64,000 nt of DNA from Geosiphon pyriformis (Eukaryota > Glomeromycota > Glomeromycetes > Archaeosporales > Geosiphonaceae). Under the pieces are notes generated by a model. The model saw only the letters and a program-made list of their open reading frames with translations. It did not search any database and had not been told where the DNA came from. Numbering within the stretch: the stretch's first letter is position 1; each line of letters begins with the position of its first letter. The position numbers and the translations under genes are program-made. The DNA lies in NCBI GenBank assembly GCA_016748015.1, contig JAAOMT010000603.1:415532-479531 (forward strand). The letters run 5' to 3'. Of the stretch, positions 1 to 64,000 are shown in pieces.

Positions 1-1250
1 AGAATTTCCGCTGATCAATTTATTTTAAATTTAGGTCATACTGATCGTATTGGGGGGATTGCTTGGCATCCAGAGGCCACAATTTCTATAGGAGCAAATA
101 GTGTTAATTTGGCATCTGGAGCAGCCGATTGTTTGATCCATCTATGGTCGTTGGAAAGCGAATTACCTATTGCTTCATTACAAGGTCATGCTGCAAGGGT
201 TGCAAAAATTGATTTTCATCCTTCAGGAAGGTTTCTTGGAAGTGCTAGGTAATTCTTTTGCAAGATTCTTGCATTTTCTGATCTAAAATGGTTGAAAGTT
301 TCCACAAATTTGACCCCATGTTATAGTGATGATACCACGTGGCGATTATGGGATATTGAAACCACTGTAGAGTTGTTACTTCAAGAAGGACATGCCAAGG
401 AAGTTTGTGCAATTCGTTTTCAAAAGGATGGTGCTCTAATTGCTACCGGGTAGGTACGTCTCGAACATTTAAAACTTCCTGCACTTAAAAATTCCTCGCT
501 TATATTCTTTGAATATTCTCCAGTGGTCGGGATTCCATCGGACGTGTTTGGGATTTGAGAACTGGTAGATCTACAATGGTTTTAGAGGGTCACATAAATG
601 AAATATTTGCCGTGGATTTCTCGCCCAATGGGTAATTTTTACGAATTTATCTCCCTTTTCAATCCAAAGAAAGTCGAATTAAACTTTAAAAAATGTTCAA
701 AATCATCTAGGTACCAAGTAGCAACCGGAAGTGGAGACAATACAATACGAATATGGGACATTCGTACATTACGTTCAATTTACACCATTGCTGCCCATAA
801 ATCATTAGTTTCTGACTTGAAATTCTTTCACGGTTCTTCAAGTTTCGTCAATGAAGAATGGTCAAATAGTGTTAAATCTACCATTTCCGGATTATATATG
901 GCTAGTTCTGGGTTCGATGGAGTCATAAACATATGGTCAGCAGATGATTGGAATTTGCTGAAAAGCTTGGCGGGTCACCATGGGAAAGTTATGGCAGTTG
1001 ATGTTTCTTCAGGTAAGTTATTTCGGATGAAATGTTGTATTAAAGAAATTAATTTTTGCTATTTTCAATGTATTCTCAAATTTCTAGATAACAATTTTAT
1101 CGCTTCTTGTGGATCCGACCGTACATTTAAACTGGTAATTATTGAACCTTTGTCAATTTATTTTCAATTTCTACTTTGAAAATAACAATATTTTTCAATC
1201 ATACTCGAAATTTTTATATTAAGTGGTCGAACGAAAGCATGGAACTTTAG
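1..1250 (+). CDS. PRP4: U4/U6 small nuclear ribonucleoprotein Prp4 (PRPF4), 3' part
   Basis: WD40 scaffold of the U4/U6 di-snRNP, needed for spliceosome assembly in the nucleus. The window starts inside the gene, so the N-terminal region (including the usual SFM domain) is missing. Six exons can be joined in frame: 1-248, 327-449, 524-631, 711-1012, 1088-1134 and 1224-1250, all with GT-AG introns of 74-89 nt. The product shows repeated GH...WD blocks such as [58 protein letters not shown] and [11 protein letters not shown], in the order found in PRPF4. The last exon has only eight codons (WSNESMEL, then TAG), matching the short tail after FKLW in the family. The first 35 bases also read in frame. 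Convergent with the Stc1-type gene. Identity is firm; the 5' limit is outside the window. Confidence 0.93.
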
Positions 1251-1634
1251 CAGTTAAATTTAACACCAATGAAAATTATTCGTCATGTCTGCCTTTGGGA
1301 ACAAGACAAAGATAATTAATAATAAAAATTGTTCCCATTTCTAATTAATGAGTTTTTCGGTTCCGACGTTCAAACCAAAGCCGAATGAAATCAGTTTGCA
1401 AAGTTTTGTGTGTTCCTCGATGTTTCTTCAAGGCCTTCGTTATATAAAACCAAATAAAATAATCTTGGGCTCATTTCCATATAAATTTATGTTTACTACG
1501 AGCTTGTTCCTCGAGTCGATTAATACGAAAGTATCTTTAGGTAAATCTTAGATATGAGGCAGGGAGATTTCTTTAGATAAATCATATTGAGAACTTAAAC
1601 TTTCGGTTCTTGGAAATACCTTTTGGATATAAAT
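1251..1634. other. Intergenic spacer between convergent genes
   Basis: About 380 bases separate the stop codons of the Prp4 gene and the Stc1-type gene, so it should hold both 3' UTRs. Its base composition is less AT-rich than the TE blocks. A minus-strand stretch of about 34 open codons near 1465-1540 looks faintly coding, but no family was recognised and no gene is called. Confidence 0.6.
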
Positions 1635-2520
1635 TTATAAAATATCGTCCCAAGTCTCGTTATAGTGGCCATCATTATCTTCGTCTGATTCATCAGCTTC
1701 GCTGTCATCGACATCTACTTTTTCTCGTTTTAACATGCATTCTAAGAAGATGGATTATTTTAATTACTGTCGAAAAGTACCGAGATCAAATAAAAAATAA
1801 TAAAAATAATTCCTACTGCGACATCTCGCCTTTTCAGCGTTTTTACGTTGAGCCTAAAAACAAAAACAATTAATTTCGATTAAAAAAGTAATACACATAA
1901 TATTTTCTTTAGGAATGGAATTTAACAGATTGCTTCGAGTAAAAGCATATCTTAATATTTTGGAGTTGAGAGAGGCCCTACTAATTTGGAAACGAAGAGA
2001 AGCAAAATTAATATAGATTCGAATTCAAAGATATACCTTAGCAAATTCTTCAAGCGCCATGGTTTTTGTGCATAACATGCAAGTTAGAGTCAAGTTTTGT
2101 TTAGGGGTGCACTCCTTGCACGTGATATGGTGCTTCTTCAAGTTCTTGCCTTTAGCGTAGGCTATTGTTTTAAGGAACAAACGAAAATTTGTTCAAAGTA
2201 ATCATAATTTGTTAACAAAACAAACCTGAATAGTAAATTTATTTACGATTATGTGTAGCTTTTGTCACTTGAGTTCTGGAGAATGAATAAGTAGGCTTTT
2301 CCTTTTGACATCCATTACAGTATAATTTTTTAGGGTCATTTTGACCTTGCGCATTTGCTCCCAAGGCCGAGTGTCCGCTCCCGACCGACGCCATAGGTGT
2401 TGTAAAACTGTTCGAGTTGTTTTTCTTAATAGGAAGTTTTGGACTCACTGTTTGAAATCGCAATAAATGACAGGAAGGGAAGCTATTGAACTTCTCAACC
2501 CGCGTTATTCGAATAATCAT
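1635..2520 (-). CDS. Stc1-domain protein (RNAi/heterochromatin adaptor type)
   Basis: Four exons join in frame on the minus strand: 2520-2247, 2161-2037, 1853-1817 and 1741-1635, with GT-AG introns. The product has four CxxC pairs: CNGC followed by the YSFSRTQVTKATHN block, then CKEC, CMLC and, across the last splice, CRKC. EEFAKAQRKNAEKARC precedes the final pair. This spacing is that of the Stc1 domain, a tandem LIM-like zinc fold. In fission yeast Stc1 bridges Argonaute (RITS) to the Clr4 methyltransferase complex. The tail is acidic (SEADESDEDNDG) and ends WDDIL. The N-terminus before the domain is low complexity; the Met at 2394 is an alternative start. Divergent from CstF-50 with 482 bp between starts. 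The domain is clear; a heterochromatin role here is inferred from the family. Confidence 0.85.
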
Positions 2521-3002
2521 ATACTATCAGATATGACGAATTAGACCCTTGTGTACCAACTACGCCACGAGAGCTTTTGGTAAATAATCATATGTCAGGA
2601 ATTTCGAGCCTTTACAATTAAAATAACAGAAAGTTATTCCCATTACCAAAGAGCAGATACTTTGCAATTTATGATTCTTACGACAACTGCTGATATGGAA
2701 CCCCCAACTCTTCCACCTCAAGAAGTAATTCCATTAATTGTGAGGTAATCAACAGTGAGGGTTTTGCATAACATTACAGCCTAGGCTTTGTATGGAAACG
2801 CAACTCTTTAAAGGGATTTGATATAATAGGGAAATCACCAATGAGCACTCCTACTCGAAGGACTCGCTTGTTCCTATTTTCCCTTCCGTTATTATCATCG
2901 AACCCCTTTTCTTTTTGGGTTATAGTATAAACGTTTTGCAAAATCATAACTTACCCTCAATGGATACATGGAATTGGTTTTCCGTTTACTGAAAATTTCA
3001 AC
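2521..3002. promoter_or_regulatory. Divergent promoter region, Stc1-type gene / CstF-50
   Basis: These 482 bases lie between two divergently transcribed genes and so should carry both promoters. No TATA box or other clear motif stands out. On the plus strand a short open stretch from 2670 (MILTTTADMEPPTLPPQEVIPLIVR, followed by a GTAATC donor-like site at 2752) could be an untranslated or alternative 5' exon, but no acceptor joins it to CstF-50. A tRNA-like 5' half lies at 2541-2577 (see rejected items). Confidence 0.4.
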
Positions 3003-5418
3003 ATGGCTAAAAATGACATTCACAATTTGATTAAATCGTATAAAATGAATGTATTCTCAAAAAACGCGCAAAAATAAGTCAACTTTGCGAATACGGCTAC
3101 ACTTCTCTCGCTCAAGTAGTGGCAGAACAGACTGATAACCCGATTGATCTGACCCCGAGCTCACGATTATCCGAATTACTTTTTATTGCCAAAGAACAAG
3201 GTTGTGATTAGGGGTTTTAAGAAAATGGAAAATCATGTAGACCCATCAAAATGTGATTTAATCATAGATCTCGCAATCAATGGATTGCTTTTCAAGCTAT
3301 GCATCGATCAGGAACACTTCTGTTAAACTGCTTTTGTTTCAATAAACTTGGGTATACTTTGGTTTCTTTGCAAATATATTCAAAAGAATTGAATTTTCTC
3401 ATTCACAATATTGAAGATGAAGGAGATGAAATGCGCCCATCTCAAATGCCTGACGATATTATTGGTGAGGACTCACCGGATGAGGAGAATTATCAAAATC
3501 ATTCAAGATGGCTGACATCTGTAGACCCTGATAATAGACCTGGTAATTCTTTTTCTCCCGTTTTCTTATGTCGATCATTACCAAGTGCTTGGATTGATCA
3601 TCGTTTCCTAATTTTATCTTTATATTTTAATTCCTCTGAACAGTTACCAAAACTTCACCAAACTTCTCAACATGGTATATAACTACACATCGAGCTGCAT
3701 CAACTTGTGCTATTTTTAGTGGCGATGGTAAATTCTCATGATTTCCCAAACAAAAAGATGGGATTATGATATGGTGTACTATTCTTTTGAAATTTACCTC
3801 CAATTGAAATAATAGCATTGGTTTTTAATTCTCCTTATTAAATTCATTCGATTTTAACAACTTTTTATTTATTTTCTCAGGTAAGTATGCCGCGACCGGA
3901 TCCGCGGATGCATCATTGAAGGTCCTCGATACTCGCAAAATGAACAGCCGTTCGGATGAAGATAGACCAGTCATACGTACCTTATACGATCATCTTGCTG
4001 TACGTCTTTTTTAAGGAAACCCTCATCGAAAAGATCATGTCCTTACCTTTTTTTTTTAATCAGACCTTGGAAATGTTCCTTTCTTTGATGTAGACCTCTC
4101 ATCCTTTATATCCATTTATATATTTTGAAATAGGCCGTCAATGATTTATCTTTTCATCCTAATGGTCTGGTTCTTGCATCATGCTCCGAAGATCAGAGTA
4201 TAAAGTTATTTGATCTTTCAAAGCCTGGGGTTAAACGATCTTTTCGGTATTTGCAGGTAATAATTGATTTTTTCTATATCTTCAATTACTCTTTAATATA
4301 CTTTATCTTGGCTTTTGTTAGGATACTCATATTGTGAGATCAATAGCTTTTCATCCATCGGGTGATTTCATTTTAGCAGGTATTTTTGCAGTATGGGATT
4401 GTAATTAAATTTTCTCTAATAATTTTATTAAATTTCTTAAGGAACGGATCATGAATCTATAAGAGTTTATGATGTAAAAAAATTTCAGTGTTACACAGCA
4501 TCAAGCAATCCAGCTGATCTTCATCGTGGAGGAATTACAAAAGTATATCAATGCTTTTAATGTTGGTTATTTTTTTAACAATCTTCCGACCATCAATTAA
4601 TTTTATCTATTTATTGTTATATAGGTACGGTTCGCTAATAATGGATCTCAATTTGTTACATCTTCTTTAGATGGAAGCATCAAAATTTGGGATACAGTCA
4701 GTGGAAAATGTATCAAAACGATAGAAAATGCACATGATGGTGCCTTGGTATCAAGTGTACAATTTTCTAAAAATGGGAAATATCTACTATCTGGTGGAAA
4801 GGATTCTATCTGTCGATTATGGGAGGTTGCTAGTGGTCGATGCATTATTAAATATGAAGGAGCGATGCAAATGGTGATCAATAATATAAAACCACATATT
4901 TCATTTTTTTTTATTCCTAAATCTTTATACCAGTTTTTCCATTTTTTTTTACAGAATAATGCTATACAAACCACCTTCACATTTAATGAAGACTTCGTTC
5001 TCAGTAGTGATGAGAGCAACAATACTGTTGTTTGTTGGGATACGCGAACTGGGCAGTTGATCAAACGATTTTCTGGTCAGTATAAAAGAATAATTCAGCT
5101 CAAACAATTGAAAAGGGTATATCAGATTGTTCGACAAATGGTGAAAATTTTCAATATTTTACAATATTCATGTATAGGACATGCTAGCATCGTTCGATGT
5201 GTGGCAGCATCTCCCACTGAGCCAGGATTTATTAGCTGCAGGTATTTGAAAAAACATGGTATTTTATTACTGAAAATCATTGACATTCATTTTTATTTCT
5301 TGTTAAAGCGATGACTTTCGTGTTAGGCAAGTAGTTTTGCTGTTTAAGCTTATTTAAAAGAATAACAATTTTAACACTAATTCCTATGCGTAATTTTAGA
5401 TATTGGAACCTGGATTAA
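3003..5418 (+). CDS. CSTF1: Cleavage stimulation factor 50 kDa subunit (CstF-50)
   Basis: WD40 subunit of the mRNA 3'-end cleavage and polyadenylation complex. Thirteen exons: 3003-3037, 3079-3200, 3417-3542, 3644-3727, 3881-3999, 4134-4256, 4322-4379, 4442-4542, 4625-4873, 4955-5075, 5178-5241, 5309-5326, 5400-5418. The N-terminus ([20 protein letters not shown]) matches the family's dimerisation helix. Then come [121 protein letters not shown] and DDFRVRYWNLD, then TAA. The intron after exon 12 starts GC (GCAAGT), a GC-AG intron. Least certain parts: the 41-nt first intron, and the exon 2 to 3 join, where the family usually has more sequence. Confidence 0.92.
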
Positions 5419-6395
5419 GCGTCTGGTCACTATAAGATTTTATTCAAAAGTCAAAAATGATTTAAATTAACTTTTTGAAATCATTTTTGACCTTTTCAAT
5501 TTATTATAATTATAGTACGGATAATATGGATTTAAAATAACCTATCAAGTTTCACTCAGTTATTAAGTAATTATTGGGACGATTTATTCCCTTAGCAATC
5601 CACTTTTGAAGTGACCACTTTTCAAATAAAATGCTGCGAATTATTCATCAAACCAATTAATCACTGAAAAATTTGTATAAATAGTTGAACAAAAAGATTG
5701 AGCAGAGTAAAATACAAATTATTTTATTAAACAAAAATAATTAAATATTATATTGTTTATTTAATTAATAAACTATTTCTATAGTATTAATATTAAATCT
5801 TTAACAATATTAAAGTTTAAATTGTACAAAATATACAAAACATTGATCAAAGTAAAAATTCAAAAGATTAAAATTCCAACAATGATTTTATTTTTAAAAA
5901 TTTTTATTAAGGATACAGAAAGGCTTGTAATTTGGTTCGAATATGTTTCAATTGCTCACCTTATTAAAATAAATAAGTTTTCGTAATAAATAACGAATCT
6001 TGAAAATCAAAACATTTGTCACAAAGTTACCTTTTAATTTCCTTTTATTCTCCAGATGAAACAATTCTAATTAAACACTTAAACAGCACATGAAAAATGG
6101 AATCAAGAATAAGCGAGGTTCTTGAGCAAAAAAAGCAATGAGTAATATGATTGTGCAAATTTTTTGATGTCGAAAAAATTGTATTTATTGAATAATAAAA
6201 GTTTTAAATCGGTGGAAAAAATATTGTTCATATCAACATGAATTAACAAGACAAGAACGTCTTCGTACAACTAACTTACTTGGTCTTTAAGAAGAATCAG
6301 GTCAATAAAAGTCTGTAGACATCCTGTATTATTAACTAATTTTTCTCCCACTTCATTTCCTTCTCACTCAACCCCCCCCCCCATATTTCATTTAT
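5419..6395. other. Intergenic region, AT-rich
   Basis: About 980 bases between the CstF-50 stop and the stop of the minus-strand Ser/Pro-rich gene. Nothing coding was recognised on either strand. A 13-base run of C lies at about 6371-6383, just past the 3' end of the minus-strand gene. Confidence 0.6.
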
Positions 6396-7031
6396 TCAAC
6401 CCATAATTTTCCCGCTCCGGTCTCCGAATAAGAATGATTCGGTAATATGTTTCCCGTCATCCAAATTAAGCTCTCTAGAAGGAGAAATTTCACGACCATG
6501 TTGAGTCTGACTGGACGGCAAAGAAGGATTCAATTTGGGACTAGATAGCCCTGTCGATTGATCTTCAAAGCTATGACATTCAACCGGGGTATTTAATAAT
6601 TCAGATGTATTTTGAGAATTTGATGAATCTGGGCGAAAATTAGGACCAGGATAAGAGTAGGCACGTTGATATAGATCCCGTTTGTAAAGGTTATGATCAT
6701 ATGAAGAACGTCGTGTTACAAAGCCCGGGCGAGTTGACGTTTTTGAATTGTCGTGCGAAGGTGGTAAATTTGGGCGAGGTTCCTCAGGTAGTGGTTGAGA
6801 GGTATGTTTGGAATGCGAATTTGAGGATGATTTATCATCAAAAGTTAATTTTGGTTGAGACTTGTTAAAGGAGGGTGATTCTGGTGGAAAAGTTTGACGA
6901 AATTCACCATAACACGTTGAAGGGGGTGCATCATGAAAAGTTGGCTTTAATTCAGACGTGTTAGACTTAGGTGTTGTATTTCTATTTCTATATCCTAACC
7001 TATCACCTGAAGCAGAATTTTTGTGTTCCAT
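6396..7031 (-). CDS. Hypothetical Ser/Pro/Asn-rich protein, 211 aa
   Basis: A single uninterrupted frame of 211 codons in a non-repetitive gene island, with TAA/TAG/TGA-rich DNA outside it. The product starts MEHKNSASGDRLGYRN and is rich in Ser, Pro, Asn and charged residues throughout. It has no membrane segment, no cysteine motif and no recognised domain, and is probably intrinsically disordered. A basic, Tyr-rich patch lies in the middle (RRSSYDHNLYKRDLYQRAYSYPG split over residues 107-129). The coding DNA is clearly richer in G+C than its flanks and contains CpG, as the other host genes do, which supports a real gene. No homologue is recognised and introns or further exons cannot be excluded. 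Confidence 0.55.
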   Translation of the reverse strand: MEHKNSASGDRLGYRNRNTTPKSNTSELKPTFHDAPPSTCYGEFRQTFPPESPSFNKSQPKLTFDDKSSSNSHSKHTSQPLPEEPRPNLPPSHDNSKTSTRPGFVTRRSSYDHNLYKRDLYQRAYSYPGPNFRPDSSNSQNTSELLNTPVECHSFEDQSTGLSSPKLNPSLPSSQTQHGREISPSRELNLDDGKHITESFLFGDRSGKIMG

Positions 7032-9224
7032 TTTCTACAATACTTTTTAAAGAGTGGTAGTAAGGGAATCGACTTTTGTAATGTCACTACTGTTTAGCTA
7101 TCCTATCGAAAGAAATAAAACGAATTGATGAAATAAATTTTTAGTGGATCATTAATCAAGTCAATATCACCCACGACTCATTTATAACCACATGCATTAG
7201 CATCCATGGGAAAACTTTGATGGTTCTTTTTTCTGCATCATCGTTCTCAATTAAACATTTGACAGATGGATTTAGCTGATTCCGAAATATTCATGATATA
7301 TTTATGATGAAACATTTGAAAAACCTTTTAGCAGTTAATTATTACCCTTATGAGTGTGTGTATGGGAAAATTGTCTTTTTGTCCGTGTTAAAATAATAGA
7401 AGTGCTATTATTGTTTGATTATCTATGTTTAAGAATGGCGTTATTTGCTTTAGTAGCTAAATAAATATTAAAGTGTGTTGATATCCAAATTTGAAGACAA
7501 AACCAGACAAAGTGAACTTGTGACGTCACTTGGTTCTTTGAATTTTTAGTTACTTTCTTATGATTACCTTTTAACCTTAATTTGAGTGTTCTGTTGAGAA
7601 TTCAATTTTTCTAATTGAAGTTTTAATCGAGCAATTTCTTTCTTGTAAGATTTTATTTTATTAATTGGTGTTAGTTTTTTTAAAAGCTTAATTTCTGTTT
7701 CTTTGTTGCTTAATTTTGTTTAATAATTCTTGCTTTTGTTTTTTACTTTATTGTTTTAAAATTTTCATGAAATTTTTATGGGAGGGGGGGGTTTTTTTTT
7801 TGAATAGTTTATTCAATAGTGTTTAACTGTTTTGGTAAGTTGTCTATTTGTTGTTTATATTTAACAAATATTCTTTTTTTGTAAAATAGAATTAGCAGTT
7901 TTTTTCGTTTTTTTGCAATTACAAAAATATCTAATTTTTAATTTTTTGTAATTATATTTTAGTAGTTTATTGTTTAAAACTTTTATAAAGCAAATTATTT
8001 TTAAGATCAGAATAATAATTGTAAATAGCAATATTATTTTAATTTTAAAATTATGTAAAGTAATTTTTTTATAATTACTTAACAGAAACTTTATTTTAGT
8101 AATAAATTCTTGTTTTTTAATAAATATTAAAACTTAGTTTTTGTTTTTTGCTCAATAATTTAAATTTATGTTGTTTTTAAATAATTTAAATAAAAATTTA
8201 TTTGTTAAATATAATTGTAATTGAAATTTATTGTTATTTCTTTTTATTATTTCCAATAATTTTTTTTTATCTTGTAATTATATAATTTTTATCATATTTT
8301 AATTGATTTAATTCTGTTTTTTGAGTATTATTAAATTTTTTATTAATTTAATAAGAAAAATAAAATAAAATTTTTAATTTTTACTTTTCAATAATTTTTA
8401 TAATAATTTTTTATAATAATTTTTTTGTTTGTTAATAAATAATTTCAAATAATTTAATAAAAGTTTTTTTTAACTGTTTTGTTTTAATTTTTGAACATTT
8501 TTTTTAAATATTGTTTTTTTTTACTTAATTTTAATATTTTGCTTATTTTTTTATAATAATAATTTTTCAACCTTTTTAATTAATTATAATATTTTTTTAA
8601 TTATAATATTATTAAATTTATTTATTTTTTATTTTTTTTTATTAAACTAAAATAATTAATATTTTTAGTTATTTTTAATTTATTTTTAGTCAATTATTTC
8701 ATATTTAATATTATATATTAAAAAGCAATAGTAAAATATTTAATAATATTTAATTTTTCAGTTTAAGATTTTTTTGGTTTTAAAATATTAATTTTACTTA
8801 ATAATTTTTTATTTGTTTGTAATTATGTTTTAAAATATTTAATTATAATTTTTTATTTGTTTTTTAAATATAATTAATATAATTATATAATTTATTTTAG
8901 TATTTTTAAAAATTGAAAAAACTAATAATATTTACAAAATTAATTTAATAATAACAAAAGTAAATTAATAAACAACAAAATAATTGAAATAATTAATTTT
9001 ATTTATTAAAATATTTTTGGTACTTTAATTTTATAAAAAAATTAATATTAAAATTAATAATGTCTTGATTTTTATAATTTTTAAAGTTTTAAATTTACTA
9101 AATTCTTAAAAAAATTTATTAATAACTTTTTAAATTTTAATTATATTAAAATTAATATTTATATATTTAATAATTTTTTAAAATATGTTGTTAAATTACT
9201 TAAAATATTTAAGCACTTTTTATT
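7032..9224. other. AT-rich region without genes
   Basis: The first 500 bases upstream of the Ser/Pro-rich gene are of ordinary composition and may hold its promoter. From about 7600 the DNA becomes extremely AT-rich with many T- and A-runs (G-run then T-run at about 7782-7800). No coding frame, RNA gene or clear repeat boundary was found. It is probably old transposon-derived sequence. Confidence 0.5.
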
Positions 9225-12200
9225 TATTTATTTATGAGTATGGCCCAATTATTATTTAAGTACATAAAATTACACAAAATTTTAAATTAAGTATAGCTTC
9301 TGTTTTTTTATATGTAATTAACTATTTAAACCAATCAAAACAGCACTATATATTTAAATTACTTATTAAGAAAACATCTCTTAAAAAACCAAAATTTATA
9401 TTGGACAAATATAGATATAACTCAAAACAAATATGAATATTTAATTTAACACCAAAACTGTAAATTAATTCAGAAAACTACAAAAATAATAAATTAAAGA
9501 CTAAAAAGACAACTGATCTATTATGCAACAAAAGATTATGTTTTTCATAGTAAGATTTCAACTTAATAGTCAGCATTTAAATGACAGATCTGTGATCTTC
9601 AGCCAAACTTTGAATTAATTTGATAATTAATAGACTATCATCAAATTTAATATCTAAATATTATATTGTATCAGTTATCTAACTCTTTAGTATAAAGTTT
9701 TTAGCTAATAATATGTATAAATTAGTAAACAATTTGGTCTTATATTAAAACTAAACAATCACATTACTCTTAACAAATATGCCTAATAACTTATTTTATT
9801 TTATAATAGTATTTAATAATAATTTCTCTTTGGAGTTGTTATTATGTATGTATAAAAATATGTAATCAGAGTTCTCTAATATTCCATATTAAATACAAGC
9901 TATGCTAAGATACTTTGGATTATACAATCTTTTTTTGACCACAAGTAAGCAGTAATACAATGTCTTTATAAAATAAAACCAAAGTGTTATTAATAAAAAA
10001 CTAATATAACTGAAATAAAATTTGCCATTAGGATGCCAAATACTAAAGATCTTAATCACATTAAAACTATTACTAATATTTAAATTTATGGCATTATTAT
10101 TATACTTGAATTTCCAATTAATAAAATTAACTATATTAAACAAATTTCTAATAAAATAACAAATATTTTTAGATATATGTTTATTTTTAATGCTAAGGAA
10201 ATAACATAGCACTTAAAAAGCCAAAATAAACTTAAAAACAATAGCAGCATTAGCATAAAAATCAGCATGTTTATTTTTAATAACACCAGAATAGTTTTTG
10301 ATCTTTTTTTAATTAACCAACAAACTTTTTTTTAAAATGACTTGGTAAATATGTTTTTTTTCAATCTAATATTTACTATAAAAGTCAAAACCAGATTTTT
10401 TTTTGTTAAAACAATACATATCTAGTAACACTTGGCTGTTTGTAAACAAAATAACAGAGCTAAAAGTAGGTACACAATTTAAAACAAGAGTAATGGCTTG
10501 TAATTCTACTAAAGTCAAGAAAAACAAATTATTTACTCTAACTCTAATATTTATATTATTATCAGAAAAGTAAGCAGTAACACTTTCATAAGCACTCACC
10601 AAATTTAAATTCTTAACAGAATTATTTATATAAACATTTACACTATTTAATTCAAAGTTTAGCAAATATTCTTTAACATAGCTTAAATCACAAGAATAAT
10701 CAGCAGAAGTTAGATAAAAAGCCAATAATCTACTATTTATTAATTAACCATTCCCAATAAACTTGGCCAATAAACTGAATTAACCAGAAATCAAACCTCT
10801 AAGATTCAACTTTTTCTATATGTAAAAAGTGTTTCATATAAAACATGTACCATAACAATTCAAAAGCTAATTAATAAAAATAATGTTGAATTTTTTGAAA
10901 AGTTTCATTATACTCATGTAACTATTCAAGTTTAGCATATCCAAAACTGTAATATGATCTTTGGCTTTGAAAACATTAAAGAAAATACCATTCAAAAACA
11001 TATTGCAAAAAGTAAGAATATGTATCACATTTATTAAAAAATAATTTATAAGATTAATTAACAACTTGATTAAAAATTATAGAAAATGCCAGAACATTCA
11101 GCTAGTTGTTTGTAAATTCATAGCTTTGTGCTTAAATAAACTACTAAGAATTTTACCCATATTAGGAAAATTGACCAAATTAGCCAAAAATTTTTTTGTT
11201 AATATTTGCTTAACCATTTTAAAACCATATAACATAAAATAGTATATTGTTTTATTGGAGAAGTTTTTAGAAAGATTAGTCTTAAGTTTTAGCCTCTTTC
11301 TTAATATTTTGTTTTACCTCTTATATGCATTCTTTGAAGCCCAATTAAACTGTATTTTATAACCAATTATGAACTGTAAAACAGCAGATATCAGGTATAA
11401 AAATTGTTTTTTAGTAATAGTCTTCTTTAAAATCACATTTGAAAAGAATTTAATATAAGAGTAAGTTTTGGTTAAGCTTAGTTTAAACAGATTATTAGTT
11501 GACAGAAAAATCTCCAAATATCTATAAGATTTGTTTTTATTAGCCACCAAAATTCTTAATTCATTAATAGACAATACAGTATTTTTTATCTTTTAATTAA
11601 TAGAGATAGTGACCATTTTATTAATATTAATTGAAATCTTATTAATAAAAAAAATTTATTTGTAATGTTTAAAATCTGTTGAGTTATTATCATGCAATTT
11701 CCAATTCAAATAATATTATTAACAAAAACATCTACAGCAAGAAAAGAAGTTTTGCTATTCTTAAAATCAGCTTTGCCAGTCTTTGTAAAAAATTTTGAAC
11801 TTATTTTGTAACTACATAATTGTTTTTGCTTTTTAATCTTACAAAACAGATCATAAAAAATCTTTTATAACAAAAGTAAAAAACTTTTCTTTGGTCAAGT
11901 CTATTATAAATCACATATTTATATAAAAGTCTAAAATTTGTTATAATTTGATTAATTCTACCATTGTAAATATTTTTAAAGAATTTAATAAACTGTTTAT
12001 ATATTTTAATCTAAATTAAACTGTTTCACAAATGATGTCAGCTAATTAAATCATATGTTTTATATATATTTTGTAAAACCAGCCACAATTTTCTATTTTT
12101 TTTCAGGATATTCTTAATCACAAAACCTATAATCAAAATTGGAATCTGTATTAAAATACTTTTTAATATTAAAAAATTGTTTCTACAAAGCACATTAAAT

Positions 12201-15200
12201 TTGTTGTAAATAAAAAAAATCTTATTAAAAAAAATTTTGGATAAAATTTTTCTCATTGTCTTAATTAAAACAATAGGTTAAGTATTTATTAATGTTTTTT
12301 TCTATTCATATGACTTAGATATTATTAAAACTTAAGCATGTTTCTATAATATAAGAACCTTATTTAGAAACAAACAAGAATTCAGCAGATCTAGTAAAAA
12401 CTTTACAATCTCATTTTCATAATGCTTTCACAACTTATTGAATATATCACTTAGATCAGTAGCTTTTCTGTTCAGTAATTTTTTAACTATCTGAACCAAC
12501 TCTTCAAATTCTATATTATCTATTATATTTAAAAAAACATAATTATCTACATACTTTAAAAAAATATATTAATTTGTTCAAACTCCAAAAATAAAATCCA
12601 GAATTTTTTGTTTTCTGGTTCAGTCTTCTATTATTTTATCTACTTTGGCTCTAATTTTATTAAATTTCAAAATCAATTTCTCATTAATTACCAAGTGATT
12701 TAAAATTATACTATGAAAAAATCTTTTCAATATACTTTTAATCATGTGGTCTTTATTTATACAGAAATTTTCTACCTTTTTTTAATTGTAATATTAATGG
12801 CTGTAGTTTTAGTAATCCTTGATTTCTACAACTTGGACTTGTAATACTTTTTTTTAATCTTAAACAAATGACAAAATATGTTAATTGGTCTTGTATTATC
12901 TTAAACCAAGCATTGAACTTCCAAAATTCTATTATAATTTGTAATCATCTAGACCCATAGAAAACAATTCAATTTTATTTTGTCTTCAATGCCTAAAGTT
13001 TTGACTAGCTTAACAATCAATAACTTCAATTTATGAATCTTAATGATTGTTTTTTAAAAAAGCATCTTGTTTTATTGTATTAAAGTTTAGAGAACATTTT
13101 ATCAGCCAAATCTATTATTATATTCTGTAAGATTTTTTATATTGTGTCTAAATTACTTTTACTATTAGCATTATTAAACTCAACCTTTATCAAAAAAAGT
13201 AGAGAAAACAAGTAATTTTTAAAACTAGTTTATTTAGATTTATTTGTATTTTTAATTTTTAATTTTTAACAATTTTTGTTAGTTTGTTTCTAAACAATGT
13301 TTATTTCTACATCAAGTAAACCACTTAATCTAATTAAAAACAAAACAGCTCTGTGGTTTGTGTTAAAGAACTTTAAAACATTATTAAATATCTGCTTAGC
13401 CAATGTTGATAAAAAATTTTTACTTATAAATTAATAATCAATAATCTTTGCAGTTTTTCTGAAATTGTTTTATGTGAGCATTTTAAGTGAAAACTGATCT
13501 CTGAAGACATTAACTAAATTTAAATCAAACACAATTTATAATTTAAATTCTTCTTAAAACTATTTTCATTAAAATCTTCATCTATAATTACAAAAAAGCT
13601 AAAATTTACAGTTTTAGCAATAAGTACATTTATTTTTACTGCTTGTTTAGCTTGTGTCACTACAAATGTACATGTATACAACCCCAAAACTGGTACTAAA
13701 AGCTTGTTCTTAAAAATTAGACAAACTGAAATCAAACAGTTCAGAACTTCTTTAATTTTAAATATATAATAAGCCAAAGAGATGTTCATAATTACTATTA
13801 CATTTATATTTAAAAAGTTTTTATCCAATCTGGAAGTAAAAACCCAAATCTTATCAAATTTGTTCATTATTTAAAACCTGTAATTAAATCTTAACTTTAT
13901 TTTTGTAATAATTAAAACCAAGTATTCCTTATTTATATGCCAATAAATAATATCTTTCTGCTTAATAGAGACATTAATACTTTGAACATTACATATAGCA
14001 ATCTTCCAAACAAGACCAGTCATTGAAATAAATAAAAACTTAAATCCAGAACACTATTGTTTACTTTGACTAAAAAATGCAAAATCATATCTAAAAAACT
14101 TTTTAAACTGTCTTCTAATTTAGAAACTATTAAAAAATCCAAAGATATTACTTCTATAATAGTCCTACTACTAGTAACCACACCCAAACTTTCTTTTATT
14201 ACTATATTCGTTCTTTGATTTTGTAATAATAGAATTACTAATAACTGATATTCAGGACTAAACTAAAAAACTATTGGTTTGAATGTGTTCAACTTCTTAG
14301 CCAACTTACTAATCTGTGCTGTAAGATTAGCAAAACTGTGCTTAAGAGCAGTAAACTTAATATTGAATTCATTAAACATAAGCAAGATAAACTTTATCTT
14401 TAGAGAAAAACCAAAATTCACAGAACTATTTTGCACAGAAAGAGAAAAAAAAATCTACCAACTACTTCAGTTCAAAAAATGCTACCAAAAAAGACAGACC
14501 AAGTAATAAATATTAAATATTTAGCATAAATAATTATTAGTTTGCTTTTATCTGTTTTTGATAAGTTTCTGTAAGTTAAATTACTAAAAAACACTTTTTT
14601 ATTTATAGTGCAGTCTAATAATATATAATCTAAATTCTTATACTTTGTATATTTAACCAAATCCAGACAAAACCAATACAAATTGGTATTTTATAATACT
14701 GATATAGTTTTCATGACAGTCTCTAATTATTTAGTAAAAATAAAACAAATTACTGTATATTTAACTTAGATATATATAACTGGATAATAATCTATAACAC
14801 ATGTTTTTTTATCCACAAAACCAATAAAATCCCAAATATTGTAAGCATTTGTTTCTACTGGCAATATGTAAAACAGTATTCTATTCTTGTTTTTTGCATT
14901 TCAAAATTTTTTGTTAATATTAGCTTTGGTTATACACACTATATTCTTTTCAATTAAAACAAACTACATTGCTATAATTAGATTATTATAATTTGAATAA
15001 CCAAATTCAACCACAGTTTTTTGTTACAGCCTTATCAATTGCATCTTGATTGACTTAATCTTTTTAAATTCAAATAATACAACATACAAAACATCAGCCA
15101 ATATTATAATTATAATTTTTTTTTTACTACAGCTTGATTTAAATACATTGTTGATTTTTTAAGATTGGTATTTACAATGATATTTCTAGCTTTTGCTAAT

Positions 15201-15860
15201 TCAATCACTTGTGCCAAGTTAAATTTAGAAGTAAATATTATTTTAATAATTCCAGCAAATTTTAAAAAAGTAGATGCCTTCTTAAAACTATTGATTTTTG
15301 AAAACAACTTTTTAATTGCCAAAGACTTGTTTTAAGAAAATTTTCCAACAATATTATTCAAATTAATATTCAGAGCAAATAATTTTCTAACAAAAAAATT
15401 GACCAAATTTTTGAAAGAAAAAAAAAACTGGTAGAATATCTAATAAGACATTATTATCTTTATTATTTAAGTAATTGATTTTTCCCAAAGGTATTCTTAA
15501 TGTTTTTTGATTTTAACACATAGACTTTTTAGTATTTAATTAGATTTTTTTCTATTAAAAGTATTGTTTTTTCTATAATTAACATTAATTTCTTCTACCA
15601 AATACTTTTTTTCTATATTAATATTATCAAATTTAATAGTATTACCAGTTTCAAAGTCTCAAAAATAATTACTTAACATTTTAGCAAAAATTATCTTGTT
15701 TTTAATACTGTTTTTTAATGACCTTTTTTTTTTTTAGAAAAAACTTGTTTGCTATTATTATTATTAAGCCAGAACTTTTAATAAACTTTTTTATAACAAC
15801 AATACTAAGACCAATAATGGTTTTGTAATCAAGCAAAAAAGGTTTAAATTTATTATATTA
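9225..15860 (-). mobile_element. Heavily decayed LINE (copy A), nearly full length
   Basis: On the minus strand the element follows the better preserved LINE at 30290-37190 from ORF1 to the 3' end, but G+C has collapsed and CpG is almost absent. Matching blocks: ORF1 at 15322-15110 (LKFAGIIKIIFTS against LKFSGIIRSSFTS); endonuclease at 13867-13520 (DEDFNEN against GGDFNEN); RT at 12256-12038 (ARKILSK-type block, NRKLWLVLQNIYKTYD against DRELWLVLQDMRKAYN); RT thumb at 11574-11314 (YLEIFLST...ITKKQFLYLISAVLQ); RNase H at 10725-10366 (TLVELQAITLVLNCVP against TLAELQAVALALECVP). The 3' end lies near 9225, where the complement of the GGGCTACACTCATTAA-like tail is found. No part can encode a functional protein. 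Size is close to the 6.9 kb of the other copy, so there has been little deletion. Confidence 0.85.
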
Positions 15861-16494
15861 AATAATTAAAAAATATTTTTTCAATAATTGTATTTTTTTG
15901 ATAAATTTTTTGAATATAAAAAAGAAAGAAGTTTTTTTATATTTTTAAACACTTTAAAATATTTTTATTATTATAATTTTAAGTTTTAATTAATTTGATA
16001 ATACTAAATTTTTTTATTATTTTAATTACATAATATAATTTATTATAATTTTATAAATTAAACTAATATTATTATTTATATTTGAATTTAATATAATTAA
16101 AAACCATAAAATTTAACTTAATATTTTTATAATATTTGTAAATTATAAAATATAGATAAAAATAAAATAAAATAATTTTTGTTTTGTTTATTAAGTATTT
16201 TTATTTTTATTTAATTGTTTTATTTTGTTATTTAAATTTGTTTAATAAATTTTTATTTATTTATACATAATTAATTTGTTTATATATTATTTTAATTTAT
16301 AAATATAATTTAAAAATATTAAAATAATATATTTATTAATTTTTTAATATAAATAAATATTTTATATTTAATTATAACTATAATAAACAATAGTATTAAT
16401 ATTACAATATTAATTTTATTATTTATTCATAAATATTAATTAATAAGTTTTTTTTGTTTTTTTATTAACTTAATATTTTTGTTATAATAATTTC
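15861..16494. other. AT-rich spacer
   Basis: Extremely AT-rich sequence between the 5' end of decayed LINE copy A and the LINE 3' fragment. Nothing coding can be seen. Parts may be further decayed LINE, but no alignment was convincing. Confidence 0.5.
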
Positions 16495-16695
16495 TGCAAT
16501 TCATGATAGACTTTTGATTGCAGTACACAAAAGACTTTATGACAAGTTCTATTCTGATATTCTATGTTTATCTTATAGGGAAGTAGAGTTTTTGGATTAT
16601 TTTTTCACATGTTCTAGAAATACAGATTGGTACAAAGTGCTAATTATAAATCATGTTAAGTTTTGGTCTTCTGTAGTTGGTAGAATATTGCCTGA
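16495..16695 (+). mobile_element. LINE 3' fragment (copy B), left half, split by the Gypsy insertion
   Basis: Translates in part as AVHKRLYDKFYSDILCLSYREVEFLDYFFTC, matching the end of the LINE ORF2 at about 36450-36640 (VRKRLYDKCYPSVLCLFCGEVKFSDHAFTC). The match breaks at the LTR start at 16696 and resumes at 26582. The upstream part of this copy is not recognisable. Non-functional. Confidence 0.85.
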
Positions 16696-17667
16696 TGTTA
16701 CTAGAGGTTTTTGGTCTTTTTTCTTAAATGTTGGTAATGTTAATTTATTGTGAATTCACGTTCTCAGAAAGTAGGTGAACCTCTAGTAACTGAATTTATC
16801 TTCAAATTATCTCCTATAATCTGAACTGCTGGGCTTATAAGTGGAATAGCCAATTCCTTGCCAGTTATTTTATGTAGTTACATTGTAGTAAACATCAACT
16901 CTTTCCCAGGAATTGCTCGTCTGGAAGCTCACTAAAAATGTGTAGTTACTTTGCTGTGAAAGTCAACTCTTCTACAAGAATTTTGTCTGTAGGCTATCCT
17001 AATGATTGTAATAAAAAAAGAAAAGAAAAATAAAAGAAATGTAAAAGAAATAGGATTTTATTAAGAGAAACGTTTTCTATTCAGGCCTGGAGTTACTAAC
17101 AGTTTATTGAAATTGGTAGTTAATCAATTTCAAAATGTTAATTGGGTTTTGGGGATTTTCCAAGTGCAATAATTAAAGAATTTGGTTTTTTGAATTATTT
17201 GATATTTATTTCTTTTTGTGTGTATAGGAATGGTTCTAAGTGATAAATCTAAAATAAGATACATTTTTTTGAAGAGAAAAGCTCTTCTTTTATACAACTT
17301 GTTGTAGTACTAGTCTATGAACTTGCACTTTTTCTCTTTGCTCAAATTTCGGTGAATTAAAGATACATTTTGATGAACTACAAGTTATTTTGCTGAACTA
17401 TTGATTAATTTGGGTGAACTATTCATAATTTTGGTGAATTTCTTATAAATTTCAGCAAATTTTTGAATATTATAAAGTTCAGAGTATTGTGTAATTTGAT
17501 CATCCTACTTTCTGTTATACTAATTAGATTATTTTGATTGAATTGTGATATGTGATAATTGATTAAATAATAAATGATAATTTGAAATGATATTAATATA
17601 CTAATTAATTATAGGAATTATAAGGGTAATTTCATGCTAATTAATAGCTAAAATTCTACTAGTAACA
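16696..17667 (-). repeat. 3' LTR of the Gypsy element
   Basis: 972 bp, starting TGTTACTAGAGG and ending CTACTAGTAACA on the plus strand. It aligns end to end with the other LTR at about 95-96% identity by eye. Nearly all differences are transitions and there is one 1-base indel near 17450. Confidence 0.93.
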
Positions 17668-18352
17668 TAATCTCCTCCTCAAGACTGAGCTCCATCAAAG
17701 TCCAAGTACTATCTGTAATATTGAGATAGTAATCCAAAATAATTGAAGTAATCTGGTCTGAAAATTGTTGAAATTCCAGTTCTGTGAGTTTGCCAATGTA
17801 TTGGACTTTCATTGGTTGCAGTATTGGATTTTGTAGAACATTTTCACAAGTATTAAACAAATCATAGAGTCTAAAAGCTGCTTTAAGTTTGTAGTGAGTG
17901 TTTGTTGGTCCAGCTGCTGTTTTGAATTCATTGTGAATTTGTTTTTGTATAGCTTCAGGAGTGAGATTTGTTGCTTCAAGTTCTAGTTTTCATTCATAAA
18001 GTGTCTTTCCAATGTGAAAGTATTTATAGATAGGAGTGTGTTCATTGTTCTGTTTATTGAAAAGTAGTAAAAGTTTTTGTTGTATTGTAGTATTTAATGG
18101 AATGTCAATAGAGGCAATTAAAAGATTTTTTTCTAGTGCTTGCTTTAAAAGTCTTGGTAATCTATTTTCAGAGTGACTTCTTGTTTTTCTTCTATAGGTG
18201 ATAGTTCTGTAAATGATTTGCTACTGGGGCTGTGGTTTCTTTCTGAACATAATTAATTTGACTTCCATTAATTGTTATGGATAAGTCAGAAAGTGTTTTT
18301 AAGGCTAACATTAACTTTTGGGATATTTGTTGAATATTTCGGGGAATAATCA
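17648..18352 (-). pseudogene. Accessory ORF downstream of pol, degraded
   Basis: Lies between the polyprotein stop and the 3' LTR and runs about 20 bases into the LTR. A Met at 18352 opens MIIPRNIQQISQKLM. The sequence then needs at least two frame changes to follow coding-like stretches (SPIEEKQEVTLKIDYQDF; later LLKQALEKNLLIASIDIPL). It becomes a clean frame to the end: FHIGKTLYE, a TGA, then KLELEATNLTPEAIQKQ and finally the 70 codons ending LSLEEEIMLLVEF. No family was recognised. An extra ORF in this position is seen in some Gypsy elements (for example env-like or regulatory), but there is no membrane segment here, so an envelope role is unlikely. Confidence 0.55.
17668..17683 (-). promoter_or_regulatory. 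Polypurine tract
   Basis: Read on the minus strand, the bases just before the 3' LTR are CTTGAGGAGGAGATTA, a purine-rich run of the kind that primes plus-strand DNA synthesis in Gypsy elements. Position directly abutting the LTR supports the call. Confidence 0.7.
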
Positions 18353-18498
18353 TGATAAAATTGACTAATTATGAAAAGAGAGAATAAGGAAAATTATTTT
18401 TGGGATATGGGGTTTTTATTTGTTTTTGGGTTTGGGTGTTTTTGTAATTTATTTACTATTTTTGTCTTTGTGTTTTTATTGGAGAATTATTGTAAAAT

Positions 18499-19884
18499 TT
18501 AAGTGTTTAAGTTTGATTGTTGTTCTATTATAATTATTGGTTCTAAATTTCGGGAAAAATCTTCAGGATTAATTAAAAGAGAATATGTACCAATTTGTGG
18601 AATTAATGGTTCAGGATTGTTACTGGAATGATAATGTTTCAATCTGTCTCTATGTGCAACTTTTGCTAATATTTTGTCATCAAGTCTTAACTTGTATGAT
18701 CTATTGCCTAGAATTTTGTGAATATAAAATGGTCCATCTCATTTATTTTCAAATTTCTCACTCTATTGTTTTTCAGCCTTAGTTCTGTGTAAGAAAACTT
18801 TATTTCCAACTTTAAATTCATTAGTAATAGGTGATAATTTGTTATCATGTCTTTCTTTTTGTTGAGCTTGGGAATGTTCAATATGAGTTGCTGCTATTCT
18901 TCTTTTTCCTTCCAGTATACTAAGAAGAGTGTAGGCTCTTCTTTGAAATGTTTTTTGAAAGTTTTCTTCATTGATTGGTTGTATTGGGTATGTTTCTACT
19001 ATAAAATTAATTGGTAATATTGCTGTCTTTCTATAAGTAAGATCAAATAATATGTGTTTTGTAGTATTTTGTTTTAGTGTTCTGTATGCTAGTAACACTG
19101 ATGAAATAAAGATATCCCATTCCTGCTCAAAATCTGTTGAGACTTTGGCTAAAGATTCACACAATGTTCTGTTGAAACGTTCTACAAGTCCATTTGTTTG
19201 AAGATGATAAGGTGATGATAAAGGTTTTTTGATATTGAATCATTCACAAATTTCTTGTATCAATTTGTTCACAAAATGTGTTCCTTGATTAGATAAAAGT
19301 TCAATTGGACATCCATGTTTACAAATAATGTCTTTATAGATGAAATTTGCTACTGATTTTGCATCTGCTCTTTGGATGGCTCTAGCTTCAGGCCATTTGA
19401 TAAGATAATTCACTGCAACTGCAATATAACGATTTTCTTGGGTTGTAATAGGTAATGGTCTGACTAAATCAATTCCAACTCTGTCAAAAGATTGTCCAAC
19501 TTTGATTGAATTTAAAGATTCTGTGGGGCAAGTTTTTTCTCTTCTTTGACAACTATTACAAGATTCTACATATTGTCAAATGTCTTTTTGCATGTGAGGC
19601 CAAAAATAATGTTCAAGGGTTCTTTGAATTGTTTTATCTCTTCCCAAGTGTGCTGAAGACAGATCTGTGTGCATGTTGTATAAAATTGTTTCTTTTTCAT
19701 TCTCTTGTACTAATCTGAGTGGTTGGTTTGGGTTTCTGTGATTTTTATAATAGATTTTGTTCTGGTGTATAAAATATTGTTTTGATTGGTATTGTAAACG
19801 ATGTTTTTCACTTGAAGACCAGTTTTTTGGCATGGTAAGAGTCTCCAAATAATTTTTAAGATTGCTGTAATTTCTGGGATCCAT
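18499..19884 (-). other. Integrase domain of the Gypsy polyprotein
   Basis: Starts with the HHCC zinc domain: MHTDLSSAHLGRDKT, then ESCNSCQRRE after a stop. The DDE core follows: VGIDLV (first Asp kept), LSNQGTHF (second Asp changed to Asn, codon 19288-19290), and NGLVERFNRTL (Glu kept). The C-terminal part has VGNKVFLHR, DGPFYIHKILG and HRDRLKHY, as in Gypsy integrases. Four stops interrupt it. Loss of the second Asp would abolish strand transfer. Confidence 0.9.
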
Positions 19885-21375
19885 TCTTGTTTGGTTATTT
19901 TGTTGGTAGATTGGTAAGTTGTGGTGGAATTGTTGTTGGTATTAATCTTGTCTCATTCTTGAGAGGCTATCAACATTGGTATGTAGTTTTCCTGGTTTGT
20001 GGTGTACAATATATCTGTAGTCTGCTAGGAAGTTATTCCATTGAGACTGTTTGGCACTTTGTTCAGTTTTCTTTTTATTGAACTATTTGAGACCAATATT
20101 GTCTATTATTATGTCAAATTCTTTTCCATTCTTCAGATATTGTTGAAAATATTTAAGAGTCCAAATAACTGTGACAGCTTCTAATTTAGTTGAGCCGTAT
20201 TTTAGTTCTGTTGGTTTGAGTGTTCTACTAGCATAAGTGATGACTTGTTCTTGCCCATTTTTATCTACTTGTGATAAGATGGCACCAAATGCTATGTGTG
20301 AAACATTAGTAGCTAGTTGAAATTGTTTGTTGAAGTCTGGGTAAACAAGAACTGGGGCTGTTGTCAGCTTTGTTTTGAGGGTTTCAAATGCTTTTTGTTG
20401 TTCTTCAGTCTATTTGTATGGCACATTTTTATTGGTGAGATAATTGAGTGGTTTGGCAATTTCTGAGAATCCTTTGATGAATTTTTGATAATAGGAGACT
20501 AATCCTACAAATCCTCGTAGCTCTGTGGTATTTTTTGGGATTTGGAAGTTTTTGATAGCACTAATTGTTCCAGAGTTTGGTTTGACTCTATCTTTGCTAA
20601 CAATATGTCCAAAAAAAATTAAGCTTGTTTTTCCAAAGTAATATTTCTCAATATTTAACTTCAATTCTGCTTTCTGTAATCATTGAAAAACTTCTTGCAG
20701 ATGAATAAGATAGGCTTCAAAGCTTGGTGAGTACACATCAATATCATCAAGATAAACAACTACTGATTGCCATAAGAGTCCTTCATATACAACATTCATG
20801 AGTCATTGGAATGTTACTAGTGCATTGCAGAGTCCAAAAGACATAACATTGAACTTATAGTTTTCTCTTTGGGTGGTGAATACTGTTTTGGGTCGGTCTT
20901 TTGGGTCCATTTTGACTTGCCAGTATTCACTTTCCAAGTCTAAAGTTGAGAAGAACTTGGTTTTTCCTAGAGCATCTAGCATGTCATCAATTCTTGGAAA
21001 AAGATAAGCATCTCCAATTGTAACACTATTCAGTTGTCTATAATTAACACAAAATCTGATTTTTTCATTTTTCATTTTAACTAAAACTACTGATGAGGCC
21101 CAAGGACTTCTTGATAGTTGAATCAATCCGTTATTGAGCATTCTTTGGACCTTTTCTCTGATAAATTGGTGGCTGGCAAGTGGCACTTGATAGGCTTGTT
21201 GATGTTTTGGTGGAGCATCTTCTGTATGAATCTGATGTTGAACAATGTCTGTTTTTCCCAAGTTATTGTTGTCTTTTGCAAATATATCTGCAAATTCAGC
21301 TATCAATTGTTTCAATTGTCTTTGTTGTTGAGGTTCTAAGGGACCCATGTTGATTCGAGAGAGTTTTTCTTCCAA
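19885..21375 (-). other. Reverse transcriptase and RNase H domains of the Gypsy polyprotein
   Basis: RT blocks in order: the lead-in PPKHQQAYQVPLASHQFI, SPWASSVVLVKMKN, RFCVNYRQLNSVTI, RIDDMLDALGKTKFFSTLDLESEYWQ, FNVMSFGLCNALVTFQ, then the catalytic YLDD at 20743-20754, then FGHIVSKDRVKPN and ELRGFVGLVSYYQKFI. RNase H follows with K-stop-TEEQQKAFETLK, LATNVSHIAFGAILSQ (family TDAS, here TNVS, an Asp to Asn change), ITYASRTLKPTE, and HHKPGKLHTNVDSLSR. Five stops lie in this part. The RT catalytic Asp pair is intact; RNase H is not. Confidence 0.92.
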
Positions 21376-21786
21376 AAAGTAGTAGTTTTCAGTAGTGGGA
21401 ATGATATTTGGATTTGAAAGTAGAGTGTGCCTTATAATTTCGATGAAATTAGAGACAATTTGAGGGTTTTCATCTTGAAAAATATTGCTGTGTATGATTC
21501 CAATCTCTAGTTTGTTTAATAAAACAATAGGGTAATTATTGGGGTTATAGAATATAACTCAAAATTTTTTTATTCCTTTGGGAATATAAACGTTTGGAAT
21601 TGAGATTTCATGCTTTAAACAGATTTGTTTATTGGATTCAAAGATTTGTTGTGTGGTGGTGGGTTTTGAGCAAGTATAAATTTTGTGATGTTCTCCAAAA
21701 AGTAAAATAGTAATTGGCTGGGAAAGTTGAAGAATTTGGTGAGATTCATTTTGTGTATTAAGAGCTATGTTTACTAGAACTGTAAA

Positions 21787-22392
21787 TCATCCAGTTGAAC
21801 CAAAATCTTGAGTTCTTCTTTTACTTTTTCCCAATTGTTCTCTGTTGTTTACTGATTGTAATCCCGAAATGTTGATTAAGAGTAAGTAAATTGCTTGAGC
21901 AATTTTTTCAACATGTTCAATTTTGAATGGTTTGTCTGTCTCATTCTGTAACATGATAGTAATGTCTCCAGTGTATCCTGCATCTATAACTTCTTCTCTA
22001 ATATTGATTCCTTTGCTTGCCAATAATGATCTGGAGGCAATTTGAACCATTGCTTCTGGTGGAATTTCAAGAGCAATTTTGAGATTGATTTTTGTCAAGG
22101 ACTTTGGTTGGAGAACCAAAGTATTTTTTCCTGAGTATCTTAGGTTATATCCAGCATCAATTTTGTGTGCTTTTTCTGGTCTGATTCCTTGGCCATGGTT
22201 GTCAAAATATTTAAGTTGTAGAGGTGGTTGTTTTTCAAGAAAATAGATGGGTGCAGTTAGTAGTTTTTCTACTAGTTCAGATACTCCAAATTTGATTTCA
22301 TTTTCGTCATTCTCATCTGGCAGAAGAATGCTAAGAGCATAATATTCTAAACACCATTGGTCATCACAAAACATAACACATTCTTCACACAA
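21787..22392 (-). other. dUTPase domain inside the Gypsy polyprotein
   Basis: Trimeric-type dUTPase, which hydrolyses dUTP to dUMP. Counted from the Met at 22392, the five signature motifs are: 1, IDAGYNL (residues 78-84; the family usually has Asp before Leu, here Asn); 2, ASRSLLASKGI (119-129); 3, VIDAGYTGDITIMLQN (135-150, with the catalytic Asp at 137); 4, VEKIAQAIYL (161-170); 5, RRTQDFGSTG (192-201, a P-loop-like arm; the family has RGxxGFGSTG). It sits in the same frame between the Cys-rich domain and RT, followed by a TGA and about 130 residues of linker. dUTPases are known from several retroviruses; one between protease and RT of a fungal Gypsy element is unusual. Confidence 0.9.
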
Positions 22393-22908
22393 TTGAATGT
22401 TTATTTGCTCTAATCATTGAATTTGAGCTTTTTTGGTCAGATATGTGTGGCTTGCCATTTGGTGATAGGTTTCTACTTCATCTTCATAATCAAATCCAGC
22501 TAATTCTATGGTATACTCAATATATTCAGCTTCTTTCATTTGGCAGACATTTTTTTGGGTGGCTTCATTGATCAATGCCATTGCTAGATCAAAAATTATT
22601 TCAGCATCATGAGGGTAGTGGTAAAGTTTATTGAGAGCACTGTTGTATGCTGCATCAAATAGTGTTCCTCTTCTGACTTTTTCCGAAATTAATAGAGCAT
22701 ATTGACAGGTTTGATCACATACTCCTCTTCTCATTGCTACATCAATCCAATTGCATTCTTCTAGTAGCATTTTTCCACATGTAAGACAAGGAGTTTTGTC
22801 CCATTTTCCACTTCTCTTTGGAGATCCAAATTGTTCTCTATGACATGCCTTGCAGAAGTAACAAGTACGAGTTTCATATTCCTCTTCTGGGGAAATACAG
22901 GCTCCCAT
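22393..22908 (-). other. Cys-rich domain between protease and dUTPase
   Basis: Same frame as the neighbouring domains and part of the polyprotein. It begins just upstream with CKDCKKK and continues with CYFCKACHREQ, CLTCGKMLLEECNW and CDQTCQYALL: at least four Cys pairs that could bind zinc. An acidic, mostly helical part follows (residues 80-160), ending TYLTKKAQIQ at a TGA. No family is recognised. It may act as a nucleic-acid-binding or structural module. The domain is joined to the dUTPase by 7 codons after the stop. Confidence 0.6.
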
Positions 22909-23133
22909 AGATAAAAGCTTTTTTTTGCAATCCTTGCATTTTAGTGGAATATATGGTGGTTTTTTTCGTGGTTCTGGTATAGAATATCTAACTTTCTTCT
23001 ATTTCCTTGATTCTTCAAAAATCTCTTGTTCTGTTTCCTCAGCCCAATTGGATGGTAATTCAAGAGCCATGTAGGTTTCAGTGAGTGGCATTTCCTTCTT
23101 TTCTTCAAATTCAGATACTGGAGCTTTTTCTGA

Positions 23134-24222
23134 TTATTTGTTAAAGGTACTACAGATTGCAGGTACTATGGTATATTGTCCTTGGTATGAGATTTTAAGT
23201 TCTTGAGTTTCCCAGTTCAGGTTTGCATTGGCCTTGAGAAGCCAATCATTTCCAACTAGAGCTTGATATTGGGGTGCATTCATAACAAGAACTTTAACTG
23301 GAATGGTGATTCCATCAATTGTAAAGAGGAAGTCATCAATTTCTCCTACTGAAGTCTTCTTCATACCATTAGCTGTAACAATAACTGTTTGAGCTGGTCT
23401 GTCTACATTTTGTTTGAGTTGTTGCATCAGCTGGTAAATGATAATACTTCTAGCTGATCCACTATCTAAGATTAAGCAAATAGGTTTTTCTTCCACTGTA
23501 GCTTCTGTATACATAGCAGTAATTGCTTTCTGTTCATTAACTGTTGCATTACTAAGCAGAAATGGTGATTCATTTGCTTCAAATTCAAATGGAAATATAT
23601 CTGACAGATTGGCATTTTGGGCAATTTGAGCTGGTAGAATAGTGTGGTTGGAAGGGTTTGATCTTGGTGCTACAACTTCACTTTTAGAAAGTGCAGTTTG
23701 TTGAAAATCCGATTCCTCTGGTATTGTAAAATAACTGGATTGAGTGTGATAGTGATTGGGTCTTTGCTGACCAGAATTTCGGGGAACCAACTGGTTATTT
23801 GGATTGATTCTGTTGTGGTTACTCTGCAATTGATTTTGGGGTGTAAATTGGTTATGTTGAACCAATCTTCTTGTTGGTATTTGATATTGTTGAGTGGGTG
23901 GTATCTGATATGGCTGAATTGGTAAAGGTTGCTGATATTGTTGCTGCATTGGTTGTAGAGCTGGTGGATAGTAACTGTTTTGATTTTGTGGTCTTGGTGA
24001 ATAATAGGTTGGTGGTGGAGATTGGTAATAGAATTGTTGTGGTGAAGAGTAATGTTGATTACTCCTGTTTTGTTGGTCTCTTTGTAATTTCCTACAATCT
24101 TGTTTCCAGTGTCCTGGAATTCCACAATAATGACAATTTTGAGATTGGTTGTTGGATGGTGATCCAAAATTGTTTTGGTTGTATTGTTGTGGGGGTTGAT
24201 ATTTTTGTGGTTGTTGTTGCTG
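23134..24222 (-). other. Zinc knuckle and aspartic protease of the Gypsy polyprotein
   Basis: Frame stays open from the TAA at 24223 to the TAA at 23134. A CCHC zinc knuckle, CHYCGIPGHWKQDC, is at 24135-24094. A long Gln/Asn/Pro/Tyr-rich linker follows. The retropepsin-like protease has ICLILDSGSARSII with the catalytic DSG at 23466-23458, and a GNDWLLKANANLNW block typical of fungal Gypsy proteases. The enzyme would cut the polyprotein into its mature parts. Confidence 0.88.
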
Positions 24223-24225
24223 TTA

Positions 24226-25565
24226 TTGTTGGTTTGTAAAGTAGCTTTCAACTTTTTTTGTGAGTTGGTCTATCTTCTCTTCAGCTGCTGAGCTGGTTTC
24301 TCTAATTGCAAGGTTTACAAGCTTAGTGTGATTTGCTTTTTCCATTGTCATTTCATAGTTCTTTGCATGTCTAATAGCAGTTGCTAAGTTTGCTGGAGCA
24401 TGTGGACAGACTTTCTTAATCAGTTTGTCTTTTAACCCTGCTATAAACTGATTCAGAATTTGAGCATCAGAATAGTAGTCATTGGTTTCTAATTGTTGAA
24501 TTCGTCTGAAAAGTTTGTTAAATCTTCCAAGATAGGTCATAACAGTTTCAGATGTTTCTTGTTTGATATTGCAAAAGCGGTTTCTAAGAGTGATAGAGGT
24601 ATTGTTGTCAGTGAATTGTTGTAGAAAAGCATCTTTGAATGCTTGCCAGTTTTCAAATGGTTCTTCTAAATTTTCAAACCATTCTCCTGCTGTTTCTTGG
24701 AGAAAGTAGGGAATTGCTTTAAGCATTTTTGCTGCAATCCAACCATTTGCATCTTCTGCTTTTTGAACTTTGTCAAGCCATTCTTGAGAACTGGTATCAT
24801 CATCTTTACCAATGAATTCTGGGATTTTGCAATGTAAGCAGTTGTCATTTCTTTTTCATTTTCTGTAATTTCTTTTGGTTTTGATTCAGTTTCTTCACTT
24901 TCCAAGCTTTCTGAATAATTACTTTTGTTTTCCTGTAAGTAATCAATGATATTGGCACTTGTTGATATTAGTTTTTGCTGTTGAATAGGGTTTCTAGGTG
25001 ACTGAAAATCTTCTGGTCTGGAGAAGCAGTTGAGTGGTGAATTTGGTGTTTGTAGTTGAACAAGTGAAATTGGGAATGGTGTAATAGAAAGTGGTAATTT
25101 GACACTAGTTTTTTGTTCAAGTGTTTGCAAGTGTTTGGCAGATGTCTTTTGTAGTGTTGGAGTGTTTGAAATGGTTCTTGAGTATTGCTTTAATCTTTGT
25201 TTGCCTTTGTTGCTTGTTTTTGTCTCTGATTCAAAGTCAAAAGAGTATTTAGACTGTACTGGGTATTTTTCTTCACAATACTCAATAATGTTAAAATTAA
25301 GTTCTTGAAAGTAGGTAGCAAGTGTTTCACTGTTCAGGTCTTCTGTTCCCAATTGTGAATAGTGCACTAAATTATTGTAGAGGTTGCTTCTAACTTCTGA
25401 AATGTTGTAGTTTCCAAAAAGATAATTGTTAATGCAGTTTTCAATGTATTGGTATACTGATTTCTTGACAACTTCAATTCCGTCTGGAATGTTGAATCTT
25501 TGCTTGCAGTGGATGTAAATTGACTGGTAATACTCTAGAGTTGCTGTCTCTGGTGTGGTCGCCAC
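24226..25565 (-). other. Gag region of the Gypsy polyprotein
   Basis: The N-terminal part starts MATTPETATLEYYQSIYI and has no recognised domain; Ser/Thr/Pro-rich in the middle. After the frameshift near 24827 the Gag capsid-like block is clear: LKAIPYFLQETAGEWFENL, WQAFKDAFLQQF, VMTYLGRFNKLFRRI and ILNQFIAGLKDKL, matching the retrotransposon Gag family. The ribosomal read would stop soon after the frameshift in this copy. Confidence 0.85.
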
Positions 25566-25591
25566 TTTGAATTTGTTGTTGCTGTGTTATT

Positions 25592-25608
25592 TCCGTGGAA
25601 GAGCACCA
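25592..25608 (-). promoter_or_regulatory. Primer-binding site
   Basis: On the minus strand, two bases after the 5' LTR end, the sequence is TGGTGCTCTTCCACGG. It starts with TGG, the complement of a tRNA CCA end, and is long enough for a primer site. The cognate tRNA was not identified. Confidence 0.65.
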
Positions 25609-25610
25609 AA

Positions 25611-26581
25611 TGTTATCAGAAGTTTTTGGTCTCTTTTCTTAAATGTTGGTAATGTTAATTTACTGTGAATTCACATTTTCAGAAAGTAGGTGAACCTCCA
25701 GTAACTGAATTTATCTTCAAATTATTTCCTATAATCTGAACTGCTGGGCTTATAAGTAGAATGGCCAATTTCTTGCCAGTTATTTTATGTAGTTACATTG
25801 TAGTAAACATCAACTCTTTCCCAGGAATTGCTCATCTGGAAGCTCACTAAAAATGTGTAGTTACTTTGCTGTGAAAGTCAACTCTTCTACAGGAATCTTG
25901 TCTGTAGGCTATCTTAATAATTGTAATAAGAAAAGAAAAGAAAAATAAAAGAAATGTAAAAGAAATAGGATTTTATCAAGAGAAACGTTTTCTATCCAGG
26001 CCTGAAGTTACTAACAGTTTATTGAAATTGGTAGCTAATCAATTTCAAAACATTAGTTGGGTTTTGGGGATTTTCCAAGTACAATAATTAAAAAATTTGG
26101 TTTTTTGAATTATTTGATATTTATTTCTTTTTGTGTGTATAGGAATGGTTTTAAGTAATAAATCTAAAGTAAGATACATTTTTTTGAAGAGAAAAGCTCT
26201 TCTTTTATACAATTTGTTGTAGTACTAGTCTATGAACTTGCACTTTTTCTCTTTGCTTAAATTTCGGTAAATTAAAGATATATTTTAATGAACTACAAGT
26301 TATTTTGCTGAACTATTGATTAATTTGGGTGAACTATTCATAATTTCGGCGAATTTCTGTAAATTTCAGCAAATTTTTGAATATTATAAAGTTCAGAGTA
26401 TTGTGTAATTTGATCATTCTACTTTCTGTTATACTAATTAGATTATTTTGATTGAATCGTGATATGTGATAATTGATTAAATAATAAATGATAATTTGAA
26501 ATAATATTAATATACTAATTAATTATAGGAATTATAAGGGTAATTTTATGTTAATTAATAGCTAAAATTCTATTGGTAACA
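25611..26581 (-). repeat. 5' LTR of the Gypsy element
   Basis: 971 bp, starting TGTTATCAGAAG and ending TATTGGTAACA on the plus strand. It contains the element's promoter by position. Compared with the other LTR it shows about 40 differences by eye, nearly all C/T or A/G, several at CpG sites (for example CG in one copy and TG or CA in the other). Confidence 0.93.
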
Positions 26582-27125
26582 CTGAGTTGTTATTTATAGT
26601 GCTCTTTTTTTTTGTATTTTTTTAATATTGGTATATACACAATGCTTTGCAAAGATTTTATTATAAAAAACTGAATTAAGGATGTTCTTTTAGCTTTTAA
26701 TAATAGAAAAAAGACAATTTCTGTTCTGGTTAGTTTTTTTCAATGCTTGATTAACCATTATTACCAAGAAATATGGTCTAATAAAACCAAATATAGATTT
26801 AATACTAAGAAAATTAGACTAATATATAATGCTAAAGTAATGTCAAATGTAAATAATGGTTTATATTTGTGTTTATCTAATAGAATAATCCATATGCTTA
26901 ATGTTATAGAGACTTTATCAGTTAGTTTTGGTAGATACTTACAATGTTTCTTTTTTTTGGGTATTAATAATGGTTTAATTGTACATATAAATCTATAATG
27001 TTGTCTAAATTGGCTTAAATAGTTGGTTATATATAGTAAGTACATAAGTTATATCTAGTTAGAGTTTTTTAGTTTAATTCTGTATATTAGATAGCAACTG
27101 GACTATACTCATTAAAATAAAATAA
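26582..27125 (+). mobile_element. LINE 3' fragment (copy B), right half
   Basis: Continues copy B after the Gypsy insertion: the region aligns with 36665-37185 of the better preserved LINE, including a SVSFGRYLQCFFFLGI-like block and the 3' end ATATTAGATAGCAACTGGAC...ACTCATTAAAAT followed by A-rich sequence. Non-coding now. Confidence 0.85.
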
Positions 27126-30100
27126 AAAAATAATTTCTCTTTAACTTGGCTTTAATTAAATAGTTTTTTTATTTTTTAATATATTTAAAATTTTTTTTTT
27201 ATAAAATTTAAAATTTAAATTATTTGCAAATACCAAAAAATATTATATTTTAAATATTATTATTAAAAATTTTGGTTATTTTTTTTGATATTTTTAATGT
27301 TAAATTTATTGTTAATAAAAATTATTGAATTTTTAATAAGTTATTTATTTTCAAATATTTTTTTATATTTAAATTTATTTAATATTAGATTTAAAATAAA
27401 AAAACTAATTTTATGCTAATAACTCTTTTATAAAAAATTTTAATTGTAAATTTTTATTATATAAGTAGTTTTTTTTTTGAATTTTTAATTAAAAATTTTT
27501 TAATAAAATAAAAAAATAAAATAAAAATAAAAAATATCTAAATAATAATTTATTAAAAAATTTTTTTTACAAACTTAAAAAAAACTAATTTGATTTATTA
27601 AAATTAATAATTAATTAATTTTAAAATATTAATCAAAAATAATTAATTTCAAAGTAAATAATTTTGATTTTTTAAATAAAAATTATTAATTTATTAATTT
27701 AAAAAAAATATTTAAATATATAATATATTTTTTCAAAAAAAAAAGCTTTTTTTATATATTTAATTATAGTATTATTTTATGTTTTAAAGCTTTTTCTTTT
27801 GTTAATATTTTTATAAATTTTTAAAAATTAACTGTATATTTAAACAAATTAATGACTATCATTAAATTATTAAGTATTTTGTTAAATTTTTAAATATTAT
27901 AGAATTTAAAATATTATATAATCTTATTAATAATAAAAGTTATAAGAATAATTTCATGTTTTTACCAACTTAAATTTTATTTGGTAATAATATTAAGAAA
28001 AAAAATATAGTTTTAAAATTGAATAAATTACAAAATTATTATTTTTATAAAAAAAACACAAAAAATTATTTTGGAAATTTATCTATTAAAACTTTTAAAA
28101 CAAAATTTAAAAACAAATACAACAATTATTTTTATTAATATTACAATTTAAAAAAGTATTTAATAATATTTTAATAAAACAAACAATAAATATTTTTATC
28201 TTTAAAATAATAGCTAAATTAATAAACATTTATTACAAAATTAAAATAATTTTAAAACTTTATAACTTATTTAATACTTGTAAAAATAGTTATTAAAAAT
28301 TTAATATATTAAAAGATTACAAAATTAAAATTTTAACAATTTTTAAACCAAATTATTAAAATAATTTTGAATTATTATTTATAAACTTTAAAAAAACCTA
28401 ATTTTAAATAAAAATATATACTATTAAATAAAATTTAAGTTATTAAAAACATAAAATTACTCTTACAATTTTAACTATTAATTAATATTATTAATTTATT
28501 TAATTAATAATTTAATTATATAATACACAAATATAACTAAATATAATAATTAGATTATATAATACTCTATCTAAAAATTAGTTTTTAATAATTATATTTT
28601 TTTAATTTAAATTTAAATTTAAATTTTATTATTTTATTAAAAAATCTAATATTAAAAATTTTTGTAAAAAATAAACTTTTATTTAAAAAGTAATTAATTA
28701 TATAACAAAAGTTTACTGTCAAAATTTTTTATTAAAAAATTGATTTTTGTTAAAAAATAATTATATTAAAAAGTTAATTAATATAAGATTAATTATTTTA
28801 TTATAATTTTAATATTGTACAGATTTAAATATTAAAAATACATTAAAAATAAATAACTTATTAAAAATTTAACAATTTTTATTAAAAACAATATTAATAA
28901 TAATAAATATATTATTACAAATAAATATATAATTTAATAGTTTATAAGTTAATATTGTAAATTAATAAAATAATTTAAAAATTTTATTAATTTAAAAATT
29001 TTATTAATTGAATTTTTAGTATAATAACCAAAAATTCAAGTTATAATAATTGATAATATTTAAGATCTTATTTTTTGAATAAATACTGTTGATATTTGTT
29101 GTTTTTAACAAGTTAAATATAAAAAATTAATAATTTAATAAAATAAATAAAAATTCATATGTTTAATAATTTTAATAATTAAGTTAATTATAAATAATTA
29201 TTGTAATTTTATATAAAAAAGTATTTATTTTAAGTATTAAATTATTAATTACTAAATTAAATTATTTAATCTATGTTTTTTTGTTTTTAATATTATTTTT
29301 ATATATATTTATATCTTTATAATATAAAATTTATGAAATTTTTAATAATTTTTACATCTTTTTTAAGTTATTATTAAAATTTTTAGTATTATATTTAATA
29401 ATTTCTAATATATAATTAATTAATTTTATGTTATATTAACTATTTATTATTTGTTATTTTTATTTTATAAGTAATAATATTAATATACTTTGTAAAAAAA
29501 AAATTTTAATTGTTTTTTTTAAAATAATTTTAGTTTTTTATGTTAATTTAAAATAGTTTTTTTATAATTGTACAATAATTTTTAGTAATAAAAATATAGT
29601 TTAAAATATATATATAAAGTTTAAATCTGTTTAAAAAATTTTTTTATAAAATATTGTTATATAAATCTTAATATTTAAATAATTATTAATATATTAAATT
29701 TTTTTGTAAAATTTGTTTATTAAATTTAAAAGTAAATAATTTTTAAAAAGTGAAATTGTAATTGTCTTTTATAATTTTAAATATTAAGTATTATATTAAT
29801 TTGTATAAATTATTTAATAAAATTAAAACTTTAGATTTTTTTATTATTTTTGTTTAACTTTTATATATAATTGATTAATATATCTTATATATTAAATATT
29901 AATTATTTTTTTTATAAATAATAATAATATAATATAATTTTATTAAAATAATTATTTTTAAAATATATTTAATATATTTAGTTTTTTTATTTATTTAATT
30001 TTTTTTATTTATTTAATTTTTTAAAAAAAATAAAAATTATTATTAATTTATAAATTATTGTATTATAAAAGTAATAATACAATATTATTATGTATTATTT

Positions 30101-30289
30101 AAAATAAATTTTTTTTAAAAAAACATATTAATATGTTTAATTATAAATATTTTTTTTATTAAAATATAATATAAGACAGCATAATTTAATATTTTTTTAT
30201 ATAAATAGCCAAATTTCAAAATTCTGTATATGTATATGATATTTAAATTTTTTAATAAAATTTATCATATAATTATATAACAATATAAA
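27126..30289. other. AT-rich region without genes
   Basis: About 3.2 kb of sequence with very low G+C and essentially no CpG. No frame, RNA gene or recognisable TE block was found. Composition changes abruptly at about 30290, where the better preserved LINE begins. Confidence 0.6.
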
Positions 30290-30414
30290 TAAAAACTCTT
30301 TCTTTCGTTGATCCCCTGACCACAATGAGAGCATAGAGTAGTCAAAGAAATATCTTCCTTTTCTCTTATTCTCTTCTGTTCCCTTCAGTTATTTCTTTAC
30401 ATACACCTCTGTTT

Positions 30415-32382
30415 ATGACAATAAATCCAGTAGGCTCTTCTGCTGGTGGGTCAGCATCTGGTTTGGCTGGTGTGGGGACCTGTTCTGGTAATAAAAAAAA
30501 GGCGTGCGTTGAGAGTGTTTACGCTCATGGTCCGTCTTACAAGAAAGTGAAGAAACCTGATGATTTTGGTGTTGTTGTGGATTCATCGGCTGGCTCTCTG
30601 CCTGTAAACATGCTACATGGTAGCATTGATGACTGGAAGAAATCTTGGGGTAGTGAAATGGACAGTGAGGAATCAAGTATTGGCAGGACTTCTGACGTTG
30701 AGAACATGAAGAACACAATTGTGGAAGAAACGAGCTACGTCAATTCCGATGCTTCCGGGGATGACAAACTAATGGGTAATGCTATGCCAAAGGGTTTGAG
30801 AACAAGAATGTATGTATTTGATCACCTGCCTAAGCAGCCTTCTTTCGTTGATGTGAGTGGTACTGATGATGTTTTGGAGCTCCCTTCTTGCACATTCTAT
30901 GGATCCAATCAGTTACTGCCAGTCGCGTTACATGATCGGGAGATTTGGAATTTTATTTCAGTGAAATCTTTTGCATTGGATATTGAACTTTCTGCTGTTT
31001 CTGGGAAAACTGTTAGTGATAAGTTGATTTGTGTAAAAAAGATTTTTTATCAAGTTGATGGTTTTGGGGGGGGGCTTTGACTTCCTTAAAATTTTCTGGA
31101 ATAATAAGGTCATCATTTACATCTGAAAAAAGTTTGATTAAGGCAAGGGAAATGGCAATCAGTAAAAAAATTTTGGTAAATGATGATCTAAGAAAAATAA
31201 ACAGCCATTCAGATTGGGAGGTGATCGCCAAGGAAATCCCAGTAGATCTTCCCAAATCAGCGATTGAGGCAGTATTCTTCAAGTTTGGCAAGATTATTTC
31301 AATTAAAGTACAGCTTATTGGTCTTTGGCAAAAAGTCCTAGTGGAATATAAATCATCTGAAATAGCTGATTTGGTCACGGTTAGATGGTCTGTGCTCATG
31401 GGAAAAGATTCTGTTTGCGTGGCAAAGGCGTGTGTTGATAAACAAACGTGGGTATCTAGGGATCAGCATTGGGTGTTGTTTTACACTCTTTCAGTTGGCA
31501 CGACTGCTCATGATTTGTCTGAATTGGTGAAGGCTTATGGTGGGAAAACTTGTTTTATAGGCCATAATCCAACTTCATATGTTCGTGATCAGTGTGCTGT
31601 GATTTGTTTTGAAAGTGAGGCATCCAAGTTGGCTGCTATTGGTTCGGTTCCAGTTTTCAAAGATGTGGGCTTGTGTTGGGCTGGTCTTTCTTTGGCCAGT
31701 TGTGCTCATTGCAAACTGTTTGGTCATATTGCTGTTGATTGCTCTGTGGGTAGGGGGTCTGGGGGTTGTGGGAAATGTGCGGCGACTTCTTAGAATAGGG
31801 TACGGTTGGCCAATATTTATAGGAAGAAGCAGGCACCGATTGTCCGCCCAGTTTCTTTTGGTGGAAAGACATGGGCCCAAGTGGCAGGCAGCTCTCCCTC
31901 TTGTGTTGTCTCTTCAAGTGCTCCTGGTGTTGGTTCAATCTCTGGTTCGAAGGCTTTCTCAATGGATTCCTCCTCATTTGGTGCTGCTGATCTAGGTGGT
32001 CGCCTAACTGTGCTGGAACACTCCATGGAAATTCTCTCGGACCAAGTGTCACTCATTTTAAAGAAATTAAGTTTTCATTGACTTGGTGTCATTGGCACCC
32101 TCTCCCTCAGCTCTTCCTTTGGTATCTCCAACTGCCGTTGTTTCAGATATAGACTCAGGTTTGGCTTTGGATAGTACGTTGTTATCATCTGCCTCTTTTC
32201 CTCCCAATGTTGGTGAGTTAATTGTTGATTTCAGTCCGAGCAGTTCTAGGGTTTTGACTGCCAAGATTGGTGGTTTGGAGTCGAATATGGTGGCTCTTAA
32301 GGCTTCAGTTCACTCAGTTTTGGATAGATTGGATTATCTGCATTCTGGATCGGGTTCGTTGGCTTTTCCTTCATCTCAATGA
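30415..32382 (+). pseudogene. LINE ORF1 (RNA-binding, CCHC zinc knuckle)
   Basis: About 655 codons in pieces: 30415-31074, then one frame to 32078 after a slip in a nine-G run (31066-31074), with a TAG at 31791-31793 (Q to stop likely), then a second slip near 32075 and a last frame to the TGA at 32380-32382. The N-terminus is Ser/Gly/Asp-rich and polar. The middle has an RRM-like block (ALDIELSAVSGK, LKFSGIIRSSFTS, IEAVFFKFGKIISIKVQL). A zinc knuckle, CAHCKLFGHIAVDC, is at 31701-31742. The C-terminal part is helical (LGGRLTVLEHSMEILSDQVS; GGLESNMVALKASVHSVL) and may oligomerise. The stop overlaps the ORF2 start as ATGA. Confidence 0.85.
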
Positions 32383-35300
32383 GTGGTTTGGTTTGGAAAT
32401 TTGCTGCGTGCAACATTCAGGGTATCAATGTTTCTATGAAGCAAGATGTTGTTCATTGGCATGTGAACTTGGGGAATATGGTTTCTTTCATCACTGAGAC
32501 TAAGTTGAGGTCCTCTTCTGGGCCATGGATAAAGGACAAATTTGATGGAGTGCGAATATTTTTTTCTGGCTTGGATAAAGGTTTTATGGGTGCTGGAGTT
32601 GCAATTGTTATAAACGTTTCTTTGGCCTGTCATGTATCTAAGGTGGAAGAAATTCCTGGTCAGATTATTTCTGTTTGGCTCCTGTTTAAGGACAAGCTCT
32701 TGGTTACTGTTTTGGAGTTGTATGCTGGTGCCTCTTCTGGAGCTAGATTTGGTCAGGCTTCTGAAGTTAACTCTCTCATTGCAAAGGCAGTCAACTCCAG
32801 CAATTTTGTTATCTTGGGTGGGGACTTTAATGAGAATGAATCTGGTAGAAGTGCTAGTTTCAAGTTTTGTTTGAGTTTGGGTTTGGTCAATTCATTTGTT
32901 GGTTATCATTTGGCTAATTTTTATATGTGGAGCAATTCGAGAGGAGTTGGGAAAACGATTGATTACATTTTTGTTGGTGGTAATTTGTCTTCTGCTATTG
33001 CTGGTTATTAAGTTGTCTCTGTTTTGGATTTCTTTGACACCGATCACAAAGCAGTTGTGGTTTCAGTTGGTTTGGGTGGGCTTCTAGATGTACAATTGAA
33101 TAGTTTGTGCAAGCAGGTGAATAAAGATTGTTGGAAGTTCAAAATCAAGAATGCTGACTGTGTTGGATGGGCTAAGTTTAAGGATCTCTCGTCAGCTAGA
33201 CTTTTGTCTTTGGGTGAGGTGTTCTTTGGTACCGAAATACGTGGTAATGTGGATACAATGTGGGCAGTTTTGGTGGGGGCTGTAGTAGATTCTGCTGATG
33301 TGACATTTTCAAGGCTTTGGTTTAGTGAATTCAAGTGTTCAAGAAACAAACATTCTTCTAGGTTTTTTGGTCTGAAATTGTTGGTGGCCAAGATTGTCAA
33401 AAAATTTTGCTCTGGTGACTTACTGGGTGCTGATTGTCTTGTGAGTAAATAGTCAACTTTGAATAATGTAAAGGCTCATGTTTTCAAGGACTTGGTGGGC
33501 TCAGGTGTTAAATTTGATGTTGTTGTTAGGCATTTGTCATTGGTTCGCAGAGATTACAAGAGATCGAAGATGTTTGAATCAAGGTTGGCTGAGAAAGCTT
33601 CAGTTAAGAAGGCGATTGAAAAGCGCATGGATAATTTCTGTTTGGATAAGGGTAGTATGATCAGGAGTATGTTGGAAAAGCCTTTTTGCAAGGTCGTGCT
33701 GGATCACTTAATAGTTGACAATGATCTGGTTTTGTTGTCTGAAGAGGTGAAGTCCAGTGTGGATAGAATAATGGAGGGGTGGACGAGGAAACGCTCCGTG
33801 CAGTTAGTGCTTCCTGGTCTTTGGGCTCGTCAGTACGCGCCTTTGGACTATGTTCGGGATGATGCTTTTTCAGGTGTTATGAGTGCTATCAGTATGGGCA
33901 AATTACTCTCTGTTGTTGGTGGTCTTCCTGATGACAAGACTGCTGGTTTGTCTGGTGTTCCTAATGAGTTGTGAAAACATGGTGGTGAGGTGGTTTTGGG
34001 GTGCCTGTTGGCACTGTTTAATAAATGTTTGTCTGTTGGTGTGGTGCCTGTTTTGTGGAAGAGGGTTTGGGTGTCAATGATTCCTAAGCCTTATGACTGG
34101 GATGGAGTTCTTATGAACACTCGGCCCATTGTTTTGATTGAGACAGCCAGGAAGATTCTTTCTAAGATTCTGTCTGATCGTATTTCAATGGCTTGTAGCA
34201 AGTTTAATGTTCTTCAGGGTGACAACTTTTCGGTGCTGAAGGGTACGTCTACCCAATCTCTGGTGTTTGCTGTCAGATCGGTGATTGAGGATGCCATTGA
34301 GAAAGATAGGGAGTTATGGTTGGTCTTACAAGATATGCGGAAAGCTTACAATTCAGTTGGGTGGCACCATTTAAGAGCTAGTTTGCGGCATGTCAAGATG
34401 TGTGAGAGATTCATAAGGTTTTTTGGTGGTATTCATGAGGATAGAGTTAATAGGGTGATGACTGACTTTGGTTTGTCTGGTGGTTATAAGGTGTATGATG
34501 GGCTGGATCAGGATGAGGTCTTTTTGCTGCTTCTTTGGAGAATTTTTTATGATCTGTTTTTGTGTGAGGTTAAGAGGCACGAACAATTGTGTGGGTACTG
34601 GATTGATACTAAGTTTGTTTCAAAATCTGGCAGAATTGAGAGCGGTGGCGGTTTGACATCATATTTTTTGGCTGGTGCATTTGTTAATGATACAATCTGG
34701 GTTGGAAATTGTCAAGCTTCTACTCAATATGCTCTGAACATTACCAGTGAATTTTTTGTGATCAATGATATTTCTATCAATAGTGAAAAGACGGTAGCTA
34801 TTCCCATCAATCAGGGCGTTAAAGTTGCTTCACTAAACATTTGTGGTCAGCCAATTTCTATTGCTAAGAAAGGAGAAGCACATTGGTATCTGGGTATTTT
34901 TCTGTCAACTGAAAGGCTCTCCAAGCCGAGTGTTGCTAAGGCTCATGTGGATGTACGTTTCTTCGTCAATGTTGTGCTTAGGAAGGATATTACAGACAAA
35001 CAGTTCTCCTATCTGGTGTCGGCTGTTTTGCAGCCTATTGTTGCCTATCGTATTCAGTTCAGTTTTGTCTCATTTAATGTTTGTCGCAAGTGGGATGTCT
35101 TGGTTAGAAAGGATCTTAGGTCCAAGGCTTGTCTCCCTCATGATTTTCCAGATGCTGCTTTACATCATTCCTCATTGTATGGCCTAAAGCCTTTTGAGCA
35201 GGTGCAGTCAGAAGGGAAGATTGCTGCTTTGATGGTGTTCTCTAATGCCTATGGTATTCTTGGGCATTTGTTTAGACATAGGTTTTTGGACCTTCAGATT

Positions 35301-37060
35301 CTTAGTTGGGCTCCTTTGGATCTTTTGCAGTTTCTGGTCAGGTTGCGTGTTAGTCCGGTGAACAATTTTTTGGCTGGGATAGTAAAAATCTTTCTGGACA
35401 ATGAGCTTGCTTTGGTGAACAACCTTCCCACTGTATTTCGTAGTCCTGGTCAGTTTCTGTTGTCCTCTGTTCTTGGAAAGTCTCTGTATTTTGATTTGGT
35501 CAAATCTTTTAAACGTTTTGGTGTCACTTTTGGTGATCAGTTTTTTGATAAGAAGGGCGTTTTGTTGGATTGGAAAACTTTTCATCGTTGGAAAAGGTTG
35601 GATCCGTGTGGCCCTGTGTCTCACTGGTTCATGGTTTCTTCTGAGTTTTTGAAGGGTCAGGGTTACTCATTTTCTGGTTCTATTGGCTATGCGGAAAAGC
35701 TTGGTTTGAACATTTTGGGGTCTGAGGAATTTTCTGTGGTAAAAGATAGGATGCATGACGTTTGGTCGGGCTTTTTTGAAGTTTTTACGGATGGGTCTTT
35801 GAAGAATGCAGGCTCTGCTGAAGTTGCCTGTGGTGCTGTTGCATACTTTCCAGTCTTGAATAAAAGCATTGGTGTTGCTGTTCGTGGCCTTTTGTCATCT
35901 ACTTTGGCCGAGTTACAGGCTGTTGCTTTGGCTTTGGAGTGTGTTCCTTCTTCTAGTACTGTGGTGTTACGTCTTAACAGCCAGGCTGCCATTGATGCAT
36001 GTGTATCTGAGATGTCCTTGGTTGCCCCTGATTTCCATAATCAATGCTGGCTGGAAAGGCGTCATATTTTCAATTTGGTCAGGGATAAGGATCTTAGCAT
36101 GAGTTGGGTTAAGGTGAAAGGACACTCTGGGATTCCTGATAATGTAAAAGCTGACTTGGCTGCTGAGGCTGCCTCTGGGTCTCCCTTTTCTCTTTGTGCC
36201 GATGTGCATGAACATTTTTTGGTTGCTGAGGGTATTGCTGTTTCTGGTAATGCCCGTCATTTTGTCAGGAATATTTTTCAATCAATTTGTTGTGCTCGTT
36301 GGGAAGCTGGGCCTGGTTGTGACGTGGTTCCGAATGCGATAATTGGTTGCATAAACTGGGTTGTCACAGCAGAGGTGTGACATCCTGATTCTCATATGCT
36401 TGCTGGGTTCACTAGCTGCGCATCCTCAATGCTTCACACTTATGTTATGAAGGCTGTACACAGGAGGTTGCCAGTGGCGGTAAGGAAGAGGTTGTATGAT
36501 AAGTGCTATCCTAGTGTACTGTGTTTGTTTTGTGGCGAGGTGAAGTTCTCTGACCACGCTTTTACTTGTGTTCATGAGTCTGGCGTTCGTGATGAGATTT
36601 TGGCAGAGGCTTCTGCCCGTTGGTCAGCTTTGGCTGGTGGTTCCCCTGCTTCTGCCATGTTGTGAGTTTTGTCTCAATGTTCTATTGATGTTGGGCTGTA
36701 CACTTTGGTGTGCAAAAGGTTTGTGCTGGAGAGTGGTATGAGGAGGCTTGCAGTGTTTTTGAGGATAGAAAGATGGCCGCTGCTCGGATTGTTGATTTTG
36801 TCAGGTTTGTTGTTGGGTTATATCATGCTAAAGTATGGTTGGCTAGGGCCAGCCACCAGGTGGTGATGGAGAAGGCTGGTCTGGTTTGTGACGTTGGTGT
36901 TGTTTCTGGGCTTCCTTGTGGTATGTCTTCGGTTTTGTCTGATGGTGTTGTGAGATTGCTTGGTGTGGCCAATTCCTTTGCTGTTAGCTTTGGTCATTGG
37001 AAGCCTTATTGTTTCTTTTCTGGTCTGGGTAGCAGTGTGCAGGTAATTATAGATGTGTAG
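32379..37060 (+). pseudogene. LINE ORF2 (APE endonuclease, reverse transcriptase, RNase H)
   Basis: One frame from 32379 to about 36730, then shifted by one lost base to the TAG at 37058. Stops at 33009 (TAA), 33450 (TAG), 33972, 36378 and 36663 (TGA). Endonuclease: ACNIQGINV, ITETKLR, ILGGDFNEN, DTDHKAVVV. RT: TRPIVLIETARKILSKIL, LVLQDMRKAYNSVGW (second Asp of motif A now Asn, 34350), FVNDTIWV (catalytic FVDD now FVND, 34686). RNase H: FTDGSLKNAGS, LAELQAVALALE, RLNSQAAIDA (catalytic Asp now Asn, 35976), KGHSGIPDNVKADLAA. A Cys/His tail follows (VRKRLYDKCYPSVLCLFCGEVKFSDHAFTCVH), as usual after RNase H in such LINEs. Confidence 0.9.
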
Positions 37061-37190
37061 TGTTGCCTTATCTGGTCTGAGTGGCTAGCCACATGTAGAA
37101 AGTGCGTGAGTCGCGTTTAGTTTGAGCCTCTTAGTTTGGTTCTATGTACTAGATAGTGATTGGGCTACACTCATTAAATGTGTTAAATAA
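37061..37190 (+). other. LINE 3' UTR and A-rich tail
   Basis: Holds the conserved 3' block used to recognise the decayed copies: GTGGCTAGCCACATGTAGAA, then TACTAGATAGTGATTGGGCT and ACTCATTAAATG before the A tail. GTGGCTAGCCAC is a perfect 12-base palindrome that could form a hairpin and may be a recognition site for the RT, as 3' UTR structures often are in LINEs. Confidence 0.7.
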
Positions 37191-39186
37191 AAAAAAAAAA
37201 TATAAATTTTTTTTTAGATTTTAATTTTTAAAGAACAAGATTAAAAAAATAAAAACAAAATAAATATTTAGATAGTTTCTTAAAATAAATTATAAAAGTA
37301 ATATAACAGAATAAAACTTTTTTAATTTATTTTTTATGTTAAATATAAAACATGTTATAAAACATATATACTAAATAAAACAAACATAAAAACCATATTT
37401 TATAAGCAATATAATAAATAATATATTGTATATTAACTTTTTAATTAAAAAACATTTTAATAATCTATTTAATTTTTTTTAATTGATTATTTTTTATAAA
37501 TTCTCTTTTATCAATAACTTTTAAATTATAATATATTGATTATTTTTTTGTTAAGATTAAGTTTTTGATAATTTTTTTGTTTATAAACAGTATATTTAGC
37601 TGTTGTTTTAGTTAGTATATTTTAATATACATTTATTTTTTAGAAACTTAGTTTAACATATATATAAATACACTTTATTAAAACCAAATCTAAGATTTCA
37701 GAAACAATACAATATAGACTATTTTAAGAATAATCATAATTCTGTTATATATATGTTTTTACAGTATTTTAATACATTTTTATATAGTTAAGTTTCAAAT
37801 AAAACTTGAAATAAAAAATTATTTTGTTTTTTTTTTCTAATTTTTTTTATATTACTTTAACATTATTATTTTTTGTTTTTATATTTTTAACAATCTGTTA
37901 TTAACTTTTTTTATCATAATTTTTGTTTTTGTAAAATAATTTTTATCTTTTTAATATTTAATAAATAAAAATTAATAATTAAATATAAATACAAATCACA
38001 AAATTTTTATTTTTTATTTGGCCTTATAATTTTTTTTTGAATAATCAAAAAAAAACCATATTTTAAATATAATTATTTCATATAATAAAATATATTTTTG
38101 GCTATTAACTTTTAGAATTCATATTTATCTTTTTTATATTTAATATATTTGGTACTATTATTGTGTAAATTGTTAAATTATTAAATATTTATATTTTAAT
38201 AGCTCTTAAATGTGTTTTTTTAAAGATAATAATTGCTTTATGTATTTGATTTAACAATTTTTTGTTATTTTAATATCTATTATAGTTTGTATTTAATATC
38301 ATAATTATTTGTGCTTTTTTTTATTATCTTTTAACTACTTAATTTCTTTGTTAAAAAATTGTTAACATGTAAGTCTGCACTCATATTTTTTTTTCAATAA
38401 TTATTTTTTATATAATTATTAAAATACATGTATTTTATTATAAACATAAAATATTGATTCATTATATATTAATAAAATATGTGATTTTTAATTTAAATAT
38501 AAATTAAGTAGTATTTTTACTCTATACTTTTTATTAAATTATTTGGACATCAATAATTCTAATTTAGAAACTTGGTTTAAAATTTATTTCAATATGCAAT
38601 TATATTAAAATGTTTATAATTATCAATATAATTTTTTTTTAATATTGCTTGTATATAAAACCAAAATAATACATCTATTATTATGTTATTCAAATATTAA
38701 TTATTTATAGTATATTAAATTCAAGGTCAAAAAAGATTTTTTTTTTAAGATATTGTTTTATTAAGTAAAAATTTACTTTAAATTTTATTAATCTGAAATA
38801 AATTATTATATGCATAGATAAAATTTTATTATAAAGCAAAAATTTAGATGAATATTTTCTTTAAAAATGTTATTTATAATAATATTATTAATATAAAATA
38901 ATTTTTATATAATAAAATTATTAATTATTATTTTTTAAACATATTATTATCTATTTTTTTATATACCAAGCATAATATTTGTCTTTTTTATGAATAATTG
39001 TAATTGTATTATTAGAATTTTTTTATTTTTTATTTTTTAAAAAATATAAATACTAAATAACAGATTAATATTATACTAGTTTAATTTTTTTTGGTTTTTT
39101 GTTATTTATTAATTTATTAATTTTTTTTATTGTGTTTTCAATATTTTTTTCCAATTATTTTATTTTTATTTTTATTATTTTTGTTA

Positions 39187-39190
<4 letters not shown>

Positions 39191-39228
<38 letters not shown>
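39191..39228. repeat. (TTA)n microsatellite
   Basis: About 12 uninterrupted TTA units seen directly. Confidence 0.95.
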
Positions 39229-39230
<2 letters not shown>

Positions 39231-40508
39231 TTTTTTTTGTAATTTTTGGAAAAAAATTGGTAATATAAATTGTTTTTATAGCAGCTTGTCTATTTTTAGC
39301 CCATTTTTGTTAATATGTTTTTAGAATTGCTTATGTAAACAAACGGTTATTTTTGATTTTTGATTTGTTTAAATTTAATATTAACAAATTTCATTTTTGA
39401 TTTATTTATTAATATTTTTTCTAAAAATTTATTATTACTAATATCAATACTATTTTTAATATTTTTAATGTCTTTTATACTATTTAACTTGATCATAAAT
39501 TGTACTGGTAAGTTAGTTTATAAGAATTATTAAATATTAAAAGTTTTTTTTTGTAATTAAAATACATATTTGTTTTTTTATAACATTTTAAAAATCCAAG
39601 TAAATTAAAAAATGCATTTTAATTATAAAATACATAATTAATTATCATGTAAATTAATATTTAGCCAATTAAATTTATTTTATTTGTTTGGTCAAATTAA
39701 TATAAACTTATAAAAAAAAGACAACTTTAAATTGCTAAAACTTTTAATTGAATAATTATTTTTAAAAATTTTTTTAGCCAAATTGTACTTATATTAAAGA
39801 AGAATATTTTGACTAAAATATTTTTTTGTTTAATAAAAATTGAATGGCTAATAGTAATTTTAAAAAAATTATTTTTAGTATTGAATTATATTGTCCTGTA
39901 TTGTATAAATAAATTTTTATAAATTTGAGTTTTTTTATATAATTTTTGTATTTAAGTAAAACATAAACTATTTTTTTTAATAAATGTATTAAATAAAAAA
40001 TACTTTATTAAAGTTTTTTTAATAATATTAATTTAAAATTGTAATTTTTTATGATTATTATGTTTTAACAAAGTAATTTTTTTTACTATTTACAGTATAA
40101 AACATATATATTCTATAATAAGCATAAATTATATACTTTTTGTACATAATTAATTATTTAAACTTTTATTAAAACAATATTAAACACTATACAACAAATT
40201 AACAAATACATATAAATTACATATTATGTATTTTTACATATTCAAAATATTAAAAAAATTTAAAAACTTAAACTATATTAATAAAACTTAAATATTTAAT
40301 ATTAAACGAACCAATATCAGACAAAATATTTAAAACAGCACATTTAATACTACCAAGATTTATAAATTTATTAGCTATAATTATAATTGAATCTAATTTT
40401 TTAGATTTAGTCTTTAATCTTATAATGTAAAAAATATTGTTAATATATTATAAACAAATTGCTTAGCACTAAAAATTCATAATTTTTTGAAAAGTATAAT
40501 TTTAGTGA

Positions 40509-40509
40509 T

Positions 40510-40541
<32 letters not shown>
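40509..40541. repeat. (AAT)n microsatellite
   Basis: About ten uninterrupted AAT units seen directly. Confidence 0.95.
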
Positions 40542-41507
40542 GACTATTTTTCTTAAAAATTAAGATTAAAAACTTTAATTTATTTTACATTTTTTTTTCG
40601 AATAAATTAATATTCGCATTTTTTGATTGTGAATATACTATAATATAGATTATAACTGTAATAATTCACTTTAAAGAAAATATATATATTTGCAATATCA
40701 GATTTTTTTATATTAAATTATATTATTATTTATAAATGTTTTTTAATTATTTGTTATATAATAACATTTATCTAATTAAATATTTTTAATTTAATTAACA
40801 AAAATTTTATAAATATATATATATATCTTTATCTATAACTATATAATTTATATGATATAAATATAATTATAATAATTATATAATAATAGTTTTTTTTATA
40901 TTTATTTTAATTGATATTTGTTAATTGTATAAAATTACAATTTTGTATTTTAATAAAAAGTTAAATAATTTGACTAATTTATATTGCAATTAATTTCCTA
41001 ATTTATCATTTTATTATTAAAAAAAATTTGTATTCAGCTTTTATCATTTTTTATCCTGAATTTGGGTAATTTATAATAACTTTATTGAATAACAAAATAT
41101 CCTCATTACAATTAATATAGCTTTTAACGAAAAACATTAGGTTTTCATTTTGCCATATCACTTTCAAGACATTTTGCGTATAATTTTTTCTATGAAATAA
41201 ATCTCTGAACCTTTTTTTTCCTAATATGGCTAAGACTATTTATGTTGACAGTGTTACAAATTCAACATTCCCTTTTTCGTGACCTTTCTTGGTTTGAGAT
41301 TTTGATTGACATGACCTATCAGAAAAATTTATAAATTTGCCAACCTCTTAGTTCTTATAAATTCTAATATTATTATTATTTCAAGGTGTAAACAAACAAA
41401 AAAAGATAAATAAGAGGTGTATTAGAGAAAACGGAGAGAATTTAACAATCTTTTATCAGGTTGTAGTAAGAGTCCTTATCGCAGAAGGTTAGAGTAGTAA
41501 CCCTTGT

Positions 41508-42462
41508 TTAAATCTGAGAAAATTAGAAAATTGAATATATTCATAAATTTTAATGAAATTGATTTAATTCATGGTATACGATATTAAGTTGAACAAAAAA
41601 CTTTTTATACGTACATCATCAATGTCAAACTCGAAAGGACAGTCTTCTTCTTCAGGATTGAATGTATCTGTTTCATTAATTTTGGCTTTGGGTGTACCAG
41701 CAAGTTTGTCAGCTTTTTGTTTGATTACAATTTCAAAAAAGCAAAATTTAAATAAAACATCACACACCATTTTCTGGTAATTCGCCATACGTTTTCAAAT
41801 TTCGGGCCTCTTCGGTTGTGTATTTTAGGATAACATCAGCTTTAGCGTCTTGATAATCACGCAGTGAAATAAGAATGATATCCCCTTGGTTGATCCAAAC
41901 CTTTTTTTGAAAATAATAATAATTGGAACTTGAGGACATTTGGATGATAAAGAATTATAAAACCATCCGAATAAAAAATTTGCAGACCTTTTTCCGCAGT
42001 TTACCACGAATATGTGCTAATCGCTTCTCGCCATCAAAACATTGAGCTTCTAACCGACCATTTCCAAGCATTTTTACTACTTGTGCATATTCTGGATTAT
42101 GAATTCAACCACATTGATATTTATGGAATTTGGAAGGATAGAATAATAACGCAGAAAGAATATCGATCCGAATGCAGAATATATAATAGTTGAAAATATT
42201 AAAGAAATTTTAAGATGAGTAATTCTTAAGAAATTTAATAGTTCTCGATACCTAGATACTGAAGGAAATATATAAAACCGCAGTACCTTGGCCATCTTCT
42301 TTGAAAATTAGTTCTCTCTTTTCAGATTCATTTTCATTCTTTCCTCTTCTTCGGTTTTTACCTCCCTGTCAAAATTTTCCCAAGAATGATAGCGATAAGC
42401 AACTTAATGTAAATGGTCAACTTTCCTTTGAAGATGTATACCTTTCCTTTGTTCTTTGGCAT
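41508..42462 (-). CDS. TIF11: Translation initiation factor eIF1A
   Basis: OB-fold factor that binds the 40S A-site and supports scanning and start-codon choice. Six exons on the minus strand: 42462-42442, 42365-42287, 42091-41988, 41900-41768, 41685-41615 and 41513-41508, all GT-AG. The product follows eIF1A throughout: [117 protein letters not shown], and an acidic tail [15 protein letters not shown]. The last exon is six bases (ATT TAA), which restores the conserved DDI end; without it the frame would run into intron sequence after a strong GTACGT donor. About 140 residues, the usual size. Confidence 0.95.
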
Positions 42463-42559
42463 AGTTGTTTTATTTGAAGTTTAAGCTAAAAACTTTTTTG
42501 ATCACAAAAAAACTCTTTACACTTTAGCCTTGCTAATTTCAAAGGAAGAGATTTTTATT

Positions 42560-44000
42560 GAGAGTTGAAAAGTAATTAACAAGTTTTCTTTTGTCTTTAT
42601 TGGACAGAGGTCGGGAGCCAAGATTTCTAAGCTTGCTTTACCACTGATGAAAAAGATTTGCTTAATAATGCCTATCAAGTGATGCTGATCTGGTTCAAAA
42701 TCGCGAAAATAAATATCTCACGCTTTTCCTCTTTCCATAGCTAACTTCTTAAAATGCTGACACCCACCACCTCTGCTATCAAGAAATACCTCTATGTCCA
42801 TATCTCTAGTGCAAAGCAAAGAGAGGATCTTGAGTTACAAAACAACTTCTCGTCCGATTCCCTACATATATGCATAAAATAAAGGTTAACTCAGAATTGG
42901 TTAATGCCTTTAAGCTAACGACGACGAGGAGCAATCATAGAATACAGCAAGAGATTTGTCAGAAGGGAAAAAGAGAAACTCAGGATTACCCTCAATGCCA
43001 CAAAGCCAATCGTCACGAAGGATATTTTTGAAACGGCATCTTCAAAAGTTATTCCCTGGTTGAAGTCTCTCAAGAGTATTGTTGCCGTAAACTTCTCAGA
43101 TATGCATGCGGCAGATGAAGACTGTGTTGATGGCACGCGTACTTTTGATTTTCTTTCGTCGCTTGTAGCGATCCATGTAACTCGTTTGCGATAAAGACAA
43201 TTCGTGGGTAAATATATCGACATGGTAATGATTCTCCCACAGGGAAGCAGAGCTTTTCCCTACTGAATAGAACGCAGGAACAAAAAAGCGCAAGAGAAAG
43301 GTAACAGTAGCCCGTGGCAAACGCCAGAAGACGGAAGGCATGCTCAACCACACGTTACTAGCCAAGATCTATCAATTCTTCAGAACGGAACAAATCTACA
43401 TGCCACCTTCTACCTAAACTTGCTGTGAGGACTTTGCATCACCGACACAGCACGTCGACAGGTCTTGAAAATGGTATCCTTGCAGCACGCTCACTTGGAC
43501 TTTTTCCCCAGAGGATAACAAGTAATTATTCAAAACGGAACAAATATACCTGTCACCAACCACACTCAGAAGCGGTTATTGAAGCGATGGATGAGCTTGG
43601 CAAGATTTGCCTTTATTACTGTGGTGAGATGAACCAAAAGATGTCGCATCATTATGATATCACGGAAAAAAGATGGTTAAACCCTATGACGTTTCAACCA
43701 AAACGTCTCCTTTTTGATGATGTTTCCGGTATCTGGTGTGAAAGAAAATTTTGCAGAGCTATGGTCCGTCTTGGCATGCTCTTAAGAGGCTGTTTAGGCT
43801 CAGCTCCTGCTAACATCGCAGACAAAGCGATTGATCAGGGCGAAAGGAAGTTATTAAACGTAATGCACAGCGACAACAAGGCGCATCAACGCATCATCTT
43901 TCTTTTCAATCTCTGAATTTTGCCAAATTATCTTGAATCGCTTCCAGCAATATATGTATATGCACATCGATACAAGGTAAAGATCATAAATTTTTGTTTA
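42560..44000 (+). pseudogene. Degraded coding region of unknown origin
   Basis: G+C-richer block with several coding-like stretches on the plus strand in changing frames: 42768-42880 (TSAIKKYLYVHISSAKQRED), 42928-43193 (GAIIEYSKRFVRREKEKLR, then SKVIPWLKSLKSIVAVNFSD, ending VTRLR-stop), and 43425-43916 (163 aa, including HQPHSEAVIEAMDELGKICL, EKRWLNPMTFQPKRLLFDD and SAPANIADKAIDQGERKLLN). No family was recognised for any of them. Its position directly upstream of the TnpB-like relic, and its similar composition, suggest one transposon, but this is inference. The frame at 43425-43916 is the only long open one and could be a real small gene. Confidence 0.4.
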
Positions 44001-44100
44001 AATTGTTATATACCATCATTTATATCGTCTTTATGCCATTTTTTATCTTTATTTTTAAGAATAAACATGTACTATGGCCTCTCCACTTTGAAAAAATAAC

Positions 44101-44715
44101 AAGTGGTCCAATCCGCACAAGATCACATGTTATAGCAAGCTCACTTACTATCGCAAAACTAATGAATGAAAGTTTGCCTGGGTATATGAGACGCAAAAAC
44201 ACCTTCACGAAACTCAAGCGGATGGCTCTGTTCATGCAGTCTCCATAGATCCTGACATTCGCACTTCATTTACATGGTATTCCCCAACAAAAGGCGCAGG
44301 CAAAATAGGCTCTTGTGACATTAGTCGTATTGTTTGCCTCTGCAAATTTATGGATGAGCTTTGCTCAAAGATAAATTAAATAACTCTTCAAAACGTAAGA
44401 AAGCTAAAGCCAGAATATTAGAAAAAGCGATTGGGTGCATCCATCAAAAAGTTTATCGGACATGGTGAATCGAAAAATCACCCGAAAAAAGTTAAAATAT
44501 GCTATGCTGGGGGCACTATCGATTTCGTCAACGTCTGATCACCAAGGCTGAGGAATTAGAACCAAGCTTACATATCTAAGACTTGTAGTCAACGTGGCAA
44601 CATCCAAAGAATCGAAGGGCTCAAAATGTACAACTGCCGGAATTGTAAGCTTGCTGTGGATAGAACTCTTGGTCCTACAGTGACCATGCAGGACATGATA
44701 GGCGTTATATAGCAG
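44101..44715 (+). pseudogene. TnpB/Fanzor-like RNA-guided nuclease relic (RuvC and zinc ribbon)
   Basis: Read with three frame changes and a TGA at 44167, the plus strand gives the C-terminal half of an OrfB/TnpB-type protein. First KITCYSKLTYYRKTNE and KFAWVYETQKHLHE, then the RuvC-I block HAVSIDPDIRTSFTWYSP with its Asp at 44248-44250, then GAGKIGSCDISRIVCLCKFM. After a shift near 44376 comes NNSSKRKKAKARILEKAIG. Then HYRFRQRLITKAEELE (44512-44560), and, after another shift, the zinc ribbon SKTCSQRGNIQRIEGLKMYN-CRNCKLAVDR (44578-44670). The second ribbon Cys is now Arg (CGT). TnpB-like proteins in eukaryotes are Fanzors, many carried by transposons. The N-terminal half is not recognisable. 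Dead in this copy. Confidence 0.8.
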
Positions 44716-45589
44716 TGATTATTTTTCAATTATTTTATTATTATTGAAACTAATAATAATAATGTGGCGCTGCTGTTTTTGTTTTAAATCTAAAATAAAA
44801 ACAATTTTACAATTCAATAATAACCTAAAAAATAACCAAGTTATCAACAAATTTGTAATTAATTTTAATATCTGTAAATAAATTTAATTTTAATGATATA
44901 ATTATTATAAAAATATGGTGCAGGCACTCTAAAGACATCAAATATTACACCACCGCTGAAATTCTCGATGCATGTATTACGTAGTATACTGGGGGTGGTT
45001 ATTTTATTAATAAAATAATAAACCACATGATTACTATATAATAAATCATGTGCAAATGAAATGCGTTGCGCGTTCATATAATCTATTAGGGAACAATTTT
45101 AAATTACTTTATTTTAAGAGTGACTCTTAAACTTATTTAAGAGACTCTCAGGCTTTCCCTTTTCTATATAAGAGCGTGTCTGGAAGGCCGCTTGCCTAAT
45201 AACCCTGTTCTTCCCACAATATACTTTAGCATTTCATAATGTCTTTTTTTTTCAAAAAAAAGCAAAAACAAAACGTTTGTTGGTTTAATGTGTTTTTTTT
45301 ATAATTAAAAACCCGTTGTTTCCATTGAGAGTGTATTTTTTATCAAAGATCCTTTTAGATTACACATTTTTTATTATGTCAAAACGAAAAAGCAAAATAA
45401 ATACTGTTCTAAATGCTCTATTTACTATTGGTTTTTATTTAAAGTGTCTACAGAAAAAATCTAAATTTCTAAGACATTTTTTATAAAAAATGCATTAGTT
45501 TATGGATCTTATTAAAGACTATTTAATAATGCATTTATTATTATTATTATTATTATTATGTTTTTATTTATAGAACCTTAGTATTTGAT
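44716..45589. other. Spacer with hairpins and a promoter-like block
   Basis: Contains inverted repeats on the plus strand: CACATGATT...AATCATGTG around 45022-45055, and GGTTATTTTATTA...AATAATAAACC around 44997-45025. The stretch 44930-45250 is richer in G+C than both flanks. A TATA-like TCTATATAAGAG lies at about 45162-45173. This may be a solo LTR or the end of the TnpB-bearing element; no repeat partner was found in the window to decide. Confidence 0.4.
45162..45173 (+). promoter_or_regulatory. TATA-box-like site
   Basis: TCTATATAAGAG followed by a C/T-rich stretch with CTTGCCTAATAACCC about 30 bases on, within a block unlike the AT-rich flanks. It resembles a Pol II core promoter of a transposon. 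No intact gene lies downstream. Confidence 0.4.
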
Positions 45590-45710
45590 AAATTATAATC
45601 AATATAAAGTATTGGCCCAAGTGACTGATCACATGTAGTAAGTACATAAGTCATGTACTAGATAGTAGTTAGGCTGTACTTATTAGATTATATAAAAAAA
45701 ATATATTTAA
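45590..45710 (+). mobile_element. LINE 3' end remnant (copy D)
   Basis: GGCCCAAGTGACTGATCACA, then ATGTAGTAAGTACATAAGTC and GTACTAGATAGTAGTTAGGC with ACTTATTAGA and A-rich sequence. It matches the 3' block of copy C at 37075-37185. Only the tail can be recognised. Confidence 0.75.
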
Positions 45711-47200
45711 GATTTATATATATTTATTTTCTGTTTGGTTTTTTTAGTAAATATTAATAATTTTAATAAAAAAATAATATTTTTTTAATTTTATTCTGAC
45801 TTAATATAGTTATTTAAACAATATATACAAAAAATAAGCACTAAATTTATTAATATAGTTTTTTATATAATTATTATAAAATATTTAAAATATTATTTAA
45901 TAAACAGAAAATAATATTAAAATTATAATAAATATTTAAAATAATAAAAACAATAAATAACAATTTATCTTATACTTAAAAACATTTATAATTAATGCAA
46001 ATATTTTAATAATATTAATAAAATTATTAATATTCATGTTATCAATAGACATAAAACATTAATAATAATAAAAATAATATAATACTATTAAAATACAAAT
46101 CAAAAATATAAAAATTACTTGTAAGTTTATCATAAACAATTTTAATTGCTTTAATTTTTTATGTAAAAAACTTGAAAAAATTATTTGTTTAAATATAATT
46201 TTTAATTATATTTTTTATTGACTTATTAATTTTTTGTTAATTTTGCAAAGTTTTTATTGTTTTAAAATATTTTTTTTCTTATATTTAATAAAATTATATT
46301 TTTTTAATATTTTTTTGTAATTTTAATTATTATTATATTTTAAATATGTATTTAATATTTTTTTGTAATGTTTATAAGTAAATATTTTTTTATTAATAAT
46401 ATAAATAAATTTTAAATATTAATATTATATTATCTTTCTAAATTTAAAGATTTAAAAAGCAAAAAATCTGATTTTATAAGCAAAAACTTTATTAATAAAA
46501 TAATAGTAAGATTAATAATATATAATTTATAATTTAAATATTGTTATAAAAGTGTTTTTTGATATATTAGTTATTAATACTCTATAATTATGATTAGTCT
46601 TTTATAAGTTTTTTAATTTTATTTACATAATAATATTAATATTATATTAAAAACTTTTTTATTAATATTATAATATAGTTATTTTTTAAATTTTATTTAT
46701 TATGTATATTTATATATTTCTTTTTAAAGACTAATCTAAAATCTATTTACAATAATAAAATCTTTTTTAAACTATTTTTGCAATTGTTTAAAATATTTTT
46801 TTAATTTAAAAACACAAAATATTAATAGTCTTTAATATTTTTTGTTAATTAATAACAATATAAATAATTTTGATCAAAAATTATTTTTTTAAAAAATTTA
46901 ATTAATAAATAATACAAATAAGTTTTTTAATATTTTTAATTATAATAATTTAGTTTTTAATATTATTTCTTATTTTTTTTTAATTAAAAGTTTTCTTGAA
47001 TATTTATTAAAAATAAAGACTAAAAAATAATTAAAATAAAAAATAAAAATGTTAAAATTGTTTTTCTTTTTAATATTAAAATTACTATATATTTATATAT
47101 TTGTAGTTTTATAAAAAAACATATTATAATACTTTTTTTTAATATTTTAATATAGTGTTTATTATTTTAATTATTTGATAAAAAAATTACCAATAATTAA
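45711..47200. other. AT-rich region without genes
   Basis: Very AT-rich; no gene. It may hold the ORF2 part of the decayed minus-strand LINE whose ORF1 part lies further on (copy E), but no convincing alignment was found by eye. Confidence 0.5.
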
Positions 47201-47254
47201 TATCTAAAACTAAACTAAAAAACTACTAATACAAATGTATTATTACTAAAAAAT

Positions 47255-49185
47255 TTTCTATTTTTTTTTTAATGTTGTTAATACTGTTTTGTTATTAATT
47301 CTGTTGTTAATAAAAGTTGATAAATCTTTAATAAGTCAATTTTTTTTTAAAATATCTTTTTATATTTTAAACTGTATATATTATTAAGCTTATAATAAAA
47401 TGATTAATTCTATATTAATTATTTATATAGTTATTTTGTAATAAAATTCAACTTTTTTTACCAAAAGATTTTATTTGTAGGCTCTTTAATTTAATATATA
47501 ATTATTTTATTGTTAATACTAAAGGTTTTTTTATCTTTTTTTTAATGTTGTTTTGTTGTTAATTCTATTGTTAATAAAAATCAATAAACTTTTAATAAGC
47601 TAATTCTTTTTTTAAAGTATCTTTTTATACTTTGAACTATGTTTGTTGTTAAACTTATAATAGAATAGCCAATTTTATGCCAATTATTTATATAGTTATT
47701 TTGCAGTAAAAGTCAACTTTTTTACAAAAAATCTTATCTATAAGCTTTTTAATTAATATATAGTTACTTTGTTATAAAAGTCAACTTTTTTACAAAAAAT
47801 TCCAACTATAGACTATTCAATGATATAAAAATAACAAAAAAACAAAAAAAAACAAAAAAAAGAAATAAAAAATGTGTTAAGAAAGTTGTTTCAAATTCAG
47901 ATCTGAAAGTTACTAATAATTATTGAAATTAATAACTAATTAATTTCAAAATATTAATATAAAATAGTTAATTTCAAAATAATAATAATTAAATATTTAT
48001 GTTTTTCAAAATAAGTTTTATTGAAATTAATTTGTAAGAAAAATAATTCTAAGAAAAGATATCTTTTTTTGTTAAGATAAAATTAAAATAAATTTTCTTG
48101 AAGAAAAAAGCTTTTTTTTTATATAATTTGTTGTAATACTATTCTATAATCTAGCAGTTTTTTTTAATATTTCGGTGAATTAAAAATATATTTTGTCAAA
48201 CTATAAATTATTTCTGTAAATAATATAAATTATTTTTGTAAAATATTAATTGTTTTATCAAATTACTTAATATTTTAGCAAATTTTGTATGTTATATAAT
48301 TCAATATATTACATAATTTAATCATTACAATTTTGTTATATTTGTGTTTTGTACAAATCAAGTTATTAATTAAATAATAATTCGAATAATTTAATAAGAT
48401 AATAGGTAATAAATTGATAATAATACATGCTAATTAATAATAAAAATTATAGAGATAATTTTATGCTAAATAATAACTCAAATTTCGGCTGATAATATTG
48501 TAAAAGTCAACTTTTTTACAGAAAATTTTGACTGTAGACTACTTAATAATATAAAAAAATTAAATTAAATTAGAGAAAAAAAAATAAGAAATATATTAAA
48601 AAAGTTGTTTTAGATTCAGATCTGAAAGTTACTAATAATTACTGAAATTAGTATTTAATCAATTTCAAAATATTAGTTTTGAATAATTTAATTTTAATTG
48701 TTTAATACTTTAAGAATTTTGGATTTTAAAGTGATATTTTATTAAATTAATTTGTAGAAACTGTATTGATTTTAAAGTAAAATTAAGTCTAAAAAAATAT
48801 CTAATAGAAAATAAAATTTTATTTTAATTTAGATACATTTTTTTAAAAAAAAAAACTTTTCTTTTATTTAACACTTTTTTTTCTAATATTTTAACAAATT
48901 AAAAATATATTTTATTAAACTATGAGTTATTTCAGTAAACTATTAGATATTTTGTTAAATTATTAAATATTTTAGTAAATTCTGAATATTATATAGTTTA
49001 GTATATTGCATAATTTGATTATTACAATTTAATTCTTTTTTGTGTTTTATATAAATCAGATTATTAATTAAATAATAATTTGAATAATTTGATAAAATAA
49101 TAAGTAATAAATTGAAATAATAATATATGTTAATTAATAATAAGAATTATAAAGATAATTTTATGTTAAAAAAAATTCCAAATTT
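47255..49185 (-). repeat. Decayed LTR copies related to the Gypsy LTR
   Basis: Two LTR-like stretches, about 47255-48490 and 48490-49185. Shared landmarks with the Gypsy LTR: AAAGTCAACTTTTTTAC, CTGAAAGTTACTAATAATTA, TTGAAATTA...AATTTCAAAATATTA, ATACAA/ATAATTTGTTGTAATACTA and TTTCGGTGAATTAAA (48166). The first contains an internal partial duplication (47255-47460 against 47520-47720). No internal Gypsy coding sequence lies between them. Orientation follows the Gypsy element. Confidence 0.75.
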
Positions 49186-50674
49186 TAGTTGATTTTTAGC
49201 TAACTTATTAATCAGTTTTGTAAAAATAATAAGACTATATTTCAAATTAGTAAACTTTAAATTTATTTTATTAAACATTAACAAAAAAGGTTTAATTTAT
49301 TAAAAAAACCAAATTTAAAAAAAAAACACCAAAAAACAAATAAAATAAAAAACTGTTAATAATTCAAGTTTTATTACCAAAAAACATTAAACAAAAAATA
49401 AAAGCCAATTTTTTAGCATAAATTTTAGCTAATTTAATTTTATTTAAATTTAACAACAGATTTTTTTTATTTAATTATTTGTTTACTTATTACTAATTTG
49501 CAAGCAATAAAAATATAATTAAACTTATTACAAGTTAAACAGATTGCTAAAATTAAATAAAACCAATAAAAAACAATACTTTTTATAATTAAAACATTAA
49601 TTACAATTTTGTATAAGCTTTTTTCTAAATCAAAACAAATAGTTATATACTTAACTCAAAAATAGTTTACTAAATTGTAGTTAATAATGCAAGTTTTTTT
49701 ATTAATTAAATTAATAAAATCTTACAAATTATAAGCATTTGTGTTTATTAAAAAAGTATAAAACAAAAACTTATATATCTTTTTAATATTTTATAATTGT
49801 TTGTTTATATTTATTCTTTTTATATAAACTGTATTTTTTTTAATAAAAATTAACTACTTAAATATTAAGAAATTAGCTTGATTTTAATTTTTTAACTTCA
49901 TAATAGCTTTCTGCTATAATTTTATTAATTGTATTTTAATTAATCTAATAATCTTATATTTAGCAAATACAGTATATATAGCTTTTAAAAATATTTTATA
50001 GATATTTTTTTAATTATTACTGTCTAATTTATTTAATTATTTACTGGTTTTTTAAAATTAGTGTTTACTAAAACATTTTAATTATTTGTTAATTTAGCTA
50101 TACTCAATATTGTTTTTTTAAAAGTAAAAAACTTTTAAATTATCTTACTGAATTTTAAAAAAATATCTATTTTTTTAAAACTATTTACATTAAAAAACAA
50201 ATTTTTAACAACTTTTAATTTATTTTAAGCTAATTTTTACTAAAAATTAAAAAATTTATATTTAAAACAAAAAATTTATAAACTGAAATATTAATTAATA
50301 ACTTTAAAAAAAAAAAAAGAGATTTATTCAAAATATTTTTATTATTATCATAACTATAAAATTAATTTTACCAAAAAATTTCTTAAGAGTACACTTTATC
50401 ACAATTTTAAGTCTTTTAAAAATTATATTAACATCTTTAAAACCAAAATTATTTTTATTATTAAGCTAAAACTGGTTTTTTTTACTAAAAAATATTTTTA
50501 TGTTTATATTATCTAATTTTATTGTGTTGTCAATATCTGAACCAATTAATTTATTAAGTAAAAAAACATCTTGAAAAATATTTATACTAATATTAATGAT
50601 TGATTTTTTTAGAATTCTACTTTTATACTTTTTTTTAGTTATTAAATCTGTTATAATTAAATCAAATTTAAAAA

Positions 50675-50676
<2 letters not shown>

Positions 50677-50705
<29 letters not shown>
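50677..50705. repeat. AT palindrome
   Basis: AATAATAATAATA runs directly into its own reverse complement TATTATTATTATT, a perfect hairpin-forming palindrome seen directly. Confidence 0.8.
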
Positions 50706-50760
50706 ATATTAAATTAACTGATTAATATAGAATTAAAAAAATAATATAATAAAAAAAATA

Positions 50761-50872
50761 TCAAAAATATTAGAAATATTAAGAATATTAAAAATTTTAA
50801 TAATACTAAAAAAATTAAAAAATCTTAAAAATAATTAAAAATACTAAAACATCTTATATTATTAAAAATAAG

Positions 50873-50921
<49 letters not shown>

Positions 50922-52439
50922 TTTTTTGTAATCTAAAAATTTATTTAATAATTAAATAAATTAAAAATTTAATTATTAAAATTATATAATAAAAAATAGT
51001 TATTTTACTTTACTTTTAAAAACACTAGATATTAAAAACATAATTATAAATAGTTAATATTTTAAATTAATAATTTTTAATTATGATTATTAACAAAATA
51101 TTAATTTTATTTTTTAATTTTTTGTTATTGTTAAATTAATTAGTTAAAATTAATTTATAAAAAATTAAAAGTTTATTAAAAGAATAAAAAACACCAAAAT
51201 AAATTAATTATTATATTAAAAAAATAAAATATTGAGTTTTTTTTATTATTTAATTATTTATTTTTTGTTTTTTATACAAAAAACTTCAAATAAAAATCTT
51301 AAAATTTATTAAAATCGTTAAAAATTATTAAAAAAATCATAGTACTAAATTATAAAACATAACTTAACAATTTTATTTATAATATTGTTTTTATTAAAAT
51401 TAAAATTTTATATATATAAAATATAAAATTATATTTTTTGGCAATTTTAAAAAATCTTAAAACACAAATCAAAAATAATTTTTTATTTAATTATAAATTT
51501 GAAAAAATATTTTTCAATTTTGAATTATATATTTTAAATTTTTGTTATTTTAAATTTTTTTTTAATTTATTAATATTTAAAAATAATAATAATAAAACAA
51601 GTTAAAAATAATTATTTTAAAATTAATATTATATTGTAATTTGTTATTTTATTATATAAAAAATAAAATTATTAATTTACTCAATTATTTAACAAAATAT
51701 ATATATATAATTCTTAATTCAATCTATTATATCTAATTTAATTTTCTATTTATTTTAATTTACTATATCTAATACAGTTTTTTATTTATAATTTATTGTA
51801 TTATTTAATTTAAAAACTGGTTTTATTTTTTGAACATAAATAAATATTAATATATTATTTGTTAACTCTTTTTAAAAATAAAATATATATAGTTTTTTGG
51901 TAGTATGCTTAAAAAAATAGGTATTTTATTTTTTTTATTTATAACACATAATTTTTTATTTCTATAAACAATTAATATTGTTTTTAAATAAGTAATAACT
52001 GTTAATATAATTATTAAATTTTAATATTACAAAAACAAATTTTTGTTTGTAATTATAAATTTTTTTTAATTTATCTGAATTTTATTTTTGTTATATTAAT
52101 TAATTTATAATTTGGTAATTTAACATAAAAATTGGAAAATTGGAAAATTGATTTTTATTTTTTATTTTTTTTTGTTTAGTTAATAGTTTATTAAATTTTT
52201 GATGCAGAAATTGGTATTTTTTTCTCTTAAATAATAACAAATTAATTTATAAAGTATTTTTTATAACAAAATTTTTATTTGATTTTTTTATTCATTGTCA
52301 ATTTTTTTATTCAAGTTGGTAATTTTTTTGTTTCTTTTTTCGACCAAATTATTTAAATAATAAATTATTTTTTTATATAATAACCAATTCTAAAATCTGT
52401 TTAAAAAACTAGTTTTTTGGAACCAGAATCAAACTGTAC
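50761..52439. other. AT-rich region with a microsatellite
   Basis: No gene recognised. An (AAT)n run of about 15 units lies at 50874-50919. Confidence 0.6.
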
Positions 52440-52740
52440 TAATTTAATAATATTTGATATTTATTAAGACTTTAAATAAATATATGTTAAGTTTTAATTT
52501 CGATTATTATTTTATGATTTTTATGGTAAATTTAGACAATTTTTCATTGAAATTAATTCTGATATTTATCAAAATTTAGCTGATTAGTGTAGTCTTAACT
52601 AGCTTGGATGGATGGTTACTTGTAGAAAACACATGAATAAAGTCTATTGTAATGTATGTGTATGTCTTATAAAAGTAGAACTTGACAAAACTATACTTTG
52701 TTATAACAGCTATAAAAAATAATAATAATAACATTATTAA
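52440..52740 (+). mobile_element. LINE 3' end remnant (copy F)
   Basis: GTGTAGTCTTAACTAGCTTG, GATGGTTACTTGTAGAAAAC and ACATGA at 52586-52636 follow the 3' UTR of copy C (GTGTAGTGTTGCC...CATGTAGAAAGTGCGTGA). The upstream part is too decayed to place. Confidence 0.65.
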
Positions 52741-54097
52741 AATACTTAATTAACAGCTAAGTTTTGTATAAATAAATTAAAAAGTTGTAAATCAAAAAGT
52801 TTTTTATAATTAATATAATTATAATTTTTAAATTTTTAAAATATAAATTATTTTTTTAATACAAAATTAAATTATTTTTAACATGTAAAAATTATATTAT
52901 TGGTTAATAATTTGATTGGTTATCATGTGAAAAAATAATATTAGCTAATAACTTGTTTTGGCTATTATGTGAATATTTTATCGAATATAATATTAAATTA
53001 AATTTCTATTTATAAATTATAAATTTTTAATGAAATTTATGTTTGACAAAAGCTTATTAAAAAATATAAGTAGATTTTTTTTATGCTTTTTGCGAGTATA
53101 ACCCAAACACAATTTACCGAGATGAAACATGACCTACATGCCGCATACTATGGGTAAACATAAATCTTTAGACTTAAAATATCTATATTAACCATACAAG
53201 TAGATTTATAAAGAAAAAATCAGATAATATAAATTTGATTACAATTCGATAAAATGTATATTGTTCGAAAGGCTAAACTTTATTTATTTAAAATTTAAAA
53301 TACAATCTTTTTGATAATCAACTCATATTGAATTTATTTAAATTGATTAAATATATATCGTTTCAAATAATCTATATTTTACAGTGTTTTGTCATTTTAA
53401 TTCACATTTAATGATCTCTATAAATTTCAAAAAAATTTGTATAATCTTTTAGCCTTGAATAAACTGGTCATTTTTTCTTGCACCAATCTTTCAGTTATCA
53501 TTAAAATAAAATTTAGCCTATTTTAAATACTTTTCTGTTTTTGAACATTGGTATACTAATTGCTGGGTTTTTCATATATTCAAGTGATTTTAATATTTGT
53601 GTAATATAAAATAATTATTTCTTCTGTATCTCGTTTTTTTCCAGAGACAAAAACCTTTTTTATTTAATTGTTCCAACTTTATTTATAGTACAATTAATGG
53701 TATTAATATGGAATAGTTATGTTTTTTATGAATCGAATTATTTATCCATTTCTCCATTCACGGAAAGTTCGAATATTTTTATCCTTTAATAAATTGAGCC
53801 TAGAGTAGATCTAAGCTTTAAATGTTTATATACATAATTATATTTGGCATTTTCATAAACATTAATCCGGGTCTTGGTAACTTCAAAAGGCAATTATTAT
53901 TTTTAGATTTAAAAGAGATCCTTAAAGTAATTTTTCTTTTACAAAATGATTAGTATGATATAAGTGTAATCTTAACTATATTTGATTTTAAGTTTTTCGA
54001 TGATAGAATATTTAAGAATAAAATTAAGGATAAAACTAAAAAACTAACCTCTATTCAAAAAAATTATTCTGTAAAGAAAAATAACTTTTTTCAAACA
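52741..54097. other. Intergenic region upstream of the membrane-protein gene
   Basis: AT-rich. From about 53060 on, the composition is more balanced and CpG reappears, as expected of a gene-flanking region. It should hold the promoter of the gene starting at 54098; no specific element was recognised. Confidence 0.5.
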
Positions 54098-54631
54098 ATG
54101 AAGCAATTTTTATTCGTCGTTTATTTTAATCATTACCTCTTGATTATTTCAATATTTTTATCTTTTTTTATTTTAGTCATTAAAAGTTCATCAATTAATG
54201 AAATAGTATACCCAATTGATTCGGAGGGAATTTTTTCGGTTGACATACTCTATGTCCAGAAAAATGGAACAATTTTGCTAGAATGTTATTATGAAGATCA
54301 CCATTATGATGCACACTTTAAACTTACGTCTGACGGTCGATTGTCTCGAGCCGAAGAAAAATATTATCGAGACAAGAGTAATATAACTGAAATTTATCCT
54401 CTTAACTCTGATTATCTTTTGGTAGAATATGAAAATCAAGGCAAAATATACTCATGGAATGGAACATTAGTTCAAAGGTTTCTATTAAATAACTCTTTAA
54501 AATAAAATCCCCTTAATTTTTTGAAAATAGTATTGATAATAAATAACGCTTTTCTCTAGTGATAGTATAGAATTAGCTACAGGGAACAACTCGTTAATAA
54601 ATAATATCCAAAATGACAAATTTCTTATTTG

Positions 54632-54672
<41 letters not shown>

Positions 54673-57460
54673 TAACAGAAATAGGGTGGACTATTTATAA
54701 TACTCCGTAAGTTAATAAATATAAGTTTTGAAAATATTCAATATATAAATCCAAATAATTTTTCCATATTTAATTTATATCTAGGACTGAATCCAATCAA
54801 AATGTCAATCCAATTTTTAATTCTACAATACTTAAATTGGAAGGAAATTTGACATCTAATTCCTTTTTTGCCACAACTGAAGGAGGCTTTGGATATGCAT
54901 ACATTGTTAATAATTCTCCCATTATTGATTCTCCCAGTATAAACTTGAAAACATATTCGGTATATGTCACATTTTGGGAGCCAGAAACAACTGACTTTGG
55001 TCTTCATTTTCTACTCGATCAATATGACGGAAATGATTTGAGTTTTGGATCATGTGATCCTCAAATAGATGGTTTGGGTCATTATTGTTCCCTGGAGCTA
55101 AGAACAACGGAATTTGGAATTAAAAAAACCCGTGGATTTACGATATCATTTCTTCAAAGTGGAGCAGTATTAAAATATGACACGAATTATCAATTTCTTA
55201 GCAACGACTCTTGGGAGTCAAATTCGACATCTTCAAAAACATATCCACTGCCTTATGGGGGAAAAATTACTCAAACCCAGAAATCGGATAATTCTAGCGT
55301 ATTTAATTTAAGTGATCAATTTGGAAACCAGAAGGAGTCATGGAACATTTGGCAAGACACTTTGATTATTTTACCAAACAATACTTTCTTAGCTGCTAAA
55401 TTCGAGAAGAACCATATTATAATATATTCCAAGAATTTACCACATTTTTTAAAAAACGGTAAGATCGAATGATGATATTTTTATAGAGTTTCATAATTTT
55501 TATTAATTTTTTTATTTGTATAGACACTGGATATGAAAATCCTTTGATCGAAATTACTTACCCTCGTCTTAATACGATAATTCCATTTGGGTGGCGCGAA
55601 ATAAATATCACTTATTCTAATGAAATCTCATTATCCAACAACAATAACAACAATATTTCTATTTATCAAATCAATGAGACTATACCAATTCTACGACAAA
55701 GTATCTCTGGAAAGAATTGTCGTGTGGGTTCGGATAAGAAAACTATCATAGTAGAAACAATATTAGAAAGTACATTTAATCAACCGGATAAAGATTATTT
55801 TATAGTCGTCGATAATAATTTTGTAAAAGATGCAAAATATAAGGAAGCCATTAAAGGAATCCGTAGAAATATTTGGCAATTTAAAACAGGTAAATGTACA
55901 TTTTTTTATTTTTTTGCTTTCTAGGAGATTCATTTTAAAATTTCATTCATTCATTCATTCATTAATTCGTTCGCTCGTTTGTTTAGATGGACGAGAAAAA
56001 AGCAAACATGCAGGTAAGAAGGTTTATTGCTTATTTTCTTTTAAAAATATTGAATATCGTTGTCTAACTAAAATACATAATGTTTATTAATTTAAGCTAC
56101 CCTGACTGGACTTTTGCGTCTGAATACAAATGGAACTTCGAATTTCACCGAAAGTAGAAACAGCAGTGGATTTTTCGAGACACTTGAAGATCAATTGGCT
56201 TTAACCATTCCAGTTGAAAGACATCGTATCGAAATCATTGATCATAAGACTGATAAATCAGGATCAGCAGGCCAAGAAATATTACAACTCAAAATTTCCT
56301 CAATAAACGATAAATTGGAAAGAAATCCTATGGAAATTGCAAATGATCTCGATACAATGGTTAAAAAGAAATGGCTCAGTCCTATTAGCATTTATTCACA
56401 TACAGGTTTTTTAGATGAGGCTTACGGGTTCCAAGTTAAACGTGAGTGATCATAATTTAATCTTCAATACTTGATTTCTATTAAATTACATATCTAAAAT
56501 ATCTGTACTTACACTATTTCTTTAGCCAATCTTTGGGAAGAAAATAAATTAAATTTAATTGCGATTGCTATTATTGCAGTAACATTAATGGCTCTATATT
56601 TTATAGGAAGAAAGAAAAATCCCGAGGTATATAACTTTTTATTATAATTAGAGTATATTAGAATTATTGCTGGTTTGAAATTTAAAATTAAACAAATATT
56701 TAATAACTTTTACAATTTTAGGGTAAAAATTTTATAATTATTTTTATAACATTGATTTTAGTCGATGTTGTAGTCGACATCATATTTGTTATAAATAATG
56801 GAAAAGATGTGAGAGATTTATATTTACTAAGGTAATCCTCAAAATTTTCAAATCTTTAAAAAATTCCTTAAAATCTGCAAAAATCTTATTAATTCTTTTA
56901 TCAATTAGCATTCTTTTCCTAGTTATATCTTTTGTTTTTAATAGTGGACTAGCAGTGTACATCGTAATTACAGAGATTACCATAAATTATGAATATGTTT
57001 TGTGGTTACGGAAACATGCAAAACCCGCTGCGTTATTTACTCTGCTCTCCGCTGCCGATATTGATGCTCTAAATCTCCTCTATTCGAAATATGCCAACTT
57101 TGATATTTTTAATGCCCCAATATCTAACAGAGTTGAAGATTTAATCTTCTGGGGTAGTGGTATTAATATTTTCATTGAAGATATTCCACAATTTATAATT
57201 CAGGTACGTTTTAGCTAAATGAAATTTTCAATGGTTGATTAGATTAAATATCTTACATAATTATTTTCAAATAGGTTATTTATTATCGAAATACTTTCGC
57301 ATATAATATTATTCCTTTAATAAGTCTTACTATGAGCTCAATAATTTTGAGCATGAATTTAATTTCTCGAATTTATGGCGTTTTTATTTGGTTCCGTGTT
57401 CAAAACGAATGGTCATCGATTAAATCCCAGGAAATAATTGAATTAAATTCCATTAAATAG
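54098..57460 (+). CDS. Putative secreted-ectodomain multi-pass membrane protein
   Basis: Ten exons: 54098-54477, 54560-54706, 54785-55458, 55524-55889, 55987-56013, 56097-56441, 56526-56626, 56722-56831, 56909-57203, 57275-57460; all join in frame with GT-AG introns of 70-110 nt. About 870 residues. The N-terminus has a hydrophobic signal or anchor (HYLLIISIFLSFFILVI). A large ectodomain with many N-glycosylation sites (NGT, NIT, NNS, NST) follows. It includes a poly-Asn tract from an AAT microsatellite. Then several membrane segments: LIAIAIIAVTLMALYFIG, FIIIFITLILVDVVVDIIFV, ILFLVISFVFNSGLAVYIVI and a last one around IIPLISLTMSSIILSM. The block INIFIEDIPQFIIQVIYY near the end recalls the intracellular part of some multi-pass families, but no family is assigned. 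The first donor (GTTTCT) is weak. Confidence 0.75.
54637..54672 (+). repeat. (AAT)n microsatellite inside an exon
   Basis: About 12 AAT units in the second exon of the membrane-protein gene, read as a run of Asn. Repeat length changes would alter the protein in steps of one residue without breaking the frame. Confidence 0.9.
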
Positions 57461-57762
57461 AATTCTAGCCATAAATTTAATTATTTATTTTACAATATTA
57501 TTTATTAATTTATCTTAATTTTTAATTTTTAATTTTTTGAATATAAAATAATTTTGTTACTTTGCAATTTTTTTTTCATATCACAAATGTTAATACATTT
57601 ATTTTTATTTCTATATATTAAAATATATGTTTTAATATTTAAAAATAATTGAATATTGTTTTTTTAATATATAAATTTTACATAAAATAATAAAAAATAA
57701 ATTTTTTAAGGAAAGAGAGAAATAATTGTTTTAACATTAATTATTTTATTGCAATAATTAGG

Positions 57763-57797
<35 letters not shown>

Positions 57798-60164
57798 AGG
57801 TTGAATTCTAGCTAAGATTACTATTGGAAGATATCTTATTGTAAAATTTTTATTAACAAATTACATTTTTTGACATAAAAAAGCTCTTTTTTTATACAAG
57901 TTTTCATTATACTATTATATGTTTTTGAAATTTTTGCAATATTTACTAATTTCTGTAAATAAATATGAATTTCAATGTACTATTCATTATTTCGAACTTT
58001 GATCAATTTCAACCTGAACTAATTGAACTTTGTTTAAATTTACTTGAAATCTATCTAAAATGCATGAATTTGAGTCTGAACTGCTTGAACTTTTTTGAAT
58101 TTTATCCTAAACTGCTTGATCAATACTAATTTCAAAATGAATAATTGAATAAATAAGTAATAAATAATTAGATAAATAAATAAATAAACTAATAAATAAA
58201 AAAACAGCAGATTTGTAAATTTTTATGATAAAAATACTGTACAGAATTCTTTTAGTAATTACTTAAAAAAAAATATAACAGATTTTATTTTAATATCTTT
58301 ATTTATTTATTTATTTTATATTGTTAATGTAGATGCAAAAGCTAAAGTAATAAGTAAGATTAAAATATTTGAAGACTTATAATAAAAGCTTTTTACAATA
58401 AATTTATGGTTTTATAACAATTAAGAAACTTAATGCCTAAATACAAAGATAAATATATAATGTTTTTAAAATTAAAATATTAATAATAATTAATAAATTC
58501 AGTTATAATTATTAATTAAAATAAAAATACAACAATACAATATATAATTATAATTATAATTAAGTAATGTACTATTTGTTTTAATATAAAATTTAATTTA
58601 AATTAAGACAACTATTTATTTGATTTTTTAAAAGTCTTATTATTTATACTTAATTGTATAAAAATAAGATTTACTTTTTTTAATAAAATAATATTAGTAA
58701 AAAAAATACAAACATACATAATTTTTTATATGTGAGAAAGTTTTAATGAATGTTTATAAATGTGTTTTTTTATTTAAATCATTTTTATTTACTTGTTTTT
58801 TTTTTTGTTAAATAATGTAGTAATAAAAATACATGTTTTTTAAAAATTTGATAACAAAATTATTTTTGGATTCTTTGTAATAATTTTTGGAAATACATAA
58901 ATTATTTTTTTTAAAATTTGTGGTTTTTTTTTCACACTATTTTTTTAAGTGATATAAAAATTGCTGGTAAAAAAATAATAATAGCATCAAATGTCTTACC
59001 AAAAAGTTTTATATTGTAAAAAAAATTAATATTTTATTTCAAATAATAAAATTTCTAAATTATATATATAATCAGCTATGGAAATCTTTTTTTTTTTGCA
59101 AATTTTTTCGGTTCCTAAATCTTTACTTTTTACTTTTTTATTTTATTTAATAATTATCCTTTATATAGTATCAATTTAAAATAATCTACTTGATTATATT
59201 TATTTTTAGTTCATATCTGATGAAACTAGATTAAAATTTAATTTTCAATGAAAATATTTATATAACTTTATTTCGCTAGCTGGGAAATTTAAATTAATTA
59301 TATCTTATTTGATTAAAGGTCCTCCATTGTCTTGTTGCTATTTTTTAATACAAAATAAAGCTGCTTTTCTATATAAATTTAAATCATTCTCATATTATTT
59401 ATCGATTTCGAAAATGATTATACTTTTATAAATAATTGGGTGATCTAAACTTTAGCCTGACCTAAAAAAGCGAATAATAAAAAATTTCATTTCTGATTCT
59501 GATTTAACTTAAAATAAGTTTATTAATTATCAAGAATTTTCTAGCATCAATCAATGGTATACACCGCCCACCCAATTGATTATTCAAAGGATAGAAAAAA
59601 TAAAAAAGCTCTAATTATCTTTTCGTAGAATAGGAATATTATTTCAAATGTGTTTTCAATTAACTCTTAAAGATAAATCTACTTAATTTAATCTATTTAA
59701 TACTTTATAAAGTGATGTGAAATTGGTTAGATGAAAGAAACTTATAATAGAAAATATACAAGACAATAATCAAAAACCAAATAGGGTATATTCAATATTA
59801 AATTTGGATCCAAAACCCACTTCAATGAAAATATTAAACTAACAGATTGTTCTATAAAGTTTGGACTTGCCGCGTCTTTCTTTACAGTTCTCATCTTTTG
59901 AATCAGCATATATTGCAAATTTAAATATAAAAATAAAATTAGCATTTTTTTAAAAGGTATTTAATTGCACACTTTTAACTTGAACTCTCAAAATATAACC
60001 AATTATACGTATAATTTGGCTCTGAAAAACTTAAGTAAAATAATAATAATAATCAATAATAATTAAAAATTTCACATAATTTTTCAAAGACATGGATGAT
60101 GTTTTTTTACAATCAAATTTTAGCAAGATTGAACAATTTAACGTGATTTAACTTTATTTAATCC
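57461..60164. other. AT-rich region with LTR-like relic
   Basis: No gene recognised. Four-base repeats (TTTA/AAAT) occur at about 57769-57796 and 58170-58200. Confidence 0.5.
57710..58200. repeat. Possible decayed LTR
   Basis: AAAAAAGCTC followed by TTTTTTTATACAAG, TTTCTGTAAATAAATATGAA and repeated TGAACT...GAACTTT motifs resemble the order of landmarks in the Gypsy LTR (AAAAGCTCTTCTTTTATACAA, then GAACTAC...GAACTATTG), but similarity is low. It may be another LTR family. Confidence 0.35.
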
Positions 60165-61030
60165 TCTAAAGTTCCCATTCTGCTACGTTAATTGGTACCC
60201 ATGGAAAAACCGAGATAGAACCTTGGATATAACCCAACAATTCGATGTTTTCTTAAGATCGTGGAAAAAAGTGGAGTCTTCAAATACTGGAAGTGAAATA
60301 GGAATTAATCCAATGCCTGAAAATTCTTTATTTTATTTCAATAATACTTTATCACACTGGTTAAATTCAGATACGACTATAATTAATAAATCATTATCAT
60401 CATCTCTATGTGTCGTCTTGAATATATATTTCAATAAGCATCAACAAGCATCAATAATTCAATCATATATTTTATTTGGTGTTCAACGTTATATTAATTA
60501 TTAGTATATATAAATTTATTAAGAAACCACTGAATTCGGTACAATTCAAAATAACTGGTCTTTTGCTTATGTTTCTAAAATAGTCTAATGTGTGCTATGG
60601 AAGAATAGGATATTCTAAAAACCTATTAAGAAATGGAAAAATTTATGTTATTATAGTTTATAACGAGCCTAAATTAGAATTGGTTCCTATGCAGTTTTTA
60701 ATACTAATAAATTTTTATGGTCGAGTTAGATAGCGTAGGTAAAGAAATTTTATAAATGTTTCATTTCTTAAAATTTATTATTATTAATTAGATAGTTGAT
60801 GAAAATATCCCACCATCTCATAGATTTCACGGAACTGTTGCAAGTAAGCTGTTTAAAAAAATTGAATCCCTTATTTTTGTGACATTTCAGTCATTTATTT
60901 ACAAAAACTTCGAAAAATCTTTTCATAAATTCGAATAGCATGGTTATAATAATATTTGGTGGTCCAGATGTTTCGGCAGTACACTATTATAATGATTTTT
61001 ACATTCTAAACACGTTAGCTTCAGTATGAT
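60165..61030 (+). pseudogene. Kelch-repeat protein fragment, degraded
   Basis: Several pieces in different frames on the plus strand recall fungal Kelch proteins. 60165-60235: SATLIGTHGKTEIEPW. 60219-60504: LDITQQFDVFLRSWKKVESS, ending VQRYINY-stop. 60790-60845: IPPSHRFHGTVA. 60937-61030: MVIIIFGGPDVSAVHYYNDF with YILNTLAS, the typical Kelch pattern IxFGG...YYNDxYxLxT. Stops and shifts between the pieces, and some introns, prevent a continuous model. It could be the remains of one gene of a family that is large in these fungi. Confidence 0.6.
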
Positions 61031-62519
61031 ATGGTCTTTTCACTCAATGAAAGGGCAAATATCCGTGTTACTTTAGTAGATAAATGTAATGCAATAAGAA
61101 AAAAGTAAAAAATAATTTTTTTTAGAGTTAATAATTAATTAACTTCAAAGTTATTAATTTATAATATAATAGTAAAAAGAGAATTTTGGTTCTTGTTAAT
61201 TATGTTTTTGAAAAAAAAAAATTTGTTTTAATAAATTGTATTTATTTTAAATATAAAATAATTTTAATTTGAATTGAAATTCATTTCTTAAATATATTTT
61301 TAAGTAGTATTATTTTGAGCTTTGACATTATTATTTTACAAATTTTTTTAAAATAAATGTAAATTTTACCAACTATTGAAAATTTCAACAAACTTCTTAA
61401 TATTGCAAAGTTTAAAATAATGTATAATTTAATTTGGAATAGATTGTTACGTGTTGAAACTATATAATTTACATTTATAGTTATAGGAATTTTGTAAACA
61501 ATAAAAAAACTACACTTTATTAAAATTATTGCTTTGGTAAAATTTTATAGTAATAAAAGCAATAAAAAAATAAAAACAACAATTTAAATATAAAATTTAA
61601 TAATACTTGTAAATTATATAAATTAGATTATTAATAAAGTAAAAAAAATTATAAACAAATTAAATAATTAATATTAAAAAAATATTTGTTAAAATTTCAA
61701 TTCTATTTTTTACAAAAAATAAGCCTTTTTTTTTACACAAAACATATTTAATATTATTTTTAATTTACATAGAATATTTGTATATTTTGCAAAAATTTTA
61801 ATAAATTTAAACTTAATTACATGTTTTTTAACAAATTTTTTATGTATAATATCTAATTATTTTTATAAATTAATATTAATTTTGTTTAATACTATTAGTT
61901 AATAATAATAATTAATTTCAAAATAAGTAAATAAATAAATAAATAAATAATAAATAAGAATGTTTTTTTAGTAACAAAGTAAAAAAATATAATATTAAGT
62001 ATAATAAAATAAAATATTTAAATTATATATTTATATATATATTAAATTAAAACTTAAAAGTCAAAATTTAAAATTTAAAATAAAATTTTAATAAAATTTG
62101 AGTATTGTTATTGGCTAAAATTTAACTCATAAAATTTTTTTTTAAATTTTATTATCAATTAATATAAATTATTATTTTATATTTAAAAATATAATTTTTT
62201 ATTTTTTAATTATTTTAATAAAATTATTACCATTTAAACAATTTTTTTCTAAATAAAAAATTAATATTAAACTTTAAATTTTAATAAATTATAAATTAAA
62301 CTTTGAATAATTAATTATATATAATTTTAGAATAACTTTTTTATTTTTATATTATATTTAATAAGTAAAATCTAAATATTATTTAATAAAATACATTAAA
62401 TTAAGTAATTTAAACTATATATAAATTATACATATTTTATATATAACTAGTTATTTAAATTGATTAAAATAACATTATGTTTTTATATAAACAAAAATTA
62501 TATTACTTATATCTAAAAA
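61031..62519. other. AT-rich region with LTR-like relics
   Basis: 61080-61500 and 61500-61970 each carry faint LTR landmarks: ATTGCAAAGTTTAAAATAATGTATAATTTAATTTGG (compare the LTR's AAGTTCAGAGTATTGTGTAATTTG), and AATAAGCCTTTTTTTTTACA followed by AATATTTGTATATTTTGC. No coding sequence. An (AAAT)n run lies at 61923-61950. Confidence 0.4.
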
Positions 62520-64000
62520 AAACAAATATAATATACATGTGCTAAAACTAATACCAAAAGTCTTAGCAATCTTAAGCATTTTAATTATATTACTAAACAG
62601 TATAGATAAAAAATTCAATATTCAAAAAAACCAATTTATTATACAAAATTAAATCATTGTTCTATAATAAACCAATATTTAAAATAAATAAACCAGATTT
62701 TTTTTTACTTACTAATACAAAATTATACATAAAATTCACAATCTTATTAACAATAATCTTAGTATTTTTAAAAACAAATAAAAACTTTTATATAAAGTTA
62801 TATATATAATAATATTAAAAAAACAATTAAAACATATATAATAATAATTTACATAAATCAAACATAGTTTTTTATGCAATAATATATAAATTTAATAAGT
62901 TTTTCTATATTATAGCATCTATTTTACATAAAAAAATAATTTAAAAATTTAACTTTGCTATAATATAAACACAATATAAATTCTTACAGATAGTTATAAG
63001 CAACTAATAATATAAGATTTTTATAAAATAAAATTGTATACCAATTATAGTTTTGCTTATAAAACTGGCTGCCATATAAAAATCTGAATATTATATTAAT
63101 AATGACCAAATTCAGTTAATATTTTCAATTAAATAACTATTCAAGACTCTAATATTAGAACCAACTTCTCAATAAACATAATAAATTGTTCAAAAAATTC
63201 TATAAACAAAATATTTTGTGTTTTTAATACAACTATCTTATTAGTTTTAATAAATTGTTTTTAAATATAGACCAAAAGCATTATGTTTAAGAAAAAAATA
63301 GCATTAATCAATGCATTAATTTTTTTATTGTCTAAAATACCAAAATAATTTTTAACTTTATACTAATTAACATGTAAATTTTTTTCTGATAACATTTAAA
63401 ATATAATATTGTTTAATTCAATAGTAATTACAAAAATCTGACAATATTATGTTTAATTTTAAAGAATATGTATTCAAAACTGCTTGGCTATTAAATTTTA
63501 TTTTAATTATATAGAAAAAAAAAACACATTTTAAAGCCAGTACAATAATTTGTAGTTTGGCTATTATAAAAAAACCAAACCAAATAATTTAATATTTATA
63601 TTCAAATTTAAATTTTAAAAAAATACTACAATACTTGTTATTATATTAATTGTATTTAAATTATTTAAAAAACTATTAATGTAAATAGAAAAACAGATTA
63701 TATTAATACTAAGTAACTAATTATAAATGAAACCAAATTTATCTAAAACCAAAATATTTAAAAACTAAAAATTAATAACCAAAAATAAATTAATATAGTA
63801 AAAAGCTAAGTCATTTAAAAATTTAATTGTCAAAATAAATTGTCTAAAAACCAAGTCTTAAAAATCCAATTTTTTTTAATATTTGAAAATTTTTTAGTTA
63901 AAAACACCACTATTTTTATTATGTAATTGTTTAATAAAAGTAATATTAAATTACTTAAAAAAATATTTTGAAAAAAACCATGTTATTCAAAACTATTAAC
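62520..64000 (-). mobile_element. Decayed LINE 3' half (copy G), runs off the window
   Basis: Same decayed style as copy A. Around 63545-63570 the minus strand reads IIAKLQIIV, which fits the RNase H block of copy A (TLVELQAITLV). The surrounding CTTGGCT and GCCAGTACAATAATTTGTAG motifs follow its order. The copy continues beyond 64000. Alignment is by eye and weak. Confidence 0.5.

Follow-up and report, generated by a model that had tools for sequence, protein, structure and literature searches.

In a stretch of 64,000 nucleotides from the genome of Geosiphon pyriformis, referred to here as the window, we identified a full-length Ty3/Gypsy retrotransposon at positions 26581-16696 of the minus strand, with a dUTPase situated between its protease and its reverse transcriptase (RT). 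With a probability of roughly 0.8, we read it as a dead copy of a high-copy lineage in which the dUTPase has long been fixed at this place and whose working relatives would clear dUTP where cDNA is synthesised. The kind is already known from fungi, rotifers and planarians; what looks new is the variant, by virtue of its host, its copy number, a 13-cysteine module before the dUTPase and a predicted, motif-free dUTPase fold after it.

The element, all of whose features lie on the minus strand, is bounded by a 5' LTR of 971 bp (25611-26581) and a 3' LTR of 972 bp (16696-17667), both with TG...CA ends and flanked on their outer sides by a 4-bp target repeat, TCAG. Two bases inside the 5' LTR is a stretch, recognised by eye, that begins with TGG and resembles a primer-binding site (25593-25608), and a purine-rich stretch stands just before the 3' LTR. 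The paired LTRs, the target repeat and the primer-binding-like site are those expected of a Ty3/Gypsy element, and the Pfam domains follow in the Gypsy order of gag, protease, dUTPase, RT, RNase H and integrase. The gag capsid region (24226-24855; PF03732, 3.2e-15; PF19259, 4e-10) is followed by a region (23137-24222) holding a CCHC zinc knuckle at about 24138-24088 (zf-CCHC 7e-4; 20.0 bits, just below the cut-off of 20.8) and an aspartyl protease at about 23505-23242 (PF13650, 3e-8). Then come the Cys-rich module (22290-22998, delimited in an alignment of seven rows), the dUTPase with its five motifs (21790-22179; PF00692), a linker (21451-21786), the RT (20413-21378), RNase H (20086-20409; PF17919, 2e-33) and an integrase (18502-19941) composed of an H2C2 zinc-binding part, a core and, by eye, a GPY/F-like tail. 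The RT is interrupted by TGA at 20805-20803 and 20682-20680; RVT_1 was matched in the piece at 20806-21558 (2.2e-10), and the short pieces at 20683-20802 and 20413-20679 gave no Pfam match. Four stops fall inside the integrase, where PF17921 scored 5.7e-11 and, in this broken copy, rve (8.9e-5) and rve_3 (3.1e-4) remained under cut-off; in the tail piece (18502-18738), where the copy is broken, there was no Pfam match and no chromodomain was detected. Thus gag, the PF13650 protease, dUTPase, RT, RNase H and the integrase H2C2 part exceed their curated cut-offs, while the two integrase-core pieces and the CCHC knuckle fall below theirs. This order upholds the initial annotation in its central claim, that a dUTPase linked to an uncharacterised Cys-rich domain lies between protease and RT of a fungal Gypsy element. 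At 17651-18220, between the integrase and the 3' LTR, a different frame has two open pieces (113 and 76 codons) that are perhaps an extra ORF, and an open piece of 306 codons, likewise in another frame, lies upstream of gag and overlaps it.

A single frame is common to protease, Cys-rich part, dUTPase and RT, as had been proposed for protease, dUTPase and RT, but that frame is not open. Between 24855 and 18502 it holds 15 in-frame stops (8 TGA, 4 TAG and 3 TAA), namely TGA at 22416-22414, 21789-21787 and 21561-21559 and 12 further ones, so that the four parts cannot be translated straight through. An alternative genetic code, suggested by TGA being the commonest stop, was rejected because 7 of the 15 are TAA or TAG and because the host's other copies differ in the stops that they carry. 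The window copy is dead, given these stops and an Asn in place of Asp in dUTPase motif 1. Elsewhere in the window, on the plus strand, we noted a LINE-like element at 30337-36377 (endonuclease, 32328-33008; RT and RNase H, 33975-36377), around which positions 31-37 kb have 41-47% GC and the flanks 7-10% and 12-17% GC, and exon-like pieces of WD40-repeat genes at 598-1176 and 4625-5311.

The identity of the dUTPase is secure at the level of profiles. PF00692 matched 22179-21790 (residues 78-207 of the translated segment 21790-22410) with 60.8 bits against a cut-off of 22 (E 1.4e-16), and the five motifs of trimeric dUTPases, first read by eye, are all present in order on the minus strand. Fifty-nine distinct PDB sequences were matched at E <= 1e-3 (best 6.9e-10), most of them named dUTPase and two dCTP deaminase; a homotrimeric state and dUTP hydrolysis are predictions. 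In an alignment of seven rows whose identity to the first row is 50-61%, the Arg-Ser of motif 2, the Asp and Tyr of motif 3, the Gln of motif 4 and the Phe-Gly-Ser of motif 5, residues that we take to be catalytic, were invariant, and the Asp of motif 1 was kept in six of the seven rows, the exception being the window copy with its AGYNL. A search for matching proteins returned 243, and of the 120 listed, 119 were named Geosiphon pyriformis, the remaining one (P0001) being the window's own. Among these 120, the motif 1 Asp was kept in 100 of the 119 rows with a residue at that column (the window's protein counted) and the motif 3 Asp in 97 of 120. Of the 86 listed rows in which none of the eight checked motif positions is missing, only 23 are canonical throughout, so most copies cannot work; single copies decay freely.

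If single copies decay, the question is whether the domain belongs to the lineage, and for this we turned to the whole genome (124.7 Mb, 406 contigs). At least 150 places exceeded the PF00692 cut-off, this being true of all 150 that were scored out of 3,181 candidate places. Less damaged copies were found: L104 has a single open frame of 1,307 codons that runs through protease, dUTPase, RT and RNase H, and L103 one of 1,433 codons that covers gag, protease and dUTPase, with the Cys-rich part inside both frames. A metagenome protein of 1,064 residues, P0234, likewise comprises protease, dUTPase and the first part of the RT. The 20 best of the 150 scored places by dUTPase (L081-L100) all had the Cys-rich part upstream, and 16 had an RT match within the 1.5-kb flank. 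Choosing copies by RT alone (the 29 top-scoring loci of 150 scored places, the window's own excluded), we found the dUTPase in 28 and the Cys-rich part in 27. The sole RT-chosen copy lacking the dUTPase, L134, matches the element at window positions 23250-22190 and 21533-19306, that is, on both sides of the gap, which indicates that L134 lost the intervening stretch. The association also extends across diverged families, as the Cys-rich part lies upstream of the dUTPase in the A group (dUTPases 78-87% identical to that of the window), in the B group (45-57%, with L118 included by its tree placement) and in L117 and L119 (48-49%). The dUTPase is therefore a fixed part of the element lineage and not an insertion. 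Some very long open frames over the dUTPase (e.g., 1,847 codons at C296) were considered as a long Pol and rejected, since they include stretches that are open in several frames. Similar stretches, open in several frames on both strands after a broken element, occur at L101 (4374-8687), L102 (4882-9660) and L105 (2074-4059), and look like repeat arrays free of stops.

Comparison of the RT-chosen copies with one another suggests how the domain has been kept. When the pairs for each part were binned by that part's own dS, median dN/dS in the class 0.3-0.6 was 0.25 for the dUTPase (46 pairs), 0.23 for the Cys-rich part (28) and 0.20 for the RT (78), and below 0.3 it was 0.54 (229), 0.60 (318) and 0.34 (326), respectively. 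Since this way of binning is in itself enough to lower the ratio, pairs were also binned by mean dS, using the 21 of the 29 copies that have all four parts. In the class 0.2-0.35 (97 pairs) the ratios were 0.36 for the dUTPase, 0.44 for the Cys-rich part, 0.24 for the RT and 0.29 for the linker, and in the younger class (112 pairs) 0.67, 0.79, 0.37 and 0.52. A neutral simulation of C:G-to-T:A change, which covered the first three parts, gave 0.67-0.88 for the dUTPase, 0.61-0.65 for the Cys-rich part and 0.54-0.59 for the RT, above the ratios of these parts in the more diverged pairs and close to the 0.67 and 0.79 seen for the dUTPase and the Cys-rich part in young pairs. In a set chosen by dUTPase score, and so biased towards a conserved dUTPase, family A gave 0.14 for the dUTPase, 0.18 for the Cys-rich part and 0.10 for the RT, and family B gave 0.40 for the dUTPase. 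The RT values in the RT-chosen set are biased low by the selection of copies on RT score, and pairs throughout share copies and are not independent. Taken together, the differences between older copies look constrained by purifying selection, and those between young copies look close to neutral decay.

The two parts flanking the dUTPase give the element its particular character. In the alignment of the Cys-rich module (Geosiphon families, P0234 and the distant P0259), 13 cysteine columns are kept in at least six of the seven rows, in the pattern CxxC, CxxC, CxxC, a wider C...C pair, a helical stretch and then CxxCxxxCxxxxCxxC directly before the dUTPase. From this pattern the module probably binds zinc. 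It has no credible Pfam family (the best, Imm15, had E 0.014, under cut-off), and its structure model was poor (pLDDT 59.5, pTM 0.32), with a scatter of unrelated Foldseek entries (best E 0.95); a model of such low confidence neither claims nor excludes a fold. Three proteins, P0272, P0274 and P0276, lack the module by eye. For the linker (21786-21451), the predicted fold matches dUTPases, and no dUTPase motifs could be discerned by eye. When the profiles of the linker and the dUTPase domain were compared, the register was right by eye and the match not significant (P 0.15 and 0.33). Going by the fold prediction, the linker is probably a degenerate domain of dUTPase fold, retained for a role in assembly or in spacing towards the RT. 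It is tempting to go further and, tentatively and at somewhat less than even odds, to regard the whole protease-RT junction as a purpose-built unit in which a zinc-binding module, a dUTPase that is catalytically complete and a dUTPase-fold domain without the motifs lead into the RT, a tandem dUTPase having arisen inside the retrotransposon and one partner having turned scaffold. The two-domain dUTPases of herpesviruses (EBV; PDB 2bt1, 2bsy) offer a loose comparison; in the Geosiphon element the first domain has all five motifs and the second none.

A pathway for the working relatives can be envisioned as follows. Once the protease had processed the Gag-Pol precursor, the dUTPase would lie next to the RT, or remain joined to it, inside the particle, and would there convert dUTP into dUMP at the site of cDNA synthesis. 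Less uracil would then be built in, so that uracil-DNA repair would spare the cDNA, while the Cys-rich module would probably bind zinc and hold the precursor or nucleic acid, and the linker would probably serve assembly or spacing to the RT. A role for dUTPase in retroviruses has been described (PMC4531489). Since the host has a dUTPase gene of its own, the need for one in the element is not obvious. It may be argued that the domain is kept for some other job, such as assembly, work as an RT cofactor or host signalling, with its dUTPase chemistry incidental. The neighbouring linker, with the same predicted fold, no motifs by eye and a dN/dS of 0.29 in older pairs, would fit this, as would the dUTPase-related gene of bovine immunodeficiency virus, which is critical for replication although its protein is without activity (PMC4261571). 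Against it, six relatives, each sharing 50-61% identity with the first row, have preserved the residues of the catalytic motifs, and a purely structural role would not require this; we therefore consider another job unlikely, and prefer the clearing of dUTP during cDNA synthesis.

A different benefit had been suggested in the initial annotation, namely that the dUTPase matters in a genome whose transposons decay by C-to-T changes. The decay itself is extreme. The two LTRs, which under the standard model were identical at insertion, differ at 45 of 971 aligned positions, and all 45 differences are transitions; LTR pairs have thus diverged since insertion in the same manner as the rest. In 15 non-overlapping pairs drawn from the RT-chosen copies and the window, transitions account for 3,833 of 4,375 differences, and the ten closest pairs show only 77 transversions in 2,122 differences (summed by hand). 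At the protein level, single C-to-T or G-to-A steps make up 1,221 of 1,757 replacement cells, though they represent only 96 of the 862 possible single-base replacements. Relative to a fully symmetric process, all three sets show a slight sense-strand excess of G-to-A: 0.209 changes per G and 0.184 per C in the copy pairs (P 2e-5), 25 of 118 G sites and 20 of 164 C sites in the LTR pair (P 0.048), and 849 of 5,885 and 372 of 4,238 for protein replacements, the cells of which are not independent. CpA is the hallmark context of RIP, and in the copy pairs C-to-T changes were not concentrated there, CpA standing at 0.86 of background and CpG at 2.53. RIP signatures have also been reported as absent in Gigaspora margarita (PMC8647823). 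The decay is thus neither RIP of the CpA type nor one-stranded editing of cDNA, with a small contribution at the cDNA stage possible; changes on both strands, nearly free of context and reaching into the LTRs, indicate a process acting mainly on integrated double-stranded DNA. That the dUTPase is an answer to this decay seems to us quite improbable. The G-to-A excess would have the direction that an effect at the stage of cDNA synthesis should produce, and loss of the lentiviral dUTPase raises G-to-A changes in non-dividing cells (PMC4531489). Yet in the largest DNA set the rates of change on the two strands are similar, the LTRs share in the divergence, and dUTP incorporated opposite A replaces T and by itself causes no C-to-T change, so the proposed connection is at best weak and what remains of it is the slight strand excess.

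As to where the dUTPase came from, the host's cellular gene was located at around position 1500 of L116 (C262:402677). It is split by introns, and its motif 3 differs from the retroelement form; a pattern for the cellular motif 3 gave four matches, the other three being retroelement copies. In the protein-similarity search this gene was not among the 150 scored places, which we read as retroelement copies. A search for uracil-DNA glycosylase turned up a single partial match (E 9.1e-4). In a tree of 39 rows, 20 of them from 80 viral-contig loci, 16 retroelement dUTPases (ten from this genome and six metagenome proteins) fall on one side of a branch with support 98/93, and the host's cellular dUTPase groups with those of human and Entamoeba at 100/98. 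In the comparison with the host gene that had been called for, the tree thus supports separateness; its rows exclude retroviral dUTPases, other fungal elements and other fungal host genes. Judged by this tree, the retroelement dUTPase is not a recent host capture, and the tree does not show its source. A profile of the retroelement set had as its best PDB matches dUTPases of poxvirus type, phage and cellular origin within a few bits of each other, lentiviral ones being slightly lower (the virus names are in part our own attribution), and P0234 alone matched lentiviral dUTPases best, so that these comparisons point to no clear retroviral affinity. Viral contigs scanned with the window's dUTPase and Cys-rich pieces yielded no relative, and the 80 loci kept from 248 confirmed stretches in a profile scan of viral contigs were rejected as such elements, an RT match being present in 0 of 80. 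Plasmid records searched with P0276 gave 52 records, none covering 80%. One 5.3-kb record filed as a Wolbachia plasmid encodes a retropepsin, RT and RNase H (NZ_CP087956.1:1469-2865), with a product 49% identical to P0276 over half of P0276, and may be a misfiled eukaryotic retroelement. Although the window copy is broken and seemingly independent captures have been described in fungi (PMC2864245), a chance capture or nested insertion in the window copy, or a recent capture of the host gene, is scarcely credible for a domain that 28 of 29 RT-chosen copies carry, that diverged families of the genome have in common, and whose clade (98/93) leaves the host gene outside with human and Entamoeba (100/98).

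A dUTPase in a fungal Gypsy polyprotein had been called unusual; that it is new is not supported, since earlier work describes it in Postia, Phanerochaete and Tuber (PMC2864245). In PosPlaTy3-5 of Postia, as in the window element, the dUTPase of a fungal Gypsy element lies between protease and RT, and dUTPase-bearing elements are also described in Phanerochaete and Tuber (PMC2864245). These elements come from a survey of chromodomain elements, and the portion of it available to us makes no mention of a Cys-rich module or a second dUTPase-fold domain (PMC2864245). The LTR retrotransposons Juno, Vesta and TelKA of bdelloid rotifers likewise have a dUTPase between protease and RT, but Juno is described with an extra zinc knuckle after the dUTPase, whereas the Geosiphon element has its 13-cysteine module before it (PMC5408684). 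Giant Gypsy elements of planarians have PF00692 in the same position and differ in their very large size and their other extra domains (PMC6431247). In another fungal genome, that of Entomophthora muscae, PF00692 is enriched together with retroelement proteases, which is presented, in the part of the source at hand, as an enrichment of transposon-related domains without element anatomy (PMC11105155). In the literature searched, mostly open access, we found neither Geosiphon nor any other member of the Glomeromycotina reported to have a dUTPase between protease and RT, and no report of the 13-cysteine module or the second dUTPase-fold domain.

One practical consequence concerns annotation, as 119 of the 120 proteins listed are deposited Geosiphon 'hypothetical proteins' that match the transposon dUTPase. 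The predicted second dUTPase fold before the RT provides a concrete hypothesis on the source of retroelement dUTPases: were it to turn up in the linkers of Gypsy elements lacking a dUTPase, the fold would have belonged to Gypsy Pol from early on and would not be a late addition. The element shows that, in a genome with at least 150 places above the dUTPase cut-off, a transposon lineage can keep a dUTPase of its own over the long term in a host that already has one, and it thereby becomes possible to test outside animals why certain retroelements guard themselves against uracil.
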